A DNA stretch of 42,526 nucleotides from Selenomonas sp. AE3005 (GTDB lineage: Bacteria > Bacillota > Negativicutes > Selenomonadales > Selenomonadaceae), in assembly GCF_000686945.1 (NCBI RefSeq), contig NZ_KK366040.1:272405-314930 (forward strand), given 5' to 3'. A model generated the notes under the pieces. That model ran no database searches, was not told the origin of the DNA, and saw only the letters and a list, made by a program, of their open reading frames with translations. The translations under genes and the position numbers were made by a program. Below are positions 1 to 42,526 of this stretch, piece by piece (position 1 is the first letter of the stretch; each line of letters opens with the position of its first letter).

Positions 1-100
1 ATGATATTGTACCATAGCGAGGTTTAATAGGAAATTACAACCCTGATGCTCTCCTAGCTGAACTGCATCTTTATATTTTGGTAAATTATACCGCGTTTTG

Positions 101-115
101 TATTGTTTTACAATA
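101..115. promoter_or_regulatory. Inverted repeat, possible operator
   Basis: TATTGTTTTACAATA is a perfect 6-3-6 inverted repeat in the hydrogenase leader, about 350 bases before the start codon and 47 bases before the small ORF at 162. The binding protein is unknown. It is not a standard FNR or CRP site. Confidence 0.25.
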
Positions 116-161
116 TCTGTGAGGTAAATGTACAATTTTCGTCAGAGCCTGGGGAGGTAAA

Positions 162-287
162 ATGTTTTTTCGTAGCAGGAGAAAGCCGGTGCGGTGGCGA
201 AGTAAGGACACAGTAGACCTATGGAATATGGGTGTGATTAGTCCTGTTTATCAAAGGATATTCTTGCTTTATTGCCATAGCGAATAA
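162..287 (+). CDS. Possible 41-residue leader peptide or small protein
   Basis: An ATG at 162 follows a strong ribosome site (GGGGAGGT at 151-158) and opens a 41-codon frame ending in TAA at 285-287. The product starts MFFRSRRKPVRWRSK, so it is strongly basic in its first half and carries two Trp. I recognise no family. It could be a small protein, a leader peptide, or a chance frame inside a structured untranslated region. The case rests only on the ribosome site. Confidence 0.3.
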   Translation: MFFRSRRKPVRWRSKDTVDLWNMGVISPVYQRIFLLYCHSE

Positions 288-345
288 AAAATATTTATGG
301 TGAATCTTTGTAATAATAGATATAGCATTTTGTATTTTTTCGGCG

Positions 346-351
346 TATAAT
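346..351 (+). promoter_or_regulatory. Candidate -10 box for the hydrogenase operon
   Basis: TATAAT lies about 100 bases before the GTG start at 453. No good -35 hexamer is found at 16-18 bases upstream (the best is ATAGCA), so the assignment is weak or the promoter needs an activator. Confidence 0.3.
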
Positions 352-452
352 AAATGGTATCACTGATAGATGTTTTTTATAGTATCACCAACGAGCCGGT
401 GACGTAAGTCTATAGCAATACATCTGCAAGGATAACATGAGGAGGTAACAAA

Positions 453-1520
453 GTGGACAAACGGGAGAGTATGTGGGATTTATATCTCAAAAAAGGCATG
501 AGCCGCCGCAGCTTTGTTAAAAGCTGCATTGCGCTGACGTCCCTGATGGGCCTCGGCACGGACCAGGTGTCCAAGGTGGTGGAAGCTGCCGAGAAGAAGC
601 CTTTGCCGGTAGTGGTCTGGATTCATGGACATGAATGCACGGGCTGTGATGAGTCCTTCATTCGTTCCGGGGCACCGCTCGCATCTGATTTGGTGCTGAG
701 CCAGATTGCGCTGGAGTATGACCATCTGTTAAGTGCCGCCAGCGGCGAGCCTTTCGAGGCACATTTGGAAGAAACTATCAACAAGTACAAAGGTCAGTAC
801 ATCCTCTGTGTAGAAGGTGCTGTCTGCACTAAGGAGAACGGCATTTACTGCATGTCCGGCGGCAAGCCGTTCATTCAGACGTTGCAGCATGCTGCCCATA
901 ATGCTGCGGCAGTTATCGCTTACGGTACCTGTGCTGTATCCGGTGGTATTCAGGCTGCCAAACCGAACCCGACTGGTTCCTCCGGCATTGCGCATTTCTG
1001 TGGCAGAACGCCGGTTGTCAATGTGCCGGGCTGTCCGCCGATTCCGGAAGTTATGACGGGCGTGGTCATGCATGTGGCTCTCTTTGGCACGGTGCCGCCG
1101 CTCGATAACGAAGGCCGTCCGAAACAGTTCTACGGCAATCGTATCCATGATACCTGCTATCGCCGTCCGTTCTTTGATGCCGGTATGTTTGCAGAACGCT
1201 TTGACGATGAAGGCGCTAAGGCTGGCTGGTGCCTGTATAAACTGGGCTGCCGCGGACCTGAAACCTACAATTCCTGTGGTAATCTGCGCTGGTTCCAGGG
1301 CATGAGTTACCCGATTCAGTCCGGTGCTCCCTGCATTGGCTGCTCCAATGCACATTTCTGGGACGAAGACCCGATGACCACCCGTATGCCGGAGTATGGT
1401 CCGTTGGGCAACGTGGATAAAATCGGTGCTGCTATGGCTGTGGCCACGGCGGCAGGTGTGGCTGCGCATGGCGCTATGAGCGTTGTGCAGAAGCAGAAAC
1501 GCGAAGCAGAGAAGGAATAA
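453..1520 (+). CDS. hyaA: [NiFe] hydrogenase small subunit, Tat-exported
   Basis: This subunit carries the three iron-sulfur clusters that lead electrons from the NiFe site of the large subunit to the cytochrome b. The GTG start at 453 sits 6 bases after GGAGGT (441-446). The N-terminus holds a twin-arginine signal (SRRSFVK, residues 17-23) followed by a hydrophobic stretch, so the enzyme is exported folded together with the large subunit. Cluster ligands are visible: ECTGCDES (proximal), the Cys of AYGTCAVSGG and of VPGCPP, HDTC...WC...GC (distal) and SC...PCIGC (medial). A hydrophobic helix near the C-terminus (about residues 323-345) is a likely membrane anchor. The proximal motif is CTGC, not CTCC, and the later extra Cys of O2-tolerant enzymes is also missing, so I predict a standard O2-sensitive enzyme. 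Length is normal for group 1. It is the first gene of the operon, 16 bases before the large subunit. Confidence 0.97.
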   Translation: MDKRESMWDLYLKKGMSRRSFVKSCIALTSLMGLGTDQVSKVVEAAEKKPLPVVVWIHGHECTGCDESFIRSGAPLASDLVLSQIALEYDHLLSAASGEPFEAHLEETINKYKGQYILCVEGAVCTKENGIYCMSGGKPFIQTLQHAAHNAAAVIAYGTCAVSGGIQAAKPNPTGSSGIAHFCGRTPVVNVPGCPPIPEVMTGVVMHVALFGTVPPLDNEGRPKQFYGNRIHDTCYRRPFFDAGMFAERFDDEGAKAGWCLYKLGCRGPETYNSCGNLRWFQGMSYPIQSGAPCIGCSNAHFWDEDPMTTRMPEYGPLGNVDKIGAAMAVATAAGVAAHGAMSVVQKQKREAEKE

Positions 1521-1536
1521 GGGAGCAGGTGAATAA

Positions 1537-3444
1537 ATGAAACATGTAGTAGTAGATCCGGTAACTCGCATTGAAGGTCATCTTCGTGTAGAGGTGCAGG
1601 TTGATGAAGCAACGGGGAAGGTTACAGACGCTGTTTCCTCCGGTACCGCCTGGCGCGGCCTGGAACTGGTTATGAAGAACCGTGACCCCCGTGACGCCTG
1701 GGCTTATATCCAGCGTATTTGCGGCGTTTGCACCACGGCTCATGCTTTGGGCTCTGTCCGTGCGGTTGAGGACGCTTTGGGTATTGCTATTCCGAAGAAT
1801 GCCAATTATATCCGCAACATCATGGCGGCAACGCTGACGGTGCAGGACCATATCGTGCATTTCTATCATCTGCATGCTTTGGACTGGGTAAGCCCGGTAG
1901 AGGCTTTGGCTGCTGACGCCATTGCCACGGCTAATCTGCAGAATACGGTGCTGAACACTTACAAACTGCCGTTCCGTGCGCCGGAAACGTCCGTAACGGA
2001 AGCCTATGAGCATGACTTCCCGGCAGCTACGCCCCAGTACTTTGAACAGATTAAGAATAAGGTAAAAGCTATCGTAGAAAGCGGCCAGCTGGGTATTTTC
2101 TCCGCCAACTGGTGGGACCATCCCGATTACAAGCTGCTGCCGCCGGAAGTTCATCTTTTGGCTGTGGCGCATTATCTGGAAATGCTGGATAAGCAGCGCG
2201 AGCTGGTTACGCCGCATGTTATCTTCGGCGGCAAGAATCCGCATCCGCATTATGTGGTGGGCGGTATGCCCTGCTCCATTTCCTTGGAGGACGGCAATGC
2301 TCCGGTGAATACGGCACGTCTGGAAATCGTAGACAGAGCCATCAACATGGGGCGCTCGCTGGTAAACAATTATTATCTGCCTGACCTGCTGGCCATTGGT
2401 TCCGCTTATGTGAAAGCCGGCCGGGTTGATGGCGGCGGCATGGCTAAGACCTGCGTGCTTGGTTATGGTGCATATCCGATTGAAAGCTACACGGGCACCA
2501 GTGATGGCGGTTTCTTCAAGAACCTCCTCATTCGCTGCAACGGCGTAGTGGAAGACTTTGGCAAGGGCCTGGCTGCTGCGAAGTTCACGGAGGTAACGGC
2601 AGAAGATGTTACGACGGAAAATATTACGGAAAGCGTTGACCACGCTTGGTATGAGTATCCTGCCGGGAAGAAAGACCGTCATCCTTGGGAAGGTGTTACT
2701 GCAGCTAAGTTCACCGGTCCTAAAGAGGGCACGGAAACGGATTGGAAAGCGCTCAATGAAAACGGCAAATATTCCTGGCTGAAAACGCCGAAATGGAAAG
2801 GCAAACTTTGTGAAGTTGGTCCGCTGGCCCGTTATATCATCATCTACACCAAGGCTAAGAAGGGCCTGCTGCCGGATATGACCTGGGCAGAAAAGATGAT
2901 GCTTGACCAGCTCGATGCTGTTTCCAAGGTCCTGGGCCTGGCTCCGGAAGTATGGCTGCCCACGATGGTAGGCCGTACGGCTGCACGTGCTCTGGACTGC
3001 CAGCTGGCTGCGGAAATCAACAAGTTCTTCTTTGATAAGCTCATTGCCAACCTGAAGGCCGGTGATACCAAGGTTGCTAATTCCGATAAGTGGGATCCGA
3101 ATACCTGGCCGAAGGAATGCAAGGGTGTGGGCCTCTATGAGGCACCGCGCGGTGCACTGTCCCATTACATCACCATCAAGGATGGCAAGACGGACAATTA
3201 TCAGTGCATTGTGCCGACGACCTGGAATGCCTGCCCGCGTGACGATAATGCCGGCAATGGCGCCTACGAAATGGCCATGAAGGACACGCAGGTGAAGGTT
3301 GCCGATAAGCCGCTGGAAATCGTCAAGGTTATCCGTTCCTTTGACCCCTGCATGGCTTGTGCAACGCATATGTTTAATGCCAAGGGTGAAAAGATTAACG
3401 TCATTACTACGGACCCGTACTCCGGTACCCGGGTGGACAAATAA
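1537..3444 (+). CDS. hyaB: [NiFe] hydrogenase large subunit
   Basis: This is the catalytic subunit, which holds the Ni-Fe(CN)2CO centre and oxidises H2. The N-terminal ligand motif RICGVCTTAH has Cys62 and Cys65, and the C-terminal motif DPCMACATH has Cys605 and Cys608 with His611. A 24-residue tail follows His611; in this family it is removed after nickel insertion by an endopeptidase, and a matching protease gene lies at 5594. At 635 residues it is slightly longer than many relatives. The ATG at 1537 follows GGGAGCAGG. It has no export signal of its own and should travel with the Tat signal of the small subunit. The cytochrome b gene follows 20 bases downstream, the usual small-large-cytochrome order of quinone-reducing uptake hydrogenases. 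Confidence 0.98.
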   Translation: MKHVVVDPVTRIEGHLRVEVQVDEATGKVTDAVSSGTAWRGLELVMKNRDPRDAWAYIQRICGVCTTAHALGSVRAVEDALGIAIPKNANYIRNIMAATLTVQDHIVHFYHLHALDWVSPVEALAADAIATANLQNTVLNTYKLPFRAPETSVTEAYEHDFPAATPQYFEQIKNKVKAIVESGQLGIFSANWWDHPDYKLLPPEVHLLAVAHYLEMLDKQRELVTPHVIFGGKNPHPHYVVGGMPCSISLEDGNAPVNTARLEIVDRAINMGRSLVNNYYLPDLLAIGSAYVKAGRVDGGGMAKTCVLGYGAYPIESYTGTSDGGFFKNLLIRCNGVVEDFGKGLAAAKFTEVTAEDVTTENITESVDHAWYEYPAGKKDRHPWEGVTAAKFTGPKEGTETDWKALNENGKYSWLKTPKWKGKLCEVGPLARYIIIYTKAKKGLLPDMTWAEKMMLDQLDAVSKVLGLAPEVWLPTMVGRTAARALDCQLAAEINKFFFDKLIANLKAGDTKVANSDKWDPNTWPKECKGVGLYEAPRGALSHYITIKDGKTDNYQCIVPTTWNACPRDDNAGNGAYEMAMKDTQVKVADKPLEIVKVIRSFDPCMACATHMFNAKGEKINVITTDPYSGTRVDK

Positions 3445-3464
3445 TCTGCAGAAAGGAAAAAGCT

Positions 3465-4160
3465 ATGAAAGAAGTAGTTCGCAGGGAATATTACCTGTTT
3501 AGTCCTTGGCTGCGGATCTTTCATTGGATTATGGTGGCAGCCATCTGTGTCCTGTTTATTACAGGCCTGATGATTACCAGTCCGTGGAATATCCATGCGT
3601 CGGAACCGACTTTTTCCGGCATGACGCTGGATAATATCCGCAATATCCATTTTCTGGCAGCCTATCTGTTCAGTGCCTCGTTTATCTTTAAGATTTACGG
3701 GTTTATCATCAATCGCGGTGACCGGCTGTTTCCGCATGTCTGGAAAGGGTATTTTTACAGAAATACCATTGATGTAGCCATGCATTATATGTTCCTGAAA
3801 GCGGAACATGCGTCTTATCTGCGTAATCCGCTGGCCCGTTGCTCCTACGCGTTCCTGTATGTGCTGGTACTTATCGAAATCATCACGGGTTTCGGTATTT
3901 ACTATATGACGGACCCCTTCGGCATTGGCGGCACGCTGTTTGGCTGGGTAATTCCCCTGTTGGGCGGTGAAATGATGGCGCATCTCGTGCATCACTATGT
4001 GGCCTGGGGTATTATCCTCTTTGCTATCGGCCATGTTTACATGGTTATCCGCGCTGAGTTCATGGAAGGTGAAAGTGAAGTATCCTCCATGTTCTCCGGC
4101 AGCAAGATTTTGGCGCATGAGCCGCGTGATGCCGGCCATCTCGATGGTACGCTGAAGTAA
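3465..4160 (+). CDS. hyaC: Ni/Fe-hydrogenase cytochrome b subunit
   Basis: This is a membrane di-heme cytochrome b that anchors the hydrogenase and passes its electrons to the quinone pool. The 231-residue product has about four hydrophobic segments (near residues 20-40, 60-85, 125-150 and 175-200). Candidate heme ligands include His20 in RIFHW, a His in the second segment (IRNIHFLAAY), and His in HLVHHY and IGHVYM. The ATG at 3465 follows GAAAGGA at 3451-3457. It directly follows the large subunit, so the three form a complete membrane-bound uptake enzyme. In an anaerobe of this type fumarate reduction is a likely electron sink, but no fumarate reductase gene is in the window. Confidence 0.93.
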   Translation: MKEVVRREYYLFSPWLRIFHWIMVAAICVLFITGLMITSPWNIHASEPTFSGMTLDNIRNIHFLAAYLFSASFIFKIYGFIINRGDRLFPHVWKGYFYRNTIDVAMHYMFLKAEHASYLRNPLARCSYAFLYVLVLIEIITGFGIYYMTDPFGIGGTLFGWVIPLLGGEMMAHLVHHYVAWGIILFAIGHVYMVIRAEFMEGESEVSSMFSGSKILAHEPRDAGHLDGTLK

Positions 4161-4234
4161 GTATTGTTATTTGACCACTGGGCAATTTGTACTAGCGGTT
4201 TGCTCATATTGATGAAATAAAGGAGGCTTTGCCC

Positions 4235-4477
4235 ATGTGTAAGGAATGCGGCTGCGGACACGAGGGTGGCAACACCCGCTTGCAGTTCACGGTGCATGGC
4301 TATACGGCGGAGAGTGCGCAGGCAATGGAAAAGGAGCTTTTGGGATTACCGGGAGTTCTGTATGTTCATATCCATGCGCATGACGGTGAAACCACCGTGG
4401 ATTACAATCCTGAGAAAACGAAACTCGGGGATATCCTGCAGAGTTTTAGTGCTCGCGGTCTGGAGGCAGTTTTATAA
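4235..4477 (+). CDS. Small protein: CxxCGC metal motif fused to a heavy-metal-associated-like domain
   Basis: The product has 80 residues. It begins MCKECGCGHEGGN, which closely resembles the high-affinity nickel-binding N-terminus of enterobacterial HypB (MCTTCGCGEGN). The remainder (about residues 14-80) reads like a beta-alpha-beta-beta-alpha-beta heavy-metal-associated fold, but lacks the CxxC usually found in its first loop (HGYTAES instead). The ATG at 4235 is chosen over the TTG at 4229 because AGGAGG (4221-4226) is 8 bases away and because it puts Cys at position 2, as in HypB. It lies between the hydrogenase structural genes and hypA-hypB, and the HypB here has no CxxCGC. I infer a nickel-storage or delivery protein for hydrogenase maturation; this role is not established. 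Confidence 0.8.
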   Translation: MCKECGCGHEGGNTRLQFTVHGYTAESAQAMEKELLGLPGVLYVHIHAHDGETTVDYNPEKTKLGDILQSFSARGLEAVL

Positions 4478-4493
4478 CTGCTGCTTGCTTATT

Positions 4494-4535
4494 ACGCCTT
4501 CCCTGCCCTATTAGTGTTGGCGGGGAAGGCGTTTT
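4494..4535 (+). terminator. Terminator or attenuator before hypA
   Basis: ACGCCTTCCC (4494-4503) pairs perfectly with GGGAAGGCGT (4523-4532) and ends in TTTT. It lies between the CxxCGC gene and hypA in the same direction, so it probably reduces rather than abolishes transcription into the hyp genes. Confidence 0.7.
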
Positions 4536-4590
4536 CATTATGTATCGGCTGGGGGGAACGCTCCCCAAAGATGCAAACGAGGTGAAAAAT

Positions 4591-4932
4591 ATGCATGAAA
4601 TGGCCATTGCGGAAGGAATTTTAGATATAGCGCTTGATTATGCCAAGCAGAATGACGCGCAGAAAATCAATGAAATCGGCCTGCTTATTGGAGAGATGTC
4701 CGGGGTGGAAGTTGATTCCCTGGAGTTTTCCTTTAATATGCTGGTGCAGGGGACTATGGCCGAGGGGGCTAAACTGGTCATCAAAAATGTACCGCTTATG
4801 GGGCGGTGCAGCAAATGTGGCAAGGAGTTTCATATCGAGCATTATGATTTTTGGTGTCCCGAGTGTAAGGACGGGGTACTGACTACCTTGTCAGGCCGCG
4901 AAATGCAGGTAGAATATTTGGAGGTAGACTGA
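4591..4932 (+). CDS. hypA: Hydrogenase nickel incorporation protein HypA
   Basis: HypA works with HypB to load nickel into the large-subunit precursor. The start is placed at the ATG at 4591, since the family begins MHE and His2 is the nickel ligand; the in-frame ATG at 4540 would bury it. The start follows GAGGTG (4579-4584). The 113-residue product has the conserved zinc site CSKC (Cys73, Cys76) and CPEC (Cys89, Cys92) and a normal length. Its stop overlaps the hypB start (TGATG at 4930-4934), indicating translational coupling. A terminator-like hairpin lies upstream at 4494-4535. Confidence 0.96.
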   Translation: MHEMAIAEGILDIALDYAKQNDAQKINEIGLLIGEMSGVEVDSLEFSFNMLVQGTMAEGAKLVIKNVPLMGRCSKCGKEFHIEHYDFWCPECKDGVLTTLSGREMQVEYLEVD

Positions 4933-5591
4933 TGGAGATTAAGGTTATCAAGAATATTTTAGGGGAAAATGACAGATTAGCCGCAGAAAATCAGGCTATG
5001 TTTCAGGATAAAAAGGTGTTTGTACTGAATTTCATGGGTTCGCCGGGGGCTGGCAAGACTTCGGTGCTCGAAAAGACCATGGAACGGCTGAAGGATAAAA
5101 TCAAGATGGCGGTTATCGAGGGCGACCTCTTTACGAGCAAGGACGCTGAGCGAATTGATAAGTATGGTGTGCCGGTAATTCAGATTAACACAGCCGGGGG
5201 CTGCCATCTGGACGCCAATATGGTGCAGAAAACCGTGAAGGAAATGAATCTGGACGAGCTGGATCTGCTGGTGGTGGAAAATGTGGGCAATCTCGTGTGT
5301 CCGGCGGAGTTCCCCGTAGGGGAAGATGCCCGGGCAGTGGTGCTGTCGGTCACGGAAGGTGATGACAAGCCTTTGAAATATCCGCTGATGTTCAAGGAAA
5401 GTGAGATTGCGCTTATCAATAAGGTGGATTTGGCACCTTATTGTAATTTCAATATGGATTCGGCCAAGCAGGATATCACGAGTCTGCACCCTGGCATTGA
5501 GGTGCTGGAGGTTTCCTGCACCAAGGGTGATGGCCTTGACCACTGGTGTGACTGGCTGCTGCAAAAGGTGGCGGCGAAAAAGGGGAAGTAA
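4932..5591 (+). CDS. hypB: Hydrogenase nickel incorporation GTPase HypB (lacks N-terminal CxxCGC)
   Basis: HypB is the GTPase that powers nickel transfer to the hydrogenase large subunit with HypA. The 219-residue protein has the P-loop GSPGAGKTS (36-44), the GTP-specificity motif NKVD (163-166) and the G-domain metal site residues Cys91-His92 (GGCHLDA) and Cys123 (NLVCPAEF). It starts directly at the dimer and G domain: both the N-terminal CxxCGC nickel motif and the His-rich linker of other HypB proteins are absent. The ATG at 4932 overlaps the hypA stop, so the short N-terminus is not an artefact of start choice. The missing motif occurs on the separate protein at 4235. The protease gene follows 2 bases downstream. 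Confidence 0.97.
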   Translation: MEIKVIKNILGENDRLAAENQAMFQDKKVFVLNFMGSPGAGKTSVLEKTMERLKDKIKMAVIEGDLFTSKDAERIDKYGVPVIQINTAGGCHLDANMVQKTVKEMNLDELDLLVVENVGNLVCPAEFPVGEDARAVVLSVTEGDDKPLKYPLMFKESEIALINKVDLAPYCNFNMDSAKQDITSLHPGIEVLEVSCTKGDGLDHWCDWLLQKVAAKKGK

Positions 5592-5593
5592 GC

Positions 5594-6184
5594 ATGGCAG
5601 ATGTATTTGCGGCTGGTGGCACGTCCTGTCTGGACAATGTGCTCTATAAAAATGAAGTAACGATTCTGGGGATTGGCAATGTGATTCTGCGGGACGAGGG
5701 GTTTGGCGTCCGGGTGGCAGAATATCTGGATAAGCATTATGAATTTCCGGAGTCCGTGCAGATTGTGGACGGCGGTACTTTAGGTATTGAGCTGACGCAG
5801 TATGTCACGGGGACGGAAAAGCTGCTGGTGATTGATTCGATTAACGGCGGTGCTGAGCCGGGGACGACGTTCCGTTTTCACAATGATGATGTAATGGAGC
5901 ATTTTCAGGATAAGTTGTCGGCGCATGAAGTTGGCATTCAGGATGTGCTGGGATTGCTCACGGTCACGGGGCATAAGATTCCTGATGTGGTGGTTATTGG
6001 GGCGCAGCCATATGATGTGGAGGCCGGCGTTGAGCTGTCGGATGGCATGATGGAATTGCTGCCGCAGATGGTGGAGCAGGCGCTGGCAGAACTCAAAAAC
6101 TGGGGGATAGTGCCGAAACTGCGGAATGTGGCAGAAGATATGGACTACAATAAGGTGGCAGAGGATTTCTCGTCTGTTCGCTAA
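5594..6184 (+). CDS. hyaD: Hydrogenase maturation endopeptidase (HyaD/HupD family)
   Basis: This nickel-checking protease removes the C-terminal tail of the large subunit once nickel is in place, so that the enzyme folds shut. Conserved features are GIGNVILRDEGFG with Glu35, Asp81 (VIDSIN) and His111 (SAHEVG), the three nickel-sensing residues of the family. The 196-residue product has about 20 extra N-terminal residues compared with family members that start at the (V)TILGIGN strand. The ATG at 5594 lies 2 bases after the hypB stop, with a purine-rich ribosome site inside the hypB end. A later start cannot be excluded. A long inverted repeat separates this gene from hypC. Confidence 0.95.
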   Translation: MADVFAAGGTSCLDNVLYKNEVTILGIGNVILRDEGFGVRVAEYLDKHYEFPESVQIVDGGTLGIELTQYVTGTEKLLVIDSINGGAEPGTTFRFHNDDVMEHFQDKLSAHEVGIQDVLGLLTVTGHKIPDVVVIGAQPYDVEAGVELSDGMMELLPQMVEQALAELKNWGIVPKLRNVAEDMDYNKVAEDFSSVR

Positions 6185-6190
6185 TGCTTG

Positions 6191-6361
6191 GGGCGGCGGT
6201 GGTATTGTGCTTTCGCTTAGACTGTCAGCTAAAAGTATTTTTGCCTTGTGTCCGTAAAATGCCTAAACTCGCTGCGCTCAGACAGTAGGCATTTTGCGGA
6301 CGGCAAAAATACTTTCTTAACGCTGACAGTCAAACGCTGCAGCCCAATATCACCGCCGCCC
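6191..6361. repeat. Long intergenic hairpin element, copy A
   Basis: This 171-base imperfect palindrome begins 7 bases after the protease stop. Outer arms GGGCGGCGGTGGTATTG (6191-6207) and CAATATCACCGCCGCCC (6345-6361) pair with one wobble. Middle arms GACTGTCAGC (6220-6229) and its complement (from 6322) continue into AAAGTATTTTTGCC pairing, with an asymmetric bulge (TTAA on the right side). The inner stem 6250-6264 pairs with 6287-6301. The apical loop 6265-6286 begins AAACTCGCTGCGCTCAGACA. Copies B and C share the loop and the bulge but not the arm sequences. Confidence 0.85.
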
Positions 6362-6450
6362 TGCGGCGCGTCAAATGATATTTTTTTACGTTGAGTAGTC
6401 AGCAAAAGCCTTTCCGCTAAGAAACGAATTAGTTGTTAGGAGGTAATACT

Positions 6451-6687
6451 ATGTGTTTGGCTGTTCCTGCCAAAGTAGTTGCGATAAATGATGCTATGGG
6501 GACGGTGGATATTGCCGGGGTTACGCGTGATGTGAGTCTTATGCTGCTGCCGGAAACTAAGCTGGGGGATTATGTGCTTGTACATGCCGGCTTTGCCATG
6601 CAGAAGGTGGAGGAGAAGGACGCGCAGGAAACTTATGCGCTGATGGCAGAAATGCGTGGAGCGCCTAGGACGGTGGATAAGCTGTGA
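6451..6687 (+). CDS. hypC: Hydrogenase assembly chaperone HypC
   Basis: HypC is a small chaperone that carries the Fe(CN)2CO group with HypD and delivers it to the large-subunit precursor. The family signature MCLAVPAK is at the N-terminus, and Cys2 is the essential iron and precursor ligand. The start is therefore the ATG at 6451, 7 bases after AGGAGG (6438-6443), not the upstream frame start at 6433. The 78-residue length is typical. Its stop overlaps the hypD start (GTGA at 6684-6687), so the two are translationally coupled. The strong ribosome site after the long hairpin suggests a second transcription or processing unit of the hyp genes. Confidence 0.97.
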   Translation: MCLAVPAKVVAINDAMGTVDIAGVTRDVSLMLLPETKLGDYVLVHAGFAMQKVEEKDAQETYALMAEMRGAPRTVDKL

Positions 6688-7805
6688 CGGGACAGGAGAA
6701 ACTGACGAAAGCTGAGGAACGGGAGTTTGCCCGGGAACTGGTGGCTAAAATCGGTGAGCTGGCGGCGTCTACGGGGCGTAAATTGCGTTTTATGGAGGTT
6801 TGCGGCACGCATACGGTGGCGATTTTTCGCGCCGGGCTGCGGCAGATATTGCCTGATTCGGTGGAACTTGTATCCGGGCCGGGGTGTCCGGTATGTGTGA
6901 CGCCGGATGATTATATGGATAAGGCCATTGCCTATGCGCAGCGTGATGATGTGATTATTGCCACTTTTGGCGATATGCTCAAAGTTCCCGGTTCGAAGTC
7001 CAGTTTGAATGAGGCTAAAACCAATGGGGCGGATATTCGTATTGTTTACTCGCCTATGGACAGCATTCAGATTGCCAAAGATAATCCGGATAAAAAAGTT
7101 ATTTTTCTGGCTGTAGGCTTTGAAACTACGGCTCCCACGGCGGCGGCTACGGTGCTGGCGGCTGAGCAGCAGGGAGTAACGAATCTTTATATGTTGTCGG
7201 CGCAAAAACTGGTGCCGCCGGTGATGGAAACACTTTTAAATGATGAGGAAGTCCATGTGGACGGTTTTATCCTGCCGGGTCATGTGTCGGTAGTTACGGG
7301 GACAGGCGTCTATGAGCCGGTTATCAGCAAATATCATGTGCCGGGTGTGGTCACTGGTTTTGAACCGCTGCAGATTTTGCGCGGGCTTTACCGGCTGGTG
7401 CAGCAGGTCGTCAAGGGTGAGGCTAAGGTGGAAAATGAGTACACCGATGTGGTAAAAGCCGAAGGCAATCCCGTATCCATGGCGATTACCAGCAGAGTTT
7501 ATGAACCTTGTGATACAGGCTGGCGCGGCATGGGGATTGTGCCTTTGTCGGGGCTGAAGATGAAGGCGGAATATGCTTGTTTTGATATTGAGCAGGTACT
7601 GCCGGTGGCCGTGGAGACGGTGACGAAAAAGACGGCCTGCCGCTGTGGTGAGGTGCTCAGGGGCATAGTTACGCCGCAGGAGTGTCCGCTCTTTGGCAAG
7701 GCCTGTGTGCCTACGCATGCTATCGGGCCGTGTATGGTGTCAGTGGAAGGTGTATGTGCGGCCTGGTATAAATATGGTCAGGGGAGGTTTGAATATGGCA
7801 AATGA
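6684..7805 (+). CDS. hypD: Hydrogenase formation protein HypD
   Basis: HypD is the iron-sulfur scaffold on which HypC, HypD and HypE assemble the Fe(CN)2CO ligand set. The 373-residue product has the expected motifs: VCGTHT near residue 37, SGPGCPVCVTP (about 68-78), and a C-terminal Cys-rich part (CRCGEVLRG, PQECPLFGKAC, GPCMVS) that holds the [4Fe-4S] cluster. The GTG start at 6684 overlaps the hypC stop. Its own stop lies 11 bases inside hypE, whose ribosome site (GGGGAGG, 7781-7787) is in the hypD end. Confidence 0.97.
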   Translation: MTGQEKLTKAEEREFARELVAKIGELAASTGRKLRFMEVCGTHTVAIFRAGLRQILPDSVELVSGPGCPVCVTPDDYMDKAIAYAQRDDVIIATFGDMLKVPGSKSSLNEAKTNGADIRIVYSPMDSIQIAKDNPDKKVIFLAVGFETTAPTAAATVLAAEQQGVTNLYMLSAQKLVPPVMETLLNDEEVHVDGFILPGHVSVVTGTGVYEPVISKYHVPGVVTGFEPLQILRGLYRLVQQVVKGEAKVENEYTDVVKAEGNPVSMAITSRVYEPCDTGWRGMGIVPLSGLKMKAEYACFDIEQVLPVAVETVTKKTACRCGEVLRGIVTPQECPLFGKACVPTHAIGPCMVSVEGVCAAWYKYGQGRFEYGK

Positions 7806-8802
7806 TAGGGTAACCCTGGCGCATGGGGCCGGCGGCAAAGTGAGTCAGGAATTGATGGAGCAGGTTATTTTGCCGGCTTATGGCAATCCGGTGCTCAATA
7901 CCCTGCATGATGGGGCATTGGTGAATATGGCAGGTGAAGTGGCGTTCACCACGGATTCCTATGTGGTGCAGCCGCTGTTTTTTGCCGGGGGCAATATCGG
8001 CAAGCTGGCGGTCTGTGGTACGGTAAATGACTTGTCAATGACCGGGGCAGTGCCGCGGTATTTGTCGGTGGGGATGATTATTGAAGAAGGGTTCCCCATC
8101 AAAGACCTGCAGACCATTGTGCAGACGATGCGTGCTATGGCAGATGAGGCCGGTGTGGTTATTGCTACGGGGGATACCAAGGTAGTGGAAAAGGGCAAGG
8201 CCGATGGTATTTTTATCAATACTGCCGGGATTGGCGATAAGATTCCCGGGACGGATATCAGTCCGCTGAATGTTAAGCCGGGCATGAAGGTTATTTTGTC
8301 GGGCTTTATCGGTGACCATGCGGCGGCCATTATGGCCGGGCGGCATAATATCAGCCTGCCGGCTAGTGTGCAGACGGACTGTGCGCCGCTTAATAAGATG
8401 ACCAAAGCGATGCTTGAGGCGGCGCCGGACATCGCAGTTATGCGTGACCCCACCCGGGGCGGTGTGGCAGCCGTGCTCAATGAAATTGCGGCGGCCTCGC
8501 AGTGCGGTATTTTGATAGATGAGGATGAGATTCCCATTCATCCTGAGGTGCAGGGTGTCTGTGATATGCTGGGCTTTGACCCGTTGTATCTGGCTAATGA
8601 GGGCAAGTGTGTGGCGTTTGTGCCGGCTGCAAGTGCGGAAAAGGTGCTGAAGGCTATGCGGACAAGTCCCTACGGGCAGGCGGCCAGGATTATCGGTGAA
8701 GTGACGGCTGAGGCGCCGGGAACCGTAGGATTAAGGACGGCTATCGGCGGTATTCGCGTGGTGGATATGCCGCTGGGGAATATAGTGCCGCGAATTTGTT
8801 AA
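7795..8802 (+). CDS. hypE: Carbamoyl dehydratase HypE
   Basis: HypE dehydrates a carbamoyl group on its own C-terminal cysteine to a thiocyanate, which becomes the cyanide ligand of the hydrogenase iron. The 335-residue product shows the AIR-synthase-like fold motifs (LAHGAGGKVSQELM at the start, DPTRGGVAA in the middle) and ends in PRIC, the conserved C-terminal Cys. The ATG at 7795 follows GGGGAGG and gives the usual N-terminus; the frame opens earlier at 7693, inside hypD. The carbamoyl donor HypF is not in this window and must be encoded elsewhere if the enzyme matures. A long hairpin element follows 11 bases after the stop. Confidence 0.97.
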   Translation: MANDRVTLAHGAGGKVSQELMEQVILPAYGNPVLNTLHDGALVNMAGEVAFTTDSYVVQPLFFAGGNIGKLAVCGTVNDLSMTGAVPRYLSVGMIIEEGFPIKDLQTIVQTMRAMADEAGVVIATGDTKVVEKGKADGIFINTAGIGDKIPGTDISPLNVKPGMKVILSGFIGDHAAAIMAGRHNISLPASVQTDCAPLNKMTKAMLEAAPDIAVMRDPTRGGVAAVLNEIAAASQCGILIDEDEIPIHPEVQGVCDMLGFDPLYLANEGKCVAFVPAASAEKVLKAMRTSPYGQAARIIGEVTAEAPGTVGLRTAIGGIRVVDMPLGNIVPRIC

Positions 8803-8813
8803 GTTGTTGCGTT

Positions 8814-9010
8814 GCCTCGGGGCGGTGGCAGTTGGTTGGCTGCGCTGAGAGGCCGGGCTAAAATAATTTTTTGCTATTTATATAACTGGAAAAGCAAAAA
8901 CTCGCTGCGCTCAGACAGTATGCTTTTCCAGTTATTTTTGTGGTTAGCAAAAAATTATTTCTTCACGCCCGTCCTCTTACGCTCCGCCACCCAACTGCCA
9001 CCGCCCCTCG
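8814..9010. repeat. Long intergenic hairpin element, copy B
   Basis: This is a 197-base imperfect palindrome just after hypE. Outer arms centred on GGGCGGTGGCAGTTGG pair across the element (about 8819-8835 with 8990-9006). A middle stem AATAATTTTTTGC (from 8861) pairs with GCAAAAAATTATT (8947-8959), with the same kind of asymmetric bulge as copy A. The inner stem 8882-8896 pairs perfectly with 8921-8935. The 22-base loop core at 8898-8919 is identical to that of copy A. Two short open frames in this region (8812-9096 and 8940-9125) are products of the palindrome, not genes. Confidence 0.85.
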
Positions 9011-9068
9011 AAGTTACGCTTGTTATTCGTGGCTCGATGTTAAGGCTGTCGCGAACCTCTCCCAAAAC

Positions 9069-9097
9069 TTGCATGAAGATGGCTTTTTCGCTATAAT
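9069..9097 (+). promoter_or_regulatory. Promoter for the secreted protein at 9150
   Basis: TTGCAT (9069-9074), a 17-base spacer and TATAAT (9092-9097) form a good sigma-A-type promoter 53 bases before the start codon. Confidence 0.75.
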
Positions 9098-9149
9098 GAA
9101 CCGTGTTTGGAAGAGATTGATTTGATAATTATAGAAAGAAGCGAAATAG

Positions 9150-9569
9150 ATGAAAATTGGGCGGATTTTGCCGTTGGTGGCAGGTTTGTTACTGTGGGGG
9201 AGTGTCAGCGTTTTTGCTGAGGATATGCAGTTTGTGGACGCGGTAGGGCCTACGGGGTATTATGTGGACGTAGACTCCATTGGCTATACGCAGACGGTGG
9301 AAATGCTGCCGGATAATCAGCAGAAACAGTACGAACTGGTGCAAGCCCGGGTGGCGGTGATTAAAGCACGCACCAACCGCCGTTATATCTATTGGATGCA
9401 GTTCAACAGGGAAAAGCTGGTATATCGCATTTTATCTTCCAAGGTGCAGGTTTATGATACCAAGGAAATTGTGGAAGAAAATAATATACCGACACCGGAG
9501 TTCCCGTTTGTAGAAACCTCTCCGATGCAGACGGTTGTGAATTTTATTTACGAACAGCCGCGTAAATAA
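9150..9569 (+). CDS. Secreted protein of unknown function
   Basis: The 139-residue product starts with a typical signal peptide (MKIGRILPLVAGLLLWGSVS, cleavage expected near VFA-ED). The mature part is about 115 residues, rich in beta-prone stretches (GYYVDVDSIGY, YELVQARVAVIKA, YIYWMQFNREKLVYRIL). It ends with a short segment, METVVNFIYE-like (MQTVVNFIYEQPRK). It resembles small periplasmic surface-antigen-like proteins common in Negativicutes, but I can name no family. It has its own promoter at 9069-9097 and a strong hairpin after it, so it is probably a single-gene unit. The ribosome site (AAAGAAGCGA) is weak. Confidence 0.8.
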   Translation: MKIGRILPLVAGLLLWGSVSVFAEDMQFVDAVGPTGYYVDVDSIGYTQTVEMLPDNQQKQYELVQARVAVIKARTNRRYIYWMQFNREKLVYRILSSKVQVYDTKEIVEENNIPTPEFPFVETSPMQTVVNFIYEQPRK

Positions 9570-9575
9570 ATGCTG

Positions 9576-9605
9576 GAAATCTCCCCCAAACCTGGGGGAG
9601 ATTTC
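9576..9605. terminator. Hairpin after the secreted protein gene
   Basis: GAAATCTCCCCC (9576-9587) pairs perfectly with GGGGGAGATTTC (9594-9605). The run of T is short and inside the stem, so termination may be incomplete. The next gene starts only 24 bases later, so it is likely read partly from upstream. Confidence 0.65.
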
Positions 9606-9628
9606 TGCTATGCAGAATGGAGGCTATT

Positions 9629-10564
9629 ATGACAGAAATAGATGTGCTAAAAAAAGATACGGCCTATTTGTCGATTATTTCCAATACGGTATTGGTCCTG
9701 TTAAAACTCATTGTCGGCATTTGGGGGGGCGCGGTGAGTCTGATTTCGGAGGCGCTGCATTCCAGTGTGGATTTGCTGGCCTCCCTGATTGCCTTTTGGG
9801 CTGTGAAAAAGTCTGTCACGCCGCCGGATATGGAGCATGATTACGGCCATGGCAAGTTTGAAAATCTGTCGGCGGCGGTGGAGGCGCTGCTTATCGTCGC
9901 TGCGGCCGGCGGCATTGTCTATGAGGCTGTTGAACACATGGGACAGGAAAAAATGCCGGCCATGCTGGAGCTGGGTGTGGTCATTATGCTTGTTTCCATT
10001 GTCATCAATCTTTGGGTATCGCAGCGGCTGATAAAGGTGGGGCGCATGACGGATTCGCAGGCGCTGGAGGCCGATGGGCTGCATTTGCGCGCTGATGTCT
10101 GGACCTCTGTAGGTGTTATGCTGGGGCTGGTGCTTATGAAGTTTACCGGCTGGGCTTGGCTGGATGGTGTCATTGCTATTGTGGTGGCGGTGATAATCTT
10201 CCGCGAAGGCTGGAAAATGGTGGTGTCATCGACTTTGGAACTTACGGATGTCAGCCTGCCGGAGGAACAGGAAAGCCGGATTATGGCCATCATTGACGCT
10301 GTGCCGGAGGTCGTAGGCTGTCATTGCCTGCGCACACGCAAATCAGGCTCCTATAAACTGCTGGACGTTCATGTACTCTTTAACGGCAATATGCACCTGT
10401 CACATGTGCATGCCATTTGTGACGAGCTCGAGGATCAAATCCGGGCGGAGTTTGGTTCGTTTGATATCCTCATACATCCCGAGCCGGCCGGTATTCATGC
10501 CCCGGAAACAAAGGAAAGCCAGTATGAAAATGCAAAAAAACCGGCAGAAATTGAAGAATCTTAA
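9629..10564 (+). CDS. Cation diffusion facilitator family transporter
   Basis: This is a membrane antiporter that exports divalent metal cations. The 311-residue product has about six hydrophobic segments followed by a cytoplasmic domain of about 100 residues. Putative metal ligands are HSSVD in segment 2 (after ISEAL) and HLRAD in segment 5. This His/Asp-His/Asp set is usual for zinc or cobalt exporters rather than the all-Asp site of iron/manganese types. The motif HDYGHGKFENL follows segment 3. The ATG at 9629 (MTEIDVLKKD) is preferred to the one at 9617, since GGAGG at 9619-9623 precedes it. It sits between two secreted-protein genes; a link to nickel handling by the upstream hyp genes is possible but not shown. 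Confidence 0.92.
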   Translation: MTEIDVLKKDTAYLSIISNTVLVLLKLIVGIWGGAVSLISEALHSSVDLLASLIAFWAVKKSVTPPDMEHDYGHGKFENLSAAVEALLIVAAAGGIVYEAVEHMGQEKMPAMLELGVVIMLVSIVINLWVSQRLIKVGRMTDSQALEADGLHLRADVWTSVGVMLGLVLMKFTGWAWLDGVIAIVVAVIIFREGWKMVVSSTLELTDVSLPEEQESRIMAIIDAVPEVVGCHCLRTRKSGSYKLLDVHVLFNGNMHLSHVHAICDELEDQIRAEFGSFDILIHPEPAGIHAPETKESQYENAKKPAEIEES

Positions 10565-10640
10565 TTAGATTTTAACGATATCACGCTAAAATGTGATAGA
10601 ATAGAAACCGTGATAATAACAAGAATGGGGGAACTTGTCT

Positions 10641-11564
10641 ATGAAATTCCGTAAAATATGTGCGATGATGCTGTCGGCCCTGCTGGTGGTGTCCTCTCTG
10701 GGCGTCGCCAGTGCCCAGACACCGGAAACCGTACAGGCCAAGCTGGGGGCAGTAGAAAAGGATACCTATGGTGTAGAACAGACTGGCGCGCTGCTCGACC
10801 GTATCAACAAGCTGGAAAAGGATTATATCGGCAGCCACCGCAGCGGCAGCATGATGGCCCGGGTGGACGCTCTCTATGATGATGTTTATACCAACAGCAC
10901 GACGCCGTCTATCCTGGCGCAGCTGAATGCTGTGGAATGGAACATTTCCCATGAAGTCAGCATGAACTCTGTGGAAAAGCGTCTTGCTGATATGGAAATG
11001 ACCATCGATGGCAAGACTACGGAAGGTACGTATAAAAAACGTATTTCCAAGTTGTCCAAAGCCTCTTTCGGCGCAGTAGAACTGCCGCTGCAGCAGGTGA
11101 TTGTTCCGAAAAATACCTTGATTAAGGTAGCACTGGTAGACCCGGTGAACACCAAGAACCTGAAAAAAGGCGATGTTATCCGCTATAAGGTTGCCAGTGA
11201 TGTTATTGTTGATGGCAAGCTGGTTTTCGCCAAGGGCGAGCCGGGTGACGGTACGGTGCTGAAGGTAAAGCAGGCCAGAAACTTTGGCCGTGATGCGGAA
11301 CTGGAAATTGACTATAAGCAGACGAAATCCATCGATGGTACTTATGTCAACACCTTCATGGGTGAAGAAGCCAAGGAACAGATGAAGAGCATGGCCATGG
11401 CTGCCGGTGCCAGCCTGGCAGGTATCATTATCCTTGGGCCTATCGGCGTAATCGGTGGTGCTTTTGTGAAGGGCAAGAATATCGACCTGCCGGCCGGTAC
11501 GGAATTCTACATTCAGACGAAAGCTGATACGCAGCTGTTTGGCGTAGTTACCACGGCGGAATAA
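10641..11564 (+). CDS. Secreted protein with six 20-residue repeats and a glycine-rich C-terminal segment
   Basis: The 307-residue product has a signal peptide (residues 1-25, cleavage near ASA-QT). From residue 34 to about 144 it contains roughly six tandem 20-residue units, each opening with a pattern like (R/K)-(I/L)-x-x-(L/V)-E-x-D. Examples are KLGAVEKD, RINKLEKD, RVDALYDD, QLNAVEWN, RLADMEMT and RISKLSKA. The C-terminal half is beta-rich and includes a hydrophobic glycine-rich stretch (MAMAAGASLAGIIILGPIG, near residue 255-275) that could enter a membrane. The ATG at 10641 follows GGGGGAAC; the TTG at 10635 is less likely. I recognise no named family. A cell-envelope role is an inference from export and repeats. 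It ends at a clear terminator. Confidence 0.85.
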   Translation: MKFRKICAMMLSALLVVSSLGVASAQTPETVQAKLGAVEKDTYGVEQTGALLDRINKLEKDYIGSHRSGSMMARVDALYDDVYTNSTTPSILAQLNAVEWNISHEVSMNSVEKRLADMEMTIDGKTTEGTYKKRISKLSKASFGAVELPLQQVIVPKNTLIKVALVDPVNTKNLKKGDVIRYKVASDVIVDGKLVFAKGEPGDGTVLKVKQARNFGRDAELEIDYKQTKSIDGTYVNTFMGEEAKEQMKSMAMAAGASLAGIIILGPIGVIGGAFVKGKNIDLPAGTEFYIQTKADTQLFGVVTTAE

Positions 11565-11581
11565 AAGTAAATGAGTTTTAG

Positions 11582-11618
11582 GCAGTGTTGGCAGAAGGGA
11601 GCTGACACTGCTTTTTTA
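11582..11618 (+). terminator. Rho-independent terminator
   Basis: GCAGTGT (11582-11588) pairs with ACACTGC (11605-11611), with a partly paired interior, and is followed by a run of T. Confidence 0.8.
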
Positions 11619-11657
11619 TTATAGTGGCATAATGATATGGTTATGCTCCGCGTTATA

Positions 11658-11686
11658 TTGACTTTAGATTATGGCAGGTGTAAAAT
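11658..11686 (+). promoter_or_regulatory. Promoter of the marR-RND operon
   Basis: TTGACT (11658-11663), a 17-base spacer and TAAAAT (11681-11686) form a good promoter just before a palindrome that probably serves as operator. Confidence 0.7.
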
Positions 11687-11688
11687 AA

Positions 11689-11701
11689 TTGATATAATCA
11701 A
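11689..11701. promoter_or_regulatory. Palindromic operator, likely for the MarR regulator
   Basis: TTGATATAATCAA is a perfect 5-3-5 palindrome just downstream of the -10 box, where a bound repressor would block initiation. A second weaker repeat, TCAA-CTTAAA-TTGA, overlaps it at 11698-11711. MarR proteins commonly autoregulate through such sites. Confidence 0.6.
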
Positions 11702-11754
11702 CTTAAATTGAATTGTGTAGTGATATAGGGGAAAATTGCGAAGGAGGATTCATA

Positions 11755-12237
11755 ATGGATGAATTTGTGAACTGGGGACGCTGGTTTTCGATTTTGCACC
11801 GCCGCTCACAGTTGTTTGTGGTGGAGGCCTGTCAGAAGTATGGGCTGACTTTTTCTGAATACTGCATGCTGATCCGGCTTTATGACCGTGAAGGTTCCAA
11901 GCAGGATGAGCTGGCAGCCATGCTGTATCTGGACAAGGCTGTGGTAACCAGAACCATCAACCTGTTGGTTGATAAAGGTTTTATTGTCCGGCAGGCTGAT
12001 ACCGAAGATAAACGTGTACGCCGGATATATATGACGGAATACGGCCGGGAGCAATATGGATATCTGCGCAACATCATTCAGGGCTGGATAGATTATCTGG
12101 TAAAAGATATGGACCCGGCGGAGGTAAAGGGAATGTTTGAAGGGTTCCACAAATTGGTTGACCGGGCCTGTGAGGCTGATTTGGTAGAGCTGGCCAAGCA
12201 TGTGCCGCAGGGAGGCGAGCGGCGTGAAAAATTGTAA
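11755..12237 (+). CDS. MarR family transcriptional regulator
   Basis: The 160-residue product is a winged-helix repressor of the MarR family. The recognition helix region reads LDKAVVTRTINLLVDKGFI, followed by the wing with the DKRVRRIYMTEYGRE signature (about residues 80-103). The ATG at 11755 is chosen because AAGGAGG (11741-11747) precedes it; the upstream frame start at 11713 has no ribosome site. The gene overlaps the start of the adaptor gene by 14 bases, so it belongs to the efflux operon and very likely represses it through the palindrome at 11689. The inducer cannot be read from the sequence. Confidence 0.93.
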   Translation: MDEFVNWGRWFSILHRRSQLFVVEACQKYGLTFSEYCMLIRLYDREGSKQDELAAMLYLDKAVVTRTINLLVDKGFIVRQADTEDKRVRRIYMTEYGREQYGYLRNIIQGWIDYLVKDMDPAEVKGMFEGFHKLVDRACEADLVELAKHVPQGGERREKL

Positions 12238-13297
12238 GTTGCTGGCAGTAACGGCTGTATCCCTGGCACTGCTGCTGGGCGGCTGTGGCAGCCAGCCCAA
12301 GACGGCTGATAAGCCGCTGCTCGTGAAAACGCAGCAGGCAGGCCTGAGGGCAGAATCGCAGACCGGGAGTTATTCCGGTACGGTAAAAGGCCGTTATGAA
12401 ACTAATATGTCTTTTCAAGTTGGCGGACAAATTATTGCCCGTAATGTTCAAGTGGGCAGCCGGGTACGGGCCGGGGACGTGCTGATGGTCATTGACAGCC
12501 GGGACGTACTCCAAAAGTCCAATCAGGGCGATGCGCAGGTGGCGTCTGCCCGGGCGCAGCTGGACCTGGCTAAGCGCAATCTGGGACGTTATACTCAGCT
12601 GTATCACGAAAGCGCTGTATCAAAGGCCACGCTCGACCAGTATCAGGCTAATTATGACGCGGCTTTTGCGTCCTATCGCAGTGCTTTGGCGCAGCAGGCG
12701 CAGGGGCATAATGCCCTGGGCTATACCAATCTGACCGCCGGCGCCAATGGTGTCGTGTCCGCTATTTCAGCCGAAGAAGGGCAGGTAGTAGCTGCCGGCC
12801 AGACTGTAATGACTTTGGTGCAGTCCGGGGAAATGGAAGTAGAAATCAATGTGCCGGAAAACCGGGTGGCAGAATTGTCCCTGGGTATGCCGGTGTCGGT
12901 GAGCTTTTGGGCCCTGCAGGGCCGGGCTGATGGCACAATCCGGGAGATTGCGCCAATGGCTGACACAGTGACTCGTACCTACAGGGTGCGCATTTCCCTG
13001 CCGGAACCGCCGGAGGGTATGCAGCTCGGGATGACGGCCAGTGTCAGTATAAAAACTGCCGGCAGCAGCATGGCGGAAGGTGCCGTGCTGCCTTTAGCGG
13101 CTGTTTTCCAAAACGGGGATTCGCCGGAGGTCTGGGTAGTCGGGGAAGATAATACGCTGACTGCCAAGCAGGTCAAGGTGGAAAGTCTGGGCGATGATAC
13201 TGTCCGGGTTACAGGCTTGAATGCCAGTGATGTGGTAGTCGTAGCAGGTGTACATAAACTGCATGCCGGACAGACAGTGCGGACGGAGGGAGACTAA
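12224..13297 (+). CDS. RND efflux periplasmic adaptor, lipoprotein
   Basis: This is the membrane fusion protein that links the inner-membrane RND pump to an outer-membrane channel. The 357-residue product starts at GTG 12224, 8 bases after AGGGAGG. It has a lipoprotein signal with lipobox LGGC (Cys21). A biotinyl-lipoyl-like half (VGGQIIARNVQVGSRVRAGD, about residues 65-85) is followed by an alpha-helical hairpin (about 95-165), the second lipoyl half (AGANGVVSAISAEEGQVV) and beta-barrel domains. Its stop overlaps the ATG of the RND gene (TAATG at 13295-13299), so the two are coupled. No outer-membrane TolC-type channel gene is in the window. Confidence 0.94.
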   Translation: MKNCKLLAVTAVSLALLLGGCGSQPKTADKPLLVKTQQAGLRAESQTGSYSGTVKGRYETNMSFQVGGQIIARNVQVGSRVRAGDVLMVIDSRDVLQKSNQGDAQVASARAQLDLAKRNLGRYTQLYHESAVSKATLDQYQANYDAAFASYRSALAQQAQGHNALGYTNLTAGANGVVSAISAEEGQVVAAGQTVMTLVQSGEMEVEINVPENRVAELSLGMPVSVSFWALQGRADGTIREIAPMADTVTRTYRVRISLPEPPEGMQLGMTASVSIKTAGSSMAEGAVLPLAAVFQNGDSPEVWVVGEDNTLTAKQVKVESLGDDTVRVTGLNASDVVVVAGVHKLHAGQTVRTEGD

Positions 13298-16200
13298 TGC
13301 GCAATCTTACAGAGGTCTCCCTGAACAATCGCGTTCTGGTATGGTATTTTATTGCGGTTACAGCGCTGGGCGGTATTGCGGCCTATTTCAATCTGGGACG
13401 CATGGAGGACCCCCAGTTTACCATTCGGCAAATGGTGGTCACGGCAGCCTGGCCGGGGGCTACGGCTGAGGAAATGCAGGAGCAGGTTACGGATAAGCTG
13501 GAAAAGCGCCTGCAGGATACCCCGCATTTAAAGCATTTAAAAAGTGAAAACCGTCCCGGCCAAACTGTTATTTATGTGGGGCTGGACGATGAGATTGCCA
13601 AGGAAGATATCCGGCCGGCCTGGCGCGATGTGCGGAATTTCTGCGAAGATGTAAAGCGGAATCTGCCCGATGGCGTATATGGCCCGTTTTATAATGACCG
13701 GTTCGATGATGTGTACGGCACCATCTATGCCGTTACCGGTGATGGCTATAACTACGAGGAACTGCGGCAGTATGCCGAAAAGACGCGGCGCCTGCTGCTG
13801 AACTGTAAGTCCGTGCAGAAGGTCGAAATTGTCGGTGAGCAGTCGGAAAAGATTTACGTGGAAATCGATGCTCCAAAACTCGCCCAGCTGGGTATAAGCC
13901 CTGAGGAAATCGGCGCTGCGCTGAAAAAGCAGAACGTGATGACGGCGGCGGCTATGGTGGATACAAATTCCAGCAATGTGTATCTGCGTCTGACCGGCAA
14001 ATACGATGATGTGCAGACCATTGCGGAAACGCCGCTCAGTGTGAATGGCCGTTCCTTCCGCATGAGTGATGTGGCCAAGGTCACGCGCAAATACGCTGAC
14101 CCGGCCGATTCGAAAATGTTTTTCAACGGCCAGCCGGCCGTGGGTATTGCGGTGTCCATGGAAGAGGGCGGCAATATCCTGGAACTGGGCAAAACGCTGA
14201 AAGCAACCGTGGAGGCCGTGCAGCGGGATTTGCCGGCCGGGGTGGAAATTCAGCAGGTTGCCAACCAGTCGGAAGTGGTAAACTCTTCCATTGGTGAGTT
14301 TGTGGAAACCCTGCTTATTGCTATTGCCATCGTACTGGCCGTGAGTTTCCTGTCTTTGGGCGTTCATACCGGCATGGTGGTCGCCTGCTGTATTCCGTTG
14401 GTGCTCTGCGGCGTATTCGTATTTATGTACATGGCTGGTATCGACCTGCATAAGGTGTCCTTAGGCGCCTTGATTATCGCGCTGGGCCTGCTGGTCGATG
14501 ACGCTATCATCGCCGTGGAAATGATGAGCGTTAAGCTGGAGGCCGGCCTTAACAAGGTGGAGGCGGCCTGTTATGCTTTCACAGCTACGGCCAAGCCCAT
14601 GCTGACAGGTACGCTTATCACCTGTTCCGGCTTTATACCCGTGGCGTTTGCCAAGGGTATGGCCAGTGAGTTCTGTCAGGCGTTGTTCCCTGTTATCGGT
14701 GTTTCCCTGGTGCTGTCGTGGATAGTATCGGTTATGGTGGCACCGCTGCTGGGAACATATATGATAAAGGTGACACCGCACGCGCAGAAGGCAGAGGCAG
14801 CCTCTTCCCGCCGGGAGAAATTTTATGCGCAGTTCCGCAGGCTGCTGCACATGTTTTTGGCATACCGGAAAACTGTGCTGGTAGTAACGGCGGCCGTGTT
14901 TGTTCTCTCCCTGGTCATGCTGCCCCATATCCGGCAGGAATTCTTCCCGACGTCTACCCGTCCGGAAATTCTGTTGGAGATGAAACTGCCGGAAGGTTCT
15001 TCCAAAGCTGCCACGCAGCAGGCTGCTGACCGTATGTCGGCCTTTTTGCAGCGTCATGCGGAGCTTTTGGACAACTACTCCTATTATGTGGGCGAGTATG
15101 CACCGCGTTTTGTCCTGACTGTTGACCCCAAGGCCGCAGCGGATAATGTGAGCCAGTTTGTCATGGTGACCAAGGACGTGAAGGCCCGGGAAAAGCTGGC
15201 TGCGGCCTTAAACGAGGCAGCGACGGACGAGTTTGCCGATGTGCAGACCAAACTGCAATACATTCAGACCGGGCCACCGGCAGATTATCCCGTAATGCTG
15301 CGCGTTACCGGGTATACGACGGAGCAGGCCAAGGAACTGGCCCACCGGGTGAAGGACATTGTGGCTGCTGACAGCAACAATTACAATGTGAACCTGGACT
15401 GGGATAATAAGAGCAAAGTGGTAAAGGTAGAGCTGGACCAGGATAAGTTGCGCGAGATGGGGCTCAATGTGCAGGCGGTGAAACAGATGATTTACACCGA
15501 GATAACCGGAGCCGCGGCAGCGCAGTTTTATACCGGGGACAGAACGCTGGATATTACCCTGCGGCTGTCGGTACAGGACCGCGATGATTTGAGTGAGCTG
15601 GGCAAACTGCCCATTTATATGGGCAGTGCCGGTTATATAACCCTGGAGCAAATCGGCAGAATTTCTTACGATGCCGAGCCGGGCTTTATCAAGCGGTACA
15701 ATCTGATGCCGGCGATTATGGTGCAGGCTGATATCAAGAGCGGCACCGCCAACGATGCCACGAAAAAGGCGTTTGAGGCCACGAAAGAGCTGCGCGAGGA
15801 TTTGCCCTTGGGCTGCAATATCGAAGTAGCCGGGGCTTTGGGCGACAGTGCCGATTCCCTGCATTACTTGATGCAGCCGGTACCGGCGATGCTGTTTGTC
15901 ATTATGACCTTGCTGATGTTCCAGCTGGGCAGCATGAAACAGATGCTGCTGACCTTGCTGACGGCACCTTTAGGCATTATCGGCGTGGTCTGGGGCATGC
16001 TTATCACTGATTCGGCCATGGGGTTTGTGGCCGAGCTGGGTATCCTGGCCCTCTTTGGCATGATAATCCGCAATTCGGTTATCCTCATTGACCAGATAAA
16101 GCAGCATATCGCCGCCGGGCAAAGTCCCTATGATGCGGTGGTGGATTCCGCGGTACTCCGGTTCCGCCCCATTATGCTGACGGCAGCCGCCGCTATTTTG

Positions 16201-16347
16201 GGCATGCTGCCGCTGATGGCCAGCACCTTCTGGGGACCGATGGCAGTAGCCATTGCCAGCGGCCTGCTGGTGGCTACCATTCTGACCTTGCTGGTACTGC
16301 CGGCCATGTATGCCGTAGCCTATAAAATCCCTTATAAAGAACAATAA
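13297..16347 (+). CDS. RND family multidrug efflux permease (AcrB/MexB-like)
   Basis: This is a proton-driven inner-membrane pump that exports drugs or other toxic compounds through a tripartite complex. At 1016 residues it has the family size. The N-terminal helix (LNNRVLVWYFIAV) and two large periplasmic loops are present. The Asp pair Asp401-Asp402 in GLLVDDAII marks proton-relaying segment 4, and a second helix bundle lies near the C-terminus (about residues 865-1010). The first periplasmic part (GAT AEEMQEQVTDKLE) matches the HAE-1 type. It is the last gene of the marR operon and ends at a shared terminator with the convergent permease gene. Substrate is unknown; it could be bile acids or phenolics in a gut organism. 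Confidence 0.95.
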   Translation: MRNLTEVSLNNRVLVWYFIAVTALGGIAAYFNLGRMEDPQFTIRQMVVTAAWPGATAEEMQEQVTDKLEKRLQDTPHLKHLKSENRPGQTVIYVGLDDEIAKEDIRPAWRDVRNFCEDVKRNLPDGVYGPFYNDRFDDVYGTIYAVTGDGYNYEELRQYAEKTRRLLLNCKSVQKVEIVGEQSEKIYVEIDAPKLAQLGISPEEIGAALKKQNVMTAAAMVDTNSSNVYLRLTGKYDDVQTIAETPLSVNGRSFRMSDVAKVTRKYADPADSKMFFNGQPAVGIAVSMEEGGNILELGKTLKATVEAVQRDLPAGVEIQQVANQSEVVNSSIGEFVETLLIAIAIVLAVSFLSLGVHTGMVVACCIPLVLCGVFVFMYMAGIDLHKVSLGALIIALGLLVDDAIIAVEMMSVKLEAGLNKVEAACYAFTATAKPMLTGTLITCSGFIPVAFAKGMASEFCQALFPVIGVSLVLSWIVSVMVAPLLGTYMIKVTPHAQKAEAASSRREKFYAQFRRLLHMFLAYRKTVLVVTAAVFVLSLVMLPHIRQEFFPTSTRPEILLEMKLPEGSSKAATQQAADRMSAFLQRHAELLDNYSYYVGEYAPRFVLTVDPKAAADNVSQFVMVTKDVKAREKLAAALNEAATDEFADVQTKLQYIQTGPPADYPVMLRVTGYTTEQAKELAHRVKDIVAADSNNYNVNLDWDNKSKVVKVELDQDKLREMGLNVQAVKQMIYTEITGAAAAQFYTGDRTLDITLRLSVQDRDDLSELGKLPIYMGSAGYITLEQIGRISYDAEPGFIKRYNLMPAIMVQADIKSGTANDATKKAFEATKELREDLPLGCNIEVAGALGDSADSLHYLMQPVPAMLFVIMTLLMFQLGSMKQMLLTLLTAPLGIIGVVWGMLITDSAMGFVAELGILALFGMIIRNSVILIDQIKQHIAAGQSPYDAVVDSAVLRFRPIMLTAAAAILGMLPLMASTFWGPMAVAIASGLLVATILTLLVLPAMYAVAYKIPYKEQ

Positions 16348-16357
16348 ACTGATATAT

Positions 16358-16423
16358 AAAGCCCCCTGTGGCAATATTTTTCTTCCGCTTGGACGGTGGA
16401 AAAATACTGCCGCAGGGGGCTTT
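16358..16423. terminator. Bidirectional terminator
   Basis: The 24-base arm at 16358-16381 pairs with 16400-16423 around an AAAGCCCCCTG core with few mismatches, giving T-rich ends on both strands. It serves the RND gene on the plus strand and the TauE/SafE gene on the minus strand. Confidence 0.85.
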
Positions 16424-16439
16424 ATTATGATTTAGCATT

Positions 16440-17201
16440 TTAAAGTAAATCGTAAATGAGTTTGCCAATGAGGATAGTCGTCATGATGATGAACAAGGGG
16501 CGCACATAGCCCACGCCCTTTTTCAGGGCCATATTGGCACCACAGTAGGCGCCGGCTATCATAGAAAGGCCCATGGGCAGGGCGTAGGCAAAGTTGATTT
16601 GTCCGAGATAGCCGAAAAACAATACGGCGGAAATGTTGCTGGCAAAGTTCAGTGTCCGGGCATTGGCGGCGGCGCCGATAAAGTCAAAGCCAATCAGCAG
16701 CAGGGCAAAGAGCATAAAGGAACCGGCACCGGGGCCAAAGAAACCGTCATAAAAGCCCAGCGAGAAAGCCACCAGTCCGGACAGCAGCAGCATTTTCCGG
16801 GAAAGGCCGGTATAATGGTTTTCCCGGCCCCATTCTTTTTTACAGATACTGTAGATGAGGACGGCAGCCAGCATGACGACGACCAAAGGGCGGAGAATAG
16901 CTGCCGGCAGCAGCTGTACAGTCAGTACGCCGAGGGCGGAGCCGATAAAGGAGAGGGGGAAGAGCCGGCGCATTAAGTAACCATCGACCTTGCCGGAGCG
17001 GACAAAGGTGATGAAACTGGTCATGGCACCCATAACGGCCGCCCCTTTGTTGGTGCCCAAAGCCGTAACCGGCGGCAGTCCTGTCCAAAGCAGCGCTGGG
17101 ACGGAGATAAGACCGCCGCCGCCGACCACCGAGTCGATAAAAGAGGCCATAAAGCCGAAGAACAGCAAAAAGGCCAAGGTGTTTATATCCAATAATTCCA
17201 T
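16440..17201 (-). CDS. TauE/SafE (TSUP) family membrane permease
   Basis: This is a multi-pass permease of the family that moves sulfite, sulfoacetate and similar small anions. The 253-residue protein has the N-terminal signature GFMASFIDSVVGGGGLISVPALLWTGLP (given here in parts: FIDSVVGGGGLISVPALL) and a repeat of this theme in its second half (GFYDGFFGPGAGSF), typical of the duplicated architecture. About seven to eight hydrophobic segments are visible. The ATG at 17201 follows GGAGGAAT on the minus strand. It is transcribed alone, away from the sucrose PTS gene. The actual substrate cannot be deduced. Confidence 0.92.
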   Translation of the reverse strand: MELLDINTLAFLLFFGFMASFIDSVVGGGGLISVPALLWTGLPPVTALGTNKGAAVMGAMTSFITFVRSGKVDGYLMRRLFPLSFIGSALGVLTVQLLPAAILRPLVVVMLAAVLIYSICKKEWGRENHYTGLSRKMLLLSGLVAFSLGFYDGFFGPGAGSFMLFALLLIGFDFIGAAANARTLNFASNISAVLFFGYLGQINFAYALPMGLSMIAGAYCGANMALKKGVGYVRPLFIIMTTILIGKLIYDLL

Positions 17202-17251
17202 ATATTCATTCCTCCTGCAGTATAGAATACTACGGAGCAGCCGGCGCTGGC

Positions 17252-17273
17252 AATAGGTTTATGAGAACCTATT
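17252..17273. promoter_or_regulatory. Inverted repeat between the divergent permease genes
   Basis: AATAGGTT (17252-17259) pairs with AACCTATT (17266-17273) around TATGAG. It lies 51 bases before the TauE/SafE start on the minus strand and could be an operator. The string TATGAGAA followed by ATTTTGACAG recurs at 21719-21745. Confidence 0.35.
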
Positions 17274-17316
17274 TTGACAGGTCAGAAATGATTTTAAATT
17301 TTTTACAATTGTAATC

Positions 17317-17345
17317 TTGACAAACTGCGATATAACGGGTAGACT
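17317..17345 (+). promoter_or_regulatory. Promoter for the sucrose PTS gene
   Basis: TTGACA (17317-17322), a 17-base spacer and TAGACT (17340-17345) lie about 90 bases before the start codon, directly upstream of a LacI-type palindrome. Confidence 0.6.
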
Positions 17346-17351
17346 TAATTA

Positions 17352-17365
17352 TGAAATTGGTTTCA
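17352..17365. promoter_or_regulatory. LacI-family-like operator
   Basis: TGAAATTGGTTTCA has arms TGAAA and TTTCA. Sucrose repressors of the ScrR/LacI type bind similar arms, usually around a CG centre; here four bases separate the arms. It lies just after the promoter of the PTS gene. A LacI-family regulator is encoded at 32226, but a link is not shown. Confidence 0.5.
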
Positions 17366-17436
17366 CATTTTGGTTACAGAACTTATAAGTTAGAGTGAGG
17401 AATTGTTTAGGAGATAAGAAAGAAGGAGGTTCTCTC

Positions 17437-19281
17437 ATGAAGGATATTCGCTTGGACAGCCCGTTAAAGGGTGACCTGGTAGCTTTGAGTGAGGTTAATG
17501 ACCCTGCTTTTGCCAGCGGTGCCATGGGCTTTGGCGCTGCGGTAAAGAATCCGGAGGGTAAGGTTTACGCACCAGTAGATGGTGAAATTACGGTGATGTT
17601 TGACACGAAACACGCTATTGGTGTACGTGGCAGCAACGGTGAAGAAGTGCTCATTCATGTGGGCCTGGATACGGTAAAACTGAATGGCGAGCATTTCACT
17701 GCACACGTTGAGCAGGGCGCACAGGTGAAAAAAGGCCAGCTGCTGCTGGAATTTGATGTTGAGGCTATCAAGGCTGCCGGTTATGATGTAACGACGCCGG
17801 TAGTGGTCACGAACTCCAGCGAATTCGGCCAGATTACCATTGCTCTGGGAGATGTGGAGATTTCCTCTGAGGCTCCGGCTGCAGAAAAGGCAGCAACGGT
17901 TACGGCTGATGATGAATACGCTGACCTGCCCGATGAAGTCCGGGTGGCTAAGCTGATTGCCAAGTATGTAGGCGGCATGGCCAACGTCCGCAATGCCGAG
18001 CATTGTGCAACGCGCCTGCGTCTTATCATCAATGATATGTCCAAGGTTGATGAGAAAGCCATTGAGAATATTGACGGCGTTAAAGGCCAGTTCTTTGCCG
18101 CTGCGCAGTATCAGATTATTTTAGGTACTGGTTTTGTTGACAAGGTATTTGCTGAGTTTACGAAGGGGACTAATTTCACGGGCGGCAGCAATAAGGAAGA
18201 GGCTTATGCGCAGATGACGCCGCTGCAGAAGATTTCCCGTACGCTGGGTGACGTATTCGTACCTATCATTCCCGTACTGGTGGCCACAGGTTTGTTCATG
18301 GGCCTGCGCGGTGCAGCTCAGAGCCTGGGCGTTGAGTTCAGCCCCAATGTGTTGCTGCTCAGCCAGATTCTGACGGATACGGCCTTCATCTTCCTGCCGG
18401 CACTGGTTTGCTGGTCCACGATGAAACGTTTCGGCGGTACGCCGGTTATCGGTCTGGTTCTGGGCCTCATGCTGGTAGGTCCTCAGCTGCCTAACGCCTG
18501 GGCAGTTGCCGGCGGCGATGTTAAGCCGATTCCGATGGATATTCTGGGCATGACTGTTGGTATCGTTGGTTATCAGGGTTCGGTTCTGCCGGCACTGGTA
18601 CTGGGTATCTTTGCTGCCAAGCTGCAGAAAGCGCTTAAAAATATCGTACCTGATATTATTGATTTGATTGTTACGCCGTTCGTTACCCTGTTCATTTCCA
18701 TGATTCTCGGTATTCTCATCATCGGGCCCATCATGCACGCTCTGGAAACGACGATTTTTGGTGCTGTTTCCGCATTCCTGCAGATGCCCATGGGCATTGG
18801 CGGTTTCATCGTCGGCGGCTTGCAGCAGGTAATCGTAGTATTTGGTGTTCATCATGTGTTTAACGCTTTGGAAGTACAGCTGCTGGCTACGACGCATGTT
18901 AACCCCTTCAACGCTATCATCACCGGTGCTATCGTGGCTCAGGGTGGTGCAGCTGTAGCTGTTGCCCTGAAGACGCAGAACCCGAAAAAACGCGCTCTGT
19001 ACATTTCCTCGGCTGTTCCGGCTTTCCTGGGAATTACGGAACCGGCAATCTTCGGTATCAACCTGCGTTTCATGAAACCCTTCCTTTATGGCCTGGTTGG
19101 CGGCGCTTGCGCTGGCGGTGTAGCAAGTTTCCTGCACCTGGCTGGTACGGGCATGGGCATTACGGTAATTCCGGGCACGCTGCTCTATCTTGACCGTTTG
19201 GTTGAATATGTGCTTGTAAATCTTATCGGCTTTGGTGTGGCTTTTGGTCTGACCTTTACGTTCTTTAAGCCGGAAGAATAA
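17437..19281 (+). CDS. scrA: PTS permease, sucrose type, domain order IIA-IIB-IIC
   Basis: This permease imports and phosphorylates a disaccharide, very likely sucrose to sucrose-6-phosphate. The 614-residue protein has an N-terminal glucose-type IIA domain (phospho-His74 in LIHVGLDTVKL), a IIB domain (phospho-Cys190 in NAEHCATRLRL), then the IIC membrane domain from about residue 265 to the end. The order A-B-C is unusual: most relatives are B-C or B-C-A. The ATG at 17437 follows AAGGAGG; the frame opens earlier at 17395. The substrate is inferred from the sucrose-6-phosphate hydrolase gene that follows. A terminator and a long hairpin element separate the two, and a LacI-type operator lies upstream. 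Confidence 0.9.
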   Translation: MKDIRLDSPLKGDLVALSEVNDPAFASGAMGFGAAVKNPEGKVYAPVDGEITVMFDTKHAIGVRGSNGEEVLIHVGLDTVKLNGEHFTAHVEQGAQVKKGQLLLEFDVEAIKAAGYDVTTPVVVTNSSEFGQITIALGDVEISSEAPAAEKAATVTADDEYADLPDEVRVAKLIAKYVGGMANVRNAEHCATRLRLIINDMSKVDEKAIENIDGVKGQFFAAAQYQIILGTGFVDKVFAEFTKGTNFTGGSNKEEAYAQMTPLQKISRTLGDVFVPIIPVLVATGLFMGLRGAAQSLGVEFSPNVLLLSQILTDTAFIFLPALVCWSTMKRFGGTPVIGLVLGLMLVGPQLPNAWAVAGGDVKPIPMDILGMTVGIVGYQGSVLPALVLGIFAAKLQKALKNIVPDIIDLIVTPFVTLFISMILGILIIGPIMHALETTIFGAVSAFLQMPMGIGGFIVGGLQQVIVVFGVHHVFNALEVQLLATTHVNPFNAIITGAIVAQGGAAVAVALKTQNPKKRALYISSAVPAFLGITEPAIFGINLRFMKPFLYGLVGGACAGGVASFLHLAGTGMGITVIPGTLLYLDRLVEYVLVNLIGFGVAFGLTFTFFKPEE

Positions 19282-19287
19282 GAATCG

Positions 19288-19315
19288 GGGCTGTCGCGTT
19301 AGTGACAGCCCTTTT
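19288..19315 (+). terminator. Rho-independent terminator after the sucrose PTS gene
   Basis: GGGCTGTC (19288-19295) pairs with GACAGCCC (19304-19311) and is followed by TTTTG. Confidence 0.85.
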
Positions 19316-19334
19316 GTTTAATACGGTTGGTGTG

Positions 19335-19355
19335 GTGCGTAGTGCGTAGTGCGTG
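19335..19355. repeat. Short tandem repeat GTGCGTA
   Basis: Three consecutive 7-base units (GTGCGTA, GTGCGTA, GTGCGTG) lie just before hairpin element C. A copy-number-variable site is possible. Confidence 0.7.
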
Positions 19356-19360
19356 GTGCT

Positions 19361-19566
19361 AAGGCGGCGCGGTCAGGGAGCTTTCCCCACTTCGCTGTGC
19401 CAGCCGGCTAAAATAAAATTTTGCCTTTTAATTAAGCATCTAAACGGGCTTAAACTCGCTGGGCTCAGACAACAGCCCTGTTTAGATGAGGCTATGGTGG
19501 GCAAAATTTTATTTCTTAACGCCGGCCGGCAAAAGCTGCGCGGGGAAAACTCCCTGACCGCGCCTT
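19361..19566. repeat. Long intergenic hairpin element, copy C
   Basis: This is a 206-base imperfect palindrome between the PTS and hydrolase genes. Outer arms AAGGCGGCGCGGTCAGGG (from 19361) pair with CCCTGACCGCGCCTT (19552-19566). A middle GCCGGC plus ATAAAATTTTGCC stem pairs with 19501-19526, with the asymmetric bulge of copies A and B (right side TTTCTTAACGC). The inner stem 19439-19450 pairs with 19474-19486. The loop core at 19452-19473 differs from copies A and B at three of 22 positions. The open frame at 19353-19706 over this region is not a gene. Confidence 0.85.
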
Positions 19567-19586
19567 GGGCCAGTGGCCACTGGCCC
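19567..19586. repeat. 20-base perfect palindrome
   Basis: GGGCCAGTGGCCACTGGCCC is a perfect palindrome immediately after hairpin element C and 36 bases before the -10 box of the hydrolase gene. It may be an operator or an end of the repeat element. A second perfect palindrome, GCGGCCTAGGCCGC, follows at 19670-19683. Confidence 0.7.
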
Positions 19587-19621
19587 TCGCGCTGGTGTAT
19601 TTATCTCTTAAACAAATATGC

Positions 19622-19627
19622 TATAAT
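19622..19627 (+). promoter_or_regulatory. -10 box for the sucrose-6-phosphate hydrolase gene
   Basis: TATAAT sits inside the inverted repeat TGCTAT-AATA-ATAGCA, about 106 bases before the start codon. The -35 region is poor. A regulator binding the repeat would cover the -10 box. Confidence 0.45.
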
Positions 19628-19732
19628 AATAGCAATAGTTTTATTGGTAAGCAAAAGGCGCAAGTCTGAGCGGCCTAGGCCGCGCCAATTATTTCGAACA
19701 GATTAAGCGTACTATAAAGGAAGGTGACAATA

Positions 19733-21175
19733 ATGGAAAAATTTGACAAAAAAGCAATAGACGAACAGGTCAGAGCCGGTTTCCCGCTGGAACACCGCTG
19801 GCACAATAAATTTCATTTGGAAATGCCTTTTGGCCTGATAAATGACCCTAATGGTCTGACCTTCAGTGATGGCAAATACCATATTTTTTTCCAGTGGAAT
19901 CCCTTGGGCTGCGAGCATAAGAACAAATGCTGGGCTCATACGGAAACCCGTGATTTCATTCACTATGCTGTGCCGCAGCTGGCTATGTGGCCGTCTGATG
20001 AACACGACAAGGACGGCTGCTATTCCGGCTGTGGTACGGTGGAAGACGGCCAGCTGCGTGTTCTCTACACCTGCAACCGCAAGGAAGACGGCGTGCGGAT
20101 TCCGGCCCAGCGCTTTGGCAGCTATAAGGGCGGACAGGTAAAGAAGGAAGAAATCATCGTGGCCGACAAGGCAGAAGGTTATACAGGTCATTTCCGTGAC
20201 CCGTATATCTTCACGCGCCGGGGCAAGCGTTACTTCATTATCGGTGCACAGCGTGAGGCTGATGAAACAGGCACAGTGCTCATTTATGAAGAAGGTGCCG
20301 AGGGCTGGAAGTGTCTGGGCGAGGTCAAAAACCGTCTGGGTGAATTCGGCTATATGTGGGAATGTCCGAATCTCGTGCAGTTTGGCAGCTATGATGTGCT
20401 GATATTCTGTCCGCAGGGCTTGGACGAACGTGCCTTTGACCGGCAGAATATCTACCAGGCCGGCTATATTGCAGGCCATTTATCACTCGACAGCATGGAT
20501 ATGATGCAGCATACCAAGTTCCAGGAACTTGATAAGGGCTTTGACTTTTATGCACCGCAGGTGCTCAGTCATGAAGGCCGGCAGCTGCTCTTTGGCTGGA
20601 TGGGTATGCCGGACAAGGACGGCGAATACCCCACCAAGGAACAGGGCTGGATGTACAGCCTGACCATGCCCCGGGAATTGCGCCTGCGTCAGGGACATAT
20701 TTACTCCCGCCCGGCCCGGGAAATGAAGGACCTGCGCATTCAGGAAACAGCCGTGGAAATGGAAAGTGAGGCCCTGACAGAAATCGCGCGGCCGCTGTTT
20801 GACGGCTCGGAAATCCTGCTTGATATCGAAATGGGCGAGGCCAAGGAATTGGTGGTTGCCCTGAAATATGGCACGGAAAGTCTGCTGTTCATTTACGACA
20901 GACGGGAGCAGACGATGTCTATTGACCGCAATGGCATGCGTAATGGCGGCCGTGGCATTCGCCGCTTTAAACTCTTTGCCGACACCAAGCTGTTCCTGCA
21001 GATATTTGTCGACAAGACGGCAGTGGAGGCTTTCTTCCAGCACGGGGAAGAGGCTGCCAGCATCTTGGTGTTCCCGGAAAAGAACATTCAGCCGGAGCTG
21101 CAGGTCACAGCCGATGGGGAAATGATGTCCCTGAGCGGCAAGATTTGGGAGCTGGACGGTTACTGGTACAGATAA
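19733..21175 (+). CDS. scrB: Sucrose-6-phosphate hydrolase (GH32)
   Basis: This cytoplasmic enzyme splits sucrose-6-phosphate from the PTS into glucose-6-phosphate and fructose. The 480-residue product has the three GH32 acidic sites: NDPNG with nucleophile Asp38, FRDP with Asp156, and WECPN with acid/base Glu210. A beta-sandwich domain follows from about residue 330. There is no signal peptide, which fits an intracellular substrate. The ATG at 19733 (MEKFDKK) is preferred to the GTG at 19724, because AAGGAAGG lies just before. It is downstream of the PTS gene but has its own promoter region. A 19-base perfect hairpin ends the gene. Confidence 0.94.
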   Translation: MEKFDKKAIDEQVRAGFPLEHRWHNKFHLEMPFGLINDPNGLTFSDGKYHIFFQWNPLGCEHKNKCWAHTETRDFIHYAVPQLAMWPSDEHDKDGCYSGCGTVEDGQLRVLYTCNRKEDGVRIPAQRFGSYKGGQVKKEEIIVADKAEGYTGHFRDPYIFTRRGKRYFIIGAQREADETGTVLIYEEGAEGWKCLGEVKNRLGEFGYMWECPNLVQFGSYDVLIFCPQGLDERAFDRQNIYQAGYIAGHLSLDSMDMMQHTKFQELDKGFDFYAPQVLSHEGRQLLFGWMGMPDKDGEYPTKEQGWMYSLTMPRELRLRQGHIYSRPAREMKDLRIQETAVEMESEALTEIARPLFDGSEILLDIEMGEAKELVVALKYGTESLLFIYDRREQTMSIDRNGMRNGGRGIRRFKLFADTKLFLQIFVDKTAVEAFFQHGEEAASILVFPEKNIQPELQVTADGEMMSLSGKIWELDGYWYR

Positions 21176-21183
21176 AAAAATAT

Positions 21184-21225
21184 AGTAATAAGCCCCAGAA
21201 ACCTGAGTTTCTGGGGCTTATTACT
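21184..21225. terminator. Strong bidirectional terminator
   Basis: A 19-base perfect stem (21184-21202 with 21207-21225) has a four-base loop, an AT-rich base and a GC core. It separates the convergent scrB and the minus-strand gene at 21257. Confidence 0.9.
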
Positions 21226-21256
21226 GTCAGAAAAGTGGCTGGGGAAGCCACGCACG

Positions 21257-21490
21257 TCAGTTGTTTACTGCGCGATCTTCAAAAATAGCCTTAAGCGGAA
21301 TTCGTCTAATACGTTCGAAGGGGATTGACTCAAACGAGTAACGAAGATCTAAATACGCATCGGTTCGATTAAAGATGACTTTTTTTAAGGGAAATTTAGA
21401 AGTCATTTTAATACGATTGATGTAATACTGCGCATCTTCCGCTGAAAAGGTGCCATTTTCGATAATAACGCGGACGTTATCGACTATCAT
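21257..21490 (-). CDS. Small protein of unknown function, 77 residues
   Basis: The product reads MIVDNVRVIIENGTFSAEDA at its start and is rich in charged and aromatic residues (FNRTDAYLDLRYSFESIPFERIRRIP). No signal peptide, membrane segment or known motif is visible. The ATG at 21490 is chosen because GGAGGT lies 8 bases upstream on the minus strand; the frame remains open to 21655 but that part has no ribosome site and no protein-like features. It ends at the shared terminator at 21184-21225. The DNA is more AT-rich than its neighbours. I can name no family. Confidence 0.7.
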   Translation of the reverse strand: MIVDNVRVIIENGTFSAEDAQYYINRIKMTSKFPLKKVIFNRTDAYLDLRYSFESIPFERIRRIPLKAIFEDRAVNN

Positions 21491-21879
21491 GGGGAAACAC
21501 CTCCAACAAGAAAATCCTGGCAAAGCCGGCCGATTGGGGATTATCAGGGAAAGACCGTCATTGCCCTTTGTTGTTAGCGAAGCAAAGGAAATAGAGTAAA
21601 TCTTAACAACTCGATATACAGTATACACTATGATTAAAACCTTGTGAAGTAGCAAAAGTTACCAATATTGACCAAAAGTCCCAATATATATGGAATTATT
21701 CCCAGTAGTCGAAGGTTATATGAGAATCTCGCCCGATTTTGACAGTTTTTGGCGTTTTTAGAGCATTTTGGGGCAATAAGTTATGATGATATCGCCATAA
21801 AAAGAGTATTTATGAAAATTATATAGGCCCTAATCAGCAGCAAGTGATTAGGACCTTTGGGACATTAACTATGATATTG
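21491..21879. other. Intergenic region of about 390 bases
   Basis: This stretch lies upstream of the 77-residue gene (minus strand) and downstream of the membrane-protein gene. The first 170 bases would be the leader of the 77-residue gene. It contains small self-complementary pieces (CCTTTG/CAAAGG and GTTGTTA/TAACAAC on the minus strand) but matches no riboswitch I know. TATGAGAATCT...ATTTTGACAG at 21719-21745 resembles a string at 17260-17280. The rest is AT-rich, and a hairpin at 21826-21855 probably ends the membrane-protein gene. Confidence 0.4.
21826..21855 (-). terminator. Terminator of the membrane-protein gene
   Basis: GGCCCTAATCA (21826-21836) pairs with TGATTAGGACC (21845-21855). 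Read on the minus strand it is followed by an AT-rich tract and lies 25 bases past the stop of the gene at 21880. Confidence 0.6.
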
Positions 21880-22491
21880 TTATTTGAGAACTTTGCTGTA
21901 CCAGATAGACATGTGCAGGAATGTGATATACATGAGCAGCTCTGCCAGTTCCTCCATGGTTTCGCCTTCGCTGCCTTCCAGCATCCAGGCATGGTCACCG
22001 GCTGTGGAAAGCAGGGCGCAGATGACCGCAATGATGAAAAACGCCGTAGGACGCTGAACTGCCAGCAACTTACGCCAGGGAATATGACGAATGAAGGCGT
22101 AGAGCAGCAGGAGCATGTATATACCCAGGAAAACGTAAATGGCCGTATGGAAGGGGAAATCCTTCATGGAGATGAATTCCGGGCCGTGGCTGCCCATGTG
22201 GGTGGGGAAAAAGACGCGGCCGTAGGAAAGTTCACGCAGTCCGAGCAGGAACAGGAAGGCCGCGGCGGTGTAGAATACCTTGCCGTAGGCAGGATTTTGA
22301 CGCGCCGCGATGATGTTGTAAGCGACGCCTAAGAGCAGTGCCACAACCTGTGCATTCTCGATAGGGCCGTTTTCCCATGATACCCATTCGGGCAGAATGT
22401 CGCTGACGGGAATTATGGCCAACAGGTACAATATGCTGATAACCAGCGCCGCCTTTAGGGGATAGCTGGTGTTGGGAAATTGCTTAAACAA
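21880..22491 (-). CDS. Multi-pass membrane protein of unknown function
   Basis: The product has about 203 residues and six hydrophobic segments. It contains ENGPIENAQVVALLLG after the first segment and LRELSYGRVFFPTHMG after the third. These resemble the E-(D/N)-G-P-(V/I)-E and E-(I/L)-S-(W/Y)-G-(Q/R) motifs of an uncharacterised bacterial membrane-protein family that I know only from its pattern. The start is taken as TTG at 22491, 9 bases after GGAGGT (22501-22506 on the minus strand). A TTG at 22518 would give 212 residues but places the ribosome site inside the gene. It is divergent from trkA with a shared promoter region. Confidence 0.75.
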   Translation of the reverse strand: MFKQFPNTSYPLKAALVISILYLLAIIPVSDILPEWVSWENGPIENAQVVALLLGVAYNIIAARQNPAYGKVFYTAAAFLFLLGLRELSYGRVFFPTHMGSHGPEFISMKDFPFHTAIYVFLGIYMLLLLYAFIRHIPWRKLLAVQRPTAFFIIAVICALLSTAGDHAWMLEGSEGETMEELAELLMYITFLHMSIWYSKVLK

Positions 22492-22525
22492 TTTAAATAT
22501 ACCTCCAATAATAGTCAAAAAATGC

Positions 22526-22560
22526 TATAATATTACATATCTTAATTTAGCAGATATGTA
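22526..22560. promoter_or_regulatory. -10 box and inverted repeat upstream of trkA
   Basis: TATAAT (22526-22531) is followed at once by the perfect 9-9-9 inverted repeat TACATATCT (22534-22542) and AGATATGTA (22552-22560). The repeat would lie at the transcript start of trkA, as an operator or a 5' hairpin. No good -35 box is seen. Confidence 0.5.
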
Positions 22561-22606
22561 TGGCAAAAGCAATAGTACTGCATTGACAACCGGGGAGGTT
22601 ATTGGT

Positions 22607-23959
22607 TTGCGTATCGTAGTGGTGGGCGCAGGAAAGCTGGGCTATAGTATAGCGGAGCTTTTATCAAAGGAACAGTTTGACGTGGTGGTAATCGACCAGG
22701 ACGAAAGCCAGCTCGAGGCAGCAAAGAATACTCTGGACGTGCTGACCATTGCGGCCAATGGTGCCAGCCCCATAACGATGGCTGACCCTGATGTACGGGA
22801 TGCGGATATCCTCATTGCGGTGACAGCCAGCGATGAAGTCAATATGGTGGCCTGTATTTTGGCCAAGAAACATGGGATAAAACATACTGTGGCCCGTATC
22901 AGGGATATGAAATTCATGTCTGAGGCCAAGGATTATCTTAAAAAGAATTTTGACATTGACCTGATGCTGAATCCGGAGCTGATAACGGCCAACGAAATAA
23001 ACCGCATTCTCATGACGCCGGCGGCGCTCGATGTGGAAGATTTTGCCCACGGCAAGATACGTCTGTTTGAAACGAAGATTCAGCGCAAGTCCTCCATTGC
23101 CGGGATTCCCTTGAAGGATATTCAGCTGCCCAAGGGAGTGCTGGCCGGCATGATTTTCCGGGACAAGCGCATGATTATTCCTCACGGTGAAGATTCCCTG
23201 CAGCCGCATGACAATGCGTATTTTATCGGGATTCCGGAGGAAATAGAAAAGTTCAGTCAGAAATTTGTCCAGCGTGATGCCCGTAAATTGCACCGTGTGC
23301 TGATTATCGGTGCCGGCCGGGCCGGCCGGGCTTTGGCACAGCTGCTTGACAGTCAGGACGTGCATGTCAAGGTCATTGACCATGACCGGGAACGCTGCCA
23401 GCTGGTGGCGGCTATGCTCAAAAAGGGCATAGCCATCTGCGGTGATGGCACGGATATTGATTTGCTGGTGGAAGAAGATGTAGCTCATGCTGATGTGGTG
23501 GTGTGTCTGACTGAGGACGATAAGCTGAACCTTATGCTGGCATTGCTGGCCCGTCATTTATCCGGCAACCGGACCAAAACGGTGGTGCGCGTGTCCCGTA
23601 ATGAATACGTGGAACTGATGGAAAAAGTCGGGGTGAATATAGTTTTGTCCACTCGCCTGTTGTCAGCCAGTGAAGTGCTGGCTTTTGCCCGGCGCGGCGG
23701 CGTAGTGTCGGTATCCTTGCTGGAAGGAGCCAAGGCTGAGGCCGTGGAGGTCATTGTCCAGGAGGGGGCGCCGGTGGCCGGCAAAAAGCTCATGGACGTG
23801 AAACTGCCCAAGGAATGTCTGGTTTGTGCCTATGTACGTGGTACGGAGGCGCAGATTCCTAATGGTAATACCGTGCTGCTGCCCGGTGACAGAACAATTC
23901 TCTTCATACAGACGAAATTCTCACAACAGGTCATCAAATACTTCAAAGGGAAGGAATAA
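22607..23959 (+). CDS. trkA: Trk potassium uptake regulatory subunit TrkA
   Basis: TrkA is the cytoplasmic nucleotide-binding ring that gates TrkH potassium channels. The 450-residue protein has two copies of the RCK unit: RIVVVGAGKLG at residues 2-12 and VLIIGAGRAGR near residue 230, each a Rossmann nucleotide-binding start followed by its own TrkA-C domain. The start is TTG at 22607, 8 bases after GGGGAGG (22592-22598), which puts the Rossmann strand at the N-terminus. The frame opens earlier at 22469, but that part overlaps the divergent gene. It is followed by two TrkH-type genes in the same operon, the first 2 bases downstream. Confidence 0.95.
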   Translation: MRIVVVGAGKLGYSIAELLSKEQFDVVVIDQDESQLEAAKNTLDVLTIAANGASPITMADPDVRDADILIAVTASDEVNMVACILAKKHGIKHTVARIRDMKFMSEAKDYLKKNFDIDLMLNPELITANEINRILMTPAALDVEDFAHGKIRLFETKIQRKSSIAGIPLKDIQLPKGVLAGMIFRDKRMIIPHGEDSLQPHDNAYFIGIPEEIEKFSQKFVQRDARKLHRVLIIGAGRAGRALAQLLDSQDVHVKVIDHDRERCQLVAAMLKKGIAICGDGTDIDLLVEEDVAHADVVVCLTEDDKLNLMLALLARHLSGNRTKTVVRVSRNEYVELMEKVGVNIVLSTRLLSASEVLAFARRGGVVSVSLLEGAKAEAVEVIVQEGAPVAGKKLMDVKLPKECLVCAYVRGTEAQIPNGNTVLLPGDRTILFIQTKFSQQVIKYFKGKE

Positions 23960-23961
23960 AT

Positions 23962-25461
23962 GTGAGCCGTTTAGGACATACCGCTGTGCAGCGGGAACAG
24001 GGGCTGGAACTTTTTTGGCTCCTGATGGGGCAGATAGCGATAATGATGGGGGCCGCCATGTGCGTGCCCCTGATAGCTGCGCTTATCTGGCATGAGCCGG
24101 AGGCGTGGCTGTTTGTGCTGCCGGCACTGTTTTCCTATGGGCTGGGGCGGAAAATGATTAACCTGGGCAGTTCGGAGGAACGGGGCCGTCAGCTGACAAT
24201 CCGGGAGGGTGTTTATTTTACCACTTTTGTCTGGCTGCTGATGGCGTTTATTGGCCTGATGCCGTATCTCGGTTCGGGAATCTTTCCCGGATTCAGCGGT
24301 GCATTTTTGGAGACGGTCGCAGCCCTGACTACCACCGGCATGTCCTGCCTGCCCTTTGACCGGGGGGATATTCTGCCCCGGTCATTTATCCTGTGGCATA
24401 GTATAATGAGCTGGCTGGGCGGACTGACCTTTGTTATTGTCATGGTGACGGTGCTGCCGCAGATAAGCGGCTGTTTTGGCCTGACACTTTCGGCTAGGCA
24501 GTCGATTTTCTTTAGTCCGGTCTGGAACAAAATGGCGCAATCGGCCCGGCAGGGGACCACGGTTTATGTGGCTTTGACCGTGTTGGCGGCCGGACTCTAT
24601 TATCTGGCAGGGCTTAATCCTTTTGAGGCGATTATGCGGGCTTTGATTTCCCTGTCCTCCGGCGGCAGTGCCTCCGTTTATGATTTTATTGACCATGATA
24701 ACCCCAGCCTGGAACTGGCGGCCGGGGTGGCCATGCTCCTGTCGAGTATGAGCTTGCTGCTGGTATGGAAGGCCTGGAAACTGAAAAGTCTGGGCCTGCT
24801 ATTGCGCGATACGGAAATCCGGTTCTTTTTGCTGTTGTTTGCCGTTTTTGGCACAATGGTGTCTGTGCACCTGTGGGCGGCCGGTCAGTATGGGCTGGCA
24901 GACAGCCTGCGTTATGGATATTTTGCGGTGCTGTCCTTTATGTCAACCAACGGTTTTGTGTCGGCTCCCTTCTGGCTGTGGCCGTCCTTTGACCGTTATG
25001 TCCTGTTTATGCTGGTATTTGTCGGCGGCTGTATCGGGGCTACGGCCGGCGGCCTGAAGGTCATGCGCCTGCTGGTGCTGCTGCGGCTGGCCTGGACGGA
25101 ACTGCCTCGGACATTGCACCCCCGTATGGTAACGGTGGTAAAAGTGGACGGTCTTCCGGTGCCGGATAAGATAGTGGGGCGCATACTGGCGTTTTTCTAC
25201 CTGTATATTACGGTGTTTATTGTCTTTTCGCTGGTACTGTCCCTGTCGGGTATCAATCTCCTGCAGGCTATGGGCGTAGCGGCTGGCTGCCTCACCAGTA
25301 CCGGCACTTCGGCGTCCCTGTTTGGCCTGGGCAGTCTTTATGCGCTGCCGGTCTGGGCCAAGTTTGTCTGTGCGCTGCTGATGATTATCGGCCGCGTGGA
25401 AATTTTCTCCTTCATGGTTTTATGGGGGCTGGGGCGCAGTAATTTGCAAAAAAGGTGGTGA
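23962..25461 (+). CDS. TrkH-type potassium transporter, divergent paralog 1
   Basis: This is a membrane subunit for potassium uptake through a fourfold pore. The 499-residue product has about ten or more hydrophobic segments with four pore-loop motifs: LTTTGMSCL, LSSGGSASV, MSTNGFVSA and LTSTGTSASL. Each keeps the pore glycine, but the second and fourth differ from the usual ISTGGFS and (N)xGxxGP patterns found in its neighbour. The GTG start at 23962 follows AAGGGAAGG and lies 2 bases after the trkA stop. It is shorter on recognisable TrkH features than the second paralog, so ion specificity could differ. The next TrkH gene starts 4 bases downstream. Confidence 0.9.
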   Translation: MSRLGHTAVQREQGLELFWLLMGQIAIMMGAAMCVPLIAALIWHEPEAWLFVLPALFSYGLGRKMINLGSSEERGRQLTIREGVYFTTFVWLLMAFIGLMPYLGSGIFPGFSGAFLETVAALTTTGMSCLPFDRGDILPRSFILWHSIMSWLGGLTFVIVMVTVLPQISGCFGLTLSARQSIFFSPVWNKMAQSARQGTTVYVALTVLAAGLYYLAGLNPFEAIMRALISLSSGGSASVYDFIDHDNPSLELAAGVAMLLSSMSLLLVWKAWKLKSLGLLLRDTEIRFFLLLFAVFGTMVSVHLWAAGQYGLADSLRYGYFAVLSFMSTNGFVSAPFWLWPSFDRYVLFMLVFVGGCIGATAGGLKVMRLLVLLRLAWTELPRTLHPRMVTVVKVDGLPVPDKIVGRILAFFYLYITVFIVFSLVLSLSGINLLQAMGVAAGCLTSTGTSASLFGLGSLYALPVWAKFVCALLMIIGRVEIFSFMVLWGLGRSNLQKRW

Positions 25462-25465
25462 AGGA

Positions 25466-26917
25466 ATGCAGCTGCAGGTTATATATTATGTTCTGGGCCG
25501 TTTGGTGATGGCGGAAACGCTCACCATGTTCATTCCTTTTGCCCTGGCATTTTACTATTGGGAAAGCAGCATTCCCGGCTTTGCCATAGCTTTGGGGCTC
25601 AGCGCCTCCGTCGGACTGGTGCTGCAATCGCATGGCCGTCCCAATGTGGATAATCTGTCCATTCGGGAGGGTATTGCCATTACTGGTCTGGGCTGGGCGC
25701 TGGCTACGGGCCTGGGCATGCTGCCCTATGTTTGCGGCGGCTACCTGGGAGGGCTGGACGCGCTGTTTGAAAGTATTTCCGGCTTTACCGGCACAGGGGC
25801 GACGGTTTTTGAAACTTTGACGGGGCTGCCCAACAGTATTCTGTTTTGGCGGATGATGACGCACTGGTTTGGCGGCCTGGGCATTATCGTCATCTTTATT
25901 GCCCTGCTGCCACAGACAGGGCAGAGCTCCGTGTATATGTATAACGCGGAAACCACTGGCCCGACGCAGGACCGGGTATTGCCCCGGCTGCGGAATATGA
26001 CCAAGGCCCTGTTTCAGATGTATCTGCTGTTCACAGCCGTGGCCACGGTGGTGTATGTTATCTGCGGCCTGGGCCCCTACGAGGCCTTGACGCATGCCAT
26101 GAGCACTATTGGTGCCGGCGGTTTTTCCATTTATGATGAAAGTGCCATGCATTTTCAGAATCCGGCCTTTGAGTGGAGCATGACCTTTTTCATGATTCTG
26201 GCCGGCGGTAATTTTGGTCTTTACTATCGTATATGGCAAAAAGGCCCCGGGGTAATAAAGCATAACTCGGAATTCAAGGCCTATATTTTGCTGCTGTTTA
26301 CGGCGATGGTGCTGATTGGGGGCAATCTCCTGTACACCATGCCCTATTCACCTGGGGAGGCTGTACGTTATGCGGCTTTTCAGGTGGGCTCCATTTCCAC
26401 TACGGGCTTTGTGTCAGCGGATTTTGATAAATGGCCGGCTTTTAGCAAGGGCATTCTGCTGATGCTGATGATAAGCGGCGGCTGTGCCGGTTCTACGGCC
26501 GGCGGCATGAAGGTCGCGCGCGTGGTGCTGCTGGTCAAAAACACCTGGGCGGTGATACGGCAGAAACTGGCACCACGGCAGCTGGTAGAGGTCAGGATGA
26601 ATGGCAATCGTGTCAGCGAGGAAGTCCTGCTGCGTGTGGGGCAGTTCTTTTTCCTGTACATCTTTTTTATTGTCTTTTGGGCGTTTTTACTCACGCTGGA
26701 TGGTCTGGAAATTTTTGATGCCATTGGCATCAGTGTAACGACTATGGGCAGCGTGGGGCCGGCTTTTGGCATTGCCGGCGCTACCTGCACTTATGCCGGC
26801 TTGTCAGTGTTCAGCAAGAGCATTTTGTGCATAGCTATGCTCCTGGGGCGGCTGGAAATGTTTACCCTGCTGGTCATGTTGACCCCGGATTTTTGGCAGA
26901 AAGGCAATCGGTGGTAA
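25466..26917 (+). CDS. trkH: TrkH-type potassium transporter, paralog 2
   Basis: This 483-residue subunit is closer to standard TrkH. The four pore loops read FTGTGATVFE, STIGAGGFSIYD, ISTTGFVSADF and VTTMGSVGPAFG, matching the family pattern of a Gly in each loop and a GP in the last. An N-terminal segment with NVDNLSIREGIAITGLGW precedes the first pore loop, as expected. The ATG at 25466 follows AAAAAGGTGGTGAAGG. With trkA and the preceding paralog it makes an operon with one regulatory subunit and two pore subunits. The two pore proteins could form separate complexes with TrkA or serve different conditions. Confidence 0.94.
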   Translation: MQLQVIYYVLGRLVMAETLTMFIPFALAFYYWESSIPGFAIALGLSASVGLVLQSHGRPNVDNLSIREGIAITGLGWALATGLGMLPYVCGGYLGGLDALFESISGFTGTGATVFETLTGLPNSILFWRMMTHWFGGLGIIVIFIALLPQTGQSSVYMYNAETTGPTQDRVLPRLRNMTKALFQMYLLFTAVATVVYVICGLGPYEALTHAMSTIGAGGFSIYDESAMHFQNPAFEWSMTFFMILAGGNFGLYYRIWQKGPGVIKHNSEFKAYILLLFTAMVLIGGNLLYTMPYSPGEAVRYAAFQVGSISTTGFVSADFDKWPAFSKGILLMLMISGGCAGSTAGGMKVARVVLLVKNTWAVIRQKLAPRQLVEVRMNGNRVSEEVLLRVGQFFFLYIFFIVFWAFLLTLDGLEIFDAIGISVTTMGSVGPAFGIAGATCTYAGLSVFSKSILCIAMLLGRLEMFTLLVMLTPDFWQKGNRW

Positions 26918-26918
26918 T

Positions 26919-27866
26919 GTGGATTTAATGAATAATTTTCTGGTGGCTGTCGGCGCGGTAGTGCCGTTGTTCACCCTGTTGTTTATGGGGCTGGTTATCA
27001 AACGGCTGAAACTGATGACGGAAACGGAACTGGCGCATACAAATCGTATGGTGTTTACCCTGTTCTTTTTCTGTATGATGTTTTACAATATCTTTACGAC
27101 GGATTTGGCACACACGGTGCGCCCCAAGCTGATGTTGTTTGGCGGCCTGGGCGTCATCAGTATTTTTCTGGTGGCGGCAGCGATGGTCTGCTGGGGGGAA
27201 AAGGATAACCGCAAGCGTGGGGCCATGATTCAGGCTATCTTCCGGAGCAACTTTGTTCTGTTTGGTATCCCGATTGTCGGCAATATCTTTGGTGATACAG
27301 CCCTGGCCATTCCCACGATGATGATTGCGGTGATTGTGCCTATCTATAATGTGCTGGCCGTGTTTACACTGGAGACGTTCCGGGGCGGCCGCTTTGCTTT
27401 GGGCAAGATTTTACTGGGTATCCTCAAAAATCCCATGATAATGGGCGCCCTGACCGCTGTGGTGCTGCGGCTGCTTGATTTCCCTGTGCCCAAGCCTGTA
27501 CTCAAGGGCATCGGTCAGGTGGCCGCGGCCACGACGCCGGTCGCTTTGATAATTTTAGGGGCGTCCTTTAAAGGCGGCAGTTTTCATAATCACCTGCCCC
27601 AGCTTATCAGCTGCGTGGGCGCCCGTCTTATCCTGGTGCCGGCGGCAGCCTTGAGTCTGGCGGTATACCTGGGGTTCCGGGATATAGAGCTTGTAACCCT
27701 GCTGGCGGTTTTTGCGTCCCCCTGCGCCGTGGCCAGTTTTGCCATGGCACAGCAGATGGGCAGTGACGCTGATTTGGCTGGCAACTGCGTAGTGTATACC
27801 AGTGCCCTGTCCTGCCTGACAATTTTTGGCTGGGTGTTTTTCTTAAAGATAATGGGCTTATTCTGA
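26919..27866 (+). CDS. AEC family permease (auxin efflux carrier-like)
   Basis: This is a membrane carrier of the AEC family, whose bacterial members move malate, malonate or other small organic acids. The 315-residue protein has about ten hydrophobic segments in two halves, with the half-way sequence VFTLETFRGGRFALGKILLG and the second-half motif SPCAVASFAMAQQMG, typical of the family. The GTG at 26919 lies 1 base after the trkH stop, with GGTGG just upstream; an ATG at 26928 is also possible. Close spacing places it in the trk operon, but a functional link to potassium is not known. It ends 31 bases before the PHP gene. Confidence 0.9.
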   Translation: MDLMNNFLVAVGAVVPLFTLLFMGLVIKRLKLMTETELAHTNRMVFTLFFFCMMFYNIFTTDLAHTVRPKLMLFGGLGVISIFLVAAAMVCWGEKDNRKRGAMIQAIFRSNFVLFGIPIVGNIFGDTALAIPTMMIAVIVPIYNVLAVFTLETFRGGRFALGKILLGILKNPMIMGALTAVVLRLLDFPVPKPVLKGIGQVAAATTPVALIILGASFKGGSFHNHLPQLISCVGARLILVPAAALSLAVYLGFRDIELVTLLAVFASPCAVASFAMAQQMGSDADLAGNCVVYTSALSCLTIFGWVFFLKIMGLF

Positions 27867-27897
27867 TACATAGACGATAAAGGCAGGAGGCTTTTTG

Positions 27898-28608
27898 ATG
27901 AAGGATTTATTGGATGTTCATACACATACATTGGCGAGTGTACATGCCTACAGCACATTACGGGAAATGATAACGGCGGCCAAGGAAAAAGGCTTGTCCC
28001 TGGTCGGTATTTCCGACCATGCCCCGGCTATGCCGGGGGCTTTTCATGAGTTCTATTTCTGCAATTTCAAGGTTATTCGCCGTGATGCCTATGGCATAGA
28101 TTTACTGATGGGCGTGGAGCTGAATATCCTGGACTTTTCCGGTTCCACGGATTTGCGGCAGGAGTATCTGGACAGAATGGATTATGCCATCGCCAGCCTG
28201 CATAATCCCTGCATAAAGCCGGGTAACCGTGCGGAAAATACGGCCGCGCTCATCGGAGCCATGCAGAAACCCAAGGTGAAAATCATCGGACACCCTGATA
28301 ATCCCGACTATCCTGTGGATTTTGACGCGCTGGCGCAGGCAGCGAAGGAGTACCATGTACTGCTGGAATGCAACAACAGTTCCTATACCCCGGGGGGCAG
28401 CCGTCAGGGCTCCCGGGAACTGGCCGGACAGCTGCTGGCTGCCTGCCAGCGGCACAATACCATGGTCATCATGGGCAGTGACGCGCATATTGACCTGGAC
28501 GTGGGCAATCACAGTTATGCACAGGAGCTTATCAGCAAGTATGCTTTCCCCGAGGAATTAGTGATAAACAGTTCGCCGGAAAAGTTTAAGGAATGGGTAC
28601 AGGGCTGA
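27898..28608 (+). CDS. PHP-family phosphoesterase (YcdX-like)
   Basis: The 236-residue protein belongs to the PHP superfamily of metal-dependent phosphoesterases, close to YcdX/YcsE-type phosphatases. Metal-binding motifs are visible: DVHTHT (residues 6-11), SDHAP (about 39-43), a Glu in GVELNI, HNP, GHPDNP and SDAHIDLD near the C-terminus. The ATG at 27898 follows AGGAGG with 7 bases of spacing. The substrate is unknown. It follows the AEC gene closely but has its own strong ribosome site. The folate operon begins 57 bases later. Confidence 0.9.
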   Translation: MKDLLDVHTHTLASVHAYSTLREMITAAKEKGLSLVGISDHAPAMPGAFHEFYFCNFKVIRRDAYGIDLLMGVELNILDFSGSTDLRQEYLDRMDYAIASLHNPCIKPGNRAENTAALIGAMQKPKVKIIGHPDNPDYPVDFDALAQAAKEYHVLLECNNSSYTPGGSRQGSRELAGQLLAACQRHNTMVIMGSDAHIDLDVGNHSYAQELISKYAFPEELVINSSPEKFKEWVQG

Positions 28609-28665
28609 TTATCAGATACAAAATGCAGTATGTTAGTAAGTTTATGATAGCTAGGAGGACAGGCC

Positions 28666-29253
28666 ATGAAAGATGATGCCAGGCCGGTGGATAAGGAGAG
28701 GGCAGCCCGGGCCATGCGGGATTTTTTGGAGGCAGTGGGCGTTGACCTGCAGGCGCAGGGTATGGAAAAGACGCCGGAACGCGTGGCGAAAATGTATGAA
28801 TATCTCTTTAACGGTATGGGCAAGGGAACGTCTGATATTTGGGGCGAAACCTTTGATGCCGGTTCGGAGGGCATTGTCGCCGTCCGCCACGTACCCTTTT
28901 ATTCCATGTGCGAACATCATTTGGTGCCGTTCTTTGGCGAGGTGAGTATTGCCTACCTGCCGGGGAACGGGCGAGTGGCCGGGTTCAGCAAGTTTTCCCA
29001 GCTGGTGGAGCGCCTTTCCCATAAGCCGCAGCTGCAGGAGCGGCTGGCGGCACAGATTGCGGCCGCTGTGCGCAAAGATTTGGGCGCGCGAGGAGTGCTG
29101 GTCGTCATTGAGGCGCAGCAGCTCTGTATGACCATGCGCGGTGACCTGGCACATGGCACCCGTACAGTGACTTCGGAATGCAATGGCGTCTTTAAGGAAG
29201 ATACAGCGCTTTACCAGCAGGCGTGGATGATTTTGGGCGGTGAAAAGGCATGA
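28666..29253 (+). CDS. folE: GTP cyclohydrolase I
   Basis: FolE catalyses the first step of folate synthesis, GTP to dihydroneopterin triphosphate. The 195-residue product has the signature YSMCEHHLVPFFGEVSIAYLP, with the zinc ligands Cys and His in SMCEHH, and a third Cys in QQLCMTMRG. RVAGFSKFSQLVE is the substrate-binding segment. The ATG at 28666 follows TAGGAGGAC. It opens a tight folate operon: its stop overlaps the folP start (ATGA at 29250-29253). A promoter in the 57 bases upstream is not obvious, so it may also be read from the trk-AEC-PHP side. Confidence 0.97.
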   Translation: MKDDARPVDKERAARAMRDFLEAVGVDLQAQGMEKTPERVAKMYEYLFNGMGKGTSDIWGETFDAGSEGIVAVRHVPFYSMCEHHLVPFFGEVSIAYLPGNGRVAGFSKFSQLVERLSHKPQLQERLAAQIAAAVRKDLGARGVLVVIEAQQLCMTMRGDLAHGTRTVTSECNGVFKEDTALYQQAWMILGGEKA

Positions 29254-30110
29254 GGGCAAAGCGGCAATATGTATTTGCTGATGGCAAGCGACTGACATTG
29301 GGGGAACGCACCCTGATAATGGGCATTTTAAATATCACACCGGACTCTTTTTCGGACGGCGGTAAGTTTAATAACCGTGACGCTGCCCTGCGCCACATGG
29401 AGGAAATGGTGACAGCCGGAGCTGACATCATCGATGTGGGCGCGGAGTCCAGCCGTCCCGGTTTTAAGCCCATGCCGGCGCAGGAAGAGATGGACAGACT
29501 GCTGCCGCTGCTCGAAGAAATCCTGCGTCATTGCCCGGTTCCGGTATCAGTGGATACTTTTAAGGCGGAAACGGCCCGGGCAGCGGCCCGGTGCGGCGCC
29601 CATATCTTAAATGATATATGGGGCCTGCAGTATGCGGAAGAACCAGGAGCGATGGCGAAAGCAGCAGCGGAATTTAACCTGCCGGTGGTGGTCATGCATA
29701 ATCAGCAGGGTACAAACTATGATGGTGATATCATTGCAGCCATGCAGAATTTTTTCCAGGAATCGCTCCATATTGGACTGGCTGCCGGCATGAAGAAGGA
29801 ACAGTTTATCTTTGACCCCGGTATTGGCTTTGGCAAAACCGCGGAGCAAAATGTGGAGGTTTTGCGGCGGCAGGAAGAGCTGCTGCAGGTGGCCGGGGAA
29901 GAATATCCCCTGCTGCTGGCGGCCAGCCGCAAGAGCTTTATCGGCAAGACTTTGAACCTGCCTGTGGAGGAACGAATGGAGGCCACGGGGGCAGCCTGTG
30001 TGGTAGGTATCACTAAGGGCGCAGGTATTGTACGGGTGCATGACGTGGCGCCTATTGCCCGTATGTGCCGGATGACGGATGTTATATTGAGGAGCGGAGA
30101 GAATGGATAA
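29250..30110 (+). CDS. folP: Dihydropteroate synthase
   Basis: FolP joins the pterin diphosphate to p-aminobenzoate, and is the sulfonamide target. The 286-residue protein has the family motifs MGILNITPDSFSDGG and DVGAESSRPG (the usual GGESTRPG is slightly altered), DPGIGFGKTAEQN, and a C-terminal RVHDV. An N-terminal extension of about 20 residues precedes the first strand. The ATG at 29250 overlaps the folE stop, and the gene end overlaps folB by 8 bases. Confidence 0.96.
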   Translation: MRAKRQYVFADGKRLTLGERTLIMGILNITPDSFSDGGKFNNRDAALRHMEEMVTAGADIIDVGAESSRPGFKPMPAQEEMDRLLPLLEEILRHCPVPVSVDTFKAETARAAARCGAHILNDIWGLQYAEEPGAMAKAAAEFNLPVVVMHNQQGTNYDGDIIAAMQNFFQESLHIGLAAGMKKEQFIFDPGIGFGKTAEQNVEVLRRQEELLQVAGEEYPLLLAASRKSFIGKTLNLPVEERMEATGAACVVGITKGAGIVRVHDVAPIARMCRMTDVILRSGENG

Positions 30111-30465
30111 GATAAAACTGACGGGGCTGAATTTTTACGGATATCATGGCTGCCTGCCCGAAGAACGTCAAATGGGGCAGGAGTTCGGTGTGGACGTGTC
30201 CATGTATCTTGATTTGCAGGAGGCCGGCGAAACGGATAAGCTGGCGGCTACAGTAAATTACGCAGATGTGTATAAGCTGGTGAAAAAAGTGGTGGAAGGT
30301 GAACCGCGGAAACTGATTGAGGCTGTAGGCGAGGAGATAGCTCAGGGCATTTTGGCAGAGTTCTCTTTGGTGGAAAAGGTCCGGGTTACGGTGCATAAAC
30401 CCCATGCACCGCTGCCGGGCGTGTTCACTGACGCCAGCATAAGTATTGTGCGGACGCGGAGATAA
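30103..30465 (+). CDS. folB: Dihydroneopterin aldolase
   Basis: FolB converts dihydroneopterin to hydroxymethyl-dihydropterin and glycolaldehyde. The 120-residue product shows the family pattern: IKLTGLNFYGYHGCLPEE at the N-terminus (split: KLTGLNFYGYHGC), GQEFGVDVSM, VNYADVYKLV and LIEAVGEEIA, with a Lys near the C-terminus in VHKPHAPLPG. The ATG at 30103 overlaps the end of folP. It lies 4 bases before the GTG start of the folK fusion gene, completing the pathway order P-B-K. Confidence 0.95.
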   Translation: MDKIKLTGLNFYGYHGCLPEERQMGQEFGVDVSMYLDLQEAGETDKLAATVNYADVYKLVKKVVEGEPRKLIEAVGEEIAQGILAEFSLVEKVRVTVHKPHAPLPGVFTDASISIVRTRR

Positions 30466-30469
30466 ACTG

Positions 30470-31450
30470 GTGAAAATATATTTGAGTCTGGGCGCTAACT
30501 TGGGGCAGCGGGGCGAAACCCTGCGTGAGGCCCTGCGGCGACTGTCCGTTTTACCGCAGGTACGGCTGCTGGCCGTGGCTCCTTTTTACGAGACGGCCCC
30601 CTGGGGCAACCTGGAGCAGCCGCCATTTTTGAATACGGCTGCTGTGGTGGAAACAACGCTGACGCCACGGGAATTTTTGCAGGCCAGCCAGCAGATTGAA
30701 CAGGCTTTAGGCCGGGTGCGGCACGAGCATTGGGGCGCCAGAACCATAGATATTGACCTGCTGGCGGCAGACGGCTATGAGTCCGATACGGAGGAACTCA
30801 GACTGCCGCACCCGTATTTGACAGAACGGGCTTTTGTCCTGGTGCCGCTGGGGGTTATTGCGCCACAGCTGGTCATCAAGGGGCGGACGATAGCTGACTG
30901 GTGCCGGGACGAACAAATACAGGCCCAGGAAATAACGCCTGCCCCGGAACTGTATGAACCCTATCCCTTGCGTATGATTGCCTGTGTAGACGAACAGGGC
31001 GGCATAGGACGGCAGGGGCAGCTGCTCGTACATAATGATGCAGATATGGCCCATTTCCGCCGGCTGACGCTGGGCCAGGTGGTGATTATGGGGAGCCGTA
31101 CACTGGCGTCACTGCCCGGGGGGCGGCCACTGTCTGACCGGGTGAATGTTGTGCTGTCAAAAAAAATGCAGCGCGATGATGTGCAGGTCTGCCATAATCT
31201 GACAGAACTATGGACACTGCTGGGGCGCCTGCAGGCAGAAAATCCCCGGCGGAAATTTATCTGTATCGGCGGCGGCGAAATATATGCGTTGCTGCTGCCT
31301 TACGCCAAGGAACTGCTGCTGACCAAAGTGGACGGCGCGTTTGCGGCGGATACGTTTTTCCCGGACTATGCGGAGTTTACAGAAGTATCCCGAGAGCCTG
31401 GGAAGGGACTGGCATTTGTCAGATATATGCGAACACACAGGAGTTGTTAA
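30470..31450 (+). CDS. folK: Fusion: HPPK (FolK) and dihydrofolate reductase domains
   Basis: One 326-residue protein joins two folate enzymes. Residues 1-160 are hydroxymethyl-dihydropterin pyrophosphokinase: [22 protein letters not shown], and the magnesium pair Asp94/Asp96 in RTIDIDLL. Residues 168-325 are dihydrofolate reductase: [50 protein letters not shown] and ADTFFPD. Aligned to the E. coli enzyme, the catalytic Asp27 is Asp192 and Arg57 is Arg224, but Trp22 is replaced by Val187, Pro21 by Leu186 and Arg44 by Ser209. The GTG at 30470 follows CGGAGAT and is 4 bases after folB. The reductase half may be active but with altered cofactor or antifolate binding. Confidence 0.93.
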
Positions 31451-31454
31451 CCAA

Positions 31455-32129
31455 ATGGAGATTTTTCATAATGACTGGGCCGGCCTGTTGGACGACGAAT
31501 TAAAACAGCCGTATTATCAGGAACTGCGCCAGTTTTTAATCAGCGAGTACCGCAGCCGGCAAATTTTCCCGGATATGTATGCCATATTTAACGCTCTGCA
31601 CTATACCAGTTATGCTGATACGAAGGTGGTTATTTTAGGGCAGGACCCTTATCATGGTGACGGACAGGCGCATGGCTTATCCTTCTCGGTTTTGCCCGGC
31701 GTTGAACCGCCGCCCTCCCTGCTGAATATTTTTCAGGAACTTTCTACGGACCTGGGCTGCACCATTCCCAATAACGGCTGCCTAAAGCCCTGGGCTGAAC
31801 AGGGGGTACTGCTGCTGAACACGGTGCTTACTGTAAGAGCTCATCAGGCTGGCTCCCATCAGGGGAAGGGCTGGGAGCATTTTACGGATAAGATAATAAA
31901 CCTGCTCAATGAACGGGAAAAGCCGCTGGCCTTTATCCTGTGGGGCGCACCGGCCCGGCGCAAGAAAGCCATGATAACAAATCCGCAGCATTTCATCGTG
32001 GAATCGCCGCACCCCAGCCCCCTGTCGGCATATCGCGGCTTTTTCGGCAGCCGTCCCTTCTCCCGCGTGAATGAATTTTTACAGCGGACGGGGCAGTCGC
32101 CGATAAACTGGCAATTGCCGAATATTTAA
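31455..32129 (+). CDS. ung: Uracil-DNA glycosylase, family 1
   Basis: Ung removes uracil from DNA. The 224-residue product has the water-activating motif GQDPYHG (Asp catalytic), FSV, the aromatic [11 protein letters not shown] strand, and the DNA-intercalating [10 protein letters not shown] near the C-terminus. It lacks a targeting extension. The ATG at 31455 lies 4 bases after the folK fusion stop; the ribosome site CAGGAG is about 11 bases away, inside the previous gene. The frame opens earlier at 31341, but this would overlap the fusion gene by over 100 bases. Confidence 0.96.
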
Positions 32130-32155
32130 AAAGTGGAACTGATTTCATATTTTGC

Positions 32156-32184
32156 TTGCCTTTTTGGCAAAAATCTCCTAATAT
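32156..32184 (+). promoter_or_regulatory. Promoter with palindrome upstream of the LacI regulator
   Basis: TTGCCT (32156-32161), a 17-base spacer and TAATAT (32179-32184) lie 41 bases before the gene. The -35 region is part of the perfect hairpin TTGCC-TTTTT-GGCAA (32156-32170), which could instead end the upstream ung transcript or act as an operator. Confidence 0.5.
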
Positions 32185-32225
32185 AGAGCATATAACATAT
32201 TTTTAGGCGCGACTGGGGATGGAAT

Positions 32226-33266
32226 ATGGAACAGAAAGTAACAATTAAAGACGTAGCGGAACTGGCTGGTGTATCGAAAAGCACAGTTTCCCGTTATTTG
32301 AATAATGGCTACATCAGCATGGAAAAACAGCAGCGAGTCCGTAAGGCTATTGAGGCTACGGGCTTTCAGTCCAATTTTTTTGCCAAGCGGTTAAAGACCA
32401 GAAACAGCAAGCTGATCGGGATAGTTTTGCCCCGTATGGATTCAGTGACGGTGGGAAAACTCCTGGCCGGCATAGCCCGAGTGCTGGAGCCGGAGGGCTA
32501 CCAGAGTATTTTGCTGGTCAGTCAGTTGTCAGGCAAAAAAGAATTGGATAATATGCAAAAACTCCAGCAGCAGGGTGTGGACGCGATTTTGGTTGATTCC
32601 GTGGGCATTACGCCGGAACACGTGCGGTGTGCGCAGGAATGGTCAGTGCCTATCCTGTTTACGGGACAGCAGAATGAGGCCGTGCATTGTATAAAAATAG
32701 ATGACCTGGCAGCAGGTCACCGCATGGGCGCTTATTTACGGCAAATGGGGCACACCCGGGCGGTGTTCGCCGGGGTTACCGAAAGCGACGAGGCCGTCGG
32801 CATCGAAAGAAAACGGGGCTTTATCGAAGGTTTTTGCAAGGGCCGTCCGGAGGCGCAGGTGGAGTTCGTGGAAACGGGTTTTGATTTTCTCTCCGCTTAT
32901 AATCGGGCCGAGGAAATCCGTCAGATGAAGCCGTCCGTAGTGGTAGGGGCCACAGATAATATCAGTCTGGGTATTTTGCGCTACTTCCATGAACGGGGGG
33001 TAAAAGTGCCTGAGGATATTTCCGTGGTGGGCTTTGGCGGCTATGAGGTAGGCGCGGTAGTATATCCGGCCTTGACCACGGTTGCTTTTGATTACGAACT
33101 GATGGGCATGAAAGCGGCCAGTTTCCTGCTCAATATCCTGCACGGCAAAGAGGAAGAACAGGATAATCTGGCCATGCCGTTGTTTTTTGTGGAGCGCGAA
33201 AGCGTCCGCAAAATGAATCAGGAGTTTGTGGCGCAACCGCCGGGGACTTTGACGGGATTGGCGTGA
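32226..33266 (+). CDS. LacI family transcriptional regulator
   Basis: The 346-residue product has an N-terminal helix-turn-helix (VTIKDVAELAGVSKSTVSRYLN, here VAELAGVSKSTVSRYL, residues 9-24) and a hinge followed by a sugar-binding-protein-like effector domain (LIGIVLPRMDS at about 61 onward). A C-terminal FVERESVRKM closes it. Close relatives regulate sugar uptake, sucrose in several cases, and a LacI-like palindrome lies in front of the sucrose PTS gene at 17352. No sugar gene is adjacent here: the folate operon is upstream and an export gene downstream. The ATG at 32226 follows GGGGATGGAAT, a weak ribosome site. Confidence 0.92.
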   Translation: MEQKVTIKDVAELAGVSKSTVSRYLNNGYISMEKQQRVRKAIEATGFQSNFFAKRLKTRNSKLIGIVLPRMDSVTVGKLLAGIARVLEPEGYQSILLVSQLSGKKELDNMQKLQQQGVDAILVDSVGITPEHVRCAQEWSVPILFTGQQNEAVHCIKIDDLAAGHRMGAYLRQMGHTRAVFAGVTESDEAVGIERKRGFIEGFCKGRPEAQVEFVETGFDFLSAYNRAEEIRQMKPSVVVGATDNISLGILRYFHERGVKVPEDISVVGFGGYEVGAVVYPALTTVAFDYELMGMKAASFLLNILHGKEEEQDNLAMPLFFVERESVRKMNQEFVAQPPGTLTGLA

Positions 33267-33273
33267 GTAATGA

Positions 33274-33302
33274 TTGACGGGAGACACTTTCTTCGCTATA
33301 AT
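33274..33302 (+). promoter_or_regulatory. Promoter of the polysaccharide export gene
   Basis: TTGACG (33274-33279), a 17-base spacer and TATAAT (33297-33302) form a near-consensus promoter 50 bases before the start. Confidence 0.85.
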
Positions 33303-33351
33303 TGTGGTGTTTGAATTGAGTATTTATTGTATATAGAGGGAGTGTTATATA

Positions 33352-34188
33352 GTGAGGAAAATGACGCTTTGCGGCTGGGGATTGGTCGCAGGATTGTTAT
33401 TAGGCAATGTGTTTAGCGGAACTGTTTGCACTGCCCAGTCGGCACCGAGTTCCATAGAGGTTCGTCCTGTGCCCAAAGAAGTGCCGGAAAATAAGGGTGC
33501 ATATATAGAGTCTGATGAAATATTTAAAACGGCAGGTCTGCGAACGGGACAGCTTACAGATAACTACAGACTGGGAAAATATGATGTTATTTCGCTTAGT
33601 ATCTTAGGTTTTCCTGAAGGTTTGGGGTATTCGACCGGTTATACACAGATAACTGCGGAACAGGCGACTGCATCTAAGACTGGTAATATAAATGAAATTA
33701 TGATTGGCCCGGATGGCTATGCTGCTGTTCCTTATGTGGGAAATGTTCAATTGGCTGGGCTGACCTTGGATGAAGCGAACGATAAAATTCAAAGAGCTCT
33801 AAGCCGCTATATAAAAATTCCCAGCATGAGTGTGGCTGTGAAAAGCTATGGTCCGCGCAGAGTTTATGTAATGGGAGAAGTCAAAGAACCCGGTATTCAG
33901 AAAATGGATATAGATAGTCTGAATGCTTATGCAGCTATTGTATCTGCTGGTGGTTTCTCTAAACGTGGACGTAGTACTAAGGTACAGATAATTCGTGTGG
34001 TAGATGGTACGATGTACTATCGTCGCCTTAATATGAAGGATTATGTTGTAAAGCATGATCTTACGCAAAATGTGACGGTGCAGGATGGTGACATTGTCTA
34101 TGTACCAAGAACCAATGCTATTTTCTGGGATGAAGATATCCTGCCGTATTTCCAAGTTTGGACGTACTATAAAGCTATAATCAAATAA
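33352..34188 (+). CDS. Polysaccharide biosynthesis/export protein (Wza/OPX-like)
   Basis: The 278-residue protein belongs to the outer-membrane polysaccharide export family. It has a signal peptide (residues 1-30, cleavage near CTA-QS), the poly-export domain (NYRLGKYDVISLSILGFPE, here YRLGKYDVISLSI, and IGPDGYAAVPYVGNVQLAGLTLDEA), and SLBB-type beta-grasp segments (RRVYVMGEVKEPGIQ, VQDGDIVYVP). A Wza-type C-terminal transmembrane helix is not obvious. It stands alone with its own strong promoter and terminator: no kinase, polymerase or glycosyltransferase genes are near. Codons look more AT-rich than its neighbours (many ATA, AGA), a hint of foreign origin. The GTG at 33352 is used; an ATG at 33361 is an alternative. 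Confidence 0.9.
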   Translation: MRKMTLCGWGLVAGLLLGNVFSGTVCTAQSAPSSIEVRPVPKEVPENKGAYIESDEIFKTAGLRTGQLTDNYRLGKYDVISLSILGFPEGLGYSTGYTQITAEQATASKTGNINEIMIGPDGYAAVPYVGNVQLAGLTLDEANDKIQRALSRYIKIPSMSVAVKSYGPRRVYVMGEVKEPGIQKMDIDSLNAYAAIVSAGGFSKRGRSTKVQIIRVVDGTMYYRRLNMKDYVVKHDLTQNVTVQDGDIVYVPRTNAIFWDEDILPYFQVWTYYKAIIK

Positions 34189-34192
34189 TAGC

Positions 34193-34227
34193 AATTAAAA
34201 AACTCGCTTAGGCGAGTTTTTTTAATT
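34193..34227. terminator. Bidirectional terminator in a convergent gene end
   Basis: AATTAAAAAACTCGC (34193-34207) pairs with GCGAGTTTTTTTAATT (34212-34227) around a four-base loop. The stop codon of the minus-strand sigma gene lies in the loop, so half of the hairpin is inside that gene. Confidence 0.85.
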
Positions 34228-34777
34228 GAGCTAGGAGTTTTTGTTTGCGTTTGCTGACGGTTTGCGGACTTAGGTGGAGCAGGCGGGCGATGGTGTTTTG
34301 CGGCAGTTCGTGGTAGTAAAGCAGGCTGAGGAGCTGCTTATCGGCGGTGCTTAGCTGGCGGCTGAGGCGGGACAATTCGTCACGAGCGGTGATGATTCTT
34401 TCCGGTGTGGGCGCAGGACTTTCCACCAGATTGTACCAGGGGGCGTCGGTGCCATTGGCTGCAGGATGGGCTGTATGCAGATTGCAGGTGCAGGTTTTTC
34501 GCAAGGCTTTATACAGGGCGCCCTGGAGATGGCTTTGTAAAAAGGCGGCAAAGTGAACGCCGCGGCTGGAATCAAACGCATGGACCGATTCCATAAAGGC
34601 CAGGGCCAAAATCCCCGGGGCGTCCTCGCTGAGTTCCCGGCCGGATGGTGTGTGCTGATAGCGGTGTGCCATTTTGTGGAGCAGACCGGTGTAAGCCTGC
34701 AGGAGCTGCTCACAGGCAGTTTTATTGCCGTGCTGGGCCATGTGGATTAGTTCGTTTTCCTGTTGAATGCTGTACAT
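34208..34777 (-). CDS. Small sigma-70 family RNA polymerase sigma factor
   Basis: The 189-residue product has a sigma region 2 (ENELIHMAQHGNKTACEQLL at the start; GVHFAAFLQSHLQGALYKALRK at about 75-96) and a C-terminal region 4 helix-turn-helix (LPQNTIARLLHLSPQTVSKR). A linker of about 50 residues joins them. It is not a typical ECF sigma with a membrane anti-sigma partner next to it, and resembles small alternative or phage-like sigma factors. The ATG at 34777 follows GGAGGT (minus strand, 34785-34790). It faces the export gene with which it shares a terminator. Its regulon is unknown. Confidence 0.85.
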   Translation of the reverse strand: MYSIQQENELIHMAQHGNKTACEQLLQAYTGLLHKMAHRYQHTPSGRELSEDAPGILALAFMESVHAFDSSRGVHFAAFLQSHLQGALYKALRKTCTCNLHTAHPAANGTDAPWYNLVESPAPTPERIITARDELSRLSRQLSTADKQLLSLLYYHELPQNTIARLLHLSPQTVSKRKQKLLAQLKKLA

Positions 34778-34863
34778 ATTGACCACCTCCGTTGTTTGCC
34801 TTTAGCTTAGACAATTAGCCGGGCGGCTGCGCTGGCGGAAACAGGGCTGATTCCTGCAAATAT

Positions 34864-34893
34864 TTGGCTGAAACGGTCAGTTTTTGTTATAAT
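34864..34893 (+). promoter_or_regulatory. Promoter of the RpiR regulator gene
   Basis: TTGGCT (34864-34869), an 18-base spacer and TATAAT (34888-34893) lie 25 bases before the start codon. Confidence 0.65.
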
Positions 34894-34917
34894 CAAAGAA
34901 GAAACGGGGGAATTGTC

Positions 34918-35709
34918 ATGCGAATCGAAGAAATCATCAACCAGCACCGTTTGGACTTGAACGACACGGATATGGTTATCTACAAATACATTTTGCAGCA
35001 CCGGGCGGCAGTCAGGCATATATCAATTCACGACCTGGCCCGGGCCTGTGCTGTTTCGTCCACGACCATTGTGCGCTTTGCCCAGAAACTGGGGTTTGAT
35101 GGTTTTGGCGAGTTTAAGGCTGTGCTGAAGATGGAAGAGGCAGCGCAAAGCGTTTATAGTGATGACGTGCTTAAGGACCTGCAGAAATTCTACGCCCAGA
35201 CTTCGGGCAAGATTTTTAAGCGCAACTTTGACAGCGCCAGCCGCCTGATGCATGAGGCTAACCGCGTCTTTATCTATGCCTCGGGCTGTGTGCAGAGCAA
35301 TGTCGCCCAGGAGTTAAAACGGCTGTTCTTCTATGACAATGTCATGATTTATGAAATCAGCGGTCAGGAGGAATTCATATCTTTGACCAGCGGTCTTACA
35401 GCTGATGACCTGTTTATCTTTGTATCCCTGTCCGGGGAAACGCCGGTGGTGGTGGAATTTGCCCAGCGGCTGAAACTGCTGGACGTGCCCTTTATCTCCA
35501 TAACCAAACTCCATGACAACACCCTGGCCAGTCTGTCCACGGTAAACCTGTACGTATCCCCGGCTAAATTTCAACTCTATGATAACGAAGATGAACGAAT
35601 TGCTTTTCAATCCATGCTGCCATACTTCATGTTAGTGGAGGTCTGGTATGTGAAATACCGTATGTACCTGCAACAGCAAAGGGACTGTACCAAAGTACAG
35701 GAAATGTAA
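34918..35709 (+). CDS. RpiR family transcriptional regulator
   Basis: The 263-residue protein has an N-terminal RpiR helix-turn-helix (SIHDLARACAVSSTTIVRFA, about residues 40-59) and a C-terminal SIS sugar-phosphate-binding domain (RVFIYASGCVQSN, IFVSLSGETPVV). It senses a phosphosugar and controls sugar genes. The ATG at 34918 follows CGGGGGAATT; the frame opens earlier at 34864. It lies directly upstream of the alpha-glucoside PTS operon, and two similar TGTA...TACA repeats lie at its 3' end (35686 and 35705), so local control of that operon is likely. Confidence 0.92.
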   Translation: MRIEEIINQHRLDLNDTDMVIYKYILQHRAAVRHISIHDLARACAVSSTTIVRFAQKLGFDGFGEFKAVLKMEEAAQSVYSDDVLKDLQKFYAQTSGKIFKRNFDSASRLMHEANRVFIYASGCVQSNVAQELKRLFFYDNVMIYEISGQEEFISLTSGLTADDLFIFVSLSGETPVVVEFAQRLKLLDVPFISITKLHDNTLASLSTVNLYVSPAKFQLYDNEDERIAFQSMLPYFMLVEVWYVKYRMYLQQQRDCTKVQEM

Positions 35710-35718
35710 CAAAATACA
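35686..35718. promoter_or_regulatory. Tandem TGTA-N6-TACA repeats, likely RpiR operators
   Basis: TGTACCAAAGTACA (35686-35699) and TGTAACAAAATACA (35705-35718) are two related inverted repeats spaced by 19 bases. The first is in the last codons of the RpiR gene and the second overlaps its stop. A regulator could bind both on nearly one face of the DNA. No sugar-operon promoter hexamers are clear nearby. Confidence 0.5.
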
Positions 35719-35740
35719 GCTGCAGGGCTATGGACCTAAA

Positions 35741-35773
35741 GGCCGCTGACTTATTGCGTCGGTGGTCTTTTTT
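35741..35773 (+). terminator. Terminator or attenuator before the alpha-glucoside PTS gene
   Basis: GGCCGCTGAC (35741-35750) pairs with GTCGGTGGTC (35758-35767) through ten pairs, three of them G-U, then TTTTTT. It ends rpiR transcripts and leaves 57 bases before the PTS start. Confidence 0.75.
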
Positions 35774-35829
35774 GTGTATGCTGATTCTAGTGAAGCAAAG
35801 TAAAGCTAAGAAGAATAGGGGGCTTTAAA

Positions 35830-37947
35830 ATGACAATCAGCAAAGACCGTCTTATGCAGGGGATGCAGCGGTTTGGCGGCGCTATGTACACGCCGGTAAT
35901 TCTGTTTGCCTTCTTTGGTCTGACGGTAGCACTGTCAATTATCTGTAAGAATCAGGGGCTGTTGGGGATGATAGCCGCTGAAGGTACAGTATGGTATGAT
36001 TTTTGGTTTGTGGTAGAGCAGGGGGCCTGGACGGTTTTCGCTCAGATGCCAATTTTGTTCGCTATAGCGGTACCCATCGGTTTTGCCAAAAAGGAACCGG
36101 CGCGCTGCGCTATGGAATCATTTGTTATCTATATGGTGTTCAATTACTTTATTGCCGGTTTCCTGACATTGCACGGAGCAGCCTTCGGCGTTGATTACAG
36201 TCAGGCGGCCGGGGCTGGCACTGGCCTGGCCATGATAGCCAACATTAAGACCTTGGACATGGGTATGCTGGGCGCTATCTTTATTGCCTGTGTGACAGCG
36301 TACCTGCACAATCGCTTTTACGACACCAACATTCCCGACTGGCTGGGAATATTTAAAGGCCCGGCTTTTGTCGTGGCAGTCGGCTTTGTTCTGATGGTAC
36401 CTGTGGCGCTGGCTTTTTGCTGGATATGGCCGGCTATACAGCATGGCATTATGCAGTTCCAGGATTTCCTGAAAACCAGCGGTCTGGTCGGCGTATGGGC
36501 CTACACATTTTCCGAGCGTCTGCTCCTGCCGGCCGGGCTCCATCATTTCATCTACCTGCCCTTTATCTTCGGGCCGGCAGTATGTGATGGCGGCATTCAG
36601 GCCTACTGGCTGCAGCATTTAGATGATTTTGCCACTAGTGCCCAGAGCTTGCGGGATTTATTCCCGGCCGGGGGCTTTGCCCTTCATGGCAGCTCTAAGA
36701 TTTTCGGTCTGCCGGGGGCAGCTTTGGCTATCTATATGTGCGCCAAGCCGGAAAAACGGAAGAAAACAGCAGCACTGCTCATTCCGGCAACGCTTACCGC
36801 TGTGATTTGCGGTATCACGGAACCGTTGGAATTTACGTTCCTGTTTGTGGCTCCGCTGCTGTATCTGGTACATGCTGTTCTGGCAGCCTGCCTGTCAGCT
36901 GCTCTTTACGCCATCGGTCTGGCCGGCAACTTTGGCGGCGGTCTTATCGATGCCTTTGTGCAGAATTGGATTCCCTTGTTCCAGTATCACGCAGGTACGT
37001 ATATTTTGCAAATTGTAATAGGCTTGTGTTTTACAGCAATTTATTTCATTGTATTCCGCACTCTTATTATGAAATTTGATTACGCTACGCCGGGGCGGAC
37101 AGCCGACGATGTAGAGGATAAACTTTTCACCAAGGCTGAGTATCAGGCGAAAAAGGAAATGGAAGAAATGGGCCTGGCAGATAATGCGCTGGCCATAAAA
37201 GCCAAGGTATTCCTTGATTCCCTGGGCGGCCCGGACAATATCCGCGAAGTGACAAACTGTGCGACGCGCCTGCGCGTTACGGTGGCTGACCCGGATAAGG
37301 TCGCGGCTGTGAGCAAATTTACTAAAGCCGGTGCTTTCGGACTCGTGAAAAATGGCCGTGCCATACAGGTTATAGTGGGACTGTCTGTGCCGCAGGTGCG
37401 CAGTTATTTTGACGCCCTGCTGAAAGGTGAGAACATTGACGGCGCGGTACAGCAGCCGGCAGTTAAAGAAACAACCGGAATGGACAACAGCCTGGCCATG
37501 AAATTAAGTGCCTGTGTATCCGGCAGACTTATGGATATGACCGAAGTCGATGATGATATGTTTTCCCAGAAGATGATGGGGGACGGTATTGCCATTGAAC
37601 CTGTGGGGGATACTGTAGTTGCTCCGGCAGATGCGGAAGTCACCATGATTATGGAAGAAAGTCTCCATGCTATCGGCCTGCGCCTGCCAAATGGTGTCGA
37701 GCTGCTTATTCATATCGGTATTGATACGGTGAAGTTGAATGGTGAAGGCTTTACGGCGCTGGTCAAGGCCGGGGATAAGGTCAAGGCTGGTACGCCGCTG
37801 ATTAAGTTTGAACAGGAGATTATCAAGAATGCCGGTTATAAAACTACGGTAATTATGGCGGTAACAAATTCCGGCGATTATCCGCAGATGCAGAAAAAGG
37901 AAGATGCAGAGGTGGCAGCCGGAGTAACGCCGGTACTGGTATTCTAA
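35830..37947 (+). CDS. PTS permease, alpha-glucoside type, domain order IIC-IIB-IIA
   Basis: This permease imports and phosphorylates an alpha-glucoside such as maltose or a sucrose isomer. The 705-residue protein has an N-terminal glucose-superfamily IIC membrane domain (to about residue 420), a IIB domain with phospho-Cys477 (VTNCATRLRV) and a C-terminal IIA domain with phospho-His628 (LLIHIGIDTVKL). The order C-B-A matches MalX/AglA-type transporters, and is the reverse of the A-B-C sucrose permease at 17437. The ATG at 35830 follows AGGGGG. It leads an operon with a GH13 glucosidase 39 bases downstream and a phosphatase, which supports an alpha-glucoside as substrate. The exact sugar cannot be fixed. 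Confidence 0.93.
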   Translation: MTISKDRLMQGMQRFGGAMYTPVILFAFFGLTVALSIICKNQGLLGMIAAEGTVWYDFWFVVEQGAWTVFAQMPILFAIAVPIGFAKKEPARCAMESFVIYMVFNYFIAGFLTLHGAAFGVDYSQAAGAGTGLAMIANIKTLDMGMLGAIFIACVTAYLHNRFYDTNIPDWLGIFKGPAFVVAVGFVLMVPVALAFCWIWPAIQHGIMQFQDFLKTSGLVGVWAYTFSERLLLPAGLHHFIYLPFIFGPAVCDGGIQAYWLQHLDDFATSAQSLRDLFPAGGFALHGSSKIFGLPGAALAIYMCAKPEKRKKTAALLIPATLTAVICGITEPLEFTFLFVAPLLYLVHAVLAACLSAALYAIGLAGNFGGGLIDAFVQNWIPLFQYHAGTYILQIVIGLCFTAIYFIVFRTLIMKFDYATPGRTADDVEDKLFTKAEYQAKKEMEEMGLADNALAIKAKVFLDSLGGPDNIREVTNCATRLRVTVADPDKVAAVSKFTKAGAFGLVKNGRAIQVIVGLSVPQVRSYFDALLKGENIDGAVQQPAVKETTGMDNSLAMKLSACVSGRLMDMTEVDDDMFSQKMMGDGIAIEPVGDTVVAPADAEVTMIMEESLHAIGLRLPNGVELLIHIGIDTVKLNGEGFTALVKAGDKVKAGTPLIKFEQEIIKNAGYKTTVIMAVTNSGDYPQMQKKEDAEVAAGVTPVLVF

Positions 37948-37986
37948 GCGTTTAGTTTCGTACAGGAACTGAGAATAGAGGTAAAT

Positions 37987-39675
37987 ATGAGTGATTTGAA
38001 ATGGTGGCAGAAAACCAATGTTTACCAGATATATCCTAAGAGTTTTCTCGATACCACCGGCAGTGGCACCGGGGACCTGAACGGTATTACCGCCAAGCTG
38101 GATTATTTAAAGACTTTGGGGACTGGGGCTGTCTGGCTGACGCCGGTATACCCCTCGCCCATGGTGGACAACGGCTATGATATTGCCGATTTCACGGATA
38201 TTGACCCTGCTTATGGCAGCATGGCGGATATGGAACGGCTTGTCGCTGAGGCGCGGCGCCGGGATATACGTATCGTAATGGATTTGGTATATAACCATAC
38301 CTCGGATAAACACCCGTGGTTTGTGGATTCGGCCAGTTCCCGGGATAGTGAACACAGCGACTGGTACATCTGGCGTGACGCTAGGCCGGACGGTACACCA
38401 CCGACTAACTGGCGCTCCATCTTTGGCGGCAGTGCCTGGACATGGTGTGAAAAACGTCAGCAGTATTACCTGCATACTTTTGCAAAGGCACAGCCGGACC
38501 TGAACTGGGAAAATCCGGCCGTGCGCCGGGTGCTGTATGAGGCGGCTAATTTCTGGCTGGACAAGGGCGTGGGCGGTTTCCGCATCGATGCCATTGTGTA
38601 TATCAAAAAACCGGCGCAGTTTGTGGACGGCGAACCGGACAGTGATGATGGTATGGTCAATATTCACAGCATGATTGCCAATACCCCGGGGATTTTGGAC
38701 CTGCTGCATGAATTTAAGGCTGCGGTGTTTGCTGGTCATGATATTTTCACGGTGGCCGAGGCCAACGGCGTTGCTCCGGCGGACCTGCCAAGCTGGGTTG
38801 GCCCGGAGGGAGTTTTCGACATGCTCTTTGAGTTTTCCCATATGAATTTGGAATTTCCCACGGGAGAATTATGGAGTCAGGCGACAGGCTATACGCCGGA
38901 CATTATTCCCCGGCTGCAGGAAGTTCTCTTTGCCAGTCAGCAGGCCACCGCGGAGCAGGGCTGGTATCCGGTGTTCTTTGAGAATCACGACCAAATGCGC
39001 TGTGTGCGCCATTTCTTCCCCGATGAGGCGGACAGGGCACTGACGGCCAAGGTTATGGCAGTCCTGCTCCTGACACTTAGAGGGACACCCTTCATTTATG
39101 AAGGACAGGAGCTGGGGCTGGACAACGTCGCCTGGGACAGCATTGCGGCATATAATGATATTTCTTCCCACGGGCAGTATGAGCTGGCTCGGGCAGAAGG
39201 CCGCAGCCAGGCTGAGGCGCTGGCGATAGTAAATCGTTACAGCCGGGATAATGCCCGTACACCGATGCAATGGACAACAGGAAAAAATGCCGGTTTCAGT
39301 ACAGGGCTGCCCTGGCTGCCGGTGCATGACGACTTTGCCGCTGCCTGTGTTGAGAGTGAAACGGCGGCTGCGGATTCGGTGCTAAACTTTTACCGCCGTC
39401 TGGTCGCCCTGCGCTATGACAGCTCCGTGGCAGAGATTTTACAGCAGGGGAGTTTTGCCCCTTTGTTGACCGGGGATGACAGCATTATTGCCTTTAAGCG
39501 CAGTCTGGGCAACCGCCATGTATATACTCTGCTGAATTTTTCCGGCAGGCAGCAAACGTACAGCCTGCCGGAATTGCAGGGGGCTGAACTGCTTTTAGGC
39601 AATATGGCCGGAGGCAGTCTGGGCAGATTACGGCCGTGGGAAGCCGTTATTTATACACAGAAATGGGTGAAATAA
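37987..39675 (+). CDS. GH13 alpha-glucosidase, likely acting on phosphorylated or free alpha-glucosides
   Basis: The 562-residue enzyme has an (alpha/beta)8 barrel of GH13 (oligo-1,6-glucosidase or alpha-glucosidase type). Sites visible are DLVYNHTSD, catalytic nucleophile Asp201 (GFRIDAI), acid/base Glu258 (TVAEANGV) and stabiliser Asp335 (ENHDQ). A C-terminal beta domain follows from about residue 480. There is no signal peptide. As the second gene after a PTS permease, it should hydrolyse the alpha-glucoside phosphate imported (for example maltose or isomaltulose phosphate), but trehalose-6-phosphate hydrolase and oligo-1,6-glucosidase are alternatives. The ATG at 37987 follows AGAGGT. Its stop directly precedes the next start. 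Confidence 0.92.
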   Translation: MSDLKWWQKTNVYQIYPKSFLDTTGSGTGDLNGITAKLDYLKTLGTGAVWLTPVYPSPMVDNGYDIADFTDIDPAYGSMADMERLVAEARRRDIRIVMDLVYNHTSDKHPWFVDSASSRDSEHSDWYIWRDARPDGTPPTNWRSIFGGSAWTWCEKRQQYYLHTFAKAQPDLNWENPAVRRVLYEAANFWLDKGVGGFRIDAIVYIKKPAQFVDGEPDSDDGMVNIHSMIANTPGILDLLHEFKAAVFAGHDIFTVAEANGVAPADLPSWVGPEGVFDMLFEFSHMNLEFPTGELWSQATGYTPDIIPRLQEVLFASQQATAEQGWYPVFFENHDQMRCVRHFFPDEADRALTAKVMAVLLLTLRGTPFIYEGQELGLDNVAWDSIAAYNDISSHGQYELARAEGRSQAEALAIVNRYSRDNARTPMQWTTGKNAGFSTGLPWLPVHDDFAAACVESETAAADSVLNFYRRLVALRYDSSVAEILQQGSFAPLLTGDDSIIAFKRSLGNRHVYTLLNFSGRQQTYSLPELQGAELLLGNMAGGSLGRLRPWEAVIYTQKWVK

Positions 39676-40449
39676 ATGAAAATAGGTGCCAGTGATTATG
39701 ATGGTACGCTCTTTCGGCAGAACAAAATTTCTGCCGAAGATGTGGCCGGGGTTAAAGCCTGGCGGCAAGCCGGTTATAAATTTGGGGTGGTCAGCGGCCG
39801 GGATTATGGTATGCTTATGCCCCAGCTGAAATATTATGGTATTGAGTCTGATTATGCGGTGTGCAACAACGGGGGGATAATCTTCCGGGCTGATGGCACG
39901 CCGCTGTGGCAGGGCAGCATACCGCTGTCAGTATTGACGGAAATTGTTCGTGAACCGGGAGTGCGCCGTTCGTTCCACTTTGCTTTTTCCGCAGTCGATA
40001 GAACGTATTTGTATCATGAGAGTGAGGGTTCGTGGATTAAACGCGAGGCCCGCGAATGGAATTTCCCCATTGTGAAAATAACGGAAAGTGACATTATGGG
40101 ACTGCCGCAGATACATCAGTTTTGCCTGGGCTATCATAAACCGGCGGAGGCGGACACGGTCAGCGCCGCGGTTAATGACAAGTTCGGCCGTTGGGTTCAT
40201 GCCTATCCGAATGGCTGCAGTGTGGACATAACTCCGGCCGGCGTCAGCAAAAGTCAGGGCATAAATAAACTGTTGGAGCTGATGGGCTGGCAAGGGGCAG
40301 AGGTATATGCCATTGGTGATGAAACGAATGACCTGCCCATGCTGGACACTTTTAGCGGGTTCACCGTGGCAACAGCACGCCAGGCTATACAGGACCGGGC
40401 ACGAGCCGTATACAGCAGTGTAGGTGATATGCTGCTGAGTAATATATAA
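39676..40449 (+). CDS. HAD superfamily phosphatase, Cof type
   Basis: The 257-residue product is a Cof-type HAD hydrolase that removes phosphate from small sugar phosphates or similar. Motif I is DYDGTLF (Asp7 nucleophile, Asp9), motif II lies in VVSGRDYG, and motif III/IV is GDETNDLPML near the C-terminus; the cap between is of type IIB. The ATG at 39676 abuts the stop of the glucosidase gene, so it is in the same operon. It may dephosphorylate glucose-6-phosphate analogues when sugar phosphate builds up; that role is an inference. A terminator follows at 40486-40534. Confidence 0.9.
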   Translation: MKIGASDYDGTLFRQNKISAEDVAGVKAWRQAGYKFGVVSGRDYGMLMPQLKYYGIESDYAVCNNGGIIFRADGTPLWQGSIPLSVLTEIVREPGVRRSFHFAFSAVDRTYLYHESEGSWIKREAREWNFPIVKITESDIMGLPQIHQFCLGYHKPAEADTVSAAVNDKFGRWVHAYPNGCSVDITPAGVSKSQGINKLLELMGWQGAEVYAIGDETNDLPMLDTFSGFTVATARQAIQDRARAVYSSVGDMLLSNI

Positions 40450-40485
40450 CGAGGCAGGTAAATGCTCTCACCGCAGCAGGCGGGG

Positions 40486-40534
40486 ACGCCGTTGTTCCAG
40501 TTTTGTCTATACAAAACTAGAACAACGGCGTTTT
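40486..40534 (+). terminator. Rho-independent terminator of the alpha-glucoside operon
   Basis: A 21-base arm beginning ACGCCGTTGTTCCAG (40486-40506) pairs with 40511-40531, with one mismatch, around a short loop, and ends in TTTT. Confidence 0.9.
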
Positions 40535-40640
40535 AAATATTTGAAAATATTCTGTGCAGGCAGGCAGGAACTTTCTTTTCCTTGCGCGTATATTACCTTA
40601 TAGGATACGTATTTTTAGCAGAGGAAAGGATGGGTCTGCT

Positions 40641-41363
40641 ATGGCGAAATTAAAATACTTTATTCTGGTGCTGCTGGTGGTAGGTGTAGCTGGCGGGGCC
40701 GGATTTTATGCCGCTGTGCAGTATGACCAAACCAGGGCTATAGTTCAGGCAGAACAGGATAAGAAAGAGGCCGCCAAGCAGGAGAAAATAAAGGCAAAAG
40801 AGGCGGAGGAGGCAGCGCAGAAGGCTAAAGCCCGACGCAAGCAGGAACTGCTTGACCGGCGTATGGGGCGTACCGAAGAACCTGACCAGGTTGTTCGCGG
40901 ACTGACGGCCGATATGCTCGTGAGCAAGGAAATGGACGGCTCAACTTATTATCGTTATGAAGACCCAACTGAAGATGGTATATTCCTACAGCCTTATATA
41001 GTTCGTGATGGCGGCGGCAGTGCAGTAATTCACGTAATTCTGCGTCATCGCGGCCATCGCCCAATGGGGTTCCAAGGGGTAGGCTTGCAGACAAGTGAGG
41101 AAGATGTTTTTCAGGTCAAAGCCAGCAGTCCGGTGACTACTTCCAAAACCAATGACGGTATTATGGAATGGTGCGACCAGATAGCTGACCGGGAAACCTT
41201 AAAAGGTATGAAGGAGGTTGCAGACCAGCTGGCCGGCAAAATCGTTATGCTGGGGGTAAAGGGCGGCTCAAATGATGACCGAGCCTTGTCTGCTACTGAG
41301 GCTATGCGTATCAGAAATATGCTGGACCTATGCGACATTTTGAATGGAAAGAAACGCACTTGA
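40641..41363 (+). CDS. Membrane-anchored protein of unknown function, 240 residues
   Basis: The product has an N-terminal hydrophobic segment (residues 5-28, LKYFILVLLVVGVAGGAGFY), then a highly charged Ala/Lys/Glu-rich stretch (about 38-75) likely to form a coiled coil. A folded domain of about 150 residues follows. It contains DGSTYYRYEDPTEDGIFLQP and ends LDLCDILNGKKRT. I recognise no family. The start at 40641 is preferred to 40554, because GGAAAGGA (40623-40630) precedes it. It is paired with the next gene, another single-helix protein of the same length, 24 bases downstream. Confidence 0.75.
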   Translation: MAKLKYFILVLLVVGVAGGAGFYAAVQYDQTRAIVQAEQDKKEAAKQEKIKAKEAEEAAQKAKARRKQELLDRRMGRTEEPDQVVRGLTADMLVSKEMDGSTYYRYEDPTEDGIFLQPYIVRDGGGSAVIHVILRHRGHRPMGFQGVGLQTSEEDVFQVKASSPVTTSKTNDGIMEWCDQIADRETLKGMKEVADQLAGKIVMLGVKGGSNDDRALSATEAMRIRNMLDLCDILNGKKRT

Positions 41364-41387
41364 TATAAGGGAAGGTCGTGAGTTGGG

Positions 41388-42110
41388 ATGGACGTGACTA
41401 TTTTTCCGCCGTTTGTGGCTCAGGTAATGTTAATTCTGGTAGGTGCCATCAGTCTGGTGGCCCTTGTCGGTATTGCCTACAATTATTCCCTGGTCATCAA
41501 TGGACGGGAGGAACTGGCTAAAATTGCCGCGCTGGAGAATGAAGTAAAGCAGCTGCAGGCAGAAGTAAAGGAAATACGTGGCTGGATGGCCAAGGCACAG
41601 TTAAAAGAAGGTGTGCCGCAGGACAAAGTGCCACGGCCGGATAAAGTAAAACCAGAAGGTACGGCCGAGGTAAAAAAAATACAAACGGAAGTATGGCAGG
41701 CGTTTATTGATGACTACAATAATCTGGCCGCCAGTATGGACGTTCCCAAAGCCGCAGAGGCCTGCGTGAATTTTGTCAAAAGCCATAAGCTGCAGATGCT
41801 TATCTGTGTAGAGCCGCATGATTCGGCCTCAGGACGTAAGACACCTATGTATGCACCAGTGGACGAAACAGAAATCAGTAACTTCTGGGCCTGGCCGATA
41901 CCGGGGCAGGAGGAAGATTTTGTGGTAGTGCCTAACCCCCTGCCGGAGTATGATGAAAAGCTGCACAATAAGGGCGGCATGAAGGAAACCTTTGCCTCAA
42001 ATTATGAAACTGGCACTTTCCATCAAATACAGGTAAAACTGCCGGCGCATTTTAAACAGCATTTGGGCTCCTGGTCAATCACGCAGCCCGGGGTTATCAG
42101 GGTAAAATAA
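41388..42110 (+). CDS. Membrane-anchored coiled-coil protein of unknown function, 240 residues
   Basis: The product begins with a hydrophobic segment (residues 10-33, VAQVMLILVGAISLVALVGI) and a short coiled coil (about 42-70, ALENEVKQLQAEVKEIRGWM). It then has a soluble domain that includes AAEACVNFVKSHKLQMLIC and SNFWAWPIPGQEED. No family is recognised. The ATG at 41388 follows GGGAAGGTCG. It shares with the preceding gene the length, an N-terminal anchor and a charged helix, but I see no clear sequence similarity between their C-terminal parts. It is the last gene before the rRNA promoters and ends in a terminator. Confidence 0.75.
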   Translation: MDVTIFPPFVAQVMLILVGAISLVALVGIAYNYSLVINGREELAKIAALENEVKQLQAEVKEIRGWMAKAQLKEGVPQDKVPRPDKVKPEGTAEVKKIQTEVWQAFIDDYNNLAASMDVPKAAEACVNFVKSHKLQMLICVEPHDSASGRKTPMYAPVDETEISNFWAWPIPGQEEDFVVVPNPLPEYDEKLHNKGGMKETFASNYETGTFHQIQVKLPAHFKQHLGSWSITQPGVIRVK

Positions 42111-42127
42111 GCACAATCATAGACGTT

Positions 42128-42170
42128 AAATCACCATCATGGCCAATTTTGTCAGGGTGGTGATTTTTTT
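42128..42170 (+). terminator. Rho-independent terminator before the rRNA promoters
   Basis: AAATCACCA (42128-42136) pairs with TGGTGATTT (42158-42166), followed by TTTT. It insulates the rRNA operon from upstream transcription. Confidence 0.85.
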
Positions 42171-42191
42171 CGTGATTTTTTTAAGAAATTA

Positions 42192-42231
42192 TAAAAAAGA
42201 TGTTGACAATGGTTGATGATTCCTGTATTAT
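42192..42231 (+). promoter_or_regulatory. rRNA promoter P1
   Basis: An A-tract (TAAAAAAGATG) leads into TTGACA (42203-42208), a 17-base spacer and TATTAT (42226-42231). The A-tract is a likely UP element. Confidence 0.85.
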
Positions 42232-42324
42232 AATATAAGTCGCTGACAGACACGGCAGGCAAAAGCCCGGCAAACCTTGAATGGTAGCGAGTTTTTGGAC
42301 GGCCGCAAAGCTTTGAAAATTTTC

Positions 42325-42364
42325 TAAAAAAGATGTTGACAAGCTAACCTGAATGCGATAAGAT
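42325..42364 (+). promoter_or_regulatory. rRNA promoter P2
   Basis: The same 18-base string TAAAAAAGATGTTGACAA as in P1 contains TTGACA (42336-42341). A 17-base spacer and TAAGAT (42359-42364) follow. Two promoters in series are usual for rRNA operons. Confidence 0.85.
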
Positions 42365-42526
42365 AAGTGAGTCGCTTGAAACGACAGGCGATAAACAGAT
42401 TGTTCTTTGAAAACTAAACAATGCAAATAATCATGCAACATGATTAAAGCCAGATGTTTGAGAAACTTTTAGTTTCTTATTAAAACATCGATTGGTATGA
42501 ACAACATAGCAATCGGCAATTTCTTT
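42365..42526 (+). other. Leader of a 16S-23S-5S rRNA operon, cut by the window end
   Basis: This is transcribed spacer from P2 through boxA to the window edge. No 16S start sequence (such as AGAGTTTGATC) is present, so the mature rRNA begins outside. Confidence 0.75.
42401..42412 (+). promoter_or_regulatory. boxA antitermination site of the rRNA leader
   Basis: TGTTCTTTGAAA matches the boxA consensus bound by NusB/S10. The 114 bases after it to the window end form a 16S leader with short hairpins (for example GAAAC-TTTTA-GTTTC at 42461-42475). The 16S gene itself is not reached. Confidence 0.85.

Follow-up and report, generated by a model that had tools for sequence, protein, structure and literature searches.

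REPs are extragenic sequences of 20-40 bp that lie mostly downstream of genes, have inverted neighbours and occur in several phyla (PMC3733652, PMC8266576). GTAG REPs are held to be mobilised by RAYTs acting on a single-strand hairpin, and no known transposase is given for CGTC REPs (PMC3733652, PMC8266576). The element described here, which occurs three times in the 42,526-nucleotide stretch of the Selenomonas sp. AE3005 genome that we analysed (the window), resembles REPs in its extragenic position, its placement downstream of genes and its inverted doublets, a likeness that is weaker in Sedimenticola. It is, however, several times longer, at 170-210 bp (171-206 bp for the hairpins of the window, 207 bp for the Sedimenticola insertions), and it has nested helices and a near-fixed loop of 20 bases. 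GTAG REPs differ further in that their companion RAYT (Y1_Tnp) was not found in several carriers of the element. An unpaired tag, GTAG or CGTC, marks one end of the REPs named after it.

IS66 (ISBst12-type) elements have GTAAC ends and 8-bp duplications. Both features recur in the Sedimenticola copies, but no clear loop was seen near the IS66 genes examined, and most other lineages fail the corresponding end test. In the attC sites of integrons, certain unpaired bases are conserved while the stems vary freely, and one strand is active when folded; our element likewise has conserved unpaired bases, varying stems and one folding strand, although its conserved part is the apical loop and no integrase link was found. 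Promoters of the phage N4 virion RNA polymerase are short single-strand hairpins that form on one strand and end in a GNA-type loop. The element also carries a GNA-type loop on one strand, but the N4 promoters are small and belong to one phage type, whereas the element is chromosomal and its loop is rare in viral contigs (six stretches). No description of the loop or the element was found in the openly licensed literature, which is weak evidence of novelty. We consider the element to be probably, though far from certainly, a non-autonomous mobile DNA hairpin of the REP or foldback kind, about 170-210 bp long and present singly or as inverted doublets.

The first-pass annotation had proposed three hairpins with a common apical loop and a common asymmetric junction; positions, loop and junction were all confirmed. 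The first hairpin (6191-6361), which separates hypC from a gene for a HyaD/HybD-type hydrogenase maturation protease, is inside an insertion at 6189..6435 whose edges were placed by eye and are uncertain by a few bases. Its apical loop is at 6265..6284 on the minus strand, which reads TGTCTGAGCGCAGCGAGTTT with GCGCAGC at 6271-6277; on the plus strand, the left side of its junction, GC-TAAAA, is at 6228..6234 and the right side, TTTCTTAACGC, at 6313..6323. The second (8814..9010) is downstream of hypE and has its loop at 8898..8917 on the minus strand (GCGCAGC at 8904-8910), with GC-TAAAA at 8857..8863 and TTTCTTCACGC at 8958..8968, both on the plus strand. The third (19361-19566) sits between the genes for a sucrose PTS transporter and a sucrose-6-phosphate hydrolase, inside an insertion of about 398 bp (19318..19715, edges by eye); its junction reads GC-TAAAA at 19408..19414 and TTTCTTAACGC at 19512..19522 on the plus strand, and its loop, at 19452..19471 on the minus strand, carries one change (CTGGGC), so that the GNA triplet is lost in this copy. 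The 20-base loop core thus occurs three times in the window, once with one change, and in none of 100 shuffles. The arms of each hairpin pair with one another, as had been claimed: the outer arms are 89-96% complementary, and the folding z-scores of copies 1, 2 and 3 are -13.1, -14.1 and -9.9, with no shuffle folding equally well. A perfect 20-bp palindrome, GGGCCAGTGGCCACTGGCCC, abuts the third hairpin at 19567-19586, within the copy 3 insertion.

What had been described as a family of three is larger, as the same genome carries at least 13 copies: 10 loops within two mismatches, every one inside a long hairpin, and three further copies read in loci L451, L452 and L453. A relaxed loop pattern was positive in 21 of 22 genomes of the genus (reversed-pattern control, 0), with as many as 61 copies in G019, 47 in G018 and 31 in G009; since a loop variant is present in 21 of the 22, the idea of all-or-none presence or a clade split within the genus was dropped. 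One high-copy loop variant, AAACGCGCTTCGCTTGRAC, was seen at loci L439-L448 and among the G018 copies listed, and another repeat (of the CTTCCCCT...GGGG...GGATG type) adjoins several copies (L440, L441, L447, L455).

Beyond the genus, a scan for exact AAACTCGCTNCGCTCARACA with one genome per species returned at least 116 stretches, and those among the matches listed fall in Bacteroidota, Pseudomonadota, Bacillota, Fusobacteriota, desulfo-bacteria, a Magasanikbacterium and others. Because an exact scan fixes the loop, it says nothing of how strongly the loop is conserved, but it does reveal the same loop borne by very different arms. Cross-phylum analyses of neighbouring genes, ends, junction, placement and strand used 80 of the 116 loci (L040-L119), and the remaining 36 (L120-L155) served as a held-out check. 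Arm-to-arm pairing exceeded the 99th percentile of mispaired arms at 76 of the 119 cross-phylum sites with enough flank and did not at the other 43, and TTAACG was found on the right side of the junction at 18 of 87 cross-phylum sites against 1.7 expected. Loop copies numbered 1 to 64 per genome in the 17 genomes searched, and E. coli genomes gave no loop match at E up to 10. Carriage by phages or plasmids was rejected, as the loop is rare in all such sources: beside the few viral contig stretches, five plasmid records matched, three of them judged real, and of 31 phage records, one among those listed had a 22-base match and the others listed were short partial matches.

The arms had been thought unrelated between copies, a view that does not hold. 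In blastn searches, copy 3 aligns with other copies along stretches of about 100-210 bases that are 66-80% identical; its arms score a mean of 38 against non-orthologous arms and 14 against shuffled arms, and the means against non-orthologous arms for all three window copies are 34-42 (the shuffle control covers copy 3). On this sequence comparison, the arms of different copies are diverged relatives. Among the copies listed, those of one genome have similar arms in Flavobacterium and Sedimenticola and, in part, in Ralstonia. In 193 orthologous pairs within the genus whose flank identity is 0.7 or higher, the arms (0.88 and 0.84) have diverged about as much as the flanks (0.89), so that arm evolution is on the whole not unusually fast, and change is locally in blocks, for example in helix 2 at hypC.

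While the sequence of the arms drifts, their pairing is kept, and covariation bears out the earlier suggestion that structure and loop are what is conserved. Comparison of four hypC orthologues gave 96.8% of cells paired and both-sided changes in 15 of 63 pairs, a count that 0 of 500 shuffles reached and that compares with 0-4 when the partner is slid. Across 16 related hairpins, which are not strict orthologues throughout, 44 of 66 pairs have changed on both sides. The loop itself contains a covarying pair, positions 7 and 13, which in 150 listed rows (not independent of one another) is G-C in 116, A-T in 31, G-T in three and A-C in none. When these two positions were left free, all 105 hairpin-context loops at the loci examined had G-C or A-T, 10 loops outside a hairpin context having been set aside (nine G-C, one C-C), and in a second set all 137 loops had one or the other.

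Comparison of orthologous sites points to insertion. Copy 3 is absent from all 21 other genomes of the genus, where the site is a short stretch from stop to next gene, running in most of them through what by eye is a terminator-like hairpin; the AE3005 genome retains the terminator-like hairpin after the stop of the PTS gene and has about 398 extra bases. At the hypC site (copy 1), four of 12 genomes have the hairpin (G003, G011 and G013 among them), five are empty (G005, G006, G010, G016 and G020) and three have other upstream sequence. The hairpin at hypE (copy 2) is present in the AE3005 genome and in G011 and partial in G010, where the inner hairpin is lost and outer stems only are left (L261), as expected of palindrome deletion; in nine other genomes no hairpin was found in the 330 bases after the hypE stop. 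These empty sites, together with target duplications in Sedimenticola, support the earlier proposal of a mobile element. Its second half, that the arms are made from flanking DNA, is not supported, since the empty-site sequence of copy 3 in the 21 genomes is, by eye, unlike the arms. It is thus by genome comparison that we judge the element to be mobile and its structure to be maintained: dispersed copies, empty sites and both-sided arm changes suggest a mobile folded element, as do strand asymmetry, extragenic position and the wide spread of the loop.

The strand asymmetry concerns the strand opposite the one first read, on which the loop is TGTYTGAGCGNAGCGAGTTT and contains GCGNAGC. Extraordinary stability is described for DNA mini-hairpins that combine a GNA or GNNA loop with two or more G-C pairs (PMC4686876). 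The TNC triplet that corresponds to GNA on the first-read strand fits 104 of 137 loops, and 26 of the 33 without it have TNT; copy 3 of the window departs from the mini-hairpin pattern, and among the 150 listed loops the outer pair is A-T in 31 and G-T in three. Three tests favour the opposite strand, a result that fits DNA or RNA of that strand equally. One counted, over distinct contexts, single arm mismatches with three pairs on either side; an A.C mismatch on the first-read strand is a G.T on the opposite strand, so an excess of A.C favours the latter. Counts of A.C to G.T on the first-read strand were 31 to 7 in the cross-phylum loci L040-L119 (p=0.0001), 17 to 2 in Sedimenticola, 11 to 4 in the held-out loci L120-L155 (p=0.12, not significant alone) and 41 to 10 over all 116 loci (p=1.5e-5). 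Selenomonas (35 to 27, p=0.37) and Ralstonia (5 to 2) showed no significant asymmetry, and Flavobacterium gave 0 to 1 from five sites. The second test folded 220-base windows of both strands with DNA parameters, and the opposite strand was more stable at 73 of 85 cross-phylum sites, 72 of 88 Selenomonas sites and 29 of 32 held-out sites, against 61 of 149, 41 of 173 and 28 of 59 control windows, the first two of which lean the other way. In the third, GCGNAGC within the arms was found 60 times on the opposite and five times on the first-read strand in Selenomonas (4.0 expected), 53 and 12 times in the cross-phylum arms (5.7 expected) and 32 times and once in the held-out arms (3.1 expected). 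Counts of 2 to 1 in Ralstonia, 1 to 0 in Flavobacterium and 0 to 1 in Sedimenticola amount to no enrichment in the arms there. We infer that the functional form may be DNA because the GNA loop is of a DNA type, with the 33 of 137 loops and copy 3 as misfits.

A structured RNA of 3' untranslated regions, or one made from the opposite strand, that is selected at the RNA level is an unlikely explanation, which the placement relative to genes would suit. With simple longest-ORF gene calls, the gene to the left was co-directional at 68 of 89 distinct Selenomonas sites (orthologues included), opposite at 20 and unknown at one, and in 65 of the 68 the distance from stop codon to loop was 98-135 nt, meaning that the hairpin begins some 10-20 bases past the stop. 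Such tight placement could reflect a role in the mRNA; the strong covariation of the hypC orthologues and the 16-hairpin set would suit an RNA as well, and the strand asymmetry is also compatible with one transcribed from the opposite strand. However, the folding asymmetry tracks the element and not the gene, as gene orientation differs among lineages: Ralstonia resembles Selenomonas (left gene co-directional at 21 of 32 sites, with looser distances), Flavobacterium is mostly reversed (17 of 20 with a minus-strand right neighbour) and Sedimenticola has no preferred orientation to genes. Rfam gave no match above gathering either in the window or in 18 further loci, and copy 3 sits behind a terminator-like hairpin that, by eye, is kept after the upstream stop. 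The RNA-level role that the first-pass annotation had put forward keeps a modest share of plausibility, and the strand evidence would then favour the strand opposite the one it had read. Weak sub-gathering matches of copy 1 to microRNA families were put down to chance resemblance, copy 1 being a long hairpin. RF03014 (Transposase-1), for which L288 scored 17.5 bits against a gathering threshold of 42.8, was set aside; it was not seen in L053 and exceeded the cut-off in none of 13 genomes.

Quite improbable, in our estimate, is an ordinary DDE-transposon MITE in which the hairpin is passive filler. In its favour, the loop hairpin of Sedimenticola (L330-L359) is part of a MITE family of 207 bp that has GTAACTACTCAC ends and duplicates 8 bp of its target, the insertions ending in GTAACTACTC and GAGTAGTTAC. 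Both ends were found in 23 of 30 distinct copies, and 13 of the 23 have duplications matching at 7 or more of 8 positions (nine exact), whereas mispaired controls gave 0 of 10,000 at 7/8. A stricter test for GTAA/TTAC ends with a duplication passed in 11 of the 30 copies. Support of the same kind comes from an 8/8 duplication at L092, from the inverted ends of one Selenomonas element (L443, TTACAGTTTGCAGG and CCTGCAAACTGTAA) and from IS66-type elements with GTAACTATTCAC ends in Selenomonas G011. The first-pass annotation had argued that a MITE would conserve its arms and had taken loops within one sequence-conserved MITE as grounds against its view. Sedimenticola presents just this case, but among 89 Selenomonas, 32 Ralstonia and 24 Flavobacterium copies the stricter test found no such duplications. 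Across phyla it passed in three of 92 copies, two of them Sedimenticola (L051, L096) and the third L092, although the loop is the same everywhere. Around IS66 and Y1 genes, moreover, we saw three weak loop matches only (3-4 substitutions; L363, L370, L389). The G011 IS66-like elements (L396 978-2455, L399, L406) have no clear loop; one of them is 1478 bp long, and their ends are nearly those of the Sedimenticola MITE.

Bidirectional transcription terminators are a very improbable explanation: position right after stops and between convergent genes would suit them, but copy 3 follows a retained terminator-like hairpin, copy 1 lies between two same-strand hydrogenase maturation genes, and intrinsic termination requires no fixed loop.

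A mobile hairpin of the REP or foldback kind that is non-autonomous would call for an enzyme in trans, and several candidates were rejected. Y1_Tnp was not found in the carriers G005, G010, G011 and G017, nor in six of 15 other carrier genomes, which argues against a RAYT/Y1 transposase as the mover. The IS66 transposase was not found in six of 13 carrier genomes, and with no clear loop near IS66 genes, it was rejected as a universal mover. Two gene families only recur beside the 80 cross-phylum loci, in four and three loci, and both were judged by eye to be housekeeping. Two tandem tyrosine recombinase genes (L288 3140-4839) adjoin an Aureibacter loop at 5001; they were rejected as a partner, being found beside no other locus compared.

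In the mechanism that we envisage for the mobile hairpin, the strand complementary to the one first read would fold into a long hairpin with a GNA-type mini-hairpin at its tip, and an enzyme in trans might recognise this folded single strand, or a cruciform, through the loop plus the bulge and then insert or copy the folded element. The sequence of the arms could drift freely, with pairing kept by selection on the fold, by replication in which one arm serves as template for the other, or by both. A bolder reading, which we offer tentatively, is that these hairpins form a third, cross-phylum REP-like superfamily that moves as a folded single strand, is recognised at its GNA loop by a putative enzyme and has arms that renew themselves by arm-to-arm copying. 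A 20-base loop found across phyla on drifting paired arms implies a widespread trans-acting recogniser, for which no named candidate was found. The conserved loop is a direct search target for such an enzyme, and the elements are natural long palindromes in which arm correction could be measured.

Inverted doublets are frequent where copies lie close together. In 32 of 36 neighbouring cases with loops less than 450 bp apart, a plus copy is followed by a minus copy; in G018, 28 of 47 copies are in such pairs, 11 of 14 of which are spaced by about 267-275 bp. Copies also lean toward the same orientation within a replichore in G017 (8 of 8) and G010 (10 of 11), as judged from contig position with the origin not located and confounded with gene direction. 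In other phyla, a short hairpin of the GTTACTTTTTCTTGACAAAAAGTAAC type lies to the left of the long hairpin (L041, L048, L052, L067, L068, L287, L310-L329). Its loop is complementary to the bases that follow, a possible pseudoknot whose sequence varies (CTTGAT/ATCAAG, TCGCC/GGCGA).
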